Of a DNA stretch of 64,000 nt, positions 1-64,000 are shown in pieces (the stretch's first letter is position 1; every line of letters starts with the position of its first letter). A model generated the notes under the pieces. That model saw only the letters and a list, made by a program, of their open reading frames with translations. It was not told where the DNA came from and did no database searches. This DNA is from an uncultured Allobosea sp. GTDB lineage: Bacteria > Pseudomonadota > Alphaproteobacteria > Rhizobiales > Beijerinckiaceae. A program made the position numbers and the translations under genes. The stretch spans positions 1-64,000 of the forward strand of contig NZ_CAMFJF010000002.1 in NCBI RefSeq assembly GCF_945956895.1, written 5' to 3'.

Positions 1-110
1 GTTACTCGGCACCGTCGCATTTCAACCGCGCGTTCCTGCGCTGGGAAGGTCGCCCCCCGATCGATTATCGCCGAGATGGTGTGTCGACAGCTCCAGCGTG
101 CGTTGAATGA
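1..110 (+). CDS. AraC-family transcriptional regulator, C-terminal end (partial)
   Basis: Reading from base 3 gives about 35 residues that begin YSAPSHFNRAFLRWEG and continue to a TGA at 108-110. The pattern GYS-x-x-SHFNRAFxRW-G-x-x-P-x-x-YR is the second helix-turn-helix and C-terminal signature of AraC/XylS regulators. The rest of the gene lies left of the window. It converges on the recombinase remnant that follows. Its target and effector domain cannot be seen. Confidence 0.7.
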   Translation, partial: YSAPSHFNRAFLRWEGRPPIDYRRDGVSTAPACVE

Positions 111-163
111 AGACATAGCCTGGCGCAAATTCCGGCGCGACGACTGCCGCCGCGCCGGACTGG

Positions 164-310
164 TCACAGATCTGTTTGCTCAGACAGGAGCAGGGCATCA
201 TCAACTTCGATGCCGAGGTAGCGCACCGTGCTTTCCAGCTTGGAGTGGCCCAGTGGCAACTGACAGGCCCGCAGGTTGCCTGTGCGCTTATCCAGGAGCG
301 GACCCTCGCA
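164..310 (-). pseudogene. Tyrosine recombinase (integrase) remnant, C-terminal piece
   Basis: On the minus strand the frame ending at the stop at 164-166 reads KRTGNLRACQLPLGHSK and then LESTVRYLGIEVDDALLLSE. This is the C-terminal box of phage-type integrases, with the conserved LGH and the Tyr nucleophile in STVRYLGI. The segment upstream should carry the catalytic Arg and the His-x-x-Arg motif. It degenerates instead into unrelated sequence (AHCRHCEG), and no start codon gives a full-length enzyme. It is therefore a decayed fragment, probably from an earlier integration event inside the island. The rest of the gap up to the next gene at 463 shows nothing recognisable. Confidence 0.75.
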
Positions 311-462
311 ATGTCTGCAATGGGCCGCAGTTGCGCGTTGGGCGTATCGGGTGGTCGGAGAGATTCAGGGAGAACGAGAGGGTCGGAACCCGCTACCGGG
401 AACCCCCGCGAACCTGAGCCGACAAGCCGTTCCGGGTCATGTGAGCCCGGACGGATATTGGG

Positions 463-921
463 ATGACGAGGAATGAAGGGGCGGATGACACCGCCTGGGA
501 TGAGGCACGACCGGATGAGGCGCATCTCGCGCGCTACCAGCGCAGCTACCGGATGACGACTGATCGGCCGGAACGGTTCTACTGGCTCTGGCAGGAGGCG
601 ATGGCGCATGCTCTGCTGCTGGAGCAGCAGCCGGAGCGCAGCTATCCGCAGCACGGGGACCTGACAGGTCTGCAATTGGCGGAAGGGGCGCGGGCGACCG
701 CGCGCTTCTTCGCCTTCATGCTGGCGGAGGCGCCGGCGCGGGAGACCGAGCACTTCGAGGCCAAGATCATGGTCTACGAGGCGATGGTCTTCGACGAGGA
801 TGAGTTCCGCCGCTCGCGCACCCCCTGGATGGTCGAGGCCGCGATGCAGCAGGATGCGCACGAACTCGGTATCAACCTGACCAAGGTGCCGGTGACGCCC
901 GGCACCGAGAGCCGGCACTGA
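463..921 (+). CDS. Hypothetical island protein, 152 aa
   Basis: An acidic, helical, soluble protein without signal peptide or membrane segment. I recognise no domain. It lies 12 bases upstream of the exonuclease I-like gene on the same strand, so the two probably form one transcript. The ATG at 463 has only a weak purine-rich site (gacgagg) and a slightly later start cannot be excluded. The GC-rich codon use resembles the neighbouring genes, which supports real coding. Confidence 0.6.
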   Translation: MTRNEGADDTAWDEARPDEAHLARYQRSYRMTTDRPERFYWLWQEAMAHALLLEQQPERSYPQHGDLTGLQLAEGARATARFFAFMLAEAPARETEHFEAKIMVYEAMVFDEDEFRRSRTPWMVEAAMQQDAHELGINLTKVPVTPGTESRH

Positions 922-933
922 GGACGCGGCCCC

Positions 934-2337
934 ATGTTCGTGATCTACGATCTCGAGACCACCGGTCTCGAACCGCAATGGAACGTGCTGCTCCAGGCGG
1001 CCTTCCTCCACACCGATGAGAACCTCGCCTGCCTGGGCGAGCTCTCGCTGCGCTGCCGCTTGCCGGGTCATATCGTGCCGTCGCCCGGCGCGCTGATGAC
1101 CACCGGCATCAGACCCGAACAGCTCGAGCAGGGGCCGCTCTCCTCGACCGAGATGCTCTGCATCATCGCCAAGGCCCTGGAGTCCTGGGCGCCGGCGACG
1201 ATCATCGGCTACAACACGATCAGGTATGATGAGGAAATCCTCCGGCACGCCTTCTTCACCCATCTGCTGCCGCCATACGGCACGCAGCTGAATGGCCACC
1301 GCCGCGCCGATCTCCTGACCATGGTCAGGGCGGTAGCGATGCTGGAGCCGAACGTGATCTCGATACCGCTGAACACCATGGGCAAGCCGAGCTTCAAGCT
1401 CGGTGAGGTCTGTCGGGCCAATGGTATCGCCCTGTCCGAGGAGGCGGCCCATGATGCCCTCGCCGACGCGAAGGCGACGCTTGCCCTGTTCCGGCATCTG
1501 CGCGAGGTCGCGCCCATAACTGTCGCAACCCTGCTGAGCCTCGCCGACAAGGCGGTCGCGAACCGCAGGCTCGCCGGCGGCGAGGTTCTCGTGCTCGGCG
1601 GTTCATCGCGATTGGCGCCGGTCGCCGGCGTGACGCCGAACCCGAACGTCGCAACGTCCTGGGCGGTGGCCGACCTCAGCATCGATCCGGCGAGCTATCT
1701 CGATCTCGCGGCGGACGAGATCGGCAAGCTCGTCTCGGGATCAGGCCCCCGTCCGATCCGGATGGTCAAGACCAATGCCCAGCCGATCCTGCTGGCATAC
1801 GAGCAGGGCTGCCACGCCCTGTCGCCCGAACATCGCGATAGCCCGCTCTACCACGAGCGCGCAGCCCGTATCCGGGATCATGCCGGATTCCGGGCGAACC
1901 TTGCGGCCGCCCTGGCGAACCGCTTCGCCGATCGCGCGCCGTCGCCGCACCATGAGGCGACGCTCTATTCCGGCGGGTTCATCTCGAACGACGATGCCCG
2001 TGCCTGTGCCCGCTGGCATGGCTCGTCCTGGACGGACCGCCCCGCGATCGCGGTCGGGTTCAGCGACGAGCGGCTCAAGGCTTTTGCCAACCGGCTGACC
2101 CTGCTGGAGGCGCCGCAATCGCTTTCGCCGGCAGCGTGGCGGAAAGGCCAGACCTGGCTGCGCGATCGGCTGACGACCGAGGCCGATGTCCAGTGGCTGA
2201 CGCTGCCGAAGGCGCTCGGCGAGGTAACGACCTTGCGTCAGGCGCTCCCGCCCGAAGACATCGGCGGTCGCGTCCATCTCGACGGGATCGAGCGCTGGCT
2301 GTCCGCGCGCAGCGAGTTCTTCAGGCTCGCAGCCTGA
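934..2337 (+). CDS. sbcB: Exonuclease I-like (SbcB-type) DEDDh 3'-5' exonuclease
   Basis: The 467-residue product is close to the length of E. coli exonuclease I (about 475). The DEDDh motifs are all present: DLETTG at residues 6-11, YNTIRYDEEILRHAFF near 92-107 (second acidic motif), and HDALADAKATLALF near 173 (His and final Asp). The segment GKPSFKLGEVCRANGI matches the ExoI region just before the third motif. The family degrades single-stranded DNA 3' to 5' and acts in repair and recombination. It follows the 463-921 gene closely and ends just before a strong hairpin terminator. ExoI-like genes are not usual in Hyphomicrobiales core genomes (recall), so an island-specific role in DNA processing or anti-phage defence is plausible inference. 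Confidence 0.85.
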   Translation: MFVIYDLETTGLEPQWNVLLQAAFLHTDENLACLGELSLRCRLPGHIVPSPGALMTTGIRPEQLEQGPLSSTEMLCIIAKALESWAPATIIGYNTIRYDEEILRHAFFTHLLPPYGTQLNGHRRADLLTMVRAVAMLEPNVISIPLNTMGKPSFKLGEVCRANGIALSEEAAHDALADAKATLALFRHLREVAPITVATLLSLADKAVANRRLAGGEVLVLGGSSRLAPVAGVTPNPNVATSWAVADLSIDPASYLDLAADEIGKLVSGSGPRPIRMVKTNAQPILLAYEQGCHALSPEHRDSPLYHERAARIRDHAGFRANLAAALANRFADRAPSPHHEATLYSGGFISNDDARACARWHGSSWTDRPAIAVGFSDERLKAFANRLTLLEAPQSLSPAAWRKGQTWLRDRLTTEADVQWLTLPKALGEVTTLRQALPPEDIGGRVHLDGIERWLSARSEFFRLAA

Positions 2338-2360
2338 GGCGACGAGACAGCGGCGATGAT

Positions 2361-2390
2361 GACGAAGGCGCCGGAGACGGCGCCTTCGTC
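2361..2390 (+). terminator. Hairpin terminator after the exonuclease gene
   Basis: A perfect 13-base-pair stem (gacgaaggcgccg at 2361-2373 with its complement at 2378-2390) closes a GAGA loop and is followed by gtttc. It lies 24 bases after the exonuclease stop and before the leader of the next gene. Confidence 0.7.
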
Positions 2391-2414
2391 GTTTCAGGGA
2401 CCGGAAGGGAGGCG

Positions 2415-2436
2415 CAGCCGGGATGGCTGTAACCCC
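2415..2436 (+). promoter_or_regulatory. Shared island leader motif, copy A (hairpin plus AACCCC)
   Basis: A stem cagcc/ggctg with loop gggat (2415-2429) is followed by taacccc, 18 bases before the ATG at 2455. The same arrangement precedes the genes at 3573, 8078 and 9150. The 5' conservation between otherwise diverged genes suggests a common RNA-level or protein-binding control element. The mechanism is unknown. Confidence 0.5.
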
Positions 2437-2454
2437 ACTGAGAAAGTTCCCGAG

Positions 2455-3456
2455 ATGACGAAGACCAATCAGGATCGTGGCCTCGCGCCGCTGGCCGGCG
2501 ATGGACAGGATGGAGGCGGCGGCGGGCTCGGTGCGATCCGCGATCCGCTTGCCGCGGTGACCGACGCGCTCGGCAACGATCCCTCGCTCGCCGAGCTGAT
2601 CGCCTTCCGCGACGGCGCGCCTGACCTCACGCTCTTCGCCCGTGAGGCGAAGCGTTGCGACGACGAGGCGGCACGGCTGCCCTATGGCCGCGAACAGACC
2701 CATGAGGTTCAGATGGCACGGGTTGGGCTCAGGATCGTGGCTTTGAGCTGCACCGCGATGGTCGCGATCTGGCCGGTCGACACGGTCGCGGATGCCGACG
2801 CCAAGCGGGCGCTCGCCCGCGAGACCCGGCTGCATGGCGACGACACCGACTATGGAATCGCGCCGATGCTCTCGGTCGAGGATGCAGCACGCATCAGATT
2901 GCACCGGGCTGCCTTCGCTGTCGGCGAGCTCATCGTACCGCCCGGCCCGGTCGCTCCCTCCATGGCGGATCGCGGTCTGGCCAGCTGGCCGCTATCGCGC
3001 TTCGACCTCGTCGATGCTGTGCCGCTCGCTGGAGGCGATGCATCGCTCGCCAGCGCGCAGATCGCGCGCTGGGCCGGGTTCGTCGACGCCTATCCCACGC
3101 TCTCCGATCTGGTCGATCGCTTCGCGCGGCTGATCGCGACGGCTGACCGTCTGATGGTCGTAGCCGACACGACGAGTGATGATCCCCGTCTCCTGCGCCG
3201 CGCGGCCGAGGGCGCCCGCATCCTTGCCTATCTCGCGGCGGCGCGGGCCGCGATCTGGCCGGCGATGCGCTACTCGGCCGATGCCGAGGCGAAGCTCAGG
3301 CTGGTCGCGCTCGTCAACGAGCGGGCCTCGCGACCGGATTCGCTGCACATGCAGGCGGCGATCCGTCATGTCGTCTCGCAGGCGAACTGGATCGCCAAGG
3401 GGTTCAGGTTCGGCGCCACGCTCGAACTGGACCCGGACTGGATCCCGATCGTCTGA
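2455..3456 (+). CDS. Four-copy island family protein, member 1 (333 aa)
   Basis: I do not recognise this family. The start at 2455 (MTKTNQDRG) is chosen because the neighbouring paralogue starts MTKKHQ at the equivalent place; both are 333 residues. The protein is soluble and helical and contains an internal duplication. GLRIVALSCTAMVAIWP (WP near 107) and GARILAYLAAARAAIWP (WP near 268) are each followed by a short loop and AK. The middle has ASWPLSRFDLVDAVPL and then a helical stretch ending ATADRLMV. Members at 3573, 8078 and 9150 share the second WP block and the segment before it. No catalytic motif is evident. Confidence 0.75.
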   Translation: MTKTNQDRGLAPLAGDGQDGGGGGLGAIRDPLAAVTDALGNDPSLAELIAFRDGAPDLTLFAREAKRCDDEAARLPYGREQTHEVQMARVGLRIVALSCTAMVAIWPVDTVADADAKRALARETRLHGDDTDYGIAPMLSVEDAARIRLHRAAFAVGELIVPPGPVAPSMADRGLASWPLSRFDLVDAVPLAGGDASLASAQIARWAGFVDAYPTLSDLVDRFARLIATADRLMVVADTTSDDPRLLRRAAEGARILAYLAAARAAIWPAMRYSADAEAKLRLVALVNERASRPDSLHMQAAIRHVVSQANWIAKGFRFGATLELDPDWIPIV

Positions 3457-3486
3457 GCGACGGCACGACCCGCACAGCAGATGACG

Positions 3487-3509
3487 GAGGCGTCCTGATC
3501 GGACGCCTC
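3487..3509 (+). terminator. Hairpin terminator after family member 1
   Basis: A perfect 9-bp stem (gaggcgtcc at 3487-3495 with ggacgcctc at 3501-3509), loop tgatc, followed by tttcg. It separates members 1 and 2 into individually terminated units. Confidence 0.65.
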
Positions 3510-3536
3510 TTTCGATTCCGGGAGCGGGGGAAACGC

Positions 3537-3556
3537 GACCAGATGGTCGTAACCCC
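3537..3556 (+). promoter_or_regulatory. Shared island leader motif, copy B
   Basis: A short stem gacc/ggtc with loop agat (3537-3548) is followed by gtaacccc, 16 bases before the ATG at 3573. Copies A and B are also alike downstream (a gaaag..tcccga block ending at the start codon), more so than copies C and D. Confidence 0.5.
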
Positions 3557-3572
3557 AATGAAAGGTCCCGAC

Positions 3573-4574
3573 ATGACCAAGAAACATCAGGGTGGCGGGC
3601 GCTCGCTCGCCCCGCGCACCAGTGGGCCGGTGGATGAGCCGAACGACACCGCGCTCCACGATCCGATCGCGCTCGTAACGCGTGTGATCGCGGGCGACGA
3701 TCCCAGCGTCGATGAGCTGGTGGCCTTCCGGCGCCAGCCGATCGACCTGAAGGCGGCGGCGCGCCATGCCAAGGCCCTCCAGAACGAGGAGTTCCGTCTC
3801 AGACGTAGCAAGGAGCTGGGCGACGACCAATACGAGTTCGCCTGCGCCGGCCTGCAGATCATGGCCCTCAGCCTCGTCGCGCTGGTTACGACCTGGCCGG
3901 CCGACGACCTCGACCAGGCCGAGGCGAAGCTCGCGCTCGCCGAGCGCACCGGCGCGCTGCATCATCGTCACGAGAAGGACTACGTCTCGTCGATGGGGGC
4001 GCCCCATGCGCGTCGGCTGCGCTGGAAGCGCGCCGCCTTCGCGGTACCCGAGCTGATGCTGCCACTGGGCCCCACCGCGCCGCAGGGCGACAGCCGCGGG
4101 CTCGCAGCTTGGCCGCTGGAGCGCTGGGATCTCGTTGCCGGCCTGCCGTTGCGTGGCGGACCGCCGGCCTTCGCCCACACGCAGATCGGCAACTGGGTCG
4201 GCTTCGCCAGGGCCGCGCCCGATCTCGAGCATCTGCTGGCTCGCGCGCGCAAGATGTTCGAGACCTGCGACCGGCTGCTCACGCTGGCGCAGCGCGGCCC
4301 CGAGAACGCCAGCGAGCTGATGGTCGCAGCGGAGGGCGCGCGGATCGCCGGCTACCTCGCTGCTGCGCAGATCATGATCTGGCCGGTGCACAACCGGTCG
4401 GCGCTCGCTCTCAAGAAGGAGATCGTCACGCTGGTCAACCTGCGCGGCGAGATCGGCGATCCCTTCCACATGCAAGCGGCGATCCGCCACGTCACGGCGG
4501 ATGCCGCCTGGATTAAGTCGCTGCCGGTCGATGCCCGCGACGATCTCGTCTTCGGCTGGAGCGAGATCGTCTAA
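3573..4574 (+). CDS. Four-copy island family protein, member 2 (333 aa)
   Basis: A clear paralogue of the gene at 2455, identical in length. The shared blocks are GLQIMALSLVALVTTWP (WP near 109), LAAWPLERWDLVAGLPLRGG, and EGARIAGYLAAAQIMIWP with a following FHMQAAIRHV that is nearly identical in member 1. The reading frame could extend to 3543, but the ATG at 3573 has a good aaagg site and matches the start of member 1. Function is unknown. The two genes look like an old tandem duplication, each with its own leader and terminator. Confidence 0.75.
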   Translation: MTKKHQGGGRSLAPRTSGPVDEPNDTALHDPIALVTRVIAGDDPSVDELVAFRRQPIDLKAAARHAKALQNEEFRLRRSKELGDDQYEFACAGLQIMALSLVALVTTWPADDLDQAEAKLALAERTGALHHRHEKDYVSSMGAPHARRLRWKRAAFAVPELMLPLGPTAPQGDSRGLAAWPLERWDLVAGLPLRGGPPAFAHTQIGNWVGFARAAPDLEHLLARARKMFETCDRLLTLAQRGPENASELMVAAEGARIAGYLAAAQIMIWPVHNRSALALKKEIVTLVNLRGEIGDPFHMQAAIRHVTADAAWIKSLPVDARDDLVFGWSEIV

Positions 4575-4601
4575 GAGACGGGCAACCGGCATGATCACCA
4601 C

Positions 4602-4629
4602 AAGGCAGCGCCTTCATTGACGCTGCCTT
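4602..4629. terminator. Hairpin terminator between convergent genes
   Basis: A 9-bp stem (aaggcagcg at 4602-4610 with cgctgcctt at 4621-4629) lies between family member 2 and the convergent secreted-protein gene. It has T-rich sequence on its right side, so it mainly serves the plus-strand gene. Confidence 0.6.
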
Positions 4630-4688
4630 TCCTATTGCATGTGTTCCGCCGACTGGCCGTTGTCGCGCAGTTGGTGATGTCGTCGCCT

Positions 4689-5723
4689 TCAGCGCGATCG
4701 CGCAGACCGGCATCGGGCGCTAGCATCAGCAAGCGTGGCGCGGTAGCCCGGCATACCCTCGGTCACCAGATCGTCGATGCGCCAGCCGCCTGGCGCTGGG
4801 ATCAACACAACGCGCGTGCGCGAGATCGATTTGGGAGCCTCGGCCTGAGCGGCGGTGACCATAACCGTCCGCCGATCGACCGTATTCCGGCCCGCTTCGA
4901 CGTCGTAGCGCATTCGGGTCGGACCGCCGGCGCCCTGCGCGCCACCGAGGCGCGGATCGCCGTCATAGATCGGGCAGCGCCGCGACAGGGACATCGCTTC
5001 ACGGACGACCTTCGCGAGACCGGGGGAGAGCATGGCGCTCGCCGCAGCGCTGCCGCCGAAGATCGCCGCATAGTCTTCTCCCGCCTCGTAGAGTCGTTTG
5101 ACGAGCTGAAGCGCTTCATCCGGTTGCGGCGGTGATTGAACTAACGTGGCGGCGCCAAAGCCCGTCCGCTGGATCGCGACAGGGCCGGTCCCGTTCGCTC
5201 CCAGCCGGATCTCATAGCGGCGTCGGCCGGTCGGATTGCTGCGAGAATCATCCGTCCGCAGATAGTTGGTGGCGTAGGTGATTCGCCCTAGTTCGAAGAC
5301 GACGTCGCTGACGCTGTCGCCCACGAGATCGATCTGGCCGAACAGGCGAAATCCAGAACCATTCTCCGCGACGAACACCAGCCCCTTGACCTCGACGGCA
5401 TTGCCGGTCGGATCGGATTGCCAGCGCACGGAGACGAAGGCCCATCTGCGATCCCTATGCTTCGCGCCATAGTGGATATCGGCATTGAGCGCGTTGTCGG
5501 CGAGCGCGCAGCGGGTCGGCTTGAACTCCATGCTGGTGCAGTCTTGTGTTCTGGCGGTCAGCGCTGCGCGAACCTCTGCCGCCGCAGGTCCCCGTGCAAC
5601 GCCAAGCGCGCCCTGCGGATCAGCGAAGTGCTCGGTGGCCTCGGCTGCGGCTTGGCCGATGCCGGCCAGCATGCAAACCGGCACCGCCAGAATGCCGATG
5701 AAGCGGAGGGGAGAGCGCATCAT
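4689..5723 (-). CDS. Secreted protein of unknown function, 344 aa
   Basis: The N-terminus is a typical signal peptide: a basic start (MMRSPLRF), a hydrophobic core (IGILAVPVCMLAGIG) and a probable cleavage after QAAA. The mature part has four or five cysteines, a beta-rich central region, and a C-terminal RTRVVLIPAPGGWRIDDL segment typical of small periplasmic proteins that carry an NTF2/DUF3828-like end (weak resemblance). The start overlaps the stop of the upstream gene in ATGA, so translation is coupled. The location and co-expression with another exported protein suggest a periplasmic or extracellular pair. I cannot assign a function. Confidence 0.7.
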   Translation of the reverse strand: MMRSPLRFIGILAVPVCMLAGIGQAAAEATEHFADPQGALGVARGPAAAEVRAALTARTQDCTSMEFKPTRCALADNALNADIHYGAKHRDRRWAFVSVRWQSDPTGNAVEVKGLVFVAENGSGFRLFGQIDLVGDSVSDVVFELGRITYATNYLRTDDSRSNPTGRRRYEIRLGANGTGPVAIQRTGFGAATLVQSPPQPDEALQLVKRLYEAGEDYAAIFGGSAAASAMLSPGLAKVVREAMSLSRRCPIYDGDPRLGGAQGAGGPTRMRYDVEAGRNTVDRRTVMVTAAQAEAPKSISRTRVVLIPAPGGWRIDDLVTEGMPGYRATLADASARCRSARSR

Positions 5724-7174
5724 GATGCGTTCTCCAGCCAGCGCAGCTTGGCGTCGCGGCAGGCAAAGGTGGTGAGGCTGCTGCCGCTCATCAGGTCGGC
5801 GAGCGTCACGACGGCGCCGGTCGCGAAGCCGAGCCCCCGGACGACCGGCGTCGGGTCGTTGCGATCGAGCGTCGTCGCCAGGCAGCCGAGCAGATCCGAG
5901 GTGGTGGTCAGCGGGATCCTGCCTTCGAGGTCGCCGATCGCCCAGATCTCGACGCCCCCCTCGCGGGTCACCTTGCGCAGCTTCATGGTCGCCGAGGCGC
6001 CGCCCCGTGCCGGCCCGATCGTGATCGAGGGCGAGCCGAACCAGGAGGTGCTGGCCGTGACGGCAAAGCCGTCGATCGCGGCGGCGCAGACCACGGTGTT
6101 GTAGTCGACCGGGCCAAGGCTGCCGTTGGCGCGTGGCACCGCCATCAGTTTAGGGCCACCGAGTGTCTCGATCCCGGCCTTGTCGAGCGCGCTTTTGCAG
6201 GCGCGCTGTATAAAGGCGGCTTCCATATTCTTGCAGGAGGCGTCGATGGCACGCATGCCGTCGTCCGGGCTGGAGAACAGCGTCTTCGACCAGACCTCGT
6301 TGCAGGCCTGGCGGGCCGTGCGGATCAGCTTGTCCGCGACGGTTTTGCGGCCATAGGCTTCCTCAAGCTTCTCGACGATCTCATCGGTGACCTGACGTCG
6401 GATCGGCAGGACGGCAGCCTCGTAGCGTTCCTTCATGCTGCGGGCCAAGGCGGGATCGCCGATGCGCAGGTCGGGCATTGGCAGCCATTTGGCCGCGACC
6501 ATCGCCTCCAGCGTCCGGTCGGTGCGTTCGGCCGCTGCGATCGCGGCCTGGATGCGAGTCTCAGCCGCCTTGGCCAGCACCGCGTCGGCCCGAGCCGTGC
6601 AGCCGGCGATGACGGCATTGATCAGGTCATCCGGATAGAAGCTGCGCAGCGGCCACCAATTGTCCTGTGCGCCAAAACCCGTGCACCATCCCTTCGCAGT
6701 GCCGATCGGCTCTTTCGCGGCCCAAGTTGCAATCCAGCCGAGCATGCCGGTGACGATCGCGTCCTTGTTCGCCAGAAGATGCGAATTGACGGTATTCCAG
6801 CAGCCGATGGTCAGGCCGCGAGCCGCGCGCGTGCGGGCGTCGACCTGCGCCGCGTTAGTGTCCAGCAACGGCGGCCCCGCCGAATACCAGGGTCCGAGCA
6901 GCTCGGAACAGACATTCGCGGATTTAGGGATCGCCGGGCGCGACAGGTCGAGAAGCCCGATCATGCGCGCAACCTCGCCCGAAAGTCGGGTGGCTTGTGT
7001 GTCGGCGCCGCGCTCGCCGCCGAGCTGCTGGAGACGCTGCTGCAACGCCTTGGCCTGGGCCGCGGCCCCGTTGTCCCGAAAGCGGAGTCCAGCATCCGGG
7101 AAGGCTGACGACGCTGTTGCGACCAAGCAAAGGCTCGCGGCGATCAGGAAGCGGGACAGGAGTTGCCGGGTCAT
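5720..7174 (-). CDS. Secreted protein of unknown function, 484 aa
   Basis: It begins with a signal peptide (MTRQLLSRFLIAASLCLVATA, probable cleavage after ASSA). The mature region is cysteine-containing and mostly helical, with LEAMVAAKWLPMPDL and KLEEAYGRKTVADKLIRTAR in the middle and a beta-rich C-terminal third. No family is recognised. It is the first gene of a two-gene operon with the secreted protein at 4689-5723. It is divergently oriented from the XRE regulator at 7357, which is a plausible controller. Confidence 0.7.
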   Translation of the reverse strand: MTRQLLSRFLIAASLCLVATASSAFPDAGLRFRDNGAAAQAKALQQRLQQLGGERGADTQATRLSGEVARMIGLLDLSRPAIPKSANVCSELLGPWYSAGPPLLDTNAAQVDARTRAARGLTIGCWNTVNSHLLANKDAIVTGMLGWIATWAAKEPIGTAKGWCTGFGAQDNWWPLRSFYPDDLINAVIAGCTARADAVLAKAAETRIQAAIAAAERTDRTLEAMVAAKWLPMPDLRIGDPALARSMKERYEAAVLPIRRQVTDEIVEKLEEAYGRKTVADKLIRTARQACNEVWSKTLFSSPDDGMRAIDASCKNMEAAFIQRACKSALDKAGIETLGGPKLMAVPRANGSLGPVDYNTVVCAAAIDGFAVTASTSWFGSPSITIGPARGGASATMKLRKVTREGGVEIWAIGDLEGRIPLTTTSDLLGCLATTLDRNDPTPVVRGLGFATGAVVTLADLMSGSSLTTFACRDAKLRWLENAS

Positions 7175-7214
7175 GTGGATCTATCCTCAGGCGCCATCGT
7201 TCGGCCGATATAAA

Positions 7215-7226
7215 TATAGGCCTATA
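7215..7226. promoter_or_regulatory. 12-bp palindrome in the divergent control region
   Basis: A perfect palindrome TATAGGCCTATA sits in the unusually AT-rich 180-bp gap between the divergent secreted-protein operon and the XRE gene. It is a good candidate operator for the small XRE regulator that begins at 7357. No experimental support is available. Confidence 0.35.
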
Positions 7227-7356
7227 GACATCTGATTTAATCGACGCTGAATCCGGCGTCGCACGATGCTCGTGCATCGCCCGAAAGATGAGTCAGGTTT
7301 AATAATGGGTCTAATTACCGTGGATAAATCGACCTTGCTGCGGTCGACATCGGCGG

Positions 7357-7620
7357 GTGGACGCGCGCGAACTCCTTGCCTGGAACATGAGACGGCTGCG
7401 GGTCGAGCGCGGCCTGTCGCAGGAGAAGCTGGCGCTAGATAGCGGGATCGACCGGACCTATGTCAGCCGGCTCGAGCGGCGGATCGAGAACCCCTCCATC
7501 GCCATCGTCGAGAAACTGGCGCTGACGCTCGGTGTCCCGATCGCTGAGATGTTTGCCGAGCCCGGGCTGGACGACACCGCGCCGCTGCCGCTGAAAGCAG
7601 GACGCAAGCCGAGAATCTGA
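7357..7620 (+). CDS. XRE-family DNA-binding regulator, 87 aa
   Basis: A single Cro/C1-type helix-turn-helix domain fills residues 5-66. RGLSQEKLALDSGIDRTYVS and RLERRIENPSIAIVEKLALT are the helix 2/3 and helix 4 blocks of the family. The start is the GTG at 7357. The C-terminus is a short basic tail. It lies divergent from the secreted-protein operon and upstream of a second XRE gene. It probably represses its own region and controls island genes; this is inference from position. Confidence 0.9.
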   Translation: MDARELLAWNMRRLRVERGLSQEKLALDSGIDRTYVSRLERRIENPSIAIVEKLALTLGVPIAEMFAEPGLDDTAPLPLKAGRKPRI

Positions 7621-7687
7621 GCGGCCGGTTCACACCGGAAAGAGCAGAAAAAAGGGCTCTCCCGATCCAACGGAAAGGGAACCCCTC

Positions 7688-7915
7688 ATGAATCCAGCAA
7701 AGCCTCTTTCGGCCGCCGAGGTGCTCGCGCGCAATCTCCGGCGCCTGCGCGAGCAGCACGGCCTGACGATCGACGATCTCAGCCGCGCGACCGGCATCGC
7801 CGCGTCTCGGCTTGCCGCGATCGAGATGGCAACCGCTCAGGCTCACCTCGACGAGGTGAGCCTCCTCGCGCTCGGGCTCGGCGTGCGCATCGCCGCGCTA
7901 TTCGCGACCAAGTAA
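7688..7915 (+). CDS. XRE-family DNA-binding regulator, 75 aa
   Basis: A minimal Cro/C1-type helix-turn-helix: ARNLRRLREQHGLTIDDLSR, then TGIAASRLAAIEMATAQ, then a hydrophobic helix ending GVRIAALF. The body is nearly the same length as the XRE gene 67 bp upstream but the sequences have diverged. The bases just before the ATG (gggaacccctc) resemble the ACCCC part of the leader found on the four-copy family. Followed by a hairpin terminator. A role as a transcriptional regulator of the island is likely. Confidence 0.85.
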   Translation: MNPAKPLSAAEVLARNLRRLREQHGLTIDDLSRATGIAASRLAAIEMATAQAHLDEVSLLALGLGVRIAALFATK

Positions 7916-7954
7916 GGCCGGAGCGCCTGACAGTCGCTCCGAACCAGCAGAACC

Positions 7955-7982
7955 AGGGCAGCGTCTTCACGGGCGCTGCCCT
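7955..7982 (+). terminator. Hairpin terminator after the second XRE gene
   Basis: A 9-bp stem, agggcagcg (7955-7963) with cgctgccct (7974-7982), followed by ttcg. Its stem sequence is close to that of the hairpin at 4602-4629, as if one terminator had been copied between modules. Confidence 0.65.
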
Positions 7983-8034
7983 TTCGAGTTCTGGGCCGGC
8001 CGCGCGGCGGATCAGCGGGAGAGAGGAGAAATTC

Positions 8035-8057
8035 GACGGAACGAGACCGTCACCCCT
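8035..8057 (+). promoter_or_regulatory. Shared island leader motif, copy C
   Basis: Stem gacgg/ccgtc (8035-8051) directly followed by acccctcaggac, 21 bases before the ATG at 8078. The string acccctcaggac is exactly repeated in copy D at 9123. Confidence 0.5.
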
Positions 8058-8077
8058 CAGGACTCGAAGGAAACACC

Positions 8078-9022
8078 ATGAAGACCACCACCCGCCGCAA
8101 CGAGCTGCTCAGCACCATCGTCATCGACCCGGCCCTGCATCCCGTCATCGACGATCTCGCGGCGCTCGAACGCCTCGTCCCCGCGGCGCCGAGCGAGATC
8201 GAAAGCCTCGCCATCTTCCGCCGCCAGCTGCCGGGTCTCCTGGAGGTCCGTGGTCGGGGCCAGGCTCATACCGAGCAGGTTCGCCGCCTGATCGGGCTGC
8301 TCGCCCGCGAGAAAGACCAGGTCGAGCGCTGGATCGACGTCGCCAACGCGCTGACGATCATGACCAACGCGTCGAATCTGGCGCTGCTCCTGCTGCCGGC
8401 GCGTTCGGAAGACGACGTCTGGGCGGGCGAGCAGTTCGGCCGCAACCTGCTGCGTCACGCGCGTCAGCACGGCGACGGCGAGGAGATCGCGCTGGCCCGC
8501 CGTGCGGTGGGCGAGCTGTCGTCCAAGCCGGGGCATCTGACGCTGCCGACCGGCATCGAGGCGGTTGCCGAGATGATCGAGACGCTTGCGCGGCGTGCCG
8601 GCGCGCTGCAGCCGAAGCCGGAGGCGGCCGATCCCGGCGCTCCGAGCGTCCACACGCTGGAGCAGGCCGAGAGCCTGAAGGTCTACTTCGATGCCGCGCC
8701 TGATCTCGCCGGCCTGTTCGGCGGCGCCCAGAGGGTGCTGGCGCTGGTCGACCGGCTGCGCGGCATTGCCGAGCCGGACGCTGTCACTGCCGATGCGATC
8801 GAAGGCGGGCTGATCCTGGCCTATGCCAGGCTGATCCGCGTCGCGCTCTGGCCGGCACGCTACTACGACGACGTCTCCGCGAAGATCGCCGCGCGCGATC
8901 TCGTCCGCGCCCGCGATGCCGATCCAGGCCATCTCGGTGCGCTCTGGGAGATCGCCTTCGGCCAGGGCGAGACTATCGCCGGGCAGAGCAGCCGCTTCCT
9001 CCATGTCGATGAGCACGACTGA
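8078..9022 (+). CDS. Four-copy island family protein, member 3 (314 aa)
   Basis: A soluble helical protein. It pairs closely with the next gene (9150): ALTIMTNASNLALLLLP, FDAAPDLAGLFGGAQRVLAL and GGLILAYARLIRVALWPAR align with the same blocks there. The last block also aligns with the second WP block of the genes at 2455 and 3573. The N-terminal LRPV/LDEL-type helices are shared only with member 4. The start at 8078 has a gaagg site. I do not recognise a function. It is ended by a strong GC-rich terminator. Confidence 0.75.
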   Translation: MKTTTRRNELLSTIVIDPALHPVIDDLAALERLVPAAPSEIESLAIFRRQLPGLLEVRGRGQAHTEQVRRLIGLLAREKDQVERWIDVANALTIMTNASNLALLLLPARSEDDVWAGEQFGRNLLRHARQHGDGEEIALARRAVGELSSKPGHLTLPTGIEAVAEMIETLARRAGALQPKPEAADPGAPSVHTLEQAESLKVYFDAAPDLAGLFGGAQRVLALVDRLRGIAEPDAVTADAIEGGLILAYARLIRVALWPARYYDDVSAKIAARDLVRARDADPGHLGALWEIAFGQGETIAGQSSRFLHVDEHD

Positions 9023-9056
9023 CAGCCGCGCCAACAGCTCAGCAGGAAAGAATAGG

Positions 9057-9081
9057 AAGGCGCGCCTGCGTGGCGCGCCTT
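9057..9081 (+). terminator. Hairpin terminator after family member 3
   Basis: A perfect 10-bp stem (aaggcgcgcc at 9057-9066 with ggcgcgcctt at 9072-9081) and a TGCGT loop, ending in ttcg. Confidence 0.7.
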
Positions 9082-9107
9082 TCGTCATGGCGAAGACGGG
9101 AGGTGAA

Positions 9108-9128
9108 GGGGCGGACAGGCCGACCCCT
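9108..9128 (+). promoter_or_regulatory. Shared island leader motif, copy D
   Basis: ggggcgg/ccg-a-cccc can form a stem across the acagg loop (9108-9127). The acccctcaggac string identical to copy C follows, 22 bases before the ATG at 9150. Confidence 0.45.
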
Positions 9129-9149
9129 CAGGACAATAGGTTCAAGACC

Positions 9150-10091
9150 ATGACGGATACCGCCGGTACCCTCCGCGATCTGACGCTCGCAACGACGAGG
9201 TTGCGTCCCATTCTCGACGAGCTCGCCCGGCTCGAGACGCAGCTTCCAGACATACCTGATGATCAGGAGCGCCATGCCGCGCTGCTCGAGCGGCTCCCGC
9301 CACTCCTCGATCTGCGCGGCCGGGCGTTGGTTCATGCGCAGCAGTACGAGCGCTTCCTCGCGCTCGCCGAGGCCGATCCCTCCGCCCTCGAGGACCGCGT
9401 CAACACCGGTAATGCGCTCGCAATCCTTTCGCATGCCGCGGAGATTGCGATGCTGCTCGTGCCGCCGGGCTCTCCCGAGGACGACTTCGCACGAGCCATG
9501 CTGGCGAAGGAGCGGGCCCGACAGTACCGCGCCGATGGCGACGGCCGTCACGATCCAGCGCTGATGAAACGTGCGCTGCGGGCGACCGTTCGGTCGGGCG
9601 GCATGCGGCTGGTGATCGGCGCGCGCATTCCGGTCGGCATGGAGATGGCGGCACGACGCTTCCGCGGGGAAGTCCTGCCGGAACGGGACGAGAACGAGAC
9701 CGGTCCCGGCGTCTACCACCTCGAAGACGCGCATGCGCTGGAGACCTGGTTCAACGCGCCTCCGGATCTCACAGCCTTGCTCGACAATACATGGCGCCTC
9801 TTCGCCGCCATCGACGCCTGGTCGGAGCCCGTGCAGCCCGGGCCGTCCTGGTACGCGGCCCGGCGCGGTGCTCTGATCCTCGCCTATGCCCGGCTCTGCC
9901 GCATCGGGCTGTGGCCGGCACGCAGCTCCGGCCACCTGGTCGCGAAGATGGAGGTAGAGCGGCTCGTCTCCGGACGCACCGCCGATCCCGATTTCATGCG
10001 GGCCCTCGTCGAGATCGCGCTCGGCGTCGGGCGCCGCATCGCCCGGCAGGGGCCGCCCTTCGTGACGGTTCTCGGCGGCGTCGAGCTGTGA
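9150..10091 (+). CDS. Four-copy island family protein, member 4 (313 aa)
   Basis: A paralogue of the gene at 8078, with ALAILSHAAEIAMLLVP, FNAPPDLTALLDNTWRLFAA and GALILAYARLCRIGLWPARS as matching blocks. An upstream in-frame extension exists, but the ATG at 9150 matches the start of member 3 and lies at the expected distance from the leader. It ends 8 bases before the AAA ATPase gene, so unlike the other members it is not followed by a terminator and is likely co-transcribed with the ATPase. That link suggests the family may partner an AAA machine (inference). Confidence 0.75.
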   Translation: MTDTAGTLRDLTLATTRLRPILDELARLETQLPDIPDDQERHAALLERLPPLLDLRGRALVHAQQYERFLALAEADPSALEDRVNTGNALAILSHAAEIAMLLVPPGSPEDDFARAMLAKERARQYRADGDGRHDPALMKRALRATVRSGGMRLVIGARIPVGMEMAARRFRGEVLPERDENETGPGVYHLEDAHALETWFNAPPDLTALLDNTWRLFAAIDAWSEPVQPGPSWYAARRGALILAYARLCRIGLWPARSSGHLVAKMEVERLVSGRTADPDFMRALVEIALGVGRRIARQGPPFVTVLGGVEL

Positions 10092-10099
10092 GGCCGGTC

Positions 10100-11320
10100 A
10101 TGAGCAGCGTGACGCCAACCACATCCGAGGACGACGAGGCCGAGTTCGTCCGGTCCTGGCGCGATCACGAGAATCGGGTCCTGCTCAGCCATCTGCGCCG
10201 GCAACGTGCCGACGGCCCTGAGCCTAAACAGCACAAGCCCGCCCCTGAGCCGGCTTTGGCCGTTCCACCGAGTGGTCCCTCGATCGCAATCTTCGACAGG
10301 GCCGCGCTGCTCAAGCAGATTAGGATTGCCGATGGCCACCCGTCTGCCGAGGACGAAGCACCCGTCGCCTCTGTCTCCAGCGACGAGCAGCCGCGGCTGG
10401 CGCAGTTGCGCGCGCTCGCCAACGTGGATCCGCTGCGCCGCCTCGTGGTCGCCGACGCCGGCATGCGCGAGCGCCTCGCCCGATTGCGCGAGGAATGCCC
10501 CGGCTTCAGCGGAGTCATCGCCCTGGTCGAGCGAGCCGTCGCGCTCTCCGCCATCGCCGGTACCGGCATCGCCTTCCCGCCGCTCCTGCTCGTCGGCCCA
10601 CCTGGGCTGGGCAAGACCCACTTCTCCTGCCGGCTCGCTGCTGCGCTCAGTGTCGAGCAGCATGCCTTCAGCTGTGCGACCAACTCCGACGCGCAGGCGC
10701 TTCTCATCGGTCACCCGCCAACCTGGCGCGGGGCCCGGATGGGTGTGCTGACCGAAGCGCTGCTCAGCGGCGAGACCGGAAATCCCCTGATTGTCCTCGA
10801 TGAAATCGACAAGTTCGTCACCCATTCGACCGAGAAGCCCTACAACAGCCTTCTCGCGGTGCTCGAGCCGGAAAACGCCTGCGCTCTCGTCGATGAGTAT
10901 CTGCGCATCCCGTTTGACCTCTCGCGCTGCCTGATCGTCGCGACCGCCAACGATATCGATCTCCTGCCGGGCTTCATCCAGGACCGCTTCCTGGTGGTGA
11001 CGGTGACGCCGCCTGACGGCACCATACTGCGGGCGATCGCCAGCCGCATCGCCGCCGACATCATCGCCGCGCATGGTCACGCCTTTGCTCAGCCGGATGA
11101 TCGCGTCGTGGCGCGGCTCGCCAGCGCCAATCCGCGCGGAATACGCCGGCTCGTCACCCTCGCGCTCGGCTTCGCCGCCGAGGCCGGACGCCGCTATGTC
11201 GTCACCACCGACATAGAAGCCGCCGAGGCGATCCTGCTCGCCGGCATGGAGGGCGCGAGGAAGCCGATCGGGTTCATCCCGCCAAGGCGGAAGGGCGAAG
11301 GCGAACGGGAATGTGGGTGA
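10100..11320 (+). CDS. Lon-like AAA+ ATPase, 406 aa
   Basis: An N-terminal region of about 130 low-complexity and helical residues is followed by an AAA+ module. Walker A is VGPPGLGKTHF near residue 165, Walker B is LIVLDEIDKF near 230, the sensor-1 segment is LIVATANDIDLLP near 280, and IQDRF supplies the probable arginine finger near 293. The module most resembles the ATPase core of Lon proteases, but there is no Lon protease domain or Lon N-domain. It therefore probably remodels a protein or nucleoprotein rather than degrading it. It starts 8 bases after family member 4 and shares its transcript. A C-terminal basic tail is present. Confidence 0.8.
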   Translation: MSSVTPTTSEDDEAEFVRSWRDHENRVLLSHLRRQRADGPEPKQHKPAPEPALAVPPSGPSIAIFDRAALLKQIRIADGHPSAEDEAPVASVSSDEQPRLAQLRALANVDPLRRLVVADAGMRERLARLREECPGFSGVIALVERAVALSAIAGTGIAFPPLLLVGPPGLGKTHFSCRLAAALSVEQHAFSCATNSDAQALLIGHPPTWRGARMGVLTEALLSGETGNPLIVLDEIDKFVTHSTEKPYNSLLAVLEPENACALVDEYLRIPFDLSRCLIVATANDIDLLPGFIQDRFLVVTVTPPDGTILRAIASRIAADIIAAHGHAFAQPDDRVVARLASANPRGIRRLVTLALGFAAEAGRRYVVTTDIEAAEAILLAGMEGARKPIGFIPPRRKGEGERECG

Positions 11321-11382
11321 GAACGGGAATGCCCCCGGGAAACCTCGGCCGACAAGAGCAAAGAAGATAGACGACGAAGACG

Positions 11383-12234
11383 ATGACGATGACCAGCATT
11401 CCGGGCACAACGCCCCGCCCTCTCCGCAGGATCCAGCCGATCGGCAGCGCCGCCGCCGTCACCTGCTACGTCAGGACCCAATGGCCCCGCATCGGCGGCC
11501 CCGGCATCCGCCCCCTCCCCGATACTGCCTTCACCAATGCGGCCTTCATCGAGCGCTACGAACCGGGGATCTGGACCTATCCCTATCTCGCGTGCTGCGG
11601 AGCGGATTTCGACAGGCCCGAGCTGGCGAGCGGCCTGAAGAGTGTCGCCGACCGGTTGCATATGCCAATCTACAAGCTCTCGGCGACAGAACTCGCCGAT
11701 CCGCGCCGCAGGCTCGAAGCTCTGAACCGGATGCGCTATGCCTCCCATGTCCTGAAATCCGAGGGTTACGAGCGGCAGCCGGGCTTCCAGGACTGGACGT
11801 TCCAGCAGTTCCTGCCCCGCCGGGAGCCCCTGCCCGGCTCGCCGGTCAGCCTCGATGGCCATCTCTTCGCGCTGCGGCGCCCCCATGATCTCAGCAAGCG
11901 CGTCTTCGAGAAGCTGCTGCACTACCGGATGCGGAATGCGAGCCTGAACAGCTTCCTCCTGACGCCGGCCGGGCGCGAGCATTGCGCCATGCTCGGCCTC
12001 GTGCCCGAAGAGCAGCAGCGCTGGACGATCTACCGCTTCGGCCGGACTGCGCGCATCGACAAGGCCGAGGAGCTCTACATCTTCCGCCCCGACGGCGAGG
12101 ATTCAGACAGGCTCCTCATCATCCTCGAGCGCCTCATCCATGACTGGGTCATAGGCAGGATCGCTCGCCTGCCCGCCAGCTGGCGCGATCGCAGCCAGTA
12201 TTCCCGGCGTTGGTCAGGACGCGGCACCGCCTGA
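11383..12234 (+). CDS. Hypothetical island protein, 283 aa
   Basis: I recognise no family. The product is soluble, with an aromatic N-terminal half (WPRIGG, GIWTYPYLACCG) and conserved-looking blocks ADRLHMPIYKLSATELADPR and YRMRNASLNSFLLTPAG. It follows the AAA ATPase by 62 bp. The start could be ATG 11383 or 11389. The last 21 bases overlap the 3' end of the convergent RepA-like gene. Confidence 0.6.
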   Translation: MTMTSIPGTTPRPLRRIQPIGSAAAVTCYVRTQWPRIGGPGIRPLPDTAFTNAAFIERYEPGIWTYPYLACCGADFDRPELASGLKSVADRLHMPIYKLSATELADPRRRLEALNRMRYASHVLKSEGYERQPGFQDWTFQQFLPRREPLPGSPVSLDGHLFALRRPHDLSKRVFEKLLHYRMRNASLNSFLLTPAGREHCAMLGLVPEEQQRWTIYRFGRTARIDKAEELYIFRPDGEDSDRLLIILERLIHDWVIGRIARLPASWRDRSQYSRRWSGRGTA

Positions 12235-13398
12235 CCGGTGTACAGCCGACATGCGTGACAATGTCTGCTCGAAGGCATCGTGCAGAAACCGCATCGTCTC
12301 AGCTGCGGCGCTGGTGTCCTCAGGCTCAGGAGCATTCATAGCCTGGCGTTCAAACTCCTCGCGTTCGGCACAGTCTCTCTCGGTCGCCAGGCGCTCTTCG
12401 TGAGCATTGTGATCGTTGTGATTGCTGTGATCGCCAGCGCCCCGCCATGCCGACGTCTCCGTGCGGAGGCTGTAGCGCCCGCGCGCAACCCGGACGATCT
12501 CACCGTTATCCACCATGGATTTGAGAAGCTGCCGCACCGCGTCAGCCCCCTGCCCGGTCGCGTCCTCGACCTCCTTTGCGGATAGCGGACTCGGGCTCTC
12601 GGCCAGCAAGACCTTGATCCGATCGCGTTCGGGATGGGCGCTGGTCGCCGGGCTAGGCTGGGCCAGACGCCAGCGCTTCGCCAGATTGTCGAAAGCCAGC
12701 TCTGACTCGACCTCGTCGATGTCGCGCCCCCGCGCGAGCAGACGGGTCCCGCCTCGGCCCTTGTCGAGCACGATCAAGGTATCCGATGCACCCTGGAACC
12801 CTGCCGAGCCCGTCATGCGCTCGAACGGGTCACCGCCCGATTTGCGCAGATGGTGGATCAGCAGGATGCCGATATCCCTCTCCCGCGCGAGCTTCTGCAA
12901 CGCGGTAAGGTCGTCATAGTCTCTGGCATAACCCGCTTGCGGCCCATGGCCCGCACGGATTTTCTGGAAGACATCGATGATGATCAAGCGCGCCTCGGGC
13001 GTTCCCTCGATCCATTGGCGAAGCCGGGGGACCGTATCGGCGTCCATCCGTGGCCACTCCGTCTCGAAGAACAGGTTGGCTGGCCAAGCCGGCCCCGCCC
13101 CCAGCATCTGCTCGATGCGATGCTGCAGCCGCCTCTGGCTGTCCTCGAGGGCGAGATAGAGGACCGCTCCCTTCGCACAACGGTTTTTCCGCTCGTCGAG
13201 ACAGGCGACACCACGGGCGACCGACAAGGCGATATCCAGCGCCAGCCAACTCTTCCTGGCCTTCGGAGCCCCCGCCAGGATGGTCAAACCGGTCGGAATC
13301 AGTCCCTCGACAATGAACTTGAGCGGGGCGAACGCCCGCTGCTTCAGCTCGTCTGCGCTGATCGGCCCATCTGTCGTTGCCACTCCGGCTGCTTCCAT
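12214..13398 (-). CDS. RepA-like RecA-fold ATPase with winged-helix tail (394 aa)
   Basis: Walker A is GAPKARKSWLALDIAL near residue 43; the usual second glycine is Arg, which I recall from other plasmid and phage RepA-type ATPases. A Walker B-like LIIIDVFQKIRA follows, then ILLIHHLRKSGG and MTGSAGFQGASDTLIVLDK, the signature order of RSF1010-RepA/AAA_25 helicases. The C-terminal part (LSAKEVEDATGQGADAVRQL...) is a winged helix. Start ATG 13398 is preferred over the GTG at 13416 because a gggag site precedes it. The role is probably replication of the excised element or its maintenance. It lies between the recombinase and the rest of the cargo. Confidence 0.8.
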   Translation of the reverse strand: MEAAGVATTDGPISADELKQRAFAPLKFIVEGLIPTGLTILAGAPKARKSWLALDIALSVARGVACLDERKNRCAKGAVLYLALEDSQRRLQHRIEQMLGAGPAWPANLFFETEWPRMDADTVPRLRQWIEGTPEARLIIIDVFQKIRAGHGPQAGYARDYDDLTALQKLARERDIGILLIHHLRKSGGDPFERMTGSAGFQGASDTLIVLDKGRGGTRLLARGRDIDEVESELAFDNLAKRWRLAQPSPATSAHPERDRIKVLLAESPSPLSAKEVEDATGQGADAVRQLLKSMVDNGEIVRVARGRYSLRTETSAWRGAGDHSNHNDHNAHEERLATERDCAEREEFERQAMNAPEPEDTSAAAETMRFLHDAFEQTLSRMSAVHRSGGAAS

Positions 13399-13479
13399 CG
13401 AATTCCACTCCCGCACGTCGGCATGACCGTGGCAGATGCGGATAAAAAGTGATGGTGACAGTTGCCTAAAATGCGACGG

Positions 13480-15066
13480 TTATAGCCAATCGCTATTCGA
13501 GGTCAGTGTTCCCAGTATCTCGAGCGATGCCGGTGTCCTCAGTTCGACGTCGATCTTATTGAAAATGAGCGCCAGGGTCCCATCTTGCTTGCACCGCAGC
13601 TGGAACATCAGATCCTTGAGAACCTGGTTCGCTGCCGCGCGGAGAGCAAAGCGCTGTTCAGCAGGCAGTCGGTGCGCTTTTGCGGCCTCGCGCAATATGC
13701 TCCGTCGATTTGAAGCGGATGGCTCTTGCTGAGCAGCTTCCAATTCCTGCTGGGCATCAATTAGGGCTTGCTTTGCGATGCTGCGCTCGTCCTCGCGTTG
13801 ATTCAAGCGATGCCGCACATTCTGGCTTTCTCCCACTTCAAGAGCGTCGAGCAGGCGGTCGATTGTCACGTCGAGCGACTGGCAGCGCATTTCGAGAACC
13901 GCAATCTTTTCCCGGATCTCCCGATCTTCCACCGGATCCCATTTCGGCTCGTACATCATTCCCGTGCGCAGCACTTCGACCTCCGCTTGCGCATAGGGGA
14001 TGGTTCGGCGGTTAACACAATTTCCACTCCGCTCGCCGGAACATCTCAGCACAGGCGAAGACCGAGATCCGCGGTCGCGATAATTCATGGGTGACCCACA
14101 AACGTCGCAATAAGCCAGCCCCGACAGGAGGTTGCTGAACAACGTCCCCCGCCTTCCACCAGCGTTCCCAGGTCCTGATCGGCGTCTGGCGTCGGAGGCC
14201 CGCCTGGCGTCCAGCCATAGCGCTCGAGGAACGACGGGAGGGTAATAATCCTCAATCACGTCCCCGACCGACGAGCGTACGGTTTTTACGCGTCCGCCTT
14301 CGACGATCTTGTGCGTGCTCTTTGGTTGGAACCGCCCGATCACAGCTTCGCTGTCGGTGATCTTTTGGACAGTGCCTCCGTGCCACTGCCGGCCTCCGCC
14401 CCAAGGCTTAATTCCATCCTTGTTGAGGCGGCGGGCGATCGTGTCGCGTCCAAAACCCTCCACGAGCTCGCTGAAAATTCGAACGACGACCGCCGCACGC
14501 TCAGGTATGATCTGAAAATGCACCTTATCATCCGCAAGAGTGAGCCACGACGGCGATCGTGCGGTCATCTTTCGCTCGGTGTTCGTCCTCTTTCTCACCC
14601 ATGACGCTCGTAGCCGGTGGGACTTCCTGGCGCTTTCCTCATGGGCGCGCGACATGACGGCGAGACTGATAACGAGCTGAGTCCAATCACGGTCGATCCT
14701 GTCCTTCGAAAAAATGTAGTCGTCGCCAACTGTCGCGATGGTGATGCCCGCATTGATGATCTCCATGAACATCGTCAGTGCGGTCGCGACGGTCCCCCGC
14801 GACAGGCGATCAAGCGATTCGACCAAAAGGTACGAACCCTTCGGAATTTCTCCTGCTCTCGTCTTTGCGAGAAATGCCGCCAGTGCCCCACTTTGGCTGT
14901 TCGACCCGTCAAAAGCCGAGACACCAAGGTCTCTGAGCGAAGAGTCGAGCTCGAGATCATGCCGGGCGGCAAATGCCTCGGACAGCTCAAGCTGGCGGGT
15001 CAGCGAGTCTCCCTTGAGCTGCCGGCTGGAACTCATTCGAATATAAGAGAAAGCCCTGGTTTTCAT
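13480..15066 (-). CDS. Large serine recombinase (site-specific integrase)
   Basis: The N-terminal resolvase domain has the catalytic SYIRMSSSRQLKGDSLTRQ block (nucleophile Ser near residue 11) and VESLDRLSRG. A recombinase domain follows (RRLNKDGIKPWGGGRQWHGG), then a zinc ribbon (CDVCGSPMNY ... RCSG) and a C-terminal coiled coil around 380-460. This is the layout of large serine integrases that act alone for integration and need a directionality factor for excision. The start MKTRAF (15066) fits the family; ATG 15081 is also possible. The coding GC is lower than in its neighbours, which supports recent transfer. It abuts the comEC break at 15093. Confidence 0.95.
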   Translation of the reverse strand: MKTRAFSYIRMSSSRQLKGDSLTRQLELSEAFAARHDLELDSSLRDLGVSAFDGSNSQSGALAAFLAKTRAGEIPKGSYLLVESLDRLSRGTVATALTMFMEIINAGITIATVGDDYIFSKDRIDRDWTQLVISLAVMSRAHEESARKSHRLRASWVRKRTNTERKMTARSPSWLTLADDKVHFQIIPERAAVVVRIFSELVEGFGRDTIARRLNKDGIKPWGGGRQWHGGTVQKITDSEAVIGRFQPKSTHKIVEGGRVKTVRSSVGDVIEDYYPPVVPRALWLDARRASDARRRSGPGNAGGRRGTLFSNLLSGLAYCDVCGSPMNYRDRGSRSSPVLRCSGERSGNCVNRRTIPYAQAEVEVLRTGMMYEPKWDPVEDREIREKIAVLEMRCQSLDVTIDRLLDALEVGESQNVRHRLNQREDERSIAKQALIDAQQELEAAQQEPSASNRRSILREAAKAHRLPAEQRFALRAAANQVLKDLMFQLRCKQDGTLALIFNKIDVELRTPASLEILGTLTSNSDWL

Positions 15067-15092
15067 ATCTTTGCGTAGCATAATTTTGAAGG

Positions 15093-15115
15093 TCAGAAAA
15101 CCACATCAATTGTGA
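15093..15115. other. Putative right attachment junction within comEC
   Basis: On the minus strand comEC reads normally through GIYHIVTI and then turns into DVVF and a stop. The usual ComEC continuation is VTISG-hydrophobic-HM. The switch from gene to element therefore falls around 15104-15113 (sequence ACATCAATTGTGACG), which should contain the crossover core. Defining the exact core needs the other junction. Confidence 0.65.
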
Positions 15116-16022
15116 CGATATGGTAGATGCCAGCGGCGCGCAGGTCGTTGTTGGTGGCCTCGGTGATCAGGCCGCGCTTGCCGGTGACGAGCGCGGCGGC
15201 GACCGCCCCGCCCTGCCCGCCTCCGACATCGGCGATGCGCCGGGTCAAGGTATTGCGGGCCCGGTCGATCATCACGTCGATGGCGAGGCGCGTCGGCATC
15301 GGGTAAGGCGCCGGCGCCAGCGCGATCTTGCCGGAAATGCTGCCGACGGCGCCGATCCCGCGGAAGAAGGCATCGCGGCCGAAATCATAACCGCCCGCTC
15401 GCGCCGGCCCCGGTGGCGGCAGCAACCGCGCGGTCGCCGCGATATGGTCGCCGGGTGCCACCGCGCCGGAACGCATGCTCACACGGACGCGTTTCGGCCG
15501 CTGGTCCTGAGGCACATTGGCGAGATCCGTCACCAGCAGCACGATCCGCGCGCCGCTGTCGCGGGCTTCGACGTTCTCGACAAAGCCCGAGAGCTTGCCG
15601 ATGCGCGAGCGCTCCAGCATCGGCGCGGCGATATCGGCCGTGCGCCAGACCCCGGCAGCGAATCCCGCGAAGGCGGCCGCCGCCGCGAGGCAGGCTATCG
15701 ATGCGAAACGGCGCAGGCGCAAGGCGAAGGCCGCCGCCCCGCTCAGGGCCAGGCCGAGCAGGGGCGCCCATAATGCCGGCTCACGATCGGCGGCGAAGTA
15801 GAGCAAGATGCCGACGCCCATCGCGATGGGCAGCCAGAGGAACGGGCGGCGCCGTTCGACCTCCAGCGCGAATCCCTGCTGCAGACGAAGCCAAAGCTGC
15901 CGAAGCAACGAGCCTAGACTTGCCGCCAGCGTGACCGGTGAGCCGAGACGAGCCGGCAAGGCATCGACGCGCGCGCCGCGCCGGCCCTGTGCCTGCCCCT
16001 GCCCCGGCGGCGCCGGCTGCAT
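15093..16022 (-). pseudogene. comEC: ComEC DNA-uptake channel protein, 5' part, interrupted by the island
   Basis: The first 305 residues look like ComEC. There is a membrane-anchored N-terminus with hydrophobic segments near 45-120, a DUF4131 beta domain (VENVEARDSGARIVLLVTDL), and the beginning of the competence channel domain (AALVTGKRGLITEATNNDLR, then AAGIYHIVTI). Full ComEC is about 700 residues, so more than half, including most channel helices, is missing. The remainder should lie beyond the other end of the island, left of this window. It is divergent from gltX, the standard position in Hyphomicrobiales. Confidence 0.85.
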
Positions 16023-16175
16023 CGCCCGCTCTCCCCCCTGCCGGCGCTGCGATTTGACCGCTTAGCGTTTCCGGCAAAGCCATGTTACAGGGCGCGCGCC
16101 GGTTGTCATGTCCGACCTGGCGCCATCCCCTGTCTTGCCCCGGACGGCCGCGCCGCCCGGCCGGAGTTTCCTCCC

Positions 16176-17597
16176 ATGAGCAACGCCGTCGTCACGCGCT
16201 TTGCGCCCTCGCCCACCGGATTCCTGCATATCGGCGGAGCCCGGACCGCGCTGTTCAATTGGCTCTATTCCCGCCGGCAAGGCGGCAAGATGCTGCTGCG
16301 CATCGAGGATACCGACCGGGAACGCTCAACCGAGGCGGCGATCGCCGCGATCCTCGACGGGCTGGAATGGCTTGGCCTCGATTGGGACGGCCAGACCGTC
16401 TACCAGTTCCAGCGCGCAGCCCGGCATCGCGAGGTCGCCGAGCAGATGCTCGCCAACGGCAAGGCCTATTACTGCTATGCGACCCCGGCCGAGCTCGAGG
16501 AGATGCGCGAGAAGGCGCGCGCCGAGGGCAAGCCATTGCGCTATGACGGCCGCTGGCGCGACCGCGACCCGTCGGCCGCGCCGGAAGGTGTGAAGCCGGT
16601 GATCCGCCTCAAGGCGCCGCAGACCGGCGAGACCGTGGTCAATGACGAGGTCCAGGGCCGCGTCGTCTGGCAGAACGAGAATCTCGACGACCTCGTGCTG
16701 CTGCGCTCCGACGGCACGCCGACCTATATGCTCGCGGTGGTGGTCGACGATCACGACATGGGCGTGACCCATATCATCCGCGGCGACGACCACCTGACCA
16801 ATGCCGCCCGCCAGACCCAGATCTACGACGCGCTCGGCTGGGACGTGCCGAGCATGTCGCATATCCCGCTAATCCACGGGCCGGACGGCGCCAAACTCTC
16901 GAAGCGCCATGGCGCGCTCGGCATCGATGCCTATCGCTCGATGGGCTATCTGCCGGCGGCCTTGCGCAATTATCTGGTGCGGCTGGGCTGGAGCCATGGC
17001 GACCAGGAGGTCTTCTCGACGCAGGAGATGATCGACGCCTTCAACCTGTCCTCGATCGGCCGCTCGCCGGCGCGCTTCGACTACGCCAAGCTGGAGAACC
17101 TGAACGGGCTCTACATGCGCCAGTCGAGCGATGCCGACCTGCTCGCTGCGCTCAAGGTCATCCTGCCGGAGATCGGACCGGCGCGCGGGCTCGGTGCCAC
17201 GCTGTCGCCGGAGCTGGAGGCGAAGTTCCTCGCCGCCATGCCAGGCCTCAAGGAGCGCGCCAAGACGCTGATCGAACTGCTCGACAGCGCCTTCTATCTC
17301 TATGCCCAGCGCCCGCTGCAGCTCGATGACAAGGCCAAGGGCCTGCTCGACGAGGCCGCACGCCAGCGCCTGCCGCAGATCGCGGCGAAGCTTGCCGCGG
17401 TCAGCGACTGGTCGCCGGCGCCGCTGGAAGCTGCGGTTCGCGCCTATGTCGAGGAGAGCGGGCTGAAGCTCGGCCAGGCGGCGCAGCCGCTGCGCGCGGC
17501 GCTGACCGGCCGGGCGATGTCGCCGGGCCTGTTCGACGTCATGGCCGTTCTCGGTCGCGACGAGACACTGGCACGGCTCGCCGACCAGGCGGCCTGA
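16176..17597 (+). CDS. gltX: Glutamate--tRNA ligase (GltX)
   Basis: The class I synthetase motifs are clear: [20 protein letters not shown] (HIGH-type motif at residues 9-28) and KLSKRHG (KMSKS loop near 240). The length of 473 residues is normal. The enzyme charges tRNA-Glu, and in many alphaproteobacteria also tRNA-Gln before GatCAB amidation. It is divergent from the broken comEC and followed by gltA. A GC-rich hairpin at 17655-17688 may end its transcript. Confidence 0.98.
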
Positions 17598-17967
17598 ATC
17601 CCCCAGCCGCGGTTTTCGCCAGCCCGGAAAGTCTTCGAACTCCACCTCCGATGCCCCCGCCGCCGTCCTGAAAAAGGCAGCGGCGGGGCTGCACGCGCCG
17701 ATATGAGCGGAACGCTGTTCCAACCGCCTTTTGGCTCGGTTGAATGCACTGCGCAAATGGTCTAGTGACGCGCAAGTGCATTGCGGTGCGGCAACGCAGG
17801 CGTGCACGAATATTGCTTGTAGATCAGTCACATGGGCCGCTTCTCCCCGTCTCCTTCCGACGCTTGGCCGACACATCGCGGCCTTCGGATACGAGATGCC
17901 CGGCGCGCAGGCGCGGAGAGGCGAAACCGGGGCTGAACAGCAGCGAGCCTTGAAAGGATCGGTATCG
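17598..17967. other. Intergenic region upstream of gltA (no gene seen)
   Basis: 370 bases without a convincing gene. A 9-bp stem (ccccgccgc at 17655-17663 with gcggcgggg at 17680-17688) could terminate gltX. The rest is probably the gltA promoter and 5' leader. In-frame extension of gltA through this region exists but has no homology to citrate synthase. Confidence 0.6.
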
Positions 17968-19257
17968 ATGAGCGGAAATACCAGCCAGCTCCAGGTCGGC
18001 GGCAAGACCGTCGACATGGCGATCAAGGAGGGGTCAGTCGGCCCCGCCGTCATCGACATCGCCAAGCTCTACGCCCAAACGGGCATGTTCACCTACGACC
18101 CCGGCTTCACCTCGACCGCGAGTTGCGAGTCGCAGATCACCTATATCGACGGCGACAAGGGCGTTCTGCTCTATCGCGGCTTCCCGATCGAACAGCTCGC
18201 CGAGCATGGCGACTTCCTTGAGACCTGCTACCTGCTGCTCGAAGGCGAATTGCCGACGGCCGCCCAGAAGGCCGATTTCGACTATCGCATCACGCGCCAT
18301 ACCATGGTGCATGAGCAGATGGCCCGCTTCTTCCAAGGCTTCCGCCGCGATGCCCACCCGATGGCCGTCATGGTCGGCTCGATCGGCGCAATGTCGGCCT
18401 TCTATCACGACTCCACCGACATCTCCGACCCGCATCAGCGCATGATCGCCTCGATGCGCATGATCGCGAAGGTGCCGACTCTTGCCGCGATGGCGTTCAA
18501 GTACACCGTCGGCCAGCCCTTCGTGTACCCGCTGAACTCTCTGGACTACACCTCGAACTTCCTGCGCATGTGCTTCGCGGTGCCGGCTGAGGAGTACAAG
18601 GTCAATCCTGTGCTGTCGCGCGCGCTCGACCGCATCTTCATTCTGCACGCCGACCATGAGCAGAACGCCTCGACCTCGACGGTGCGCCTTGCCGGCTCCT
18701 CCGGCGCCAATCCCTTCGCCTGCATCGCGGCCGGCACGGCCTGCCTGTGGGGCCCCGCCCATGGCGGCGCCAACGAGGCGGCGCTCAAGATGCTCGAGGA
18801 GATCGGCTCGGTCGACAACATCCCGAAATACATCGCCAAGGCGAAGGACAAGAACGATCCGTTCCGCCTGATGGGCTTCGGCCACCGGGTCTACAAGAAC
18901 TACGACCCGCGCGCGAAGATCATGCAGAAGACCACGCATGAGGTCCTGAACGAGCTCGGGATCAAGGACGACCCGCTGCTCGACGTCGCGGTCGAGCTGG
19001 AGCGCATCGCGCTGTCGGACGAGTACTTCATCGAAAAGAAGCTCTATCCGAACATCGATTTCTATTCGGGCATCACCCTCAAGGCGATGGGCTTCCCGAC
19101 CTCGATGTTCACGGTGCTCTTCGCGGTTGCCCGCACGGTCGGCTGGATCGCGCAGTGGAAGGAAATGATCGAGGATCCGTCCCAGAAGATCGGCCGCCCG
19201 CGCCAGCTCTATACCGGCTCGCCGCAGCGCGACTACACCCCGATCGGCCGCCGCTGA
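17968..19257 (+). CDS. gltA: Citrate synthase (GltA)
   Basis: A 429-residue type II citrate synthase catalysing oxaloacetate plus acetyl-CoA to citrate at the entry of the TCA cycle. Active-site blocks are [31 protein letters not shown] and [16 protein letters not shown]. The ATG at 17968 follows an aaagga site and gives the expected N-terminus (MSGNTSQLQ...VGPAVIDI), although the frame is open much further upstream. A rho-independent terminator follows. Confidence 0.98.
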
Positions 19258-19280
19258 GCCCAGCGGCATCGGTTATCCGG

Positions 19281-19310
19281 AAAGGCGCGCGGCGAAAGCC
19301 TCGCGCCTTT
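19281..19310 (+). terminator. Rho-independent terminator of gltA
   Basis: Stem aaaggcgcg (19281-19289) with cgcgccttt (19302-19310) followed by a T run (ttttttc), 24 bases after the gltA stop. Confidence 0.85.
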
Positions 19311-19369
19311 TTTCTTGGGGTGTGACGGTTGTGATCGTCGAGGTGATCGCGATCCGGGAGGCAACCACA

Positions 19370-19504
19370 TTTGTCATTCCGGGGCTTCGCGCAAGCGAAG
19401 AACCCGGAACCTACGACTGGGCGAGCGGGTAACAACCGGACACAGAATGTCTCACCCGGTCGTGGGTTCCGGGTTCGCGCCTGCGGCGCGCCCCGGAATG
19501 ACAA
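19370..19504. repeat. Long palindromic dispersed repeat, family A, copy 1
   Basis: A 135-bp element bounded by inverted TTTGTCATTCCGGGG arms, with inner arms around ACCCGGAAC / GTTCCGGGT. A second copy in opposite orientation lies at 43264-43398. Such elements resemble dispersed palindromic repeats of alphaproteobacteria and sit between genes. It lies between gltA and lpxB, which converge. Confidence 0.85.
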
Positions 19505-19544
19505 GCGTTTGGTTCGAAGCCGCGGCGATAGGTGACGGGAGCGC

Positions 19545-20717
19545 TTAGCCGCCCCGCCCGCCCGGCAAGAGTGCCAGCGCCGCCTCGACCGCGTTGGCGG
19601 CCGGGCTCGGCCCAGCCGAGCGCATGATCGTCTCGACCTCGGCGAAGCCGTCGAGCTGTCCCTGGCGCTTGCCGCCCTCCGCCATGGCAGCGAGGAGATG
19701 GCTGCTCAGCGCGTCCGGCGTCGCTTCCTCCTGGATGAATTCCGGGACGATGCTCCGGCCGAGGATCAGGTTGGGCAGGATCACGCTCGGCAGCTTGACG
19801 AGGCGCCGCGCCAGAAAGGCTTCCCAGTTGGCGCCGCGATAGGCCGCGACCGTCGGGACTTGCGACAGGGCGAGTTCCAGCGTCACGGTGCCCGATGCCG
19901 CGAGCGCTGCACGCGCTCCGCGGAACGCCGCAAGCTTGGCCGCCTCGCCCGTCACGATCTCCGGCGCGACCGGCCAGCGCGCCACGGCCTCGTCGATCAT
20001 CGGCTGGAGCCGCTGCACCGCCGGCAGCACGAACCGCGCCCCCGGCGTAGCTGCCGCCACCTTCGCCACTGCCTCGCCGAAGACCGGCATCAGATGATGG
20101 ATCTCGGAACGCCGACTACCAGGGAGGATAAGGATGGTCGGCCGCTCGGTATCGTCGCGCCGACACTGCTCTCCCGCATCGGGGCGCATTTCGGCGAGCC
20201 GTTCCATCAGGGGATGGCCGACATAGACGGTCTCGGGGCCGTGCAGACGGGCGAGCGCGGCGGGCTCGAACGGCAAAAGGGCCAGGATGCGGTCGACATG
20301 CGGAGCCATCCGCCGCGCCCTGCCGGAGCGCCAGGCCCAGACGCTGGGGCAGACCCAGTGCACGATCGGAATGGAAGGCGCCCGCGCCCTCACCTTCTTC
20401 GCGACGCGCAGGCAGAAATCCGGGCTGTCGATCGTCAGGAGCAGGTCGGGTTCGAAGGCTGCGATGCCGCGCGCCGCATCCTCCATCCGCCGCAGCAGCA
20501 AAGGCAAGCGCGCGATCACCGGGCCGAATCCCATGACGGCGATATCGGCCTGAGGAAAGAGGGATTTTAGTCCGGCTTCCGGCAGGCCGTGGTCACCCAC
20601 GCCGCAAAGTTCGATCGGGCGCTCCCCCAATCGCTCGCGCAGCGCGGCGAGGAAGCGCAGGGCCAGAGCATCGCCCGACGCCTCGCCCGCGATGACGCCC
20701 AAGCGGAACGGCCGCAT
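19545..20717 (-). CDS. lpxB: Lipid-A-disaccharide synthase (LpxB)
   Basis: A glycosyltransferase of the inner-membrane face that joins UDP-2,3-diacylglucosamine and lipid X to the lipid A disaccharide. Family motifs: GEASGD at 11-16, LLTIDSPDFCLRVAKKVR, HWVCPSVWAWRSGRA and VGHPLMERL. The length of 390 is normal. Last gene of the lipid A operon. Its ATG overlaps the upstream lpxI stop by one base (TGATG). Confidence 0.98.
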   Translation of the reverse strand: MRPFRLGVIAGEASGDALALRFLAALRERLGERPIELCGVGDHGLPEAGLKSLFPQADIAVMGFGPVIARLPLLLRRMEDAARGIAAFEPDLLLTIDSPDFCLRVAKKVRARAPSIPIVHWVCPSVWAWRSGRARRMAPHVDRILALLPFEPAALARLHGPETVYVGHPLMERLAEMRPDAGEQCRRDDTERPTILILPGSRRSEIHHLMPVFGEAVAKVAAATPGARFVLPAVQRLQPMIDEAVARWPVAPEIVTGEAAKLAAFRGARAALAASGTVTLELALSQVPTVAAYRGANWEAFLARRLVKLPSVILPNLILGRSIVPEFIQEEATPDALSSHLLAAMAEGGKRQGQLDGFAEVETIMRSAGPSPAANAVEAALALLPGGRGG

Positions 20718-21583
20718 CAGGGAAAGCCTTCGACGAAGAGACCGAGTTGGTCGGCCTGCCGGCCGAGCGCCGCCCGATCGCCGACAAGGACCTCGCCGGC
20801 CCGGACGCCGATGCCGGAGAGTCCGGCCTCGGCGATGTTCCGCAAAGTGTCCGGCCCGATGGCGGGCATGTCGACGCGCAGGTCCTGCCCCGTCTTGGGG
20901 ACCTTCACCAGGAAGCCGTCGCCCTTGCCGATCTTGAGGCGCCCGCGCGCCACCATGTCGGCGACCCGGCGGATCATCGCGTCCGTGCCTTCGGCGGCCT
21001 CGATCGCGACGACGCGGTGATCGGCGAGGATCGCGGCCTGCCCGACATCGAAGGGCGACAAGGTCGCCAGCAAGGCGAAGCCCCGCTCGAGCTCTGCGCG
21101 TTGTTCAGGATTGGCCTGCTTGCGGCCCAATGCGCCGCGTGGCGCCGTCATCTCGGGGGCGATGTCGGCCGGTCCGTGGACGCGAAAGCCCTGCATCTCG
21201 AAAAAGCCGACCACGCCGCGCAGGAGATGATCGTCCCCGCCCTGAAAGGCCTTGGCGAAATGCGGCAAATATTTCAACGTCGAGACCTCGGGGCGCAGCG
21301 AACCGAAGCTCGGCCGCGGCAAGGCCCCAAGCATGACGATATCGACGATGCCGCGCCGGCGCAGCTCTTCGAGCAGGCTGCCGAGCTGGCCCAGGCGGTA
21401 CTTCCTGACATCCGCGCCTTCGCCGAAAGCTGCGGGATCGACCGCACCGTCCAGCGCCGCGATATAAGGGCGCTCGCCATTAGCAGTCACGATGCGCGCG
21501 AGCTGGAGCGGATAGTCACCGCTCCCCGCGATCATCACAAGCGGTCCGCGTGCAGCGGCCACTCCTGGCGTATCGCCGCTCAC
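20717..21583 (-). CDS. lpxI: UDP-2,3-diacylglucosamine hydrolase LpxI
   Basis: 288 residues of the LpxI (DUF1009) family, which replaces LpxH in many alphaproteobacteria and cleaves UDP-2,3-diacylglucosamine to lipid X. Visible blocks are LVMIAGSGDYPLQLAR, IVMLGALPRPSF, GDDHLLRGVVGFFE and ILADHRVVAIEAAEGTDAM. It starts with GTG overlapping the lpxA stop (GTGA), showing tight coupling. Position between lpxA and lpxB supports the assignment. Confidence 0.95.
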   Translation of the reverse strand: MSGDTPGVAAARGPLVMIAGSGDYPLQLARIVTANGERPYIAALDGAVDPAAFGEGADVRKYRLGQLGSLLEELRRRGIVDIVMLGALPRPSFGSLRPEVSTLKYLPHFAKAFQGGDDHLLRGVVGFFEMQGFRVHGPADIAPEMTAPRGALGRKQANPEQRAELERGFALLATLSPFDVGQAAILADHRVVAIEAAEGTDAMIRRVADMVARGRLKIGKGDGFLVKVPKTGQDLRVDMPAIGPDTLRNIAEAGLSGIGVRAGEVLVGDRAALGRQADQLGLFVEGFP

Positions 21584-22389
21584 CGCTCCGCTGCGGTGGC
21601 GTCCCGCGGCGTGCAGAGCGGCTTGTCGCCGCCCTCCCTGATGAAGTTCAGGATCTCGTCGATCAACGGATGCGTCGAGAATTCCGCCGCAACGTCCTCG
21701 ACACGCTCGGCCAGCGTGCCTTCATCGGCGAAGAGCAGACGATAGGCACGGCGCAACTCGTGGATCTGCTCGCGCGTGAAACCACGCCGTTTGAGGCCGA
21801 TGAGATTGAGCCCAACCAGATGGGCAGGGTTGTCCCGTACGGTGCCGAAGGGAATGATATCGCTCAACACCCCGGCCCCGCCGCCGATAAAAGCGTGGTC
21901 GCCAATGCGCACGAATTGTTGCAGGCCGGCGCCGCCCCCGACGATGACGTAGTTCCCGATCGTGACATGGCCGGCGCACATCACGTTGTTCGAGAAAATG
22001 ATGTTGCTGCCGAGGCGGCTGTCATGGCCGACATGCGAATTGGCGAGGAAAAAGCAGCGATCACCGACGCTGGTGATCATGCCGCCGCCTTCCGTGCCCG
22101 GATTCATGGTGACGCCTTCGCGGATCTGGCAATCCGCGCCGATCGTGAGCGTCGAAGGCTCGCCGCGATACTTCACGTCCTGTGGCGGGTGACCGATCGA
22201 GGCGAAGGGAAAGATCCGCGTGCGCGGGCCAATCGTGGTACGGCCGGCAATGACGACATGGCTGACAAGCTCGACGTCCTCGCCGAGGACGACATCGGGA
22301 CCGACCATGCAAAACGGCCCGATCTTCACGCCGGCGCCGAGTTGCGCCTTCGGGTCGACCAGCGACATGGGATGAATGGTGACGCTCAT
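21580..22389 (-). CDS. lpxA: UDP-N-acetylglucosamine acyltransferase (LpxA)
   Basis: A left-handed beta-helix acyltransferase for the first step of lipid A synthesis, using hydroxyacyl-ACP. Hexapeptide repeats run through residues 10-190 (IGPFCMVGPDVVLGEDVELV, VIAGRTTIGPRT). The catalytic His block (SHVGHDSRLG) and the C-terminal RRGFTREQIHELRRAYR are present. The ATG at 22389 (MSVTIHPMS) gives 269 residues, close to other LpxA; a longer TTG-initiated form starting at 22428 is possible but unlikely. Confidence 0.97.
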   Translation of the reverse strand: MSVTIHPMSLVDPKAQLGAGVKIGPFCMVGPDVVLGEDVELVSHVVIAGRTTIGPRTRIFPFASIGHPPQDVKYRGEPSTLTIGADCQIREGVTMNPGTEGGGMITSVGDRCFFLANSHVGHDSRLGSNIIFSNNVMCAGHVTIGNYVIVGGGAGLQQFVRIGDHAFIGGGAGVLSDIIPFGTVRDNPAHLVGLNLIGLKRRGFTREQIHELRRAYRLLFADEGTLAERVEDVAAEFSTHPLIDEILNFIREGGDKPLCTPRDATAAER

Positions 22390-22424
22390 CGAGACGTGAC
22401 CCTGATCTTGAATCGACCCGGCGC

Positions 22425-22883
22425 TCAAATGACCATCGCCGAGATTTCGGCTTCGGCCACCAGCGCGCCATCGACGCGGGCCTCGCCACGGTAGAAGAAG
22501 ATATTGCGCTTGCGGGCGAGCTTGGTGAGGTGGAAGCGGATCTGATCGCCTGGCGTGACCGGCTTGCGGAACTTCGCCTTGTCGATCGTGGTGAAGAGGA
22601 CGGTCTGGACCGGCTTCTCGTCCGTGCCACGCGCGTTCACGACCAGGACGCCAGCCGTCTGGGCCATCGCCTCGATCATCAGGACGCCCGGAAACACCGG
22701 GCGCTCCGGGAAGTGGCCGGTGAATTGCGGCTCGTTGACCGTGACGTTCTTGATGCCGACGCCCGACGTGTCGCCGTCGATCTCGACGACGCGATCGACC
22801 AGCAGGAACGGATAGCGGTGAGGGATGCTGGCCATGATCTTCTGGATGTCGATCACACCCAGTGCAGTCGTCGCCTCGCTCAT
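22425..22883 (-). CDS. fabZ: 3-hydroxyacyl-ACP dehydratase FabZ
   Basis: A 152-residue hot-dog fold dehydratase of fatty acid synthesis. PHRYPFLLVDRVVEIDGD and GHFPERPVFPGVLMIEAMAQ carry the active-site His and Glu. The start MSEATTALG (22883) fits FabZ; the frame is open upstream without homology. It is located between lpxD and lpxA, the usual coupling of hydroxyacyl-ACP supply and lipid A acylation. Confidence 0.98.
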   Translation of the reverse strand: MSEATTALGVIDIQKIMASIPHRYPFLLVDRVVEIDGDTSGVGIKNVTVNEPQFTGHFPERPVFPGVLMIEAMAQTAGVLVVNARGTDEKPVQTVLFTTIDKAKFRKPVTPGDQIRFHLTKLARKRNIFFYRGEARVDGALVAEAEISAMVI

Positions 22884-23076
22884 GGTCTGTCTTCTCCCGC
22901 GTGCCGTCGCCGGGCAGCGCCTTGCATTCACTTCAGTGGCCGGAAGCAGGCAACGCTCCTGCAACTTGCCACGATTTCAAAATCTTCCGCCGCTTTGCCG
23001 GAAACAGAGCGGGTTCGGCAACATAATTCTCAACATCCAAGGCAGAAAGAGCACGTCCGGCAGCCGAAACGCTGGG

Positions 23077-24138
23077 TCAGTCCTGCCCCGCGCCGGGCTT
23101 CCTGCCGCGATTGGCCACCAGCGTCTTGAGCAGCGCCGTTTCGCGCGCCCAGCCGAGCGCCGGCTGAGCCGGGTAACCGCCATAGCGCGCGCCGCGCGGG
23201 ACATCGCCGGCAACGCCGCTCTGTGCCGCGATCTGCGCACCGACACCGATGGTGAGGTGGCCGGCGAGCCCAACCTGGCCGCCGAGCACGACGAAATCCT
23301 CGAGCGTCGAGGACCCCGCGAGGCCGGTCTGGGCGCAGATCACGCAATGGCGCCCGATGACGCAGTTATGGCCGATCTGGACGAGGTTATCGATCTTGGT
23401 GCCCTCCCCGATCACCGTGTCGCGGCTGGCGCCACGGTCGATCGTGGTGTTGGCGCCGATCTCGACATCATCCTGGATGATGACACGGCCGATCTGCGGC
23501 ACCTTCATGTGCCCCTTCGGACTCATCGCGAAGCCGAAGCCATCCTGGCCGATCCGCGCACCGGGATGGATGATGACGCGATTGCCGATCAGAGAGGCCT
23601 GGATCGTGCTGCCCGCGCCGATCGAGCAGTTGCGCCCGATCCGGACCTGCGGGCCAATGACCGCATGCGAGGCGACAACCGTGCCGGCGCCGATCTCGGC
23701 ACCGGGGCCGATGACCGCGCCCGGATCGACGGTGACGCCTGCTTCGAGGACGGCCGTCGCATGAACGATGGCGCCGGGCGCGACGCCCTGCGAGGCGAAG
23801 ACCGATTCAGGCTTCAGAGCATTCGGGAAGCAACGTGCCATCACCTTTGCAAAGGCGTGATAGGGCGCGGGCGACACCAAAGCCACCGTTCCGGCGGGAA
23901 CGCGCTCGACAAAACGGGACGAAACGATGCACAGGCCCGCCTTGGTCGCCGCCAGAGCCTCGGTATATTTCGGATTGTCCATATAGGCGAGGTCGGTCGG
24001 GCCGGCCGTCTCGAGGGCTGCGATGCCGTCGAGCTTGCGGGTCGGCTCCACGCCTTCCGGCAAGGTGCTGCCTGAAATGGCTGCGACCTCGCCGAAGTCC
24101 AGCGAGGTCGCGAAGGGAAAGAAAACTGGCTCTGCCAT
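23077..24138 (-). CDS. lpxD: UDP-3-O-acylglucosamine N-acyltransferase (LpxD)
   Basis: 353 residues. An N-terminal uridine-binding domain ([20 protein letters not shown]) precedes a long left-handed beta helix of hexapeptide repeats ([20 protein letters not shown]...) and the active-site segment [19 protein letters not shown]. It adds the second hydroxyacyl chain in lipid A synthesis. The ATG at 24138 (MAEPVFFPF) is chosen over an upstream in-frame start. Confidence 0.97.
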
Positions 24139-24268
24139 GATCCGGTCCGGAGCGCGGATCGCCGCGCATCTCACCAGACGCGAAGATGGCGATCCATGTC
24201 GTTGTTATCGCATCGACTTCTTCCGGGAAGCAGAAGCCGCTTCCCGGTCGATGCCTAGCCCCGCTGTA

Positions 24269-26782
24269 TCAGAAGCGGGTACCGCCCGAGAAGCGGAATG
24301 CCTGGAGACGGTCGCCACCATACTTGCCGGCGAGACCAGTCTGAGGGTTGACGCCGATTTGGCCGTCATCCTTGGTCAGGGCGTAGGCATAGTCGAACCG
24401 GATCGGTCCGAGCGGCGACTGCCAGAGCAAGCTCACGCCCACCGACGAGCGGATGACGTTCTTGTCGCGGATACAGCCGATGCTCGATTGAGCCCCCCCG
24501 GTCACGACATTGTACTGGCGCGCAGAAGAACCAGCGGGGCAGCCCGCGAAGGCACCGTTCGCAATGACGCTCGAGCCGCCGTCATAGTTGAACAGCGTAC
24601 CAGCGTCGGCGAAGACCGCGCCACGCAGGCCGATATCACGCGGCAGACCCCAGATCGGGAACTGCAGCTCGACCGTACCGCCGAAATAGGTGGTGCCACC
24701 GACCGCGTTGGCCGTGGGATCGTTCAGGACGTCGCGCGGACCGATACCGGAGGGCGCGAAACCACGCACCAGCGACGGGCCAAGGAAGTAGTGATCGACC
24801 ATGCGCAGGTTGCCGCTGGTCGCCTGGACGTGGCCGCCCTGGACGCGCAGGAAGCCGACGACGTCGTCGAAGATCTCGCGGTAGTAGCGAGCGTCCGCCG
24901 CGATGCGGAGGAACTTCGAGTCGCCGCCGACGCCGGCGAATTCCGGCTTCAGCTCGGCCGAGAAGCCGTTGCGCGGGTTCTGGTAGCTGTCGAGCGAGTT
25001 GTAGTTGAAGTTCAGGCCGACGAGCGAGGTCAAGGTGGAGCCCTGAGCCTCCTTGACCGCCACCGTCGCCTCACCATTGGTCACGCAGTTATACGCGTTG
25101 GCCGCAGTCGCGCCGACCGGCGTGATGCCGGGGATTGCATAGGTACAGTCGTTATAGGGACGGCTGGTCGTGTTCGGAATCTTGATCTCGGTCGTATAGA
25201 TCGAGTACCGCGGCGTGACCGAGAACTCTTCGGTGATCGGGAAGGTAAAGCGAACCTGCCCGCCCGTCACGCGGCTCTCATAGCGGCCGGTGTTGTAGTT
25301 GTCGTTGTACTTCGAGAACAGGTCGAAGCCGGCCGCCACGCGGTAGCCCAGGAAATAGGGCTCGGTGAAGGAGAAATCGACGCCCTGCGTCCGCTGACCC
25401 ATCGTGCCGGCGATGCGAACGAACTGGCCGCGGCCGAGGAAGTTCGATTCCGACAGCGAGACTTCGCCGATAACGCCGTCAGAGGTCGAGTACCCGCCAG
25501 CGATCGAGAAGGAGCCGGTCGCCTTGTCCTCGACATCGATGTTGACGATCACGCGATCCGGAGCGGAGCCCGGCTCGTTGGTGACGCGAACCTTGTTGAA
25601 GAAGCCCAGATTGTTCAGGCGACGCTCGGCGCGGTCGACCATGACCTTGTTGTAGGCATCGCCTTCACCGAGGTCGAGCTCGCGGCGAACGACATAGTCA
25701 CGAGTACGCGTGTTACCGCGCACGTTGATGCGCTCGACATAGACGCGCGGCCCCTCGTCGACGACATAGGTGATGCCGATCTGACGACCCGAAGAATCAC
25801 GATCGCCGCGCGGGCGAACCTGCGCGAAGGCATGACCACGGCGCGCCACTTCCGTCGTGAGCGCCACCAGCGACTTCTCGACCGCCTCGGCATTGTAGGT
25901 ATCGCCCCGCGAGGTGGCGACATAACGCTGGAGGGCAGCAGCATCGACGTCGCGCAGCGACGAATCGACCGAGACGTTGCCGACCTGATACTGCGGACCT
26001 TCCTCGACCTGGATGTCCACGACCCAGCCGCCGGCCGCGTCATCAAAGCGGGCGCTGCTGTTCGTGATCTGGAAATCGGCGTAGCCGTTCTTCAGGTAGA
26101 AGCGGCGGATGAGGTCCATATCGGAATTGACCCGATCGGGATCATAGACGTCGGACGTCTTGATCCAGCTCAGGAAGTTCGACTCCGTCGAGGTCATCAG
26201 CCCGCGCAGACGCCCGGCCGAATAGGCCTGATTGCCGGTGAAGTTGATCGACTTGATGCCGGTCTTGCTGCTCTCGTTGATGGTGAAGACGATGTCCTCA
26301 CGACCATTCGGAAGAGGAGCGATGCGACCGCTGACCGAGGACAGCCCATAGCCGGAACGCTTGTAGGCCTCGCGCAGGCGCTCGACATCGGAGTTGATCA
26401 GCGCCTGGCTGATGGGACCGCCGGGGCGCGACTGCACGATCTGGGACAGCTGCTCGCCCTTCAGCTTGCGATTGCCCTCGAAAGCGACACGATTGGCCGT
26501 GCCGCTCTGCTCCTTGACCGCGACGACGATCTGCGAACCGCGACGATTGACCTGCACATTCGAGAACAGGCCGGTCGCCATCAGGCTCTCGCGGATTTCC
26601 TGCGGATTCTCCCGACCAACGGCGTAGGAGCGGATCGTCTCCGCATCGACGCGCCGGTTGCCCTGGACAACCACGGCCTGCGCGAACGCCACACCACCAC
26701 TCACGGCCAGCATCAAAGCCGAAAGTCCGATCGATCGAGAGAGCCGCATCTTGCTCGTCCGGCTCTTTTGGGTCGACGTCAT
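24269..26782 (-). CDS. bamA: Outer membrane protein assembly factor BamA
   Basis: An 837-residue Omp85 protein with a signal peptide (ALMLAVSGGVAFA), five POTRA domains in roughly the first 430 residues (for example VVQGNRRVDAETIRSYAVG, NFTGNQAYSAGRLRGLMTS, NVRGNTRTRDYVVRRELD) and a C-terminal 16-strand barrel ending in the beta-signal (FRFSGGTRF). It inserts outer-membrane proteins. The ATG at 26782 is used; MRLSRS at 26749 is an alternative that keeps the signal peptide. The upstream gap is AT-rich and may carry a promoter. Confidence 0.98.
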   Translation of the reverse strand: MTSTQKSRTSKMRLSRSIGLSALMLAVSGGVAFAQAVVVQGNRRVDAETIRSYAVGRENPQEIRESLMATGLFSNVQVNRRGSQIVVAVKEQSGTANRVAFEGNRKLKGEQLSQIVQSRPGGPISQALINSDVERLREAYKRSGYGLSSVSGRIAPLPNGREDIVFTINESSKTGIKSINFTGNQAYSAGRLRGLMTSTESNFLSWIKTSDVYDPDRVNSDMDLIRRFYLKNGYADFQITNSSARFDDAAGGWVVDIQVEEGPQYQVGNVSVDSSLRDVDAAALQRYVATSRGDTYNAEAVEKSLVALTTEVARRGHAFAQVRPRGDRDSSGRQIGITYVVDEGPRVYVERINVRGNTRTRDYVVRRELDLGEGDAYNKVMVDRAERRLNNLGFFNKVRVTNEPGSAPDRVIVNIDVEDKATGSFSIAGGYSTSDGVIGEVSLSESNFLGRGQFVRIAGTMGQRTQGVDFSFTEPYFLGYRVAAGFDLFSKYNDNYNTGRYESRVTGGQVRFTFPITEEFSVTPRYSIYTTEIKIPNTTSRPYNDCTYAIPGITPVGATAANAYNCVTNGEATVAVKEAQGSTLTSLVGLNFNYNSLDSYQNPRNGFSAELKPEFAGVGGDSKFLRIAADARYYREIFDDVVGFLRVQGGHVQATSGNLRMVDHYFLGPSLVRGFAPSGIGPRDVLNDPTANAVGGTTYFGGTVELQFPIWGLPRDIGLRGAVFADAGTLFNYDGGSSVIANGAFAGCPAGSSARQYNVVTGGAQSSIGCIRDKNVIRSSVGVSLLWQSPLGPIRFDYAYALTKDDGQIGVNPQTGLAGKYGGDRLQAFRFSGGTRF

Positions 26783-26998
26783 CGGGTCGCCTATTCCATC
26801 TCTCTGGTCACCACCCCAAACGGGGACCGCCATCTCAGGACGGCAGCACGGGGACATTGCGGTTCAATCGCTTCTACAAAGTTTCCGGCAGGGTGCAAAC
26901 CGCGATCATCGTTAATAAAGCGTTTTTAGGAATCTCGTTGCCGACGCGCCACGCGGCACGCCGCTTTTCCGCCGCAAAGCGCGGCGCCGCAGGCGGCT

Positions 26999-28147
26999 TC
27001 AGAGCATGCCGCGCACGTGAACGATGTCGTTCCAGGTCACGAACAGCATCAACATCAGCACCAGCGCGAGGCCGACCCGGAAACCGATTTCCTGGGCCCG
27101 CGGGCTCAGGGGCCGGCCGCGCAGGGCCTCATAGAGATAGAACAGCAGATGGCCGCCATCGAGCATGGGAACCGGCACGAGATTCATCAGGCCGATCGAA
27201 ACCGAGAGGATCGCGGCGAGATTGATCAGCCCCAGCAAGCCGCCGCTGGAAGCGACGATGCCGGAGACCTGCGCGATCCGAATCGGACCTGAGAGCTGGT
27301 CGGTGGATTCACGCCCGCTCAGAAGCTTGGCGATGTAGTCATAGGTCCGCGTCACGACGAACCAAGTCTCGACGAAGCCCGACTTGGCGGATTCGAGCAA
27401 TCCGAATCGCTGGGTCCTCCAATCCTCCGGACGGGGCGAAGCCTTGACGCCGATCACGCCGATACGCTGCGTCCCGAGCTGCGTCTTCATCTCGGTGAGC
27501 GAGGGCGTCACCGGCAAGGTCACCGTGCCGCCGTCGCGCTCGATCGAGACCTCCAGCCGCTCCTCGGGGCGGGTCGAGACGATCCGCTGCATGTCGGAAA
27601 AACTGGTGACCTTCTGGCCGTCGATGGCGATCACGATGTCGCCCGCCTTCAGCCCGGCCTTCTCCGCCGCGCTGCCGGCGACGACCGTTTCGACGCGCGG
27701 GATCAGCACCTGCTTGCCGAAGAAGAAGGCCGAGCCGGCGAAGATCAGGATCGCCAGGAGGAAATTGGCAATCGGGCCGGCGGCGACGATCGCGGCCCGC
27801 TCGGCGAGAGACTGCGCCGGGAAGGAACGCGCGCGCTCCTGCGCCGACATCCGGCTCACCGCCGCATCGTCGGGCGCGCTGGAGGCATCGGCATCGCCCG
27901 AGAACTTCACGTAGCCGCCGAGCGGGATCAACGCGAAGCGCCAGCGCGTGCCATGCCGGTCGTTGAAGCCGAAGAGCTCGCGGCCGAAGCCGATGGAGAA
28001 GGTCTTGACGTCGACCCCGCACCAGCGGCCGACCAGGAAATGTCCGAGCTCATGGACGAAGACGACGATGGTCAGGACGAAGAGGAACGGCAGCAGATAG
28101 CTGAGCAGGAAATGCCCGGCATTCCAAAACGACGCTGCGAATTCCAT
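26999..28147 (-). CDS. rseP: RIP metalloprotease RseP (site-2 protease)
   Basis: An inner-membrane zinc protease of 382 residues. The HELGH motif lies at residues 32-36 in the first membrane helix, a PDZ domain (VVAGSAAEKAGLKAGDIVIA) follows in the middle, and NLVPVPMLDGGHLLFY supplies the LDG metal ligand near the C-terminus. It cleaves anti-sigma factors in the envelope stress pathway. The start MEFAASFW (28147) is chosen because the extension upstream is not membrane-like. It lies between dxr and bamA as in other Hyphomicrobiales. Confidence 0.96.
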   Translation of the reverse strand: MEFAASFWNAGHFLLSYLLPFLFVLTIVVFVHELGHFLVGRWCGVDVKTFSIGFGRELFGFNDRHGTRWRFALIPLGGYVKFSGDADASSAPDDAAVSRMSAQERARSFPAQSLAERAAIVAAGPIANFLLAILIFAGSAFFFGKQVLIPRVETVVAGSAAEKAGLKAGDIVIAIDGQKVTSFSDMQRIVSTRPEERLEVSIERDGGTVTLPVTPSLTEMKTQLGTQRIGVIGVKASPRPEDWRTQRFGLLESAKSGFVETWFVVTRTYDYIAKLLSGRESTDQLSGPIRIAQVSGIVASSGGLLGLINLAAILSVSIGLMNLVPVPMLDGGHLLFYLYEALRGRPLSPRAQEIGFRVGLALVLMLMLFVTWNDIVHVRGML

Positions 28148-28227
28148 CAAACGATCTCCCAGGGTCCCGACGGCCTCTAGAGCCGGACATCGACAGGGCA
28201 ACAGGCCAACCGGATTGGCGTGTCGCT

Positions 28228-29409
28228 TTAGGTGGCAGTGAACCGCGCTTGCGACAAGAGCGAGGCAGCCCGCCGTCTCGAATCTTGGTCAATGGCGAGC
28301 GCGTCCGCAACATGGCGCGGAGCCTGCACTCCGGCGGGGAATGCGGCGCAGACCGTTTCTACCAGCACGGCGATATCGGAAAAGCGCAGCCGACGCTCCA
28401 GGAAGGCCGCGACGGCGACCTCGTTGGCGGCGTTGAGCACCGCCGGCATGGCGCCGCCTTCGCGCAATGCAGCCATGGCGAGGCCGAGCGCCGGAAAGCG
28501 GACGAGATCGGGGCGCTCGAAGCTGAGGGGGGCCGCCATGGCGAGATCGAGGAAGCGCGGCGGCGGCGCGTCGAGCCGGCCGTCGATGCCGAGGCAATGT
28601 GCCGCGGCAACCCGCATGTCCGGCACCGCCAGGCCGGCGCTGACAGAGCCGTCGCGGAAGGTCACGAGGCCATGGACGATCTGCTGGGGGTGGACGAGCA
28701 CGTCGAGCTGGTCCGGCTGCAGATCGAACAGGAAGCGAGCCTCGATCAGTTCGAGCCCCTTGTTCATCATGCTGGCGGAGTCGATCGTGATCTTGGCGCC
28801 CATCGCATAGTTCGGGTGCTTCAATGCCTGCTCGGGCGTGGCCGCGGCGATGCGCTCGGCGCTCCAGGTCCGGAACGGGCCACCGGAAGCGGTCAGCGTC
28901 ATGCTGCGGACCGAAGCGAGCGGCTCGGCACCGAGCACCTGGAACAGGGCGTTGTGCTCGGAATCGAGCGGCAGCAGGCGGGCTTCGACCTCGGCCGCCC
29001 GCGCCATCACCGCCGCGCCGGCACAGACCAGGCTCTCCTTGTTGGCGAGCGCGATGGTTCGCCCAGGCAGGAGCGCGGCGAAGGTCGCCTCGAGCCCGGC
29101 CGCACCGGAGATCGCGCTGACGACGATATCGGCAGGGCGGTTCACCGCCTCCAGCACCGCGGAGCGCCCTGCCCCGCTGGCGATCCCCGTACCGGAGAGC
29201 GCCTGTTTCAGGGCTTCCTCGCCAGCCGGATCGGCGAGCGCGGCGAAGGACGCTCCCGTTTCGATCGCTGTCCGGGCCAGCGCCTGCGCGTCCCGACCAC
29301 CGACCACGGTCGCGATCGACAGGCGCTCGGGATTCTCGGCGACGATGTCGCGGACCGAGCGTCCGACGGAGCCGGTCGCCCCCAGAAGCGTGACTCTGCG
29401 CAAGGACAT
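28228..29409 (-). CDS. dxr: 1-deoxy-D-xylulose-5-phosphate reductoisomerase (Dxr)
   Basis: The second enzyme of the MEP isoprenoid pathway, 393 residues. The NADPH loop GATGSVGRS lies at 9-17; NKESLVCAG and DSASMMNKGLELIEARFLF form the active-site region. The frame stays open far upstream, but MSLRRVTLLG at 29409 is the family start. It lies 5 bases after cdsA. Confidence 0.98.
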   Translation of the reverse strand: MSLRRVTLLGATGSVGRSVRDIVAENPERLSIATVVGGRDAQALARTAIETGASFAALADPAGEEALKQALSGTGIASGAGRSAVLEAVNRPADIVVSAISGAAGLEATFAALLPGRTIALANKESLVCAGAAVMARAAEVEARLLPLDSEHNALFQVLGAEPLASVRSMTLTASGGPFRTWSAERIAAATPEQALKHPNYAMGAKITIDSASMMNKGLELIEARFLFDLQPDQLDVLVHPQQIVHGLVTFRDGSVSAGLAVPDMRVAAAHCLGIDGRLDAPPPRFLDLAMAAPLSFERPDLVRFPALGLAMAALREGGAMPAVLNAANEVAVAAFLERRLRFSDIAVLVETVCAAFPAGVQAPRHVADALAIDQDSRRRAASLLSQARFTAT

Positions 29410-29414
29410 TGGTG

Positions 29415-30242
29415 TCAGACGTTGAGGTGCAGGGCGAAGAGCGCGAAACCGGCGAGCACCAGCACCGCCCAGTAGCCGTCGAGCCGGTCGAGGAAGCCGC
29501 CGTGACCGGGGATGAGCTTGCTTGAATCCTTGGCGTCGAAACGGCGCTTGAGGGCGGATTCGAACAGGTCTCCCGCCTGGCTGACGATCGAACCCGCGAG
29601 CGAAGCCGTCACCACCGGCCCGACTGCCGTCATACCCTGCAGCGCCGGCATCAAGCGCCAGACGAGATAGCCTCCGAGCATTCCCGCCACGGCGCCGCCG
29701 ATCGCGCCGGACCAGGTCTTCTTGGGGCTGACCGCCGGCATCAGCTTGGGCCCGCCCAGCTTGCGGCCGGTAAAATAGGCGGCGATATCGGTGAGCCAGA
29801 CGACGGCGAAACTCCACAGGATCAGGGCGAGGCCTACCCCCGCGAGATCGCGCAGCGCCGGCGTAACCAGAGCGAAGGCCAGCGCATAGGCGACGCCGCA
29901 GAGCTCGAGCGCCAGGCGCGAGCGCATGAAAGGCGTCATGACGGCGCCGAGAAGTGCCATGGCCGAAGCGGTTCCCGCAATCGCGACTGGGCTCGCCGGG
30001 GAGAAGGCCAGCGCGATACCGGCCACGACCACCGCGATACCGGCAGGGATCGCATTGCCGCGGCCGATGATCGCCAGCCATTCATAGGCGACGAGCCCGG
30101 CGACCAGAATCCAGACCAATCGGAAAGGCCAGCCGCCCCACAGCGTGACGAGCAGGATCAGCGCGCCGAGAACCAGCGCCGAGGCGACCCTGAGCTTCAG
30201 CTCGGAGTTCGCGCGCGGCGCAGAGGGATTCGGCGCATTCAC
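29415..30242 (-). CDS. cdsA: Phosphatidate cytidylyltransferase (CdsA)
   Basis: An integral membrane enzyme of 275 residues that makes CDP-diacylglycerol for phospholipid synthesis. About eight hydrophobic segments are visible. The CDS signature is present: [15 protein letters not shown] followed by [18 protein letters not shown]. The start is a GTG that overlaps the uppS stop (GTGA), indicating coupling. Confidence 0.97.
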
Positions 30243-30997
30243 GCGACGCCCACGCTGCGGTCAGAGGAGGTGGACAGGCCGCCGAAGCGGCGCTCGCGCT
30301 GGCGGTACTGGGCCAGAGCTTCCTCGAAGGCGGCCCGGTCGAAATCCGGCCACATCACCGGCGCGAAGATGAACTCGGCATAGGCCGCCTGCCAGAGCAG
30401 GAAGTTCGAGATGCGGGTCTCGCCAGAAGTCCGGATGACCAGTTCGGGGTCCGGGAGGTCGTGGGTGTCGAGTTGGCCCGCGATCGCAGCCTCGTCGATC
30501 GTGGCCGGATCGATCCGCCCCGCAGCCGCCTCGACCGCCAGCCGGCGCGTCGCCCGCACGATCTCGTCGCGCGAGCCGTAATTGAAGGCGATCACCAGCA
30601 CGAGACCGGTATTGTTGCGGGTGCTGGTTTCCGCATGTTCGACAAGGCGACGCAGGTCGGCCGCGAGATCGTCCCGGCTGCCGATGATCCGCACCCGGAC
30701 ATTGGCGACCGAAAGCTCGGCGAGATCCTTCTCGACGAAATGCTTGAGCAGCCCCATCAGGAAGGTGACTTCCGCATAGGGGCGGCGCCAGTTCTCGGTC
30801 GAGAAGCTGTAGAGGGTCAGGACCTTGATACCGAGATCGCTGGCATTGCGGACGGTGCGCCGCAGCGCCTCGAGGCCACGGCGATGGCCTTCCTGCCGCG
30901 GCAGGCCGCGCATCTGCGCCCAGCGCCCGTTGCCGTCCATGATGATGGCGACATGGGCCGGGTTGGACACATCTGCGTCGCGCTGACCGGATGACAT
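30239..30997 (-). CDS. uppS: Isoprenyl transferase (undecaprenyl diphosphate synthase, UppS)
   Basis: A cis-prenyltransferase of 252 residues making the lipid carrier for cell-wall and LPS synthesis. Active-site motif [14 protein letters not shown] (catalytic Asp), FSTENWRRP, and the C-terminal [17 protein letters not shown]. First gene of the uppS-cdsA-dxr-rseP group after frr. Confidence 0.98.
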
Positions 30998-31057
30998 GCG
31001 GATGAGCCTCGCTCGGCCTCGGACGAAGGGGCGCGGGGGGATCTCCCGCGCCGGAGA

Positions 31058-31621
31058 TCAGACGTGCAGGATTTCCTTTTCCTTCGCCGCGAGCGCCTGA
31101 TCGATCTCGGCAATGTGCTGGTCGGTCGCCTTCTGGACGAGGTCGGAGTTGCGGGCGGCATCGTCCTTGGTCATGTCGCCGTCCTTCTCGAGCTTCTTGA
31201 CGACGTCGATGCCGTCGCGGCGGACATGGCGCACGGAGACCTTGGCTTCTTCAGCGTATTTGTGCGCGACCTTGACCATCTCCTTGCGGCGCTGCTCGTT
31301 CAGCTCCGGGATGCGGATGCGCAGGACCTGGCCTTCCGTCTGAGGGTTGAGGCCGAGATCGGATTCGCGCACCGCCTTGTCGACGGCGTTCACCATCGAG
31401 CGGTCCCAGACCTGGACGCTGAGCAGGCGAGGCTCCGGCACGCTGACCGTGGCGAGTTGGCTCAGCGGCGTGCGGGCGCCATAGGCCTCGACCATGATCG
31501 GGTCGAGCATGTTGGCGGAGGCGCGGCCGGAGCGCAGCGAGGCGAGATCGCCCTTGAAGGACTGCACCGCACCGGCCATGCGGCGCTTGATGTCGGCGAG
31601 GTCGAACGTCGTCTGGGCCAT
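31058..31621 (-). CDS. frr: Ribosome recycling factor (Frr)
   Basis: A 187-residue protein of normal length. Family blocks [33 protein letters not shown] and [20 protein letters not shown] are present. It splits post-termination ribosomes together with EF-G. It lies upstream of uppS on the same strand. Its own 5' side is the unusual 31693-31960 palindrome. Confidence 0.98.
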
Positions 31622-32136
31622 TTCAATCGGGACCTTGCAGATAATTCAAAATCGGCGCGACCATGGCGGCGAGGCCGCGCAGGGTCAAGATCAAGAGCCT
31701 CTAACACAACCCGGAGGGGCCTCGACGCCGGCAATTCGTCCGCTCCGCCAGGAGCGGCGGTGAAGCCGATACCATTGGTATCGGCAAGCGCCGCGACGCC
31801 GCGGGCGGTCGAATTCCCGGCGCCGAAGGTGGGCTTTGGAGGGCCGCCTGCGGCGTCGGAACGACTTGCCGATATCGATGGATATCGGCTGCACGCTCCT
31901 CCTGGCATGCGGCTCCTCCAAAGCCCATCGAGACCCCTCCGGGTTGTGTTAGAGCCTCTTACATCCTCGAACAGCATTTTCCCCCGCGATGAGCAAGGGA
32001 AAAGCGTCGATGCGCGCCGAACATGGCGGAGTAGCGCCCCTGCCCGCTGTTCCGCGGCTGCGGGATGCCCATGTCCGTTGTGTGGATCGGCACGGCTTCG
32101 GGCTGCGCCGGGAGCAAGGAATGACGGAGAAAAGAC
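31622..32136. other. Gene-free region upstream of frr, mostly a large palindrome
   Basis: 515 bases with no convincing gene. More than half is the palindromic element at 31693-31960. The remainder (31961-32136) probably holds the divergent promoters of frr and the VOC gene; nothing specific is recognisable in it. Confidence 0.6.
31693..31960. repeat. 268-bp near-perfect nested palindrome
   Basis: The outer arms (31693-31725 and 31928-31960) are inverted copies with 2 mismatches in 33 bases. Inside, TGGGCTTTGGAGG near 31828 is inverted at 31914-31926. Two small hairpins, GCCGATACC/GGTATCGGC (31765-31785) and GCCGATATC/GATATCGGC (31868-31889), are themselves inverted copies of each other. No protein is encoded. 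It may be a MITE-like or REP-like element. Confidence 0.85.
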
Positions 32137-32550
32137 GTGCCTCGCCTCAACCGCATCGTCGAGACGGCGCTCTATGTCGATGACCTCGACCGCGCCCGTA
32201 CCTTCTACGAGGACAAGCTCGGCCTCGCGCCCCTGCTCAGGACGAAGACGCTCCTCGCCTATGATGTTGGCGGCGCGAATGTGCTTCTGCTGTTCCAGCG
32301 CGGCGCCTCGCTGCAGACGCAGAGCTCGCCCGGTGGAACGATCCCGCCGCATGACGGGAGCGGGCCGCTCCACATCGCCTTCGCGATAGACACAGACGAG
32401 CTCCCGGCCTGGGAAGCGAAGCTCAAGGGACTCGGCATCGTCGTCGAAGGACGCATGCAGTGGGAACGCGGCAGCACGAGCCTGTATTTCCGCGACCCGG
32501 ACGGGCATCTGCTCGAACTGGCGACGCCCGGCCTGTGGCGAACCTACTGA
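32137..32550 (+). CDS. VOC/glyoxalase-fold protein, 137 aa
   Basis: The product has the vicinal-oxygen-chelate fold: ALYVDDLDRARTFYEDKLGL at the start, HIAFAIDTDELPAWEAKL in the middle and SLYFRDPDGHLLELATP at the end, with a probable metal-ligand His and Glu. The substrate is unknown (glyoxalase, fosfomycin-resistance-like or dioxygenase-like). The start is a GTG at 32137 after a gga-rich site. It faces the 3' end of pyrH with only 10 bases between the stops. Confidence 0.9.
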   Translation: MPRLNRIVETALYVDDLDRARTFYEDKLGLAPLLRTKTLLAYDVGGANVLLLFQRGASLQTQSSPGGTIPPHDGSGPLHIAFAIDTDELPAWEAKLKGLGIVVEGRMQWERGSTSLYFRDPDGHLLELATPGLWRTY

Positions 32551-32560
32551 GACTGGCGCC

Positions 32561-33268
32561 TCAGGGCGTGACGTAAGTCGCCCTGCCCTCGCCGCGCAGG
32601 ACCGCGGCGAGCATGCCGGGCTCGGCGATCGAGAAGACGACGATGGTGAGGCTCGCGTCGCGGGCGAGCGCGAAGGCGGCGGTGTCCATCACCTTGAGGT
32701 CGCGCTTGATCGCGTCCTCGTGGGTCAGCGTCTCGTAGCGGGTCGCGGTCGGGTCCTTCTTCGGGTCGGCGCTGTAGACTCCGTCGACCTGCGTCGCCTT
32801 GAGCAGGTGGCTGCAACCGAGTTCAGCCGCGCGCAGCGCCGCGCCCGTGTCCGTGGTGAAATACGGGTTGCCGGTGCCGCCGCCGAGGATGACGACCTTG
32901 CCGTTGCTGAGATGGTCGAGCGCGCGCTTGCGGGCATAGCTCTCGCAGAGCGAGGGCATCGGCACTGCCGACATCGCGCGGGCCGGGGCGCCGGCCGCCT
33001 CGATGGAATGCTCCAGCGCCAGCGCGTTCATCACCGTGCCGAGCATGCCGATCGAATCGGCAGTGGTCCTGTCGAGCCCCTTGTTGAGGCCCTGGACGCC
33101 GCGGAAGAAGTTGCCGCCGCCGACGACGATGCCGATCTCGACGCCCTCGCGCGAGGCATGGGCGATATCGGCTGCGAGCGCCGTCAGCGTGCCGCCATCC
33201 AGCCCGTTGCCGACAGGACCGGCAAGGGCTTCACCGGAGAGCTTCACGAGAACGCGTTGGGGTCTCAT
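32561..33268 (-). CDS. pyrH: UMP kinase (PyrH)
   Basis: An amino-acid-kinase fold enzyme of 235 residues that phosphorylates UMP. RVLVKLSGEALAG at the N-terminus, GIVVGGGNFFRGV, and VVILGGGTGNPYFTTDTGAA are the conserved blocks. The start MRPQRVLV at 33268 is the family start. It follows tsf, giving the common rpsB-tsf-pyrH-frr order, interrupted here by the plus-strand VOC gene and the palindrome. Confidence 0.98.
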   Translation of the reverse strand: MRPQRVLVKLSGEALAGPVGNGLDGGTLTALAADIAHASREGVEIGIVVGGGNFFRGVQGLNKGLDRTTADSIGMLGTVMNALALEHSIEAAGAPARAMSAVPMPSLCESYARKRALDHLSNGKVVILGGGTGNPYFTTDTGAALRAAELGCSHLLKATQVDGVYSADPKKDPTATRYETLTHEDAIKRDLKVMDTAAFALARDASLTIVVFSIAEPGMLAAVLRGEGRATYVTP

Positions 33269-33330
33269 CGATGTCTCTCCGTCGTGTTGGGGGCCGGCTG
33301 CGATTCGACGCAGCCCTATCTTCCTACAAA

Positions 33331-33355
33331 AAAGGCCGCGCAATGCGCGGCCTTT
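33331..33355 (-). terminator. Rho-independent terminator after tsf
   Basis: A perfect 10-bp stem (aaaggccgcg at 33331-33340 with its complement at 33346-33355). On the minus strand it is followed by a run of T (the aaaaaa just before 33331). It lies 22 bases beyond the tsf stop and separates rpsB-tsf from pyrH. Confidence 0.85.
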
Positions 33356-33377
33356 CTCTCATTCGTGATGGAGCTTG

Positions 33378-34301
33378 TCAGCCCGTGGTGCCGCCGGCGG
33401 CAGCGACCTCGGCCGCGAAGTCCTGCTCTTCCTTCTCGATGCCCTCGCCGAGCGCGTAGCGGGCGAAGCCGGTGAGCTTGACCGGGGCGCCGACCTTGCC
33501 CTCGATCTCCTTGAGGACCTGCGCAACCGACTTCGAGCCGTCATGGATATAGGCCTGCTCGAGCAGGCAGTATTCCTTGGCGTAGCTCTTCAGGCCGCTC
33601 TCGGTGATCTTGGCCAGGACATGCTCGGGCTTGCCGGCATTCTTCTCGGCCAGGATCGCCTTCTCGCGCTCCAGCACGTCCGGGGCGACCGAAGCGAGGT
33701 CGAGCGCAACCGGGTTGGTCGCCGCGACATGCATGGCGAGCTGGCGGCCGAGCACAGCGAGCTCGTCCGACTTAGCCGTCGTCTCGAGCGCGACGATGAC
33801 GCCGATCTTGCCGAGGCCCTCGGTGATCGCGCCGTGGACATAGGAGCCGATCACGCCCGAGGACACCTTGAGCGAGGCGACGCGACGCAGCGTCATGTTC
33901 TCACCGATGGTGGCGATGGCGTTGGCGATCGCGTCCTGAACGGTGCCGCCGCCCGGATAGTGATGGCCGAGCAGTGCCTCGACGTCGCCGCCACGCTCAA
34001 GCGCGACATCGGCGATGGTCTTGGCGAGCGCCTGGAATTCCGGGTTGCGCGCGACGAAGTCGGTCTCGGAGTTGACCTCGACGACGACGCCCTCGTTGCC
34101 CTGCACGGCGACGGCGACGAGGCCCTCGGCGGCGACACGGCCGGCCTTCTTGGCGGCCTTCGACAGGCCCTTGGCGCGCAGCCAGTCGATGGCTGCCTCC
34201 AGGTTGCCGTCATTCGCCGAGAGGGCGGCCTTACAGTCCATCATGCCCGCGCCGGTCTTGTCGCGGAGTTCCTTCACGAGTGCGGCGGTGATCGCGGCCA
34301 T
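33378..34301 (-). CDS. tsf: Translation elongation factor Ts (Tsf)
   Basis: 307 residues. The N-terminal UBA block [20 protein letters not shown] and the [10 protein letters not shown] segment are diagnostic. It exchanges GDP on EF-Tu. The ATG at 34301 is the family start, although the frame continues upstream. A hairpin in the rpsB-tsf gap (34383-34415) may limit read-through from rpsB. Confidence 0.98.
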
Positions 34302-34382
34302 CTGTCTTGTCCTTGCTGTCGGTGCGGCGCAGGCCCTTAAGACCGGCCGCGGATCGGAATTATGCGGACGCCTGCATGGGGA

Positions 34383-34415
34383 AACGCCGACGCTCCGTTT
34401 CCGGCCGTCGGCGTT
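34383..34415 (-). terminator. Possible attenuating hairpin between rpsB and tsf
   Basis: Stem aacgccgacg (34383-34392) with cgtcggcgtt (34406-34415), in the 179-bp gap between rpsB and tsf. No T tract follows, so partial termination or RNA stability is more likely than a full stop. Confidence 0.4.
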
Positions 34416-34480
34416 GGTCGGCGTCAATCGAGAATCTGATTGCGACGCGCGGATGACGCGCCGCAGTCAGGCAGCCTGCA

Positions 34481-35473
<993 letters not shown>

Positions 35474-35657
35474 GGTGTTCTAGTCCTTCCGGTTGAGCCT
35501 CTGGAGCGCGAATGAACAAGGCATGAGCTGCCACGTCACCGGAACGCCTCGGGACATCGAGGCGATGCGCTCCATGTGGGATGCGCTGCGCCTTACAGGG
35601 GATGGGACCGCATTGCAAGCCGGCTGAGCCGAGAAAACCGACGGCGCGATATGATGA

Positions 35658-35682
35658 GGCCCATGCGGCGTCCGCATGGGCC
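35658..35682 (-). terminator. Hairpin terminator between the secreted protein and rpsB
   Basis: A perfect 11-bp stem (ggcccatgcgg at 35658-35668 with its complement at 35672-35682) with a 3-base loop, 38 bases beyond the stop of the 35720-36103 gene. No T tract follows, so termination is probable rather than certain. Confidence 0.5.
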
Positions 35683-35719
35683 ACTTATCGCGACGGCAGG
35701 CGATGCGTCCGGCCTCGCC

Positions 35720-36103
35720 CTACTGCGGCAGGTTGGCGCCCATCTGCTTCACCAGCTCGGCGAGCTTCTTGCAATATGCCGCCGGAGGGCCGCCCTGCGC
35801 CGCGGCGATGCTCTGCTCGATGCCCATCACCGACACCGTGCCCTTGCGGCCGGCCGCCTCGGCCGCATCGCCGCCGCTGCCATCCGCCGGAGCGGGAATG
35901 AGCGCAATCAACTTCTTCTGCACCCCGGCCGCGGAGCCATCGATATGGCCGTTGTCGGCGCAATAGCCGAGGATGCCGAGCTGGTTGCGGGCGGCCTGAT
36001 AGGCGACCTTGAGCTGATCGGCCTGGGCCTGAGCGAAAGATGGGGCGACCGAGCCCAAAAACGCGACCGTAGAGACGGTCATCAACGACTTATAAAAGTT
36101 CAT
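35720..36103 (-). CDS. Small secreted protein of a Hyphomicrobiales family (127 aa)
   Basis: A signal peptide (MNFYKSLMTVSTVAFLGSVA, cleavage after SFA) precedes a small helical mature protein with two cysteines and the blocks AYQAARNQLGILGYC, IDGSAAGVQKKLIALIPAP and GTVSVMGIEQSIAAA. I recall relatives annotated as pore-forming ESAT-6-like, but this label rests on weak similarity. The ATG at 36103 has a gagga site. Confidence 0.8.
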   Translation of the reverse strand: MNFYKSLMTVSTVAFLGSVAPSFAQAQADQLKVAYQAARNQLGILGYCADNGHIDGSAAGVQKKLIALIPAPADGSGGDAAEAAGRKGTVSVMGIEQSIAAAQGGPPAAYCKKLAELVKQMGANLPQ

Positions 36104-36318
36104 CGGGAATATCCTCAAGCCATCATGTTCTCAAGCAGGCCAAACTGCTCTCCCTCCCACCTCCACCTGCCTAGCGCGCGGGGCTGGACCGGACAACCCG
36201 AAACGCCGCGGCCTGTCCGGCTCGGTGGACCGGTTTCGCTGCGCGAGCAGGCTAGTGCGGCCGCAGGCGCACCGATCGGCGTCCTCGGCCGGAGCGATCG
36301 CGAGAGGCCGAAATCCGC

Positions 36319-37473
36319 GTGATCATCGACCTGAGAACGATCTTCGTCACGGGCGCGCTGACCTGCTTCATCATCGGCACGATGCAGCTCATGACCTTCG
36401 CCACCGGCCGCTTCACCCGCAGCCCGGTCTGGTGGGGCGTCAGCAGCCTGTGCATCGGCGCCGGCCTGCTCGGCACCGCGTTCCGCGGCGCTATTCCCGA
36501 TATCCTCTCGATCGAGTTCGCCAACACCATCATGCTGGCCGGCTGCCTGCTGCTGCTGTTCGGCATCCGGCATTTTGCGGGGCGCGAGCTCAATTGGTTC
36601 GGCTTGGGAGTGGTGCTCCTCGGCATCTGGACATTGCTCGCGCTGTCGCCCGGCACGGAAGGCTATTCGACACGCGTCATGGTCGTGGCGACGGTGATGG
36701 CGCTCTGCGATGCCGCCATCGTCCGCGAGGCCGTACGGCTCGGACGAAAGGAGCGGCTGCGCTCGGCCTGGCTGCTGGCCATCCTGTTCGCGCCGACGGT
36801 CGTGATCTATGCCGGACGCATCGCGCTGGCGGCGCTTGACCAGGTCGGCACGACATTGTTTCCACCGGATCCGGGGGCGACCGGCTGGCTCGCCGCGACC
36901 GGCGTCGCCTTCATCATCCTGAGAGGCCAGGCCCTGCTCTTGCTCGCAACCGAACGCAGCGACCGGATTCTGGCGACGCTCGCGCGGCGCGACCCGTTGA
37001 CCGGGGCGATGAACCGCTCCGGGCTGGAACAATGGCTGGCGCGGCAGTCGCGCGGCGAACGGCAGGCCGCGCTCCTGCTCGTCGATATCGACCACTTCAA
37101 GACGCTCAACGATACGCTCGGCCATGCCGCCGGCGACCGTATCCTGCGCCTCTTTGCCGACGCGGTGCGGGAGCAGTTGCGCAGCACCGACATCCTGGCC
37201 CGGCAGGGCGGCGACGAGTTCGCGATCATCCTCCCCGATGTCGGCGCCCGGGAAGCGGTGCGGGTTGCCGAGCGTCTCCGCGGCGCCTTTCGCGACAAGC
37301 TCGCCGATCTCGCCGAGATCCGGCTGCAGCTGACGCTCAGCATCGGCGTGGCCGAGATCGAGCTCGGCGGGCGCGAGCTCGACGACCTCCTGGTCGAGGC
37401 CGACGAGGCGCTCTATCGCGCCAAGCGGCTCGGCCGGGACCGCGTCCAGGCGCAGCTGAAGCCCGCGGCCTGA
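36319..37473 (+). CDS. Membrane-bound diguanylate cyclase (GGDEF)
   Basis: The first 205 residues hold six or seven hydrophobic segments (membrane sensor of MHYT/7TM-like character). A GGDEF domain runs from about 215 to 380 with RDPLTGAMNRSGLE at the start, the intact active site GGDEF at 297-301 and an allosteric I-site RSTD at 288-291. It should therefore make cyclic di-GMP and be inhibited by it. The start is a GTG with a gagagg site. No neighbouring effector gene is obvious; it converges on the VOC gene 12 bases away. Confidence 0.93.
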   Translation: MIIDLRTIFVTGALTCFIIGTMQLMTFATGRFTRSPVWWGVSSLCIGAGLLGTAFRGAIPDILSIEFANTIMLAGCLLLLFGIRHFAGRELNWFGLGVVLLGIWTLLALSPGTEGYSTRVMVVATVMALCDAAIVREAVRLGRKERLRSAWLLAILFAPTVVIYAGRIALAALDQVGTTLFPPDPGATGWLAATGVAFIILRGQALLLLATERSDRILATLARRDPLTGAMNRSGLEQWLARQSRGERQAALLLVDIDHFKTLNDTLGHAAGDRILRLFADAVREQLRSTDILARQGGDEFAIILPDVGAREAVRVAERLRGAFRDKLADLAEIRLQLTLSIGVAEIELGGRELDDLLVEADEALYRAKRLGRDRVQAQLKPAA

Positions 37474-37485
37474 AACCCAAGCCCC

Positions 37486-37860
37486 TCAGGCTTCCGGGAA
37501 GGGGTGGAACACGCGCAGGCGATGCCCATCGGGATCGCGCGCCGTGAAGGTGCGCCCGAAATCCAGGTCGGTCGGCTCCTGCAGGATAACGACGCCGCGC
37601 TTGCGCCAGTCCTCGCAGGTCGTATCGACGGCTTCCGCGCTGGGAGCGATCATCGCGATCTCGGCCGCGCCGCCCGTCACGGTCGCAGCGGGCTCGACGG
37701 TATGGCGCGACCAGAGGCCGAGCCGCGCGCCCGAGGGCAGCGCGAACATCGCGAAGGTCGGTGACAGCTCCAGCGACTCCTTGCCGAGCAGGTCGGCATA
37801 GAAGGCGGCGCTGGCGGCCGGGCTCTCGACATGGAGCAGGATGAAATGGGCATCGAACAT
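37486..37860 (-). CDS. VOC/glyoxalase-fold protein, 124 aa
   Basis: The start MFDAHFILLHVESPAASAAF and the end TFTARDPDGHRLRVFHPF are the VOC-fold signature, with AEIAMIAPSAEAVDTTCEDW between them. The function is not specified by the sequence. The ATG at 37860 is used; the open frame upstream lacks fold similarity. It lies downstream of a WYL-domain regulator on the same strand (68-bp gap), which may control it. Confidence 0.88.
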   Translation of the reverse strand: MFDAHFILLHVESPAASAAFYADLLGKESLELSPTFAMFALPSGARLGLWSRHTVEPAATVTGGAAEIAMIAPSAEAVDTTCEDWRKRGVVILQEPTDLDFGRTFTARDPDGHRLRVFHPFPEA

Positions 37861-37928
37861 GGTGGCCTCCCGATTGGTCTGGATGAGGGAGACTAGAATC
37901 AGATGCTGCCAATTTCCGGCAGTATCGG

Positions 37929-38624
37929 TCATGCGGGCGGCGCGATGCCCTCCTTCTCGCGCCAGGTTTTGAGCAGGGCCTGGCGCCGCTGCGGATAGCG
38001 GCCTTCCAAAGCCTCGAAGTGCATCAGCCGGTCGGTGCGGAAATGGCGGAAATCCTGCCGCATCTCGCACCAGGCCACGAGGACGCGAACCTGATCGAAG
38101 AAAGACAACGCCAGCGGCCAGACGATGCGCTCGCTGATGCGGCCCTCGGCATCGCCATAGCCGATGGAAGCGCGCCGCTCGGAACGGATGGCCTTGCGGA
38201 TGGCGGCGAGATCGAGCTGCGGGGCATCGACGGCTGCCTTCCCCGGCCCGAGGATCAGCGCGGCGTCCTCAACGCGCCGGGTCAGGTCGGCTGGCAGCAC
38301 GGCGACGATCTTGGCCATGGCGTCACGCGCCGCCAGCGCGAGGGCTGGGTCGGCCCGGTCCGCGACCCAGCACGAGCCCAGTACCAGGGCCTCGATCTCC
38401 TCCTCGCTGAACATCAGCGGCGGCAGCATGAATCCGGGCTTCAGGATGTAGCCGATGCCGGGCTCGCCCTCGATCGGCGCGCCCTGCCCCTGCAGCGTGA
38501 CGATGTCGCGATAGAGCGTGCGAATGCTGACGCCAAGCTCGGCCGCGAGCTTGCGGCCGGAGACCGGCCGGCGATGCCGCCGCAGCACCTGAACGAGATC
38601 GAGCAGGCGCTGGGCGCGGGACAT
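37929..38624 (-). CDS. YafY-type HTH/WYL-domain transcriptional regulator
   Basis: The N-terminal DeoR-like helix-turn-helix is SGRKLAAELGVSIRTLYRDI (residues 19-38). A C-terminal WYL domain follows (SERIVWPLALSFFDQVRVLV, then HFRTDRLMHFEALEGRY). WYL domains are believed to sense ligands such as nucleic acids or small molecules. The start MSRAQRLL at 38624 is favoured; the upstream frame is a shadow. Likely regulates the adjacent VOC gene and itself. Confidence 0.9.
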   Translation of the reverse strand: MSRAQRLLDLVQVLRRHRRPVSGRKLAAELGVSIRTLYRDIVTLQGQGAPIEGEPGIGYILKPGFMLPPLMFSEEEIEALVLGSCWVADRADPALALAARDAMAKIVAVLPADLTRRVEDAALILGPGKAAVDAPQLDLAAIRKAIRSERRASIGYGDAEGRISERIVWPLALSFFDQVRVLVAWCEMRQDFRHFRTDRLMHFEALEGRYPQRRQALLKTWREKEGIAPPA

Positions 38625-38631
38625 TGCCGCC

Positions 38632-39258
38632 TCAGATCGCCAGGCTCGCGGCGCCGACGCGCTTGATCCCGGCCGCCGCCATCTCGGCCCAGGCACGGTC
38701 GAGCGAGCCGTCGAGGTCGATCGCGCGGCAGGCATCCTCGACCACGATGGTCTCGAAGCCGGCGCGGGCGGCGTCCTGCGCCGTCCAGTTCACGCAGAAA
38801 TCAGTGGCGAGGCCAGCGATGACGACCTTCGTGATGCCGCGTTCGCGCAAATAGCCTTCCAGTCCCGTCGGCGTCCGGCGATCGGCCTCGATGAAGCCGG
38901 AATAGCTGTCGATGCCCTGGCGAAAGCCCTTGCGGATCACCGCCTCCGCATGGGGCAGGTCGAGCCCGGCGTGAAAGGCGGCCCCAGTCGTGCCCTGCAC
39001 GCAATGATCCGGCCAGAGCACCTGCGGGCCATAGGCCAGTTCGATTGCCTCAAACGGCTTGCGGCCGGGATGGCAGGAGGCGAAGGAGGCGTGGCCGGCC
39101 GGATGCCAGTCCTGCGTCAGCACGACATGGCGAAAGCGACGCCCGAGCGCATTGACGATGGGCACAACCGCATCGCCGTCCGGCACCGCGAGGCTGCCAC
39201 CCGGACAGAAATCGTTCTGGACGTCGACGACGAGCAGCACGGTTCGGTCGTCGGCCAT
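38632..39258 (-). CDS. pncA: Nicotinamidase (PncA)
   Basis: An isochorismatase-fold amidase of 208 residues that converts nicotinamide to nicotinate for NAD salvage. The catalytic Asp is in VVDVQNDFCPGGSLAVPDGD, the metal-binding His in QDWHPAGHASF, and the nucleophile Cys in ATDFCVNWTA. The ATG at 39258 is taken; 39264 is in frame and also possible. It lies 12 bases beyond the dnaE stop. Confidence 0.95.
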   Translation of the reverse strand: MADDRTVLLVVDVQNDFCPGGSLAVPDGDAVVPIVNALGRRFRHVVLTQDWHPAGHASFASCHPGRKPFEAIELAYGPQVLWPDHCVQGTTGAAFHAGLDLPHAEAVIRKGFRQGIDSYSGFIEADRRTPTGLEGYLRERGITKVVIAGLATDFCVNWTAQDAARAGFETIVVEDACRAIDLDGSLDRAWAEMAAAGIKRVGAASLAI

Positions 39259-39269
39259 CGACAAGCTCC

Positions 39270-42743
<3,474 letters not shown>

Positions 42744-42866
42744 GTCCCGCTCCTGTCGCCGCGATCGGGCGACTCGTCGACCCTGTCCTTATACGCCTCT
42801 TATGCGTCCTGGGCGGGGCCGGCGTCGAGGCCTTGCGGCCCCGTCTGTGGATGGCTCCTGCCGTCC

Positions 42867-42977
42867 TCAGACATGCGGGCCGGAGAGGATCGCGGCCCAG
42901 AGCCAGATCATGCCGAGGAAGACGCCGAGCGAGGCGATCTCGGCGAGGCCGGCGGCGAATTTACGCGCTGCAGTCAT
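42867..42977 (-). CDS. SOS-controlled small single-pass membrane protein (36 aa)
   Basis: The frame starts MTAARKFAAGLAEIASL and ends ILSGPHV. One hydrophobic helix covers about residues 14-32 with a basic N-terminus, so an inner-membrane location with the N-terminus inside is expected. The ribosome site AGGAGGT (42982-42988) is perfect at 4-5 bases from the ATG. Two LexA boxes and a promoter lie just upstream (42991-43033). It resembles in size and control the SidA division inhibitor of Caulobacter, but I see no sequence similarity to it; the function as a damage-induced division or membrane inhibitor is inference. No dnaE-related role is implied. Confidence 0.75.
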   Translation of the reverse strand: MTAARKFAAGLAEIASLGVFLGMIWLWAAILSGPHV

Positions 42978-42990
42978 GAGAACCTCCTGT

Positions 42991-43033
42991 GTTCGCGATA
43001 AGTTCAGCTTAGTTCTCTTTTTGTTCTCGTCAA
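42991..43033 (-). promoter_or_regulatory. SOS promoter with two LexA boxes
   Basis: Read on the minus strand: -35 TTGACG (43028-43033), 16-base spacer, -10 TAAGCT (43006-43011). The spacer is filled by the box GTTC-TCTTTTT-GTTC (43012-43026 on the plus strand). A second box GTTC-GCGATAA-GTTC lies at 42991-43005, over the expected transcription start. GTTC-N7-GTTC is the LexA site of alphaproteobacteria. LexA bound here would block RNA polymerase. Confidence 0.8.
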
Positions 43034-43263
43034 TGTCGATACGGAAGCTGGCAGGGCGTTCCCGGCGCGGCGGTTAATGAAATGCTACCTGCATTCTGAG
43101 ATGGTGCCGGCGATCAGGGGCGCCGCTCTGGGATCGCACCGCCCTGTCATGGTCGGGCTTGTCCCGCCGCCCACGTCTTCCTTCGATGAAGGCGGCGTTC
43201 AAGACCGGGATGCTCGCCACGAGGGCGAGCATGATTCAAGGTCGCTCCCGGTCAGAAGCCACC

Positions 43264-43398
43264 TTTGTCATTCCGGGGCAGGCCGCAGGCCTGAACCCGG
43301 AACCCACGACCGGGTGATGCCTTCGATGCCCGAATGCAAGCCGCTCACCTAGTCGTGGGTTCCGGGCTCTTCGCTGCGCGAAGCCCCGGAATGACAAA
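43264..43398. repeat. Long palindromic dispersed repeat, family A, copy 2
   Basis: 135 bp with TTTGTCATTCCGGGG at one end and CCCCGGAATGACAAA at the other. Read on the opposite strand it matches the copy at 19370-19504 over most of its length, including the CTTCGCG loop region and the GGGTTCCGGGTTC arm. Confidence 0.85.
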
Positions 43399-43438
43399 GA
43401 CAGAGCTGGCAAGAAACGACTTGGCGGACGCCCGCCAC

Positions 43439-44125
43439 CTACAGCTTGACGACCAACCCGTCTCGAATCGTGACCTGCCGGTCCATCTGGCGGGCGAGTT
43501 CGAGATTATGCGTCGCGATCAACGCCGCCAGTCCCGAAGCGCGCGCCAGCGCCATCAACGTGCCGAAGACATGCTGCGAGGTATGCGGATCGAGATTGCC
43601 AGTCGGCTCGTCGGCCAGCAGCAGGCGCGGGCCGTTGGCGACGGCGCGGCCGATGGCGACGCGCTGCTGCTCGCCGCCGGACAATTCGCCCGGCAGGTGG
43701 TCGAGCCGCCCGCCAAGGCCGAGGAAGGTCAGCAGTTCCGAGGCGCGCTCCTCGGCGGTCTGGCGCGAGAGGCCGCGGATGCGCTGCGGCAGCACCACGT
43801 TCTCCAGCGCCGTGAACTCGGGCAGAAGATGGTGGAACTGGTAGACGAAGCCGATCTCGGTGCGGCGGAGCCGCGTGCGGCCCTTGTCGTCGAGCTTGGT
43901 CGTGGCGAGCCCACCGACGAAGACCTCGCCGGCATCGGGCTTCTCGAGCAGGCCGGCGACATGCAGCAGCGTCGACTTGCCGGTGCCGCTCGGCGCGACC
44001 AGGGCAACGACCTCGCCCGGCCAGAGTGCGAAATCGGCCTTGCGCAACACTTCGAGCGGCGCATCGCTTTGCGGGTAATAGCGCTCGACCTGGGAGAGGA
44101 AGAGCGCGGGCATTTCCTGTGCCAT
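43439..44125 (-). CDS. lolD: Lipoprotein-releasing system ATP-binding protein (LolD)
   Basis: An ABC ATPase of 228 residues: Walker [10 protein letters not shown], signature [14 protein letters not shown], Walker [18 protein letters not shown]. With LolC-type permeases it releases outer-membrane lipoproteins from the inner membrane. It follows the permease gene by 4 bases. Confidence 0.95.
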
Positions 44126-44129
44126 CGCC

Positions 44130-45422
44130 TTAGCCCATCCTCAGCGCTTCGACCGGATCGAGGCGCGCCGCCTTCCAGGCCGGATAGAGCGTCGCCAGGA
44201 GCGACAGGGTCAGCGCCATCAGCACCACGCTCACCACCTCGCTCCAGTCGGTGACGGAGGGGATGTCGCTGAGGAAGCGCACGGTCGGGTCCCAGAGATT
44301 GGCGCCGGTGATCCAGTTCAGCGCCGCCATGATCGACTTGATGTTCTTGGCGAAGACGACGCCGAGAGCGAGGCCGGCGAGCGTGCCGAAGACGCCGATC
44401 GCCGCCCCGGTGATCAGGAAGACGCGCAGCACCGTGCCGCGCGTGCAGCCCATGGTGCGCATGATCGCGATATCGGCGGTCTTGTCCTTCACCAGCATGA
44501 TCAGGCCGGAGACGATATTCAGCGCCGCGACCAGCACGATCAGCGTCAGGATGATGAACATCACGTTCCGCTCGACTTCCAGAGCATTGAAGAAGCTGCG
44601 ATTCCTCTGGCGCCAGTCGGAGAGCACCAGCGGACGCGGCGCATCGGCCTCGATCGCGTCACGGACGGCCTGGGTCTTGTCGGGATTGTCGACGAAAATC
44701 TCGATGACGTTCACGTCGCCGTCGCGATTGAAATAGGCCTGCGCCTCGGCGAGCGGCATGTAGACGAAGGTGCCGTCGAACTCTGTCATGCCGATCTCGA
44801 AGATCGCCTTGACCGGATAGGCCTTGATCCGCGGCGCCGTGCCGAAGGGTGTCGAGGCTCCCTGCGGAGAAACCAGCGTCATCATGTCGCCGGCCTGGAT
44901 GCCGAGCGCATTGGCAAGCCTTCGGCCGATGGCGACGCCGGGCGTTCCGCCATCGAAGCCATCGAGCGTGCCGGACTTGATGTTGCCGCCGATGAAGGGG
45001 ATCGCCTTGATGTCGCTCTCGCGGACGCCGCGCACCAGCACGCCATTGTTGCCGGTCTGCGAGGAGGCGAGCGCCTGCCCCTCGACCAACGGAATGGCGA
45101 GCTTGATGCCGGGAATCTTGCTGAGCCTCGCCGCGACGCTGTCGTAATCGTCGAGCGGGCGGTCGATCGGCGTCGCGAAGATATGGCCGTTCACGCCGAC
45201 GATCTTGCTGAGCAACTCGATCCGGAAGCCGTTCATCACCGACATCACGATGATCAGCGTCGCGACGCCGAGCATGATGCCCAGGAACGAGAAGCCGGCG
45301 ATGACCGAGACGAAACCCTCGCGGCGGCGCGTGCGCAGATAACGCCCGGCAAGCAGCCATTCGAAACCGGCGAAGGCCTTGGTCCCGGTCGGGACTTCGG
45401 CGCTGTCGGCGACGGCGCTCAT
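44130..45422 (-). CDS. lolC: Lipoprotein-releasing ABC transporter permease (LolC/LolE)
   Basis: 430 residues with a membrane segment near 35-60, a large periplasmic domain ([30 protein letters not shown]-like), and three membrane helices at the C-terminus ([56 protein letters not shown]). This is the LolCDE permease layout; one permease gene suggests a homodimer, as in many alphaproteobacteria. Confidence 0.93.
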
Positions 45423-45442
45423 GCGGCGGCTCCTTCCCCGCG

Positions 45443-45556
45443 AGCCCTCATCCTGAGGAGCGCCGCAGGCGCGTCTCGAAGGATGCTCCAGGAGGCTCCG
45501 GAGGCATCTGGAACATCCTTCGAGACGCCGCTTCGCGGCTCCTCAGGATGAGGGCT
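45443..45556. repeat. Palindromic dispersed repeat, family C, copy 1
   Basis: 114 bp bounded by AGCCCTCATCCTGAGGAG and its inverted form, with CGTCTCGAAGGATG / CATCCTTCGAGACG inner arms. The same element occurs at 47783-47899. Confidence 0.85.
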
Positions 45557-45579
45557 GAACGGGATCATGGTGCTCGCCG

Positions 45580-46911
45580 TCACGCCGCCCTGCCCTTGAA
45601 GCGATCGAGCGCGGCCTCCAGCGAAACAAGCTCGCGCTCGCCGCCCGCGCGGCGCTTCAGCTCGACCTTGCCCTCGGCCAGCCCCTTCGGGCCGACGATG
45701 ATCTGCCAGGGCACGCCGATCAGGTCGGCGGTGGCGAATTTGGCGCCCGGCCGGTCGTCGGTGTCGTCGAGCAGGGCGTCGTAGCCCTTGGCGAGCAGGT
45801 CCTTGTAGATGCGCTCGGCTGCGCCGTCGGTCGCCGCATCGCCGGCCTTGAGATTGATGACCGCGACGTCGAAGGGCGCGATCTCCTCGGGCCAGACGAT
45901 GCCGGCATCGTCATGCCCGGCTTCGATCAGCGCCGCGACAAGACGGCTCGGCCCGATGCCGTAGGAACCGCCATGCAGCAGCACGGGCTGGCCGTCAGGC
46001 CCGGCGACCGTCGCGCCCATCGGCTCGGAATATTTCGTGCCGAAGTAGAAGATATGGCCGACCTCGATGCCGCGCGCCGAAACGCGCTTGTCTTCCGGAA
46101 CCGCCTCGAAGGCGGCCTTGTCGTGCATTTCCTCGGTCGCGGCGTAGAGGCTCGTCCACTTGTCGAAGACGCCCTGCAGACCGGTGACGCTGTCGAAATC
46201 GGTGTCGGCGGCCGGCGTCTCGAAATTCAGGTAGTCGCTGTGGCAGAAGACCTCGCTCTCGCCGGTCGAGGCGAGCACGATGAACTCGTGGCTGAGGTCG
46301 CCGCCGATCGGGCCGGTATCGGCCTTCATCGGGATCGCCTTCAGGCCGAGCCGCGCGAAGGTGCGCAGATAGGCCGTGAACATGCGGTTATAGGCGTGGC
46401 GGGCCGCATCCTTGTCCAGATCGAAGGAATAGGCGTCCTTCATCAGGAACTCGCGGCCGCGCATCACGCCGAAGCGCGGGCGGACCTCGTCGCGGAACTT
46501 CCACTGGATGTGGTAGAGATTGAGCGGCAGGTCCTTGTAGGACTTGACGTAGGAGCGGACGATCTCGGTGACCATCTCCTCGTTGGTCGGGCCGTAGAGC
46601 ATGTCGCGATCATGCCGGTCCTTGATGCGCAGCATCTCCTTGCCATAGGCGTCGTAGCGCCCGCTCTCGCGCCAGAGATCGGCCGACTGGATCGTCGGCA
46701 TCAGGATCTCGATGGCGCCCGAGCGATTCTGCTCCTCGCGAATGACGTTGCTGATCTTGTTGAGCACGCGCAGGCCGAGCGGCAGCCAGGAATAGATGCC
46801 CGCCGATTGCTGGCGGATCATGCCGGCGCGCAGCATCAGCCGGTGCGAGACGATCTCCGCTTCCTTGGGCGTATCGCGCAGAAGGGGCAGGAAATAGCGG
46901 GAAAGACGCAT
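45580..46911 (-). CDS. proS: Proline--tRNA ligase, short form (ProS)
   Basis: A class II synthetase of 443 residues, the compact alphaproteobacterial/mitochondrial type that lacks the editing insertion of E. coli ProS (572 residues). Blocks [40 protein letters not shown] and [13 protein letters not shown] are motifs 1-3 regions. The start MRLSRYFLP at 46911 is used because the upstream open frame is not similar to ProS. Confidence 0.97.
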
Positions 46912-47093
46912 CGGAAAACCTGTCGGAGGGCCCTGCGCGCGGAATCGCGCCGGGTGATCGAAGAGCGAGTCGGCCTTGCTGAGAGACACCATCGCTCTCG
47001 GCAAAAAGCAAACCCAAATCAGCAGGAAGCGGCGGAAGATGGCGAAGTTATGTGCCTTTCGCGGGCGACATGCGCCGCATGGCTCGCCCCAGC

Positions 47094-47196
47094 CGTCATT
47101 CCCGGGCGACCGGAGGGAGACCCGGGAATCTCGTGAAGGAAGAGGCTCCGGCGCATGCTGCGGCATGAGATGCTCGGGTCAAGCCCGAGCATGACG
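47094..47196. repeat. Degenerate palindromic repeat between proS and coaD
   Basis: The gap between proS and coaD carries GTCATTCCCGGGCGACC...GACCCGGGAAT at one side and GATGCTCGGGTCAAGCCCGAGCATGAC at the other, two nested hairpins. It resembles a degraded relative of family B. The rest of the 299-base gap shows no gene. Confidence 0.6.
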
Positions 47197-47210
47197 CCCT
47201 ATTTTGCGCT

Positions 47211-47711
47211 TCAGCCCTTGGCGAAGCGCGCCTTCAGAGCAGCGAGCACCGGCGCCGGCACGAAGGGCGAGACATCGCCGCCCATCGCCGCGATCTGGCG
47301 CACCAGCGTCGCGGTGATGTAGCGCACGCCGGGCGAGGCCGGCAGGAAGACGGTCTGCACGTCCGGCGCCATCGTGCCGTTCATCCCGGCCATCTGCATC
47401 TCGTAGTCGAGATCGCTGCCGTCGCGCAAGCCACGGATGATGATCGAAGCCCCAGCCCGGCGCGCCGCATCGACGGCGAGGTCGTCGAAGGTCACGACAT
47501 CGAGCGCGGCGCCCTTCGCCGCCAGCAAGGGCGTGGCGACCTGACGCAGCAGGTCGGCGCGCTGTTCGACCGACAACAGCGGCGTCTTGCCGGGATGGAC
47601 TCCGATCGCCAGGACGAGCTTGTCGCAAACGCCGGCCGCTGCCGCGATGATGTCGGCATGGCCGTTGGTCACGGGATCGAAGGAGCCAGTGTAGAAAGCA
47701 ATGCGTGCCAT
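47211..47711 (-). CDS. coaD: Phosphopantetheine adenylyltransferase (CoaD)
   Basis: 166 residues; the nucleotidyltransferase motif [17 protein letters not shown] (T/HxGH) and [20 protein letters not shown] are present. It makes dephospho-CoA in CoA synthesis. The start [11 protein letters not shown] at 47711 is the family start. Confidence 0.97.
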
Positions 47712-47782
47712 GCGGCCAGCGTTAGCGGCTGGACCGGAAGACGACAAGCCTTCTCAGGGGCTTGGCGGCCCGCACTCCCCGC

Positions 47783-47899
47783 AGCCCTCATCCTGAGGAG
47801 CAGCCCAAGGCTGCGTCTCGAAGGATGCTTCAGGAGGCTCTGGAAACATCTGGAACATCCTTCGAGACGCCGCTGACGCGGCTCCTCAGGATGAGGGCT
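47783..47899. repeat. Palindromic dispersed repeat, family C, copy 2
   Basis: 117 bp with the same AGCCCTCATCCTGAGGAG ends and CGTCTCGAAGGATG inner arms as the copy at 45443-45556. Confidence 0.85.
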
Positions 47900-47918
47900 C
47901 ACATGTCCAAACAGCTCT

Positions 47919-48041
47919 TCAGCTCAGCGGCACGAGCGTAGCGAGCGCAGCCGCACTGCCGATGATGATCGAGACGAGAACCATGAGCGAAGCCGCAGCG
48001 GAAGCACGGCGGGGACTGGGATAGGACAGGCGGGCATCCAT
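47919..48041 (-). CDS. Small single-pass membrane protein (40 aa)
   Basis: Begins MDARLSYPSPRRASAAASLM and ends with a hydrophobic stretch around residues 17-37 (VLVSIIIGSAAALATL). A gagg site lies 8 bases before the ATG. No known family. It lies divergent from the ABC-F gene at 48199. Could be a chance ORF, but the site and the single clean helix argue for a real peptide. Confidence 0.45.
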   Translation of the reverse strand: MDARLSYPSPRRASAAASLMVLVSIIIGSAAALATLVPLS

Positions 48042-48198
48042 GAAGACAGCCTCGGCGAATCGGGATCTATTCGGTTTCCCTTGGGTGATGGCCGGTGCGG
48101 GCCGTCCCAAGGCGAGATTTTGACGAAACGGTGACATCGGCCGCTGGTTCCGGCTTTCGATTGCCTTTTCGGGGCTCTCGCGCCTAAACGAACGCGCC

Positions 48199-50070
48199 AT
48201 GCTGACAATCAACGACATCACCTATCGTCTCGGCGAGCGCCTGCTGCTCGACCATACCGGTGCCGCCATCCCCGACGGCGCGCGCGTCGGCTTCGTCGGC
48301 CGCAACGGCACCGGCAAGACGACCCTGTTCAAGATCATTACCGGTGATCTCGGCACCGAGAGCGGCAATATCAGCCTGCCGAGGGGGCGGCGCATCGGCG
48401 GCGTCGCGCAGGAAGCGCCCGGCGGCCCGGAGACGCTGATCGAGGTCGTGCTCGCCGCCGATACCGAGCGCACCGCCCTGATGAAGGAGGCGGAGACGGC
48501 GACCGATCCGCACCGCATCGCCGAAATCGGCACGCGGCTCGCCGATATCGGCGCGCATTCGGCCCCGGCCCGCGCGGCGATGGTGCTGCACGGGCTCGGC
48601 TTCAACGAGGAGGCGCAGCAACGCCCCTGCTCCGATTTCTCCGGCGGCTGGCGCATGCGTGTCGCGCTCGCCGCCGTGCTGTTCTCCGAGCCCGACCTGC
48701 TGCTGCTCGACGAACCCACCAACTATCTCGACCTCGAAGGCACGCTCTGGCTTTACGACTATCTGGAGCGCTATCCGCATACCGTGATCGTCATCAGCCA
48801 CGATCGCGAATTGCTGGACACCTCGGTCGACCACATCATGCATCTCGACCAGGGCAAGCTCACGCTCTATCGCGGCGGCTATTCCTCCTTCGAGAAGCAG
48901 CGCGCCGAGAAGCAGATGCAGCTCGCCCGCGCCAAGGAGAAGCAGGACGCCGAGCGCAAGCATCTCCAGTCCTTCGTCGACCGCTTCAAGGCCAAGGCGA
49001 CCAAGGCCCGGCAGGCACAGTCGCGCGTCAAGCGTCTGGAGAAGATGCAGACCATCGCCGCGATCGTCGACCGCGACGTGCAGCCCTTCGTCTTCCCCGG
49101 CCCGGAAAAGCCGCTCTCGCCGCCGATGATCGTGCTGGAGGATGCCAGCGCCGGCTATGGCGAGCGCAAGGTGCTGTCACGGCTCAACCTGTCGCTGGCG
49201 CCCGACGACCGCATCGCGCTCCTCGGCTCGAACGGCAACGGCAAGTCGACCTTCTGCAAGCTGATTGGCGGCCGGCTAGATGCCATGTCCGGCGAGATGA
49301 AGAAGTCGAGCAAGCTGGAGACGGCCTATTTCGCCCAGCACCAGCTCGACGAACTGCGCATCGAGGATACGCCGGTCGGCCATCTGCGCGACCTGATGCC
49401 CGATGCGCCAGAAGCGAAGGTCCGCTCCAAGGCGGCGCAGATCGGCTTCCCCGCGAACAAGGCCGATACGCCGGTGAAGCTGCTCTCCGGCGGCGAGAAG
49501 GCACGTCTGATGCTGGGTCTGGCGACCTTCCATGGGCCGCATCTGCTGATCCTCGACGAGCCGACCAACCATCTCGACATCGACAGCCGCACGGCGCTGG
49601 TCACCGCGATCAACGACTATCCCGGCGCCGTCATCCTGGTCAGCCACGACCGCTTCCTGATCGAGGCCTGCGCCGACCGGCTCTGGCTCGTCGGCGGCGG
49701 CACGGTGAAGAATTTCGACGGCGACATGGACGATTACCGCACTTACGTGCTGGGCGCCGCCAAGGCCGAGAAGCGCGGCAAGCCGGCGCCGGACGCCGCC
49801 GCCAAGCCCAAGGCCGACGAGCGCAAGGAAGCGGCGACGAAGCGCGCCGCACAGGGGCCGCTGCGGCAGAAGCTCAACCTCGCCGAGGCGCGCATCGCCA
49901 AGCTGACGGGGCTGATCGAGAAGGTCGATGCCGCGCTAGCCAACGGCGCCTTCGCACGCGAGCCGGACAAGGCACTGCAGCTCTCGCGCCAGCGCGCGGA
50001 ACTGTCGGAAGCGCTGGCCGCTGCCGAGGAGGAATGGCTGCTGCTCGGCGAGGAGCTGGAGAGCGCGTGA
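48199..50070 (+). CDS. ABC-F family ATPase (Uup/EttA-like)
   Basis: Two ABC cassettes: Walker A FVGRNGTGKTTLF and LLGSNGNGKSTFC, signatures FSGGWRMRVALAAVL and LSGGEKARLMLGLAT, Walker B LLLLDEPTNYLDLE and LLILDEPTNHLDID, joined by an acidic/basic coiled linker. A C-terminal coiled coil of about 80 residues follows (Uup-like). ABC-F proteins act on the ribosome rather than in membranes. Confidence 0.95.
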   Translation: MLTINDITYRLGERLLLDHTGAAIPDGARVGFVGRNGTGKTTLFKIITGDLGTESGNISLPRGRRIGGVAQEAPGGPETLIEVVLAADTERTALMKEAETATDPHRIAEIGTRLADIGAHSAPARAAMVLHGLGFNEEAQQRPCSDFSGGWRMRVALAAVLFSEPDLLLLDEPTNYLDLEGTLWLYDYLERYPHTVIVISHDRELLDTSVDHIMHLDQGKLTLYRGGYSSFEKQRAEKQMQLARAKEKQDAERKHLQSFVDRFKAKATKARQAQSRVKRLEKMQTIAAIVDRDVQPFVFPGPEKPLSPPMIVLEDASAGYGERKVLSRLNLSLAPDDRIALLGSNGNGKSTFCKLIGGRLDAMSGEMKKSSKLETAYFAQHQLDELRIEDTPVGHLRDLMPDAPEAKVRSKAAQIGFPANKADTPVKLLSGGEKARLMLGLATFHGPHLLILDEPTNHLDIDSRTALVTAINDYPGAVILVSHDRFLIEACADRLWLVGGGTVKNFDGDMDDYRTYVLGAAKAEKRGKPAPDAAAKPKADERKEAATKRAAQGPLRQKLNLAEARIAKLTGLIEKVDAALANGAFAREPDKALQLSRQRAELSEALAAAEEEWLLLGEELESA

Positions 50071-50107
50071 GGGCTCAGAGAGCGCTGGTTCTACGCTGAA
50101 AAAGCTG

Positions 50108-50204
50108 CGTCATCCCGGGCTTGACCCGGGATCCATCGTAGGGTGTCGAGTTCTATGATGGATTCCGGATCGGCGCCGCTATCGCGGCTTGTCCGGAATG
50201 ACGG
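50108..50204. repeat. Palindromic dispersed repeat, family B, copy 1
   Basis: CGTCATCCCGGGCTTGACCCGGGATCCATC at one end and TCCGGAATGACGG at the other, with GGATCCATC and GATGGATTCC inner arms. Related copies are at 51853 and 62112. Confidence 0.8.
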
Positions 50205-50233
50205 CGTATCTCTCCGAGAGCCAAGCAAGGTCG

Positions 50234-50572
50234 CTAGCTGGCCGGGTCATACATGAACTCGCGCAGTTCCTGCGCGCAGCCGCAGGCCCGCGCGAGCTTC
50301 GCGGCCCATTTCACGGCGTCCTCGCGCGTCGGCAGCTCCAGCACCGCGAATCCGCCATTGAGGCGGCTGCCCGGATAGATCCGATCGGACACCGCCCCAT
50401 CCGCAGAGACGAGCACGGAGGCGACCGACTCGTTGATCCCGCCGCCGAAGACATAGACGCCAGCCGCCTTCGCCTCCTCGATCACCGCATGGGAGTCGAC
50501 AGAGGCGGCGGCCAGTTGCTCCTCCGTGAGCACCATCGCCTCGCTCGGGAAGGAGATGAGGTATTTCGTCAT
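50234..50572 (-). CDS. YCII-domain protein (112 aa)
   Basis: The fold of YciI/DGPF proteins: MTKYLISFPSEAMVLTEEQL, then GGGINESVASVLVSADGAV and LNGGFAVLELPTREDAVKWA. The usual partner is an RNA polymerase sigma factor of the ECF type, not seen here. Function unassigned. Confidence 0.85.
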   Translation of the reverse strand: MTKYLISFPSEAMVLTEEQLAAASVDSHAVIEEAKAAGVYVFGGGINESVASVLVSADGAVSDRIYPGSRLNGGFAVLELPTREDAVKWAAKLARACGCAQELREFMYDPAS

Positions 50573-50695
50573 GCCGCGATGATGCGTTGCGGATTTGGCG
50601 GAAACAAGCGACAGATTGCCTGACGGCTAATCTTCCGAGAATGCCTGCAATGGCTCGCAAGCCGACGTTAATGCGCCTGGTTTACCAAGGCCCAG

Positions 50696-50905
50696 ATGGA
50701 TATGCTGAAAGCCATGGTTGGTTGGGTGTGGCGGGTTCAGACCCGTCCGAGCCTGATAATTCTCGCAGGGGTTTGCGCGTTCTTCTTGCTGTACGAGGCT
50801 GCCAACAAGCATACCGCTGTGATCGCGATTGCATTGCTGGTTCTCCTCGCAGGTGGGGTTGCGCTCGTCTGTTGCCTGGGACGAGCACCAAGTGACGATA
50901 ATTGA
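50696..50905 (+). CDS. Small two-pass membrane protein (69 aa)
   Basis: Two hydrophobic helices near 19-36 and 41-61. An aagg site precedes the ATG. The region is lower in GC than neighbours. No family recognised. Reality of the gene is moderately supported. Confidence 0.5.
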   Translation: MDMLKAMVGWVWRVQTRPSLIILAGVCAFFLLYEAANKHTAVIAIALLVLLAGGVALVCCLGRAPSDDN

Positions 50906-50980
50906 TCGGCCTCAGTCAACGTCTCTGATGGATCGATAGCGGGCATTTCCCATAGCGAGGAGCTTGCTGTTCCTTTCAGC

Positions 50981-51391
50981 TCACCCCTGCCCCGGCTTGA
51001 CGATCCGCGTCAGGCGGTTGTCGGTGAAGAGGTAGATCTCGCGGCCGCCGGGCTCGGAATAGAGCACCTGGACCTCGCGCTGGCCCTTGCCGCTCTCGCC
51101 GACCAGCACGTCGGTCGGGCGCCCGCCCTTCAACTTCACCAGCTCGCATTCGGTGATGCCCGGCGCGATCTCCTTCGGCAGCGGCCGGGTCGAGGGATCA
51201 AGCGAGGCACCGACGCTGCATTCGCCTTCCGGGGTCAGCACCGGCTCCTGCGTCGAGATGCCGGCGCTGGCGGAAGCCGTCTTGGTCGTAGTGACCCCGC
51301 CTTTGGTTTCGGACTGGAAGGCGAAACCGCCCATATCGACCGAGCAGCCGGCAAGGGCCGCGGTGCAGAGCAACAGAACAGGCAGTCTCAC
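50981..51391 (-). CDS. Lipoprotein of unknown function (136 aa)
   Basis: A GTG start that overlaps the holC stop (GTGA) begins VRLPVLLLCTAALAGCSVDM, a signal peptide with lipobox LAGC. The mature part is a small periplasmic domain with CSVGASLDPSTRP and TECELVKLKGG (two further cysteines), ending YLFTDNRLTRIVKP. Outer-membrane lipoprotein likely. Co-transcribed with holC. Confidence 0.8.
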   Translation of the reverse strand: MRLPVLLLCTAALAGCSVDMGGFAFQSETKGGVTTTKTASASAGISTQEPVLTPEGECSVGASLDPSTRPLPKEIAPGITECELVKLKGGRPTDVLVGESGKGQREVQVLYSEPGGREIYLFTDNRLTRIVKPGQG

Positions 51392-51840
51392 GCTTTCTTC
51401 TCCCAGCGGCCGGCATCGTCCTGCTGCCAGTAGCTGGCGGCATGGCCCGAGGCCCGGGCCTTCTTCCAATCCTCGCGGGCGGCGGCAAGCGCCTCGGGAT
51501 CGTCGCCATCGAATATCAGGACGACGCGCTCGTAGTCCTGCATTGCGTCGGGAATGCGGACCCCGTCGGCGCAGATCCGGACCTGTGCAGCGTTCGGATT
51601 ATGCGCCTGCGTCGTCAGCACCACCGGATTGCTAGCTGCATCCGCCTCCAGCGCCGTCACATGCGGCAGGAAGCTCTCATCCGCATAGGTCCAGAGGTGA
51701 TCGTCGAGCACGCTCAGGCGCTCCTGGCCGCCGACCTCGACGACGACCTTCTGGCCGCGCGACAGGGCGCGGTCGAGGATCGTCGGCAGGACCTGCTCCA
51801 GCGGACGGGACTGCAGATGAAAGAACAGAATCTCAGCCAT
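51388..51840 (-). CDS. holC: DNA polymerase III subunit chi (HolC)
   Basis: 150 residues with FFHLQSRPLEQVLPTILDRA, VVEVGGQERLSVLDDHLWTY and YERVVLIFDGDDPEAL, the HolC fold that links the clamp loader to SSB. It lies after pepA on the same strand, the usual position. Confidence 0.93.
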   Translation of the reverse strand: MAEILFFHLQSRPLEQVLPTILDRALSRGQKVVVEVGGQERLSVLDDHLWTYADESFLPHVTALEADAASNPVVLTTQAHNPNAAQVRICADGVRIPDAMQDYERVVLIFDGDDPEALAAAREDWKKARASGHAASYWQQDDAGRWEKKA

Positions 51841-51852
51841 CGGCGGCGCTCG

Positions 51853-51945
51853 CCGTCATCCCGGGCTTGACCCGGGATCCATCATAGAACACCGGAGCCC
51901 TTCGATGGATCCCGGATCTCCGCTTCGCTCCGTCCGGGATGACGG
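51853..51945. repeat. Palindromic dispersed repeat, family B, copy 2
   Basis: CCGTCATCCCGGGCTTGACC to GTCCGGGATGACGG with inner GGATCCATC/GATGGATCC arms, between holC and pepA. Confidence 0.85.
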
Positions 51946-51980
51946 CGGCGGTTCGATCGGAGAACGACGAAGCGTCCACA

Positions 51981-53474
51981 TCAATCCTCGTAGTGATCCG
52001 CGACCAGCCGGTCGAGCAGGCGCACGCCCCAGCCCGGCCCCCAGGAGCGGTTGATCTCCGAATTCGCGGCGGCCATTCCGGTTCCGGCGATATCGAGATG
52101 CGCCCAGGGCGTATCGTTGACATGGCGCTGCAGGAACTGCGCCGCGGTGATCGAGCCGCCATAGCGGCCGGCCGAGTTCTTCATGTCGGCGAATTTCGAA
52201 TCGATCATCTTGTCGTAGGCCTTGCCGAGCGGCAGACGCCAGACCGTCTCGCCGGTGGCGATGCCGGCCGCCGTCAGGCGCTCCGACAGCTCGTCATTGT
52301 TGCTGAACAGCCCGGCATTCTCCTGCGCCAGCGCAACGAGAATCGCGCCGGTCAGCGTCGCCAGGTTGATCATGAAGCGCGGCGAGAAGCGCTCCTGCGT
52401 GTACCAGAGCACATCAGCGAGAACGAGGCGGCCCTCGGCGTCGGTATTGATGATCTCGATGGTCTGGCCGGAGAGCGAGGTCACGATGTCGCCGGGGCGC
52501 TGGGCGTTGCCGTCGGGCATGTTCTCGACGAGGCCGATCACGCCAATGGCGTTGACCTTGGCCTTGCGGCCGGCCAGCGCCTGCATCAGGCCGACGACGC
52601 AGGCCGCGCCCGCCATGTCGCCCTTCATGTCCTCCATACTGGCGCCGGGCTTCAGAGAGATGCCGCCGGTATCGAAGGTCACGCCCTTGCCGACAAAGGC
52701 GATGGGCTTCTCGTCCTTCTTCGCGCCGTTCCAGCGCATGATCGCGACGCGGCTCTCGCGGCGCGAGCCCTGGCCGACGCCGAGCAGCGCGCGCATGCCG
52801 ATCTTCTTCAACGCCTTCTCGTCGAGGATCTCGATCTCGACGCCGAGCTTCTCGAGCTTGGCGGCGCGGTCGGCGAATTCTTCCGGGTAGAGGACGTTCG
52901 GCGGCTCGTTCACGAGGTCGCGCGCCTGGATCACGCCGGCGGCGATGGCATCGGCCGTCTTCACGGCCTTCTTCACGGCGGAGGGATCGGCCGCGCGCAG
53001 CGAGACCGTCAGCGGCTCGGCCTCGTCCTTGTCCTTGCTCTTGGTCTTGTAGCGGTCGAAGGCATAGGCGCGCAGCCTGAGGCCGAGCGCGATATCGGCG
53101 GCCTGCTTCGGCTCGATCCGGCCGTCGGGCAGCGCCAGGACGATCTCGGCGCTGCGACCGGCGCCGAGCCGGCCAGCGATGGCGCCGCCGAGCTTGACGA
53201 AATCGAGCTTGGCGCGCTCGTCCTCCGGCCCGACGCCGACGACGACCAGACGCTCGTAGGAAGCTCCCTCCGGCGACGGCAATGTCAGCCCGGCCAGCGC
53301 CTTGCCCTTGAAGCGCTCGGCGGCGGCGGCCCGCGTCAGCAGCGCCTGCGCGCCCGCGCCGGCCCATTCCCGAGCCGCGCCGGGCACGGCGAGCCCGTCC
53401 GAGACGAGGATCACGAGATCCTGCCCCTCGACGGCATCCAGGGCTTTGATCTCCAGCTTCAGGCGCTGCGACAT
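51981..53474 (-). CDS. pepA: Leucyl aminopeptidase (PepA)
   Basis: An M17 zinc peptidase of 497 residues. [36 protein letters not shown] and [18 protein letters not shown] are the metal and active-site segments. The start [10 protein letters not shown] at 53474. It is divergent from lptF; in alphaproteobacteria pepA, holC and lptFG are commonly adjacent. Confidence 0.97.
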
Positions 53475-53574
53475 GATCCGCTCACAATCTTGCGAAAATG
53501 ACAGGGGAAGGACACTAGACGGCAGACGGCAAACGATTCCCGTTTGCGCCCTCGCCGCGCCTATACCATAGGGT

Positions 53575-54822
53575 GTGTCCGACGAACCACCTCGGAGGGC
53601 ACCCGCCCTCAAGCTCCGGAACCGACGCGTGCTTCTCAACCGCCTCGATCGCTACATCCTGAAGATCGCGGCGGTGGCGGCGATCGTGCTGCTGCTTGGC
53701 CTTACCGGCGTGATCTGGGTCACGCAGGCGCTGCGCGAGGTCGATCTCATCACCGGCAAGGGCCAGACGGTCCTGATCTTCCTGACCGTGACGCTGCTTT
53801 CGCTGCCGGCCCTGATCGCCGGCATCGCGCCCGTCGCGCTGTTCATGTCGACGCTCTACACGCTGAACAGGCTCAACGGCGATTCCGAGCTGATCGTGAT
53901 GAACGCCGCCGGCGTGGCGCCGCAACGCCTCACGCGCCCCTTCATCGTGCTGACGGTCGCGGCCTCGCTGATCGTCGCCTGGATGACGATCTCGGTGATG
54001 CCGGCGAGCTTCCGCATGCTGCGCGACCTGATCACGCTGATCCGCGCCGATTTCGTCGCCAACGTGGTGAAGGAAGGCCAGTTCGTCTCGCTCGATTCCG
54101 GCGTGACCTTCCACTATCGCGAGAAGGCCGGCGACGCGCTGATCGGCATCTTCATGCAGGACCGGCGCGACCCCGCGCAGCCCTCGATCTATCTCGCCGA
54201 GCGCGGCCGGACGGTCGAGGCCGAAGGCCAGAGCTTCCTCATGCTGGAAAAGGGCACGATCCAGCGCGAGGCCAAGAACACCTCGACGACCTCGATTATC
54301 TCCTTCGAGCGCTATGCCCTGAATCTGTCGGCCCTGACCGGCGATTCGAGCGGCGGCCCCGGCGAGGGCGACGGCGACAAGGTGATCTACAAGCCGCGCG
54401 AACGCTCGACCTGGGAGTTGCTCCGGCAGGACCCGAACGAGGCCTATTACAAGATCCAGGAAGGCCGCTTCCGGGCCGAATTGCACAACCGGCTCTCCTC
54501 CCCGCTCTATCCCTTCGCCTTCATGCTGATCGCCTTCGCCGCCATCGGCGAGGCGCGCACGACCCGCCAGGGACGGGCGCTGGCGATCCAGTCGGCGATC
54601 ATGATCGTGGGCGCCACCCGCATCGCAGCCTACGCCGCGTGGACTGCGAGCGTGCGCTCCCCCTTCGCGGCCGCGCTGCTCTACATCCTGCCGATCGCAG
54701 CCATCATCCTGGCCACGAGCCTCATCTTCTACGGCGCGCGAATCCAACCCGTCATGGCCCGCATCGCCTCTCCCCTCACCACGCCGCTGGTCAATCTCGC
54801 GGCCCGTTTCCGGCGCGCCTGA
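53575..54822 (+). CDS. lptF: LPS export ABC transporter permease LptF
   Basis: 415 residues with membrane helices near 25-50, 65-85 and 100-120, a periplasmic beta-jellyroll region, and three C-terminal helices, the LptF/LptG layout (YjgP/YjgQ family). [20 protein letters not shown] begins the first helix. A GTG start is used; a slightly later start is possible. The stop overlaps the lptG start by one base. It moves LPS from the inner membrane with LptG and LptB. Confidence 0.93.
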
Positions 54823-55913
54823 TGCTGCTGTTCTCGACCTTCGGGCGCTATCTGACGAAGCGCTTCGCACGCGCTATCCTGGGCGTCTTCAGCACGTTCT
54901 TCTTCCTGATCGGGACGCTCGATTTCGTCGAGCTGATGCGGCGCGCCGGCGATTCCCCGATCGCGACGACGCCGCGCATCGTTCAGCTCGCGCTGTTCCG
55001 GGCGCCGGCCGTCGCCGAGCAGATCTTCCCCTTCGCCGCGCTGTTCGGCGGCATGTTCGCGCTGCTGACGCTGAGCCGGAAGCTCGAGCTCGTCGTCGCC
55101 CGCTCCGTCGGCGTCTCGGCCTGGCAGTTCCTGCAGCCCGCGGCAGCAGTGGCGGGCGTCATCGGGCTTGTCTCGATCCTGATCTACAACCCGGTCGCGG
55201 CCGAGCTGAAGCGCAAGGCTACGGCGCTGGAGACGCGCCTGTTCGTCCGCTCCGGCGGCAAATCCGGCCTGCCCAAGGAAATCTGGCTGCGGCAGCGCAG
55301 CGTCGACGGGCAGGCGATCATTCGCGCAGCCGGCGCCTTGCCCGACGAAGACGGATTGTCGCAGGTCGCGTTCTTCATCTTCAACCCGAACGGCAGCTTC
55401 AAGGAACGAATCGACGCCAGGCAAGCCCTGCTGCGCCCAGGACACTGGGAGCTCAGCGACGCGCGCACCACCTCCGCCACGGAAGAGCCACAGAGCTATA
55501 AGAGCTACACGCTCGCAACGACGCTGGAGCCGGAACAGATGCGCCAGAGCTTCACCCCACCCGATGCGGTGGGCTTCTGGTCCATGCCGACTGTGATCGA
55601 CAGGACACAGCGCGCCGGCCTCGACACGACGCCATATAAGCTGCGTTATCAATCGCTTATGGCACGGCCGCTACTGCTCATCGCCATGGTTCTGGTGGCA
55701 GCATCCGTTTCTTTAAGATTTTTCAGGTTTGGTGGTGTGACCAAACTGGTGGTGGGTGGCGTCGCGGCTGGCTTCGTGCTCTATGTGGCGACACAACTGT
55801 CGGAGGAGCTCGGGTCGTCGGGAATCGTCAACCCGGTCGTCGCGGCGTGGTTGCCTGCAGCATTGGGGGCAATGCTGGGAGCACTCGCCCTCCTCCATCA
55901 GGAAGATGGGTGA
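54822..55913 (+). CDS. lptG: LPS export ABC transporter permease LptG
   Basis: 363 residues of the same YjgP/YjgQ fold (FGRYLTKRFARAILGVFSTF first helix; LMARPLLLIAMVLVAASVSL near the C-terminus). The ATG at 54822 overlaps the lptF stop (TGATG). The open frame far upstream is a shadow. Confidence 0.94.
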   Translation: MLLFSTFGRYLTKRFARAILGVFSTFFFLIGTLDFVELMRRAGDSPIATTPRIVQLALFRAPAVAEQIFPFAALFGGMFALLTLSRKLELVVARSVGVSAWQFLQPAAAVAGVIGLVSILIYNPVAAELKRKATALETRLFVRSGGKSGLPKEIWLRQRSVDGQAIIRAAGALPDEDGLSQVAFFIFNPNGSFKERIDARQALLRPGHWELSDARTTSATEEPQSYKSYTLATTLEPEQMRQSFTPPDAVGFWSMPTVIDRTQRAGLDTTPYKLRYQSLMARPLLLIAMVLVAASVSLRFFRFGGVTKLVVGGVAAGFVLYVATQLSEELGSSGIVNPVVAAWLPAALGAMLGALALLHQEDG

Positions 55914-55950
55914 AACGTACTGTGCCTATGGTTAATTTCGAGTTTACAAG

Positions 55951-58524
55951 ATGGGTCCAGGAGTGAACCGGCTGGCACGTTTTGCTGCGGCGACGGCACT
56001 CGCCTCCAGCCTGGCCTATCTGCTGGCCGGGCCGGCCTATGCCCAGAATCGGGCAGCCGGCGCGCAAGCCAAGCCCGCGGCTGCCACGGCGGCGCCTGCG
56101 AAGCCGCAGGACCGCATGGTCGTCGACGCGACCGAGCTCGTCTACGACAACGACAAGAAGACGGTCGCGGCCGTCGGCAACGTCCAGATTCTCTATCAAG
56201 GCCGGACGATCGAGGCCGACAAGGTCATCTACGACCAGGCGAACAAGCGCGTCACCGCCATCGGCAATGCCCGGATCATCGAATCCAACGGCACGGTCAT
56301 CACCGGCGAGAAGTTCAACCTGACCGATGATTTCCGCGACGGTTTCATCGACTCGCTACGCGTCGTGAATCCGGACAAGACCCGCTTCTCGGCGCCGCGC
56401 GCCGAGCGGACGGACGGCGAGACCTTCGTCTTCGACAAGGGCATCTACACCGCCTGCGAGCCCTGCAAGGACAATCCCGAGCGCCCGCCGCTCTGGCAGG
56501 TCCGTGCTGCGCGCATCATCCACAAGAAGTCGGAGCAGACGATCTATTACGAGGATGCGCGCGTCGAGTTCGCGGGCATCCCGATGGCCTATATCCCGTA
56601 TATGTCGGGGCCGGATTCGACGGTGAAGCGCAAGTCCGGCTTCCTGTCACCGCGTTTCATGAACACTGCCGCGCTCGGCTACGGCGTCGGCCTGCCCTAT
56701 TTCCTCAACCTCGCGCCGAATTACGACCTGACGCTTACGCCCACCTATCTCAGCCGCCAGGGCTTCCTGGGGCAGGTGGAATGGCGGCACCGCCTGATGA
56801 CCGGCTCCTACGCGATCCGGGCTTCCGGCATTTTCCAGCAAGATCAGGCTGCCTATCTGCCCAGCCCGCTCGGCCCGCGCGACAAGGAATTCCGCGGCTC
56901 AGTGGAAACCAACGGTAAGTTCTTTATCAACCCGCGCTGGACGATCGGCTGGAATGCCGCGATGTCGACGGATCGCTGGTTCTACAAGAACTACCGCATC
57001 CGCAACGAGAGCCTCAGCACTACCACCTACCTGCAGGAATCGATCTCGACCGCCTATCTGAACGGGCAGAGCGAGAACGCCTGGTTCGACCTGCGCGGCT
57101 ATTATTTCCAGCCGCTGAACTATCAGGACTGGCAGAAGCAGCAGCCTGTCGTCCTGCCCGTGCTGGACTACAACAAGCGCATCAACAAGCCGTCCTTCCT
57201 CGGGGGCGAGCTCTCGTTCACCGCCAATGTCACGAGCCTGAATCGCGACACCGCCGCCTTCTCGCAACTGCCGCAGCAGAAGAGCTATCTGATCACGACG
57301 CCGAGCTACTCGCTCTATGACGGCTGCGCCATCTACGACAAGAACCACTGCCTCGTGCGCGGCCTTGCCGGCAATGTCTCGCGTGCCACGGTCGAAGCCT
57401 CCTGGCGGCGCAATTTCATCGATCCGCTCGGGCAGATGTGGACGCCGTATGCCTCGGTTCGAGCTGACGTCTTCTCGATCAACCCCAATACCAGCGGTGT
57501 GATCAATTCGCCCGTCGCGACCATCGCCGATACCTCGGACGAGGTCTTCGGGCGCGTGATGCCGGCCATTGGGCTGATGTATCGCTACCCGTTCGTCGCC
57601 AAGACCGACTGGGGCACCCATATCATCGAGCCGGTCGCGCAGATCGTCGCCCGCCCGAACGAGACCAACAGCCTGCGCGTCGCCAACGAGGACGCGCAGA
57701 GCCTCGTCTTCGACGCCAACAACCTGTTCGAGTGGAGCGGCAAGTTCTCCGGCTTCGATCGCGTCGAAGGCGGGACCCGCGCGAATGTCGGTGCGCTCTA
57801 CACAGGGCGCTTCGGCAAGGAAGCCTTCGCCAACATGCTGTTCGGCCAGTCCTTCCAGCTCGCCGGCCGCAATTCCTATGCCAGCGGAGACCTGCTCAAC
57901 ACCGGCCTGAATTCCGGTCTCGATACCCGCAACTCCGACTATGTGGCCCGCGCCCAGATTTCGCCCTTCAAGGGCTTCTTCCTGACCGGTGCGACGCGTC
58001 TCAATGCGACGACCTTCGAGGCACAGCGCATCGACGCAGCCGCGACCTATGCCAACAGCGTCATCACAGCATCGGTCGGCTATGGCCGCTACGAGCCGCA
58101 GCCCGATCTCGGCATCACCCGCCGCCGCGAGGGTCTTTCGCTGAACGGGTCGCTCAAGGTCGCCGATAACTGGCGCTTGCGGGCCGGCGTGCTGTTCGAT
58201 CTGGACAAGTACAAATACGATCGCGAGCTCTACCGGACCGCCTATGCGTCCTATCTGGCAGCTCCGACCGTATCGGCGATCCCGGTCTATCCGAATACCG
58301 GGCCGTTCCAGACGGCATCGACCTCCTTCGGCATCAATTACACCGACGAGTGCACGGTCTTCGACATCAGCTATTCGCAGAGCTATGCCGACCGCCAGTC
58401 GGGGTCGACGAAGGACACGCGCACGGTCATGTTCCGCCTGGAGCTGCGCACGCTGGGCGAGATCAGCTACTCGCAGAATCTCAGCTCGAGCTCGTCGAGC
58501 GACGGCGTCAGTTCCTCCAACTAG
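55951..58524 (+). CDS. lptD: LPS-assembly protein LptD
   Basis: 857 residues. A signal peptide (ATALASSLAYLLAGPAYA, cleavage before Q) precedes an OstA-like beta-jellyroll at about 50-165 (VDATELVYDNDKKTVAAVGN). A large outer-membrane barrel follows, with two Cys (CEPC) at the jellyroll-barrel border and a serine-rich C-terminal tail (SSSSSSDGVSSS). It inserts LPS in the outer leaflet with LptE. Downstream pdxA begins only 21 bases later. Confidence 0.95.
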   Translation: MGPGVNRLARFAAATALASSLAYLLAGPAYAQNRAAGAQAKPAAATAAPAKPQDRMVVDATELVYDNDKKTVAAVGNVQILYQGRTIEADKVIYDQANKRVTAIGNARIIESNGTVITGEKFNLTDDFRDGFIDSLRVVNPDKTRFSAPRAERTDGETFVFDKGIYTACEPCKDNPERPPLWQVRAARIIHKKSEQTIYYEDARVEFAGIPMAYIPYMSGPDSTVKRKSGFLSPRFMNTAALGYGVGLPYFLNLAPNYDLTLTPTYLSRQGFLGQVEWRHRLMTGSYAIRASGIFQQDQAAYLPSPLGPRDKEFRGSVETNGKFFINPRWTIGWNAAMSTDRWFYKNYRIRNESLSTTTYLQESISTAYLNGQSENAWFDLRGYYFQPLNYQDWQKQQPVVLPVLDYNKRINKPSFLGGELSFTANVTSLNRDTAAFSQLPQQKSYLITTPSYSLYDGCAIYDKNHCLVRGLAGNVSRATVEASWRRNFIDPLGQMWTPYASVRADVFSINPNTSGVINSPVATIADTSDEVFGRVMPAIGLMYRYPFVAKTDWGTHIIEPVAQIVARPNETNSLRVANEDAQSLVFDANNLFEWSGKFSGFDRVEGGTRANVGALYTGRFGKEAFANMLFGQSFQLAGRNSYASGDLLNTGLNSGLDTRNSDYVARAQISPFKGFFLTGATRLNATTFEAQRIDAAATYANSVITASVGYGRYEPQPDLGITRRREGLSLNGSLKVADNWRLRAGVLFDLDKYKYDRELYRTAYASYLAAPTVSAIPVYPNTGPFQTASTSFGINYTDECTVFDISYSQSYADRQSGSTKDTRTVMFRLELRTLGEISYSQNLSSSSSSDGVSSSN

Positions 58525-58545
58525 TTGTCGCGGCGGCCCGAAACC

Positions 58546-59604
58546 ATGGGCCGCCTCATTCTTCAGGGCGCGGAGCTCGTCTTGCCGGCAAAACCGCTCG
58601 CATTGACACAGGGCGATCCGGCCGGGATCGGGCCGGAATTGACCCTTCGTGCCTGGCTGGAACGCAGCGCGCGGGCGCTTCCCGCCTTCGCCTGCATCGG
58701 GAACATCGACCACCTCGCCAATGTCTCCGACCGGCTGGGCTGGAGCGTGCCGCTACAGGCCTGCGGCTGGAGCGACGTTGGCGCCGTTTTCACCGATGCA
58801 TTGCCAGTTGTCCCGCTTGCTTCCGCGGCTTGCGCCGTTGTTTCCGGCAGGCCTGATCCGGCGACAGCCGCGGGCACGATCAGCTCGATCAACCAGGCGG
58901 TCGCGGCGGTCGGCGCCGGCGAGGCCGCTGCCGTCGTCACCAATCCGATCGCGAAATCTGTGCTTTATCAGGCCGGCTTCAAGCATCCCGGCCATACGGA
59001 ATATCTCGCATATCTGGCAGCCCGGGGCGGCGTCGAGCCGCGCCCCGTGATGATGCTCTGGTGCGAAGAGCTCGCCGTCGTGCCGGTGACGATCCACGAG
59101 CCTCTGCGCCGGGTGCCGGAGCTCCTGACCACCGCGCTCATTGTCGAGACCGGCCGGATCGTCGCGGCGGAGCTGCGCAGCCGCTTCGGCATCGCCGCGC
59201 CACGGCTGGCGATCAGCGGGCTCAATCCCCATGCTGGCGAGAACGGCACGATGGGCCACGAGGACGGGGACATCGTCGCGCCGGCCATCGCCCAGTTGCA
59301 GGCAGAGGGCATCGATGCGCGCGGCCCTTACCCCGCCGATACGATGTTCCATGCCCGCGCGCGGGCCGGCTATGACGCGGCGCTGGCGATGTATCACGAC
59401 CAGGCCCTGATCCCGATCAAGACGATCGCCTTCGACGAAGGCGTCAACGTGACGCTAGGCCTGCCCTTCATCCGGACCTCCCCGGACCACGGCACGGCCT
59501 TCGACATCGCAGGCCAGGGCATCGCGCGGCCCGACAGTCTCTGTGCCGCCCTGAAGCTCGCCGCCCGGATGGCCGAGCGAGTGCTTACGGACACTGCTTC
59601 ATGA
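58546..59604 (+). CDS. pdxA: 4-hydroxythreonine-4-phosphate dehydrogenase (PdxA)
   Basis: 352 residues of vitamin B6 synthesis. [35 protein letters not shown] and the metal-binding HPGHTEYLA, then [19 protein letters not shown]. The ATG at 58546 adds about 15 residues before the usual start. It is followed by rsmA with an ATGA overlap. No surA lies between lptD and pdxA. Confidence 0.95.
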
Positions 59605-60449
59605 GCCAGATCGACGACCTGCCGCCGCTGCGCGAGGTGGTGGAGCGCCATGGACTGATGGCGCAGAAGGCGCTCGGCCAGAACTTCCTGTTCGACCTCA
59701 ACCTGACGAGCCGGATCGCGCGTGCGGCCGGACCGCTCGAAGGCCAGACGGTGGTCGAGATCGGCCCCGGCCCCGGCGGGTTGACGCGAGCGCTGCTGGC
59801 GAACGGCGCCCGGCGCGTGATCGCGATCGAGCGGGACCGGCGCTGCCTGCCGGCGCTCGCCGAAATCGCGGCGCATTATCCGGGCCGGCTGGAGGTCGTC
59901 GACGGCGATGCGCTCGCCGTCGACCTCTCGCCCTATCTCGCGGGAGAGCGGGCGCGGATCGTCGCCAACCTGCCCTATAATATCGGCACGCCGCTGCTGG
60001 TCGGCTGGCTCAGCCTCGAACCCTGGCCGTCCTGGTGGGACTCGCTGACGCTGATGTTCCAGCGCGAGGTCGCCGAGCGCATCGTCGCAACGCCGGAAGA
60101 GCGCGCCGATTACGGCCGGCTCGCCGTGCTCTCGAACTGGCGCTGCGAGACGAAGATCCTGTTCGACGTGCCGCGCAGCGCCTTCGTGCCGCCGCCGAAG
60201 ATCACTTCGTCCATCGTTCAGCTCATCCCGCGTGCAGAGCCGGAGCCCTGCGACCGGCGCCTGCTGGAGCGGGTGACGCTCGCCGCCTTCGGCCAGCGCC
60301 GCAAGATGCTGCGGCAGAGCCTGAAAGCCGTGCTGCCGGACCCGGCGCCGATCATCGCGGCGGCCGGCCTCACCGAGACGGCCCGCGCCGAGGAGATCCC
60401 GGTCTCGGGCTTCGTGAAGCTGGCGAACGCGCTCGCCGGGCAGCGCTGA
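59601..60449 (+). CDS. rsmA: 16S rRNA dimethyladenosine transferase (RsmA/KsgA)
   Basis: 282 residues, AdoMet-dependent. [18 protein letters not shown] at the start, [17 protein letters not shown] (motif I) and [12 protein letters not shown] (motif IV, NLPY). It dimethylates two adenines in 16S rRNA helix 45. It ends base-to-base with the convergent gmk stop (TGA then TCA), with no spacer. Confidence 0.97.
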
Positions 60450-61097
60450 TCAGGGCAGCTGTTCGGCCAGCAGCTGGTCGACGAAGTCGCTGAGGCCGAC
60501 GGCGCGGCTGCGCTTCAGCCGCTCGGCCGTCAGGATCGCCTTGATCGACTCGTAGGCCGCCTGAAGATCGTTGTTGACGATGACGTAGTCGTACTGGCTC
60601 CAGCGCGCGATCTCGTCACGGGCATTGGCGAGGCGCTTGATGATGACCTCCTCGGCATCCTCGGCGCGGCGGATCAGCCGCGAGCGCAGCTCCGCCATCG
60701 AAGGCGGCAGGATAAAGATGGTGACGACATCAGCCCGCGCCTTCTTGACGATCTGCTGGGTGCCCTGCCAGTCGATGTCGAACAGCACGTCGCGCCCGGC
60801 CGCCAGCGAAGCCTCGACCTCCTTGCGCGGTGTACCGTAGCCGTTGCCATGGACCTCCGCCCATTCCAGCAGGTCGTTATGCTGGCGCATCACGTCGAAG
60901 GTCGCGCGGTCGATGAAGCGGTAATGCACGCCCTCGATCTCGGACGGGCGCTTGGCGCGGGTCGTCACCGAGATCGACAGGTCGAGATTGTTCTCGCTCT
61001 TGAGGTTGCGGGTGAGCGTCGTCTTGCCGGCACCGGAGGGCGAGGACAGGATCAGCATCAGGCCGCGACGGGCCGGGTGAAGGGTCTCGGCAGTCAT
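60450..61097 (-). CDS. gmk: Guanylate kinase (Gmk)
   Basis: 215 residues; P-loop SSPSGAGKTTL, GMP-binding SVTTRAKRPSEIEGVHYRF, lid VIIKRLANARDEIARW. It phosphorylates GMP. A GTG at 61106 overlapping the yicC stop is in frame and could be the true start (GTGA coupling). Confidence 0.97.
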   Translation of the reverse strand: MTAETLHPARRGLMLILSSPSGAGKTTLTRNLKSENNLDLSISVTTRAKRPSEIEGVHYRFIDRATFDVMRQHNDLLEWAEVHGNGYGTPRKEVEASLAAGRDVLFDIDWQGTQQIVKKARADVVTIFILPPSMAELRSRLIRRAEDAEEVIIKRLANARDEIARWSQYDYVIVNNDLQAAYESIKAILTAERLKRSRAVGLSDFVDQLLAEQLP

Positions 61098-61102
61098 CCG
61101 GC

Positions 61103-61984
61103 TCACTCCACGTTCTGGACCTGCTCACGCATCTGGTCGACGACCGTGCGGAGCTCAAGCCCGATGCGCGACAGGCCGGGATCATTCGCCTTGGCGCAGA
61201 GCGTCGACGCCTCGCGGCCGAATTCCTGCGAGAGGAAGTCGAGCTTGCGGCCGATCGGCCCACCCTTGGCCAGCAATTCGCGCAGAGCTTCGACATGGGC
61301 ATGCAGGCGATCGATCTCCTCGCGGATATCGGCGCGCACGGCGATCAGCGCCGCCTCCTGGTGAAGGCGCTGCGGATCGAAGCCATTATTCGAACCCAGA
61401 AGCGCCTCGACCTGCGCCGCGATCCGGGCGCGGATCGCCTCGCTGCTGCGGGCCGGATGATGCTCCGCCTCGCCAGCGAATCGGGCGATGGTTTCGAGAT
61501 GGCCAACGACGATCGCCTCAAGAGCGCGGCCTTCGGCGGCCCGTGCTTCCTTCAAGGCGGTGGTGACGGCGTCGAGTCCAGCAAGAGCCGGCGCCTCGAC
61601 CGCGCCCAGCACATCCGGCGCCTCGTCGGCATAGTCCACGACGCCGCGGATGCCGAGCAGCCCGTCATAGGATGGCGGATTGATGCCGGCAGCCGGCGGC
61701 AGCCTCTCGACCGCCTCGAGCAGCGCCGCAAGGACCGCCTCGTTGACGCGCGGACGCGGTGGGCCGGCATCGCTGGTGACGGCAAGATTGACGTGCAGCG
61801 TTCCGCGCGAGAACGCGGCACCCAGCTTCTTGCGGGCGGCTTCGGCGAGAACCTCGAAGCCGGGCGGGACGCGAACGCGCAGGTCGAGCCCGCGTCCATT
61901 GACGCTGCGGATTTCCCAGGCCCAACTATGGACCCCGGCCGTCCCGGCCGCACGGGCGAACCCCGTCATGCTTTCGATGGCCAT
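61103..61984 (-). CDS. yicC: YicC/YloC-family endoribonuclease
   Basis: 293 residues: SMTGFARAAGTAGVHSWAWE and VNGRGLDLRVRVPPGFEVLA at the N-terminus and KGGPIGRKLDFLSQEFGREA at the C-terminus, the two YicC signature blocks. Recent work in related proteins shows endoribonuclease activity. It lies directly upstream of gmk. Confidence 0.94.
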   Translation of the reverse strand: MAIESMTGFARAAGTAGVHSWAWEIRSVNGRGLDLRVRVPPGFEVLAEAARKKLGAAFSRGTLHVNLAVTSDAGPPRPRVNEAVLAALLEAVERLPPAAGINPPSYDGLLGIRGVVDYADEAPDVLGAVEAPALAGLDAVTTALKEARAAEGRALEAIVVGHLETIARFAGEAEHHPARSSEAIRARIAAQVEALLGSNNGFDPQRLHQEAALIAVRADIREEIDRLHAHVEALRELLAKGGPIGRKLDFLSQEFGREASTLCAKANDPGLSRIGLELRTVVDQMREQVQNVE

Positions 61985-62111
61985 CGCCCCTGCCGCCTTT
62001 GTTCAAGATCGGGCGGGACCGTAGTGGCGCACACCCGCGACAGCAAGCGGCCGACGGTCGGAAAATGGGGATGGGGGGCCTTTGGAACCCGCCGATTTCA
62101 GACCAGACACG

Positions 62112-62203
62112 CCGTCATCCCGGACGGAGCACAGCGGAGATCCGGGATCCATCGTAGAGCGGCGGCGCCTTACGATGGATCCCGGGTCAAGCCCGGGATG
62201 ACG
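62112..62203. repeat. Palindromic dispersed repeat, family B, copy 3
   Basis: CCGTCATCCCGGACGGAGC at one end, GATCCATCGTA/TACGATGGATC inner arms and CCCGGGTCAAGCCCGGGATGACG at the other, in the opposite orientation to the copies at 50108 and 51853. Confidence 0.85.
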
Positions 62204-62231
62204 AGGCGGTTCAGGAGAAAAACGAGCGCGC

Positions 62232-63584
62232 TCAGGGCTTGAGCTGCGGCACCTGCTTCGGTGAGTTCAGGTCGAAGCTCTTGTTGAGCAGTGGATCGCG
62301 CGTCGTCCCTTCGGAGGCGTCGAAAGCGCGCGCGCGCGTTCCGGGCACGCCTCCGGTCGGCTGCGCGACGGGAAAACCGGCCGAGCCGGCATTATCGGCT
62401 GCTGGCTGGGTCATGGCAGGCGCTTCCGTGCGGTTGTCAGGGCCTGCGGGCGGCTCGACCTTGTCGACGCTATCCACTGGGGGCTTTCCGCCCTGCTGCT
62501 GGCTGCGCGTCGTCTCGATCTGGCGCCAGCGCCCGACATTGCGGTTGTGCTGGTCCAGCGTCTCGGCGAAGGCGTGGCCGCCGCTGCCATCGGCGACGAA
62601 ATAGAGGTCCTTGGTCCGCGAGTGATTGACCACTGCTTCCATGGCGGCGCGGCCGGGATTGGCGATCGGCCCCGGCGGCAGGCCGGTGATGACATAAGTG
62701 TTGTAGGGCGTCGCCTGCGTGATCTCGTTGCGCTGGATCGGCCGGCCGAGCGTGCCCTTGCCGCCGACGAGGCCGTAGACGATCGTCGGGTCGGATTGCA
62801 GCTTCATCTTCTGGTTGAGACGGTTGATGAAGACCCCGGCGACGCGCGGACGCTCGTCGGCGCGGCCGGTCTCCTTCTCGACGATCGACGCCAGGACGAC
62901 GAGTTCCTGCGGCGTCTTGATCGGCAGGTCGGCGGGTTTGCGCGCCCAAATCCGCTCTACAAGCCGGCTCTGGGCGACAGCCATGCTCTCGAGCATCGCC
63001 TTGCGCGAGAAACCGCGCGGGAATCGGTAGGTATCTGGGAGGATCGAGCCTTCCTTCGGCACCTGGGAGATCTCGCCGGTCAGCAATTCGTTACTGCGCA
63101 GCCGCTCGACGATCTGCTCGCTCGTCAGCCCCTCAGGCACGGTGATCGAATGCTCGACCACCTTACCGCTGGAGATGATGCCGAGGATCTCCTGCGGGCT
63201 GACGCGGGCCTTGAACAGGTATTCGCCGGCCTGGAGCTTGTGCCAGTCGCCGCCGATGATCGCCGCGACGCGGAAGCTCAACGGATGCTCGATCAGCCCT
63301 TCGCGCTGCAGCAGCTCGGTGATCTCGGTGAGCCCGTTCTCCTTCGGAATGATGAGGACGCGGTCGCTGGCCAACGGCCCGGGCGCCTTGCTCTGGTTCG
63401 AGACGATTGCGATCCCGGCACCGACCACGCCGGCACCGACGAGCGCAATCGTGAACAGGCCGCTCAGCATCGACAGGAAGGGGCTGCGCCGACGCCGGCG
63501 GACCTTGGGCGGCGGCGCCGGCGGCGCTACGGGCTTGAGGGCCTCGCTCGGACTCTTCGGGGCGACGCGGGGCGTATCATTCAC
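62232..63584 (-). CDS. mltG: Endolytic murein transglycosylase (MltG)
   Basis: 450 residues. A cytoplasmic proline-rich start (KPVAPPAPPPKVRRRRR) is followed by one membrane helix (FTIALVGAGVVGAGIAIV) and a periplasmic YceG domain containing LVVLASIVEKETGRADERPR with the catalytic Glu and GRPIQRNEITQATPYNTYV. It cleaves nascent glycan strands. The GTG at 63584 (VNDTPRV) is the likely start. A long low-complexity C-terminal tail follows the domain. Confidence 0.92.
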   Translation of the reverse strand: MNDTPRVAPKSPSEALKPVAPPAPPPKVRRRRRSPFLSMLSGLFTIALVGAGVVGAGIAIVSNQSKAPGPLASDRVLIIPKENGLTEITELLQREGLIEHPLSFRVAAIIGGDWHKLQAGEYLFKARVSPQEILGIISSGKVVEHSITVPEGLTSEQIVERLRSNELLTGEISQVPKEGSILPDTYRFPRGFSRKAMLESMAVAQSRLVERIWARKPADLPIKTPQELVVLASIVEKETGRADERPRVAGVFINRLNQKMKLQSDPTIVYGLVGGKGTLGRPIQRNEITQATPYNTYVITGLPPGPIANPGRAAMEAVVNHSRTKDLYFVADGSGGHAFAETLDQHNRNVGRWRQIETTRSQQQGGKPPVDSVDKVEPPAGPDNRTEAPAMTQPAADNAGSAGFPVAQPTGGVPGTRARAFDASEGTTRDPLLNKSFDLNSPKQVPQLKP

Positions 63585-63792
63585 GATCAAGACGCTCGCA
63601 GCACGGGGTAGATGATGTCGGCACGGTGCAACCTGGACCGCGCCTGCCGGATTGGACGTCGGCCGCACCGGATCCGGACGACCGCATTAGAGCCGGTTTC
63701 CTTGCGGCTGTGAACGCGGAATCAGGCGTTCGGCCGAGGGTGGCGCAGACTCTACCCAAGATTATGGCGAAACCGCGCTGCTTCGCAGCCCC

Positions 63793-64000
63793 CTACTGGT
63801 CCGGCCGGTAGCGCCGCATCACCAGCGAGGCATTGGTGCCGCCGAAGCCGAAGGAGTTCGACAGGGCGTAATCGATCTCGCGCTTGCGGGCGACATGCGG
63901 CACCAGATCGATCTCGGTCTCGACGGAAGGGTTGTCGAGATTGATCGTCGGCGGCGCGACCTGGTCGCGGATCGCGAGCACGGTGAAGATCGCCTCGATC
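63793..64000 (-). CDS. fabF: 3-oxoacyl-ACP synthase II (FabF), 3' end (partial)
   Basis: The last 68 or so residues, cut by the window edge. REIDYALSNSFGFGGTNASL carries the Asn-Ser-Phe-Gly-Phe-Gly-Gly motif found near the C-terminus of KAS II enzymes. It lies upstream of mltG on the same strand, the usual fabF-mltG order. Confidence 0.93.
   Translation of the reverse strand, partial: IEAIFTVLAIRDQVAPPTINLDNPSVETEIDLVPHVARKREIDYALSNSFGFGGTNASLVMRRYRPDQ

Follow-up and report, generated by a model that had tools for sequence, protein, structure and literature searches.

The window, by which we mean the whole 64,000-nucleotide stretch of contig NZ_CAMFJF010000002.1 that was analysed, contains on its minus strand a 36-codon open reading frame (ORF), MTAARKFAAGLAEIASLGVFLGMIWLWAAILSGPHV, at 42867..42977. 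Its ATG lies at 42977 and the frame ends at 42867; the ribosome-binding site AGGAGGT (42982..42988, minus strand) is found 4 nt 5' of the ATG, and the short frame behind it is present as the initial annotation had reported. Downstream, on the same strand, is dnaE (39270..42743), which encodes the DNA polymerase III α subunit (Pfam DNA_pol3_alpha) and is the conserved neighbour of the peptide ORF on that side. Upstream, again on the minus strand, are the genes for an ABC ATPase (43439..44125) and an FtsX/MacB permease (44130..45422), lolD-like and lolC-like, which we take to be lolD and lolC, respectively. The peptide has one hydrophobic stretch, with a maximum 17-residue Kyte-Doolittle mean of 2.11, and the single transmembrane helix claimed earlier agrees with hydropathy, the one property used for this prediction. 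The genome holds a single clear copy of the peptide, a second match (E 1.3) being judged to be chance. At E ≤ 1, Pfam returned no family for any of the four family peptides examined, the window peptide among them, and two weak NCBIfam matches, each obtained with a single member out of 18 (E 0.11 and 0.36), were also judged to be chance.

Two perfect GAAC-N7-GAAC sites lie on the minus strand before the ribosome-binding site: a proximal LexA box, GAACTTATCGCGAAC (GTTCGCGATAAGTTC at 42991-43005), and a distal one, GAACAAAAAGAGAAC (GTTCTCTTTTTGTTC at 43012-43026). Six bases lie between them and they are 21 bp apart start to start, about two turns of DNA. A -35 element, TTGACG (43028..43033), and a -10-like element of weak consensus, TAAGCT (43006..43011), both on the minus strand, enclose a 16-nt spacer that contains the 15-nt distal box, and the proximal box follows the -10 element at the expected transcript start. 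TTGACG is identical, and TAAnnT retained, in all nine loci of the genus that were read. The arrangement noticed initially, with two perfect GTTC-N7-GTTC motifs six bases apart, one inside the promoter spacer and the other at the expected start, is found at these positions. A strict consensus scan of 42700-43440 called no sigma-70 promoter, which we attribute to TAAGCT being poor as a -10 element.

Single perfect boxes are common: the window contains four against 1.38 expected, a number reached in 7 of 100 shuffles, and the genome contains 87, compared with 65 occurrences of the reversed pattern used as a control. In the window, the boxes at 970-984 and 9681-9695 both fall within long reading frames and appear to be chance occurrences. 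The exact 36-bp double site is the sole match without mismatches in the window, where 0.29 matches with up to three mismatches are expected and one other, with three, was found; inspecting the genome's box list by eye, we saw no second pair of boxes in the same orientation and within 30 bp of each other. A lone box is weak evidence; the exact pair stands out. We also observed GTTC-N7-GTTC upstream of three further genes of this genome, namely 84 bp upstream of recA (box end to GTG start), 71 bp upstream of lexA (box start to ATG) and directly upstream of a Peptidase_S24 (UmuD-like) gene. From these positions we conclude that the motif marks SOS genes in this genome, in keeping with its earlier designation as a LexA site, and excerpts of a published study describe it as the mark of SOS genes in Caulobacter (PMC9578287). 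Besides recA, lexA and the peptide ORF, four ORFs closely follow perfect boxes in this genome (L286:1058-1477 (-), L284:907-1488 (-), L020:1085-1480 (-) and L288:1528-1800 (+)); they encode the UmuD-like Peptidase_S24, a member of the 2'-5' RNA ligase family and two products without a Pfam match, and are candidate SOS genes.

Searching 199 genomes of the family with the single peptide sequence gave matches at E ≤ 1 in 85, most of which were judged to be chance, and 14 matches below 1e-3, ten of them, the window's own counted, in the same genus. Nine of the ten genus loci (L045, of different length, was dropped) align without gaps and give a pN/pS of 0.36, a value lower than in any of 300 column shuffles. 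Boxes were counted in 26 of 30 family loci (L054, L056, L059 and L060 were dropped): in the 120 bp upstream of the start, every one of the 26 shows a site that departs from the motif at no more than one position, and 19 of them show a perfect site; a pair of sites spaced by 21 bp, each with no more than one mismatch, is present in 14. A letter-shuffled control (one round) gave any site in only one of the 26. E13 and W27 are invariant across the 18 family peptides from which we made a first profile, A1. The initial annotation had suggested looking for the boxes and the peptide upstream of dnaE in relatives, and both are conserved there. With boxes and peptide conserved, a pN/pS of 0.36 and the same motif before recA and lexA, the peptide ORF is a real gene. 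Seven of the 26 loci, from two genera, have no dnaE match within the 1.5-kb flank and keep both sites and sequence: a perfect box is present in all three loci of one genus (L046, L048, L050), and two one-mismatch sites 21 bp apart are present in three of the four loci of the other (L047, L049, L053, L058). In one of these genera the unit is flanked by what we take, from the translations, to be lytic transglycosylase and gamma-glutamyltransferase genes.

Profile A1 matched 45 of 297 genomes of the order and five of 385 across the class, and since it failed across the class we turned to a search by synteny. In 30 of the 32 loci read from the A1 matches in order and class, the peptide is followed by dnaE in the same orientation, and lolD and lolC are found in the flank of 16 and 15, respectively. 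For sampling that did not depend on the peptide, dnaE was located first, in 108 of 111 genomes of the order, and 107 upstream stretches were examined (G230, with a truncated start, was left out). Within 600 bp, the dnaE strand carries a perfect GAAC-N7-GAAC in 54 of these stretches and lacks it in 53, against 0-1 for each of 11 other permutations; in 49 of the 54 boxed stretches, an ORF of 24-60 amino acids with a membrane helix lies 15-150 nt behind the box. A same-strand match to a lolD-like gene was found in 62 of the 107. The class sample was a non-random choice of 70 of the 183 genomes with dnaE (the 30 best-scoring and 40 chosen for larger genomes); 11 of the 70 stretches have the perfect box (permutations 0-2), each followed by a membrane ORF. 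The antisense pattern, GTTC-N7-GTTC, is present in 8 of the 107 stretches from the order and in 4 of the 70 from the class, which exceeds the permutation controls (0-1 and 0-2, respectively).

Alignment of the peptides shows a common core that approximates xDxAALxAxxxFxxxxxxW. A wider profile, A2, was made from 38 peptides, namely the window's, that of Caulobacter and 36 of the other 59 aligned; five of the 38 were shortened N-terminally, and three of those were given a front M that is absent from the DNA there. A2 matched 142 of the 297 order genomes, representing 61 of 123 genera, and 15 of the 385 genomes across the class, three of these from the window's own order. At a profile score of at least 20 bits, in samples that overlap the training set, matches upstream of dnaE were found on the dnaE strand in 52 of 107 order and 10 of 70 class stretches, and on the other strand in none. 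Ninety-two of the matched order genomes contribute no row to A2; the first 80 of these by handle number served as an out-of-sample test, and one without a dnaE match left 79. In 74 of the 79, the best peptide match of the whole genome precedes dnaE by no more than 1 kb and shares its strand; the match-to-match gap is 74 to 653 bp (median 188 bp). The test is less independent for sequence than for position because many of the genomes share a genus with A2 rows. The five exceptions, with the match on another contig or strand, all belong to genus g104. Peptide matches in this genus (family f24) lie away from dnaE and have an in-frame stop in G266, G301 and G420; they are chance matches or decaying copies. 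Outside the window's family, 13 of 58 loci have two sites 11 bp apart, forming GAAC-N7-GAAC-N7-GAAC (no more than one mismatch in either site); this kind of doubling is distinct from the 21-bp spacing seen within that family.

Four named Caulobacter genomes were found through a search for the surface-layer protein, and dnaE was then located in them. In all four, dnaE is closely preceded by a 29-amino-acid ORF, which itself follows a perfect box; the ORF is identical in two genomes and has one and two substitutions in the other two. Its end is 29-36 bp from the likely dnaE ATG (counted by eye), and its promoter region contains, besides the perfect box, two one-mismatch sites (identified by eye). 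In C. crescentus NA1000, the neighbour of sidA is presumably dnaE as well. Extracts of the literature describe SidA as a 29-amino-acid, SOS-induced inner-membrane protein whose target is FtsW (PMC4211646), and sidA as CCNA_02004 (PMC10769358). From its length, its LexA boxes and its locus in four Caulobacter genomes other than NA1000, we infer that the 29-amino-acid ORF is SidA.

The relationship between the two peptides is visible at the level of profiles. A profile of 60 non-Caulobacter peptides gives the Caulobacter ORF 22.8 bits, compared with 15.2 for the best of 20,000 shuffles. The window peptide, scored with a profile from which its own family was left out, reaches 22.7 bits, the best of 20,000 shuffles being 15.3. 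Of 1,047 natural membrane stretches, four outscore the Caulobacter ORF and all four are family peptides; the best unrelated stretch reaches 8.7 or 9.1 bits, depending on the profile. Like SidA, the window gene has LexA boxes in its promoter, encodes a peptide of about 30 residues with one helix and lies just upstream of dnaE. There is low direct identity between the window peptide and the Caulobacter ORF (17%), and they differ in length (36 versus 29 residues), in the family-invariant E13 and W27, which are A and V in Caulobacter, in an acidic residue that is shifted along the helix and in their sites, with two perfect boxes 21 bp apart in the window versus one perfect and two one-mismatch sites (by eye) in Caulobacter. 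The likeness to SidA nevertheless holds as homology at the same locus. The initial annotation had proposed a SidA-like, LexA-controlled checkpoint peptide that would be new; the SidA likeness stands, now with a profile match and a shared locus, but given this homology the peptide is not a wholly new one and belongs with SidA.

From these observations, we hypothesize that the ORF is this organism's sidA, encoding a division inhibitor of the SidA family under LexA control, a reading to which we assign a probability of about 77%. LexA control and SidA homology are based on sequence and synteny; division arrest through FtsW would follow from what is known of the Caulobacter protein, whose mode of action we apply to the window peptide because of the homology. 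Excerpted accounts state that Caulobacter SidA blocks a late step of division, the favoured model being that FtsW/FtsI/FtsN are kept inactive (PMC4211646), that loss of lexA in Caulobacter causes extreme filamentation through sidA (PMC12700426), that mitomycin C is a strong inducer of PsidA (PMC5189948) and that low-confidence models place SidA on FtsW (PMC13396833). By analogy, in an undamaged cell of the present organism LexA would occupy the two phased sites, over the promoter spacer and the transcription start, and so block the promoter, which is followed by a strong ribosome-binding site. Upon DNA damage, RecA would bring about self-cleavage of LexA and the peptide would be synthesized, entering the inner membrane as one helix with its N-terminus (R5, K6) inside. 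It may then bind the septal synthase complex (FtsW, with FtsI/FtsN) as Caulobacter SidA does, and the complex would stay inactive until repair. In this organism the peptide would be expected to be induced by damage, to insert into the membrane, to bind FtsW and to arrest division, and its most likely role is that it is made after DNA damage to restrain division.

Several known proteins resemble the window peptide in part. YneA of Bacillus, SosA of Staphylococcus and ChiZ of Mycobacterium are likewise SOS-induced membrane proteins that block division; they are larger than the window peptide, YneA and ChiZ having a LysM domain and SosA an extended region. TisB and DinQ are likewise small hydrophobic SOS peptides, and TisB is a membrane-damaging peptide with antisense RNA control. 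DinQ is also described, in the published text available, as membrane-damaging and controlled by an antisense RNA (PMC3567139), and YneA is reported to target FtsW (excerpt of PMC13396833). DidA of Caulobacter, which binds FtsN, is also a small, single-helix, damage-induced division inhibitor, but it is 71 amino acids long, SOS-independent and controlled by DriD (excerpt of PMC4211646), whereas the window gene encodes 36 amino acids and has LexA boxes. SulA of E. coli is a division inhibitor under LexA as well, with FtsZ as its target (same source); the window peptide has no Pfam match at E ≤ 1, the SulA family included.

The peptide could have another job among LexA-controlled small membrane proteins, either damaging the membrane in the manner of TisB and DinQ or inhibiting FtsN like DidA. 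SOS regulons contain several small single-helix peptides that hydropathy alone cannot separate, and DinQ is described in part of its report as a toxic single-pass inner-membrane SOS peptide (PMC3567139). We nevertheless consider this unlikely: the peptide shares homology and locus with the Caulobacter ORF, and it is present as one copy in the genome and lies mostly beside dnaE, unlike a mobile toxin. Its very constant place upstream of dnaE, seen in 74 of 79 out-of-sample genomes and in 49 of 54 boxed stretches, would also suit a leader peptide or attenuator, that is, an ORF which tunes dnaE transcription or translation under SOS and whose amino-acid sequence is secondary. The spacer between ORF and dnaE is GC-rich and structured (z -2.26; 5 of 200 shuffles equally stable), as such a function would have it. 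Against this, the amino acids are under selection, as the pN/pS indicates, and the gap to dnaE ranges over 74-653 bp; because the seven family loci without dnaE in the flank keep the unit and its sites, we regard a leader function as very unlikely. The abundance of single perfect boxes could be taken as a sign that a chance ORF lies under fortuitous GTTC repeats, but peptide, boxes and place are all conserved, which refutes this reading and leaves it a negligible probability. The assignment as sidA is the one we retain.

SidA is a kind of protein that is already known; of this member, its reach and its fixed locus we found no report in print among the open-licence papers searched, in the portions available. 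In the same literature SidA is described only for Caulobacter, text matches to 'SidA' in Bradyrhizobium, Rhodobacter and tailocin papers being 'Sidak'. Neither Pfam nor NCBIfam, scanned with four and 18 peptides, respectively, has a model that covers a SidA-family peptide. We lean slightly towards the broader view that an ancestral alphaproteobacterial SOS division checkpoint, consisting of a SidA-family peptide that annotation is prone to miss because of its size, lies between lolCD and dnaE across much of the class and has been kept beside the gene of the replicative polymerase. Why the gene stays in this adjacency is a question that lends itself to immediate testing; a possible reason is, for example, shared read-through, by which division arrest and polymerase supply would rise together. 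With the profile and the fixed locus, other alphaproteobacteria can be searched for their SOS division inhibitor, and the family supplies many natural variants of an inhibitor of the septal machinery of about 30 residues, with which its action can be mapped.

Intergenic repeats are also found near the locus. A 62-nt element occurs at 45443-45556 and 47782-47899 of the window, in copies of 94% identity that are 2.3 kb apart and overlap 57-nt inverted arms, and separate 55-nt inverted arms lie between lolD and the peptide promoter (43263-43399). These palindromic repeats look like dispersed REP-like elements.
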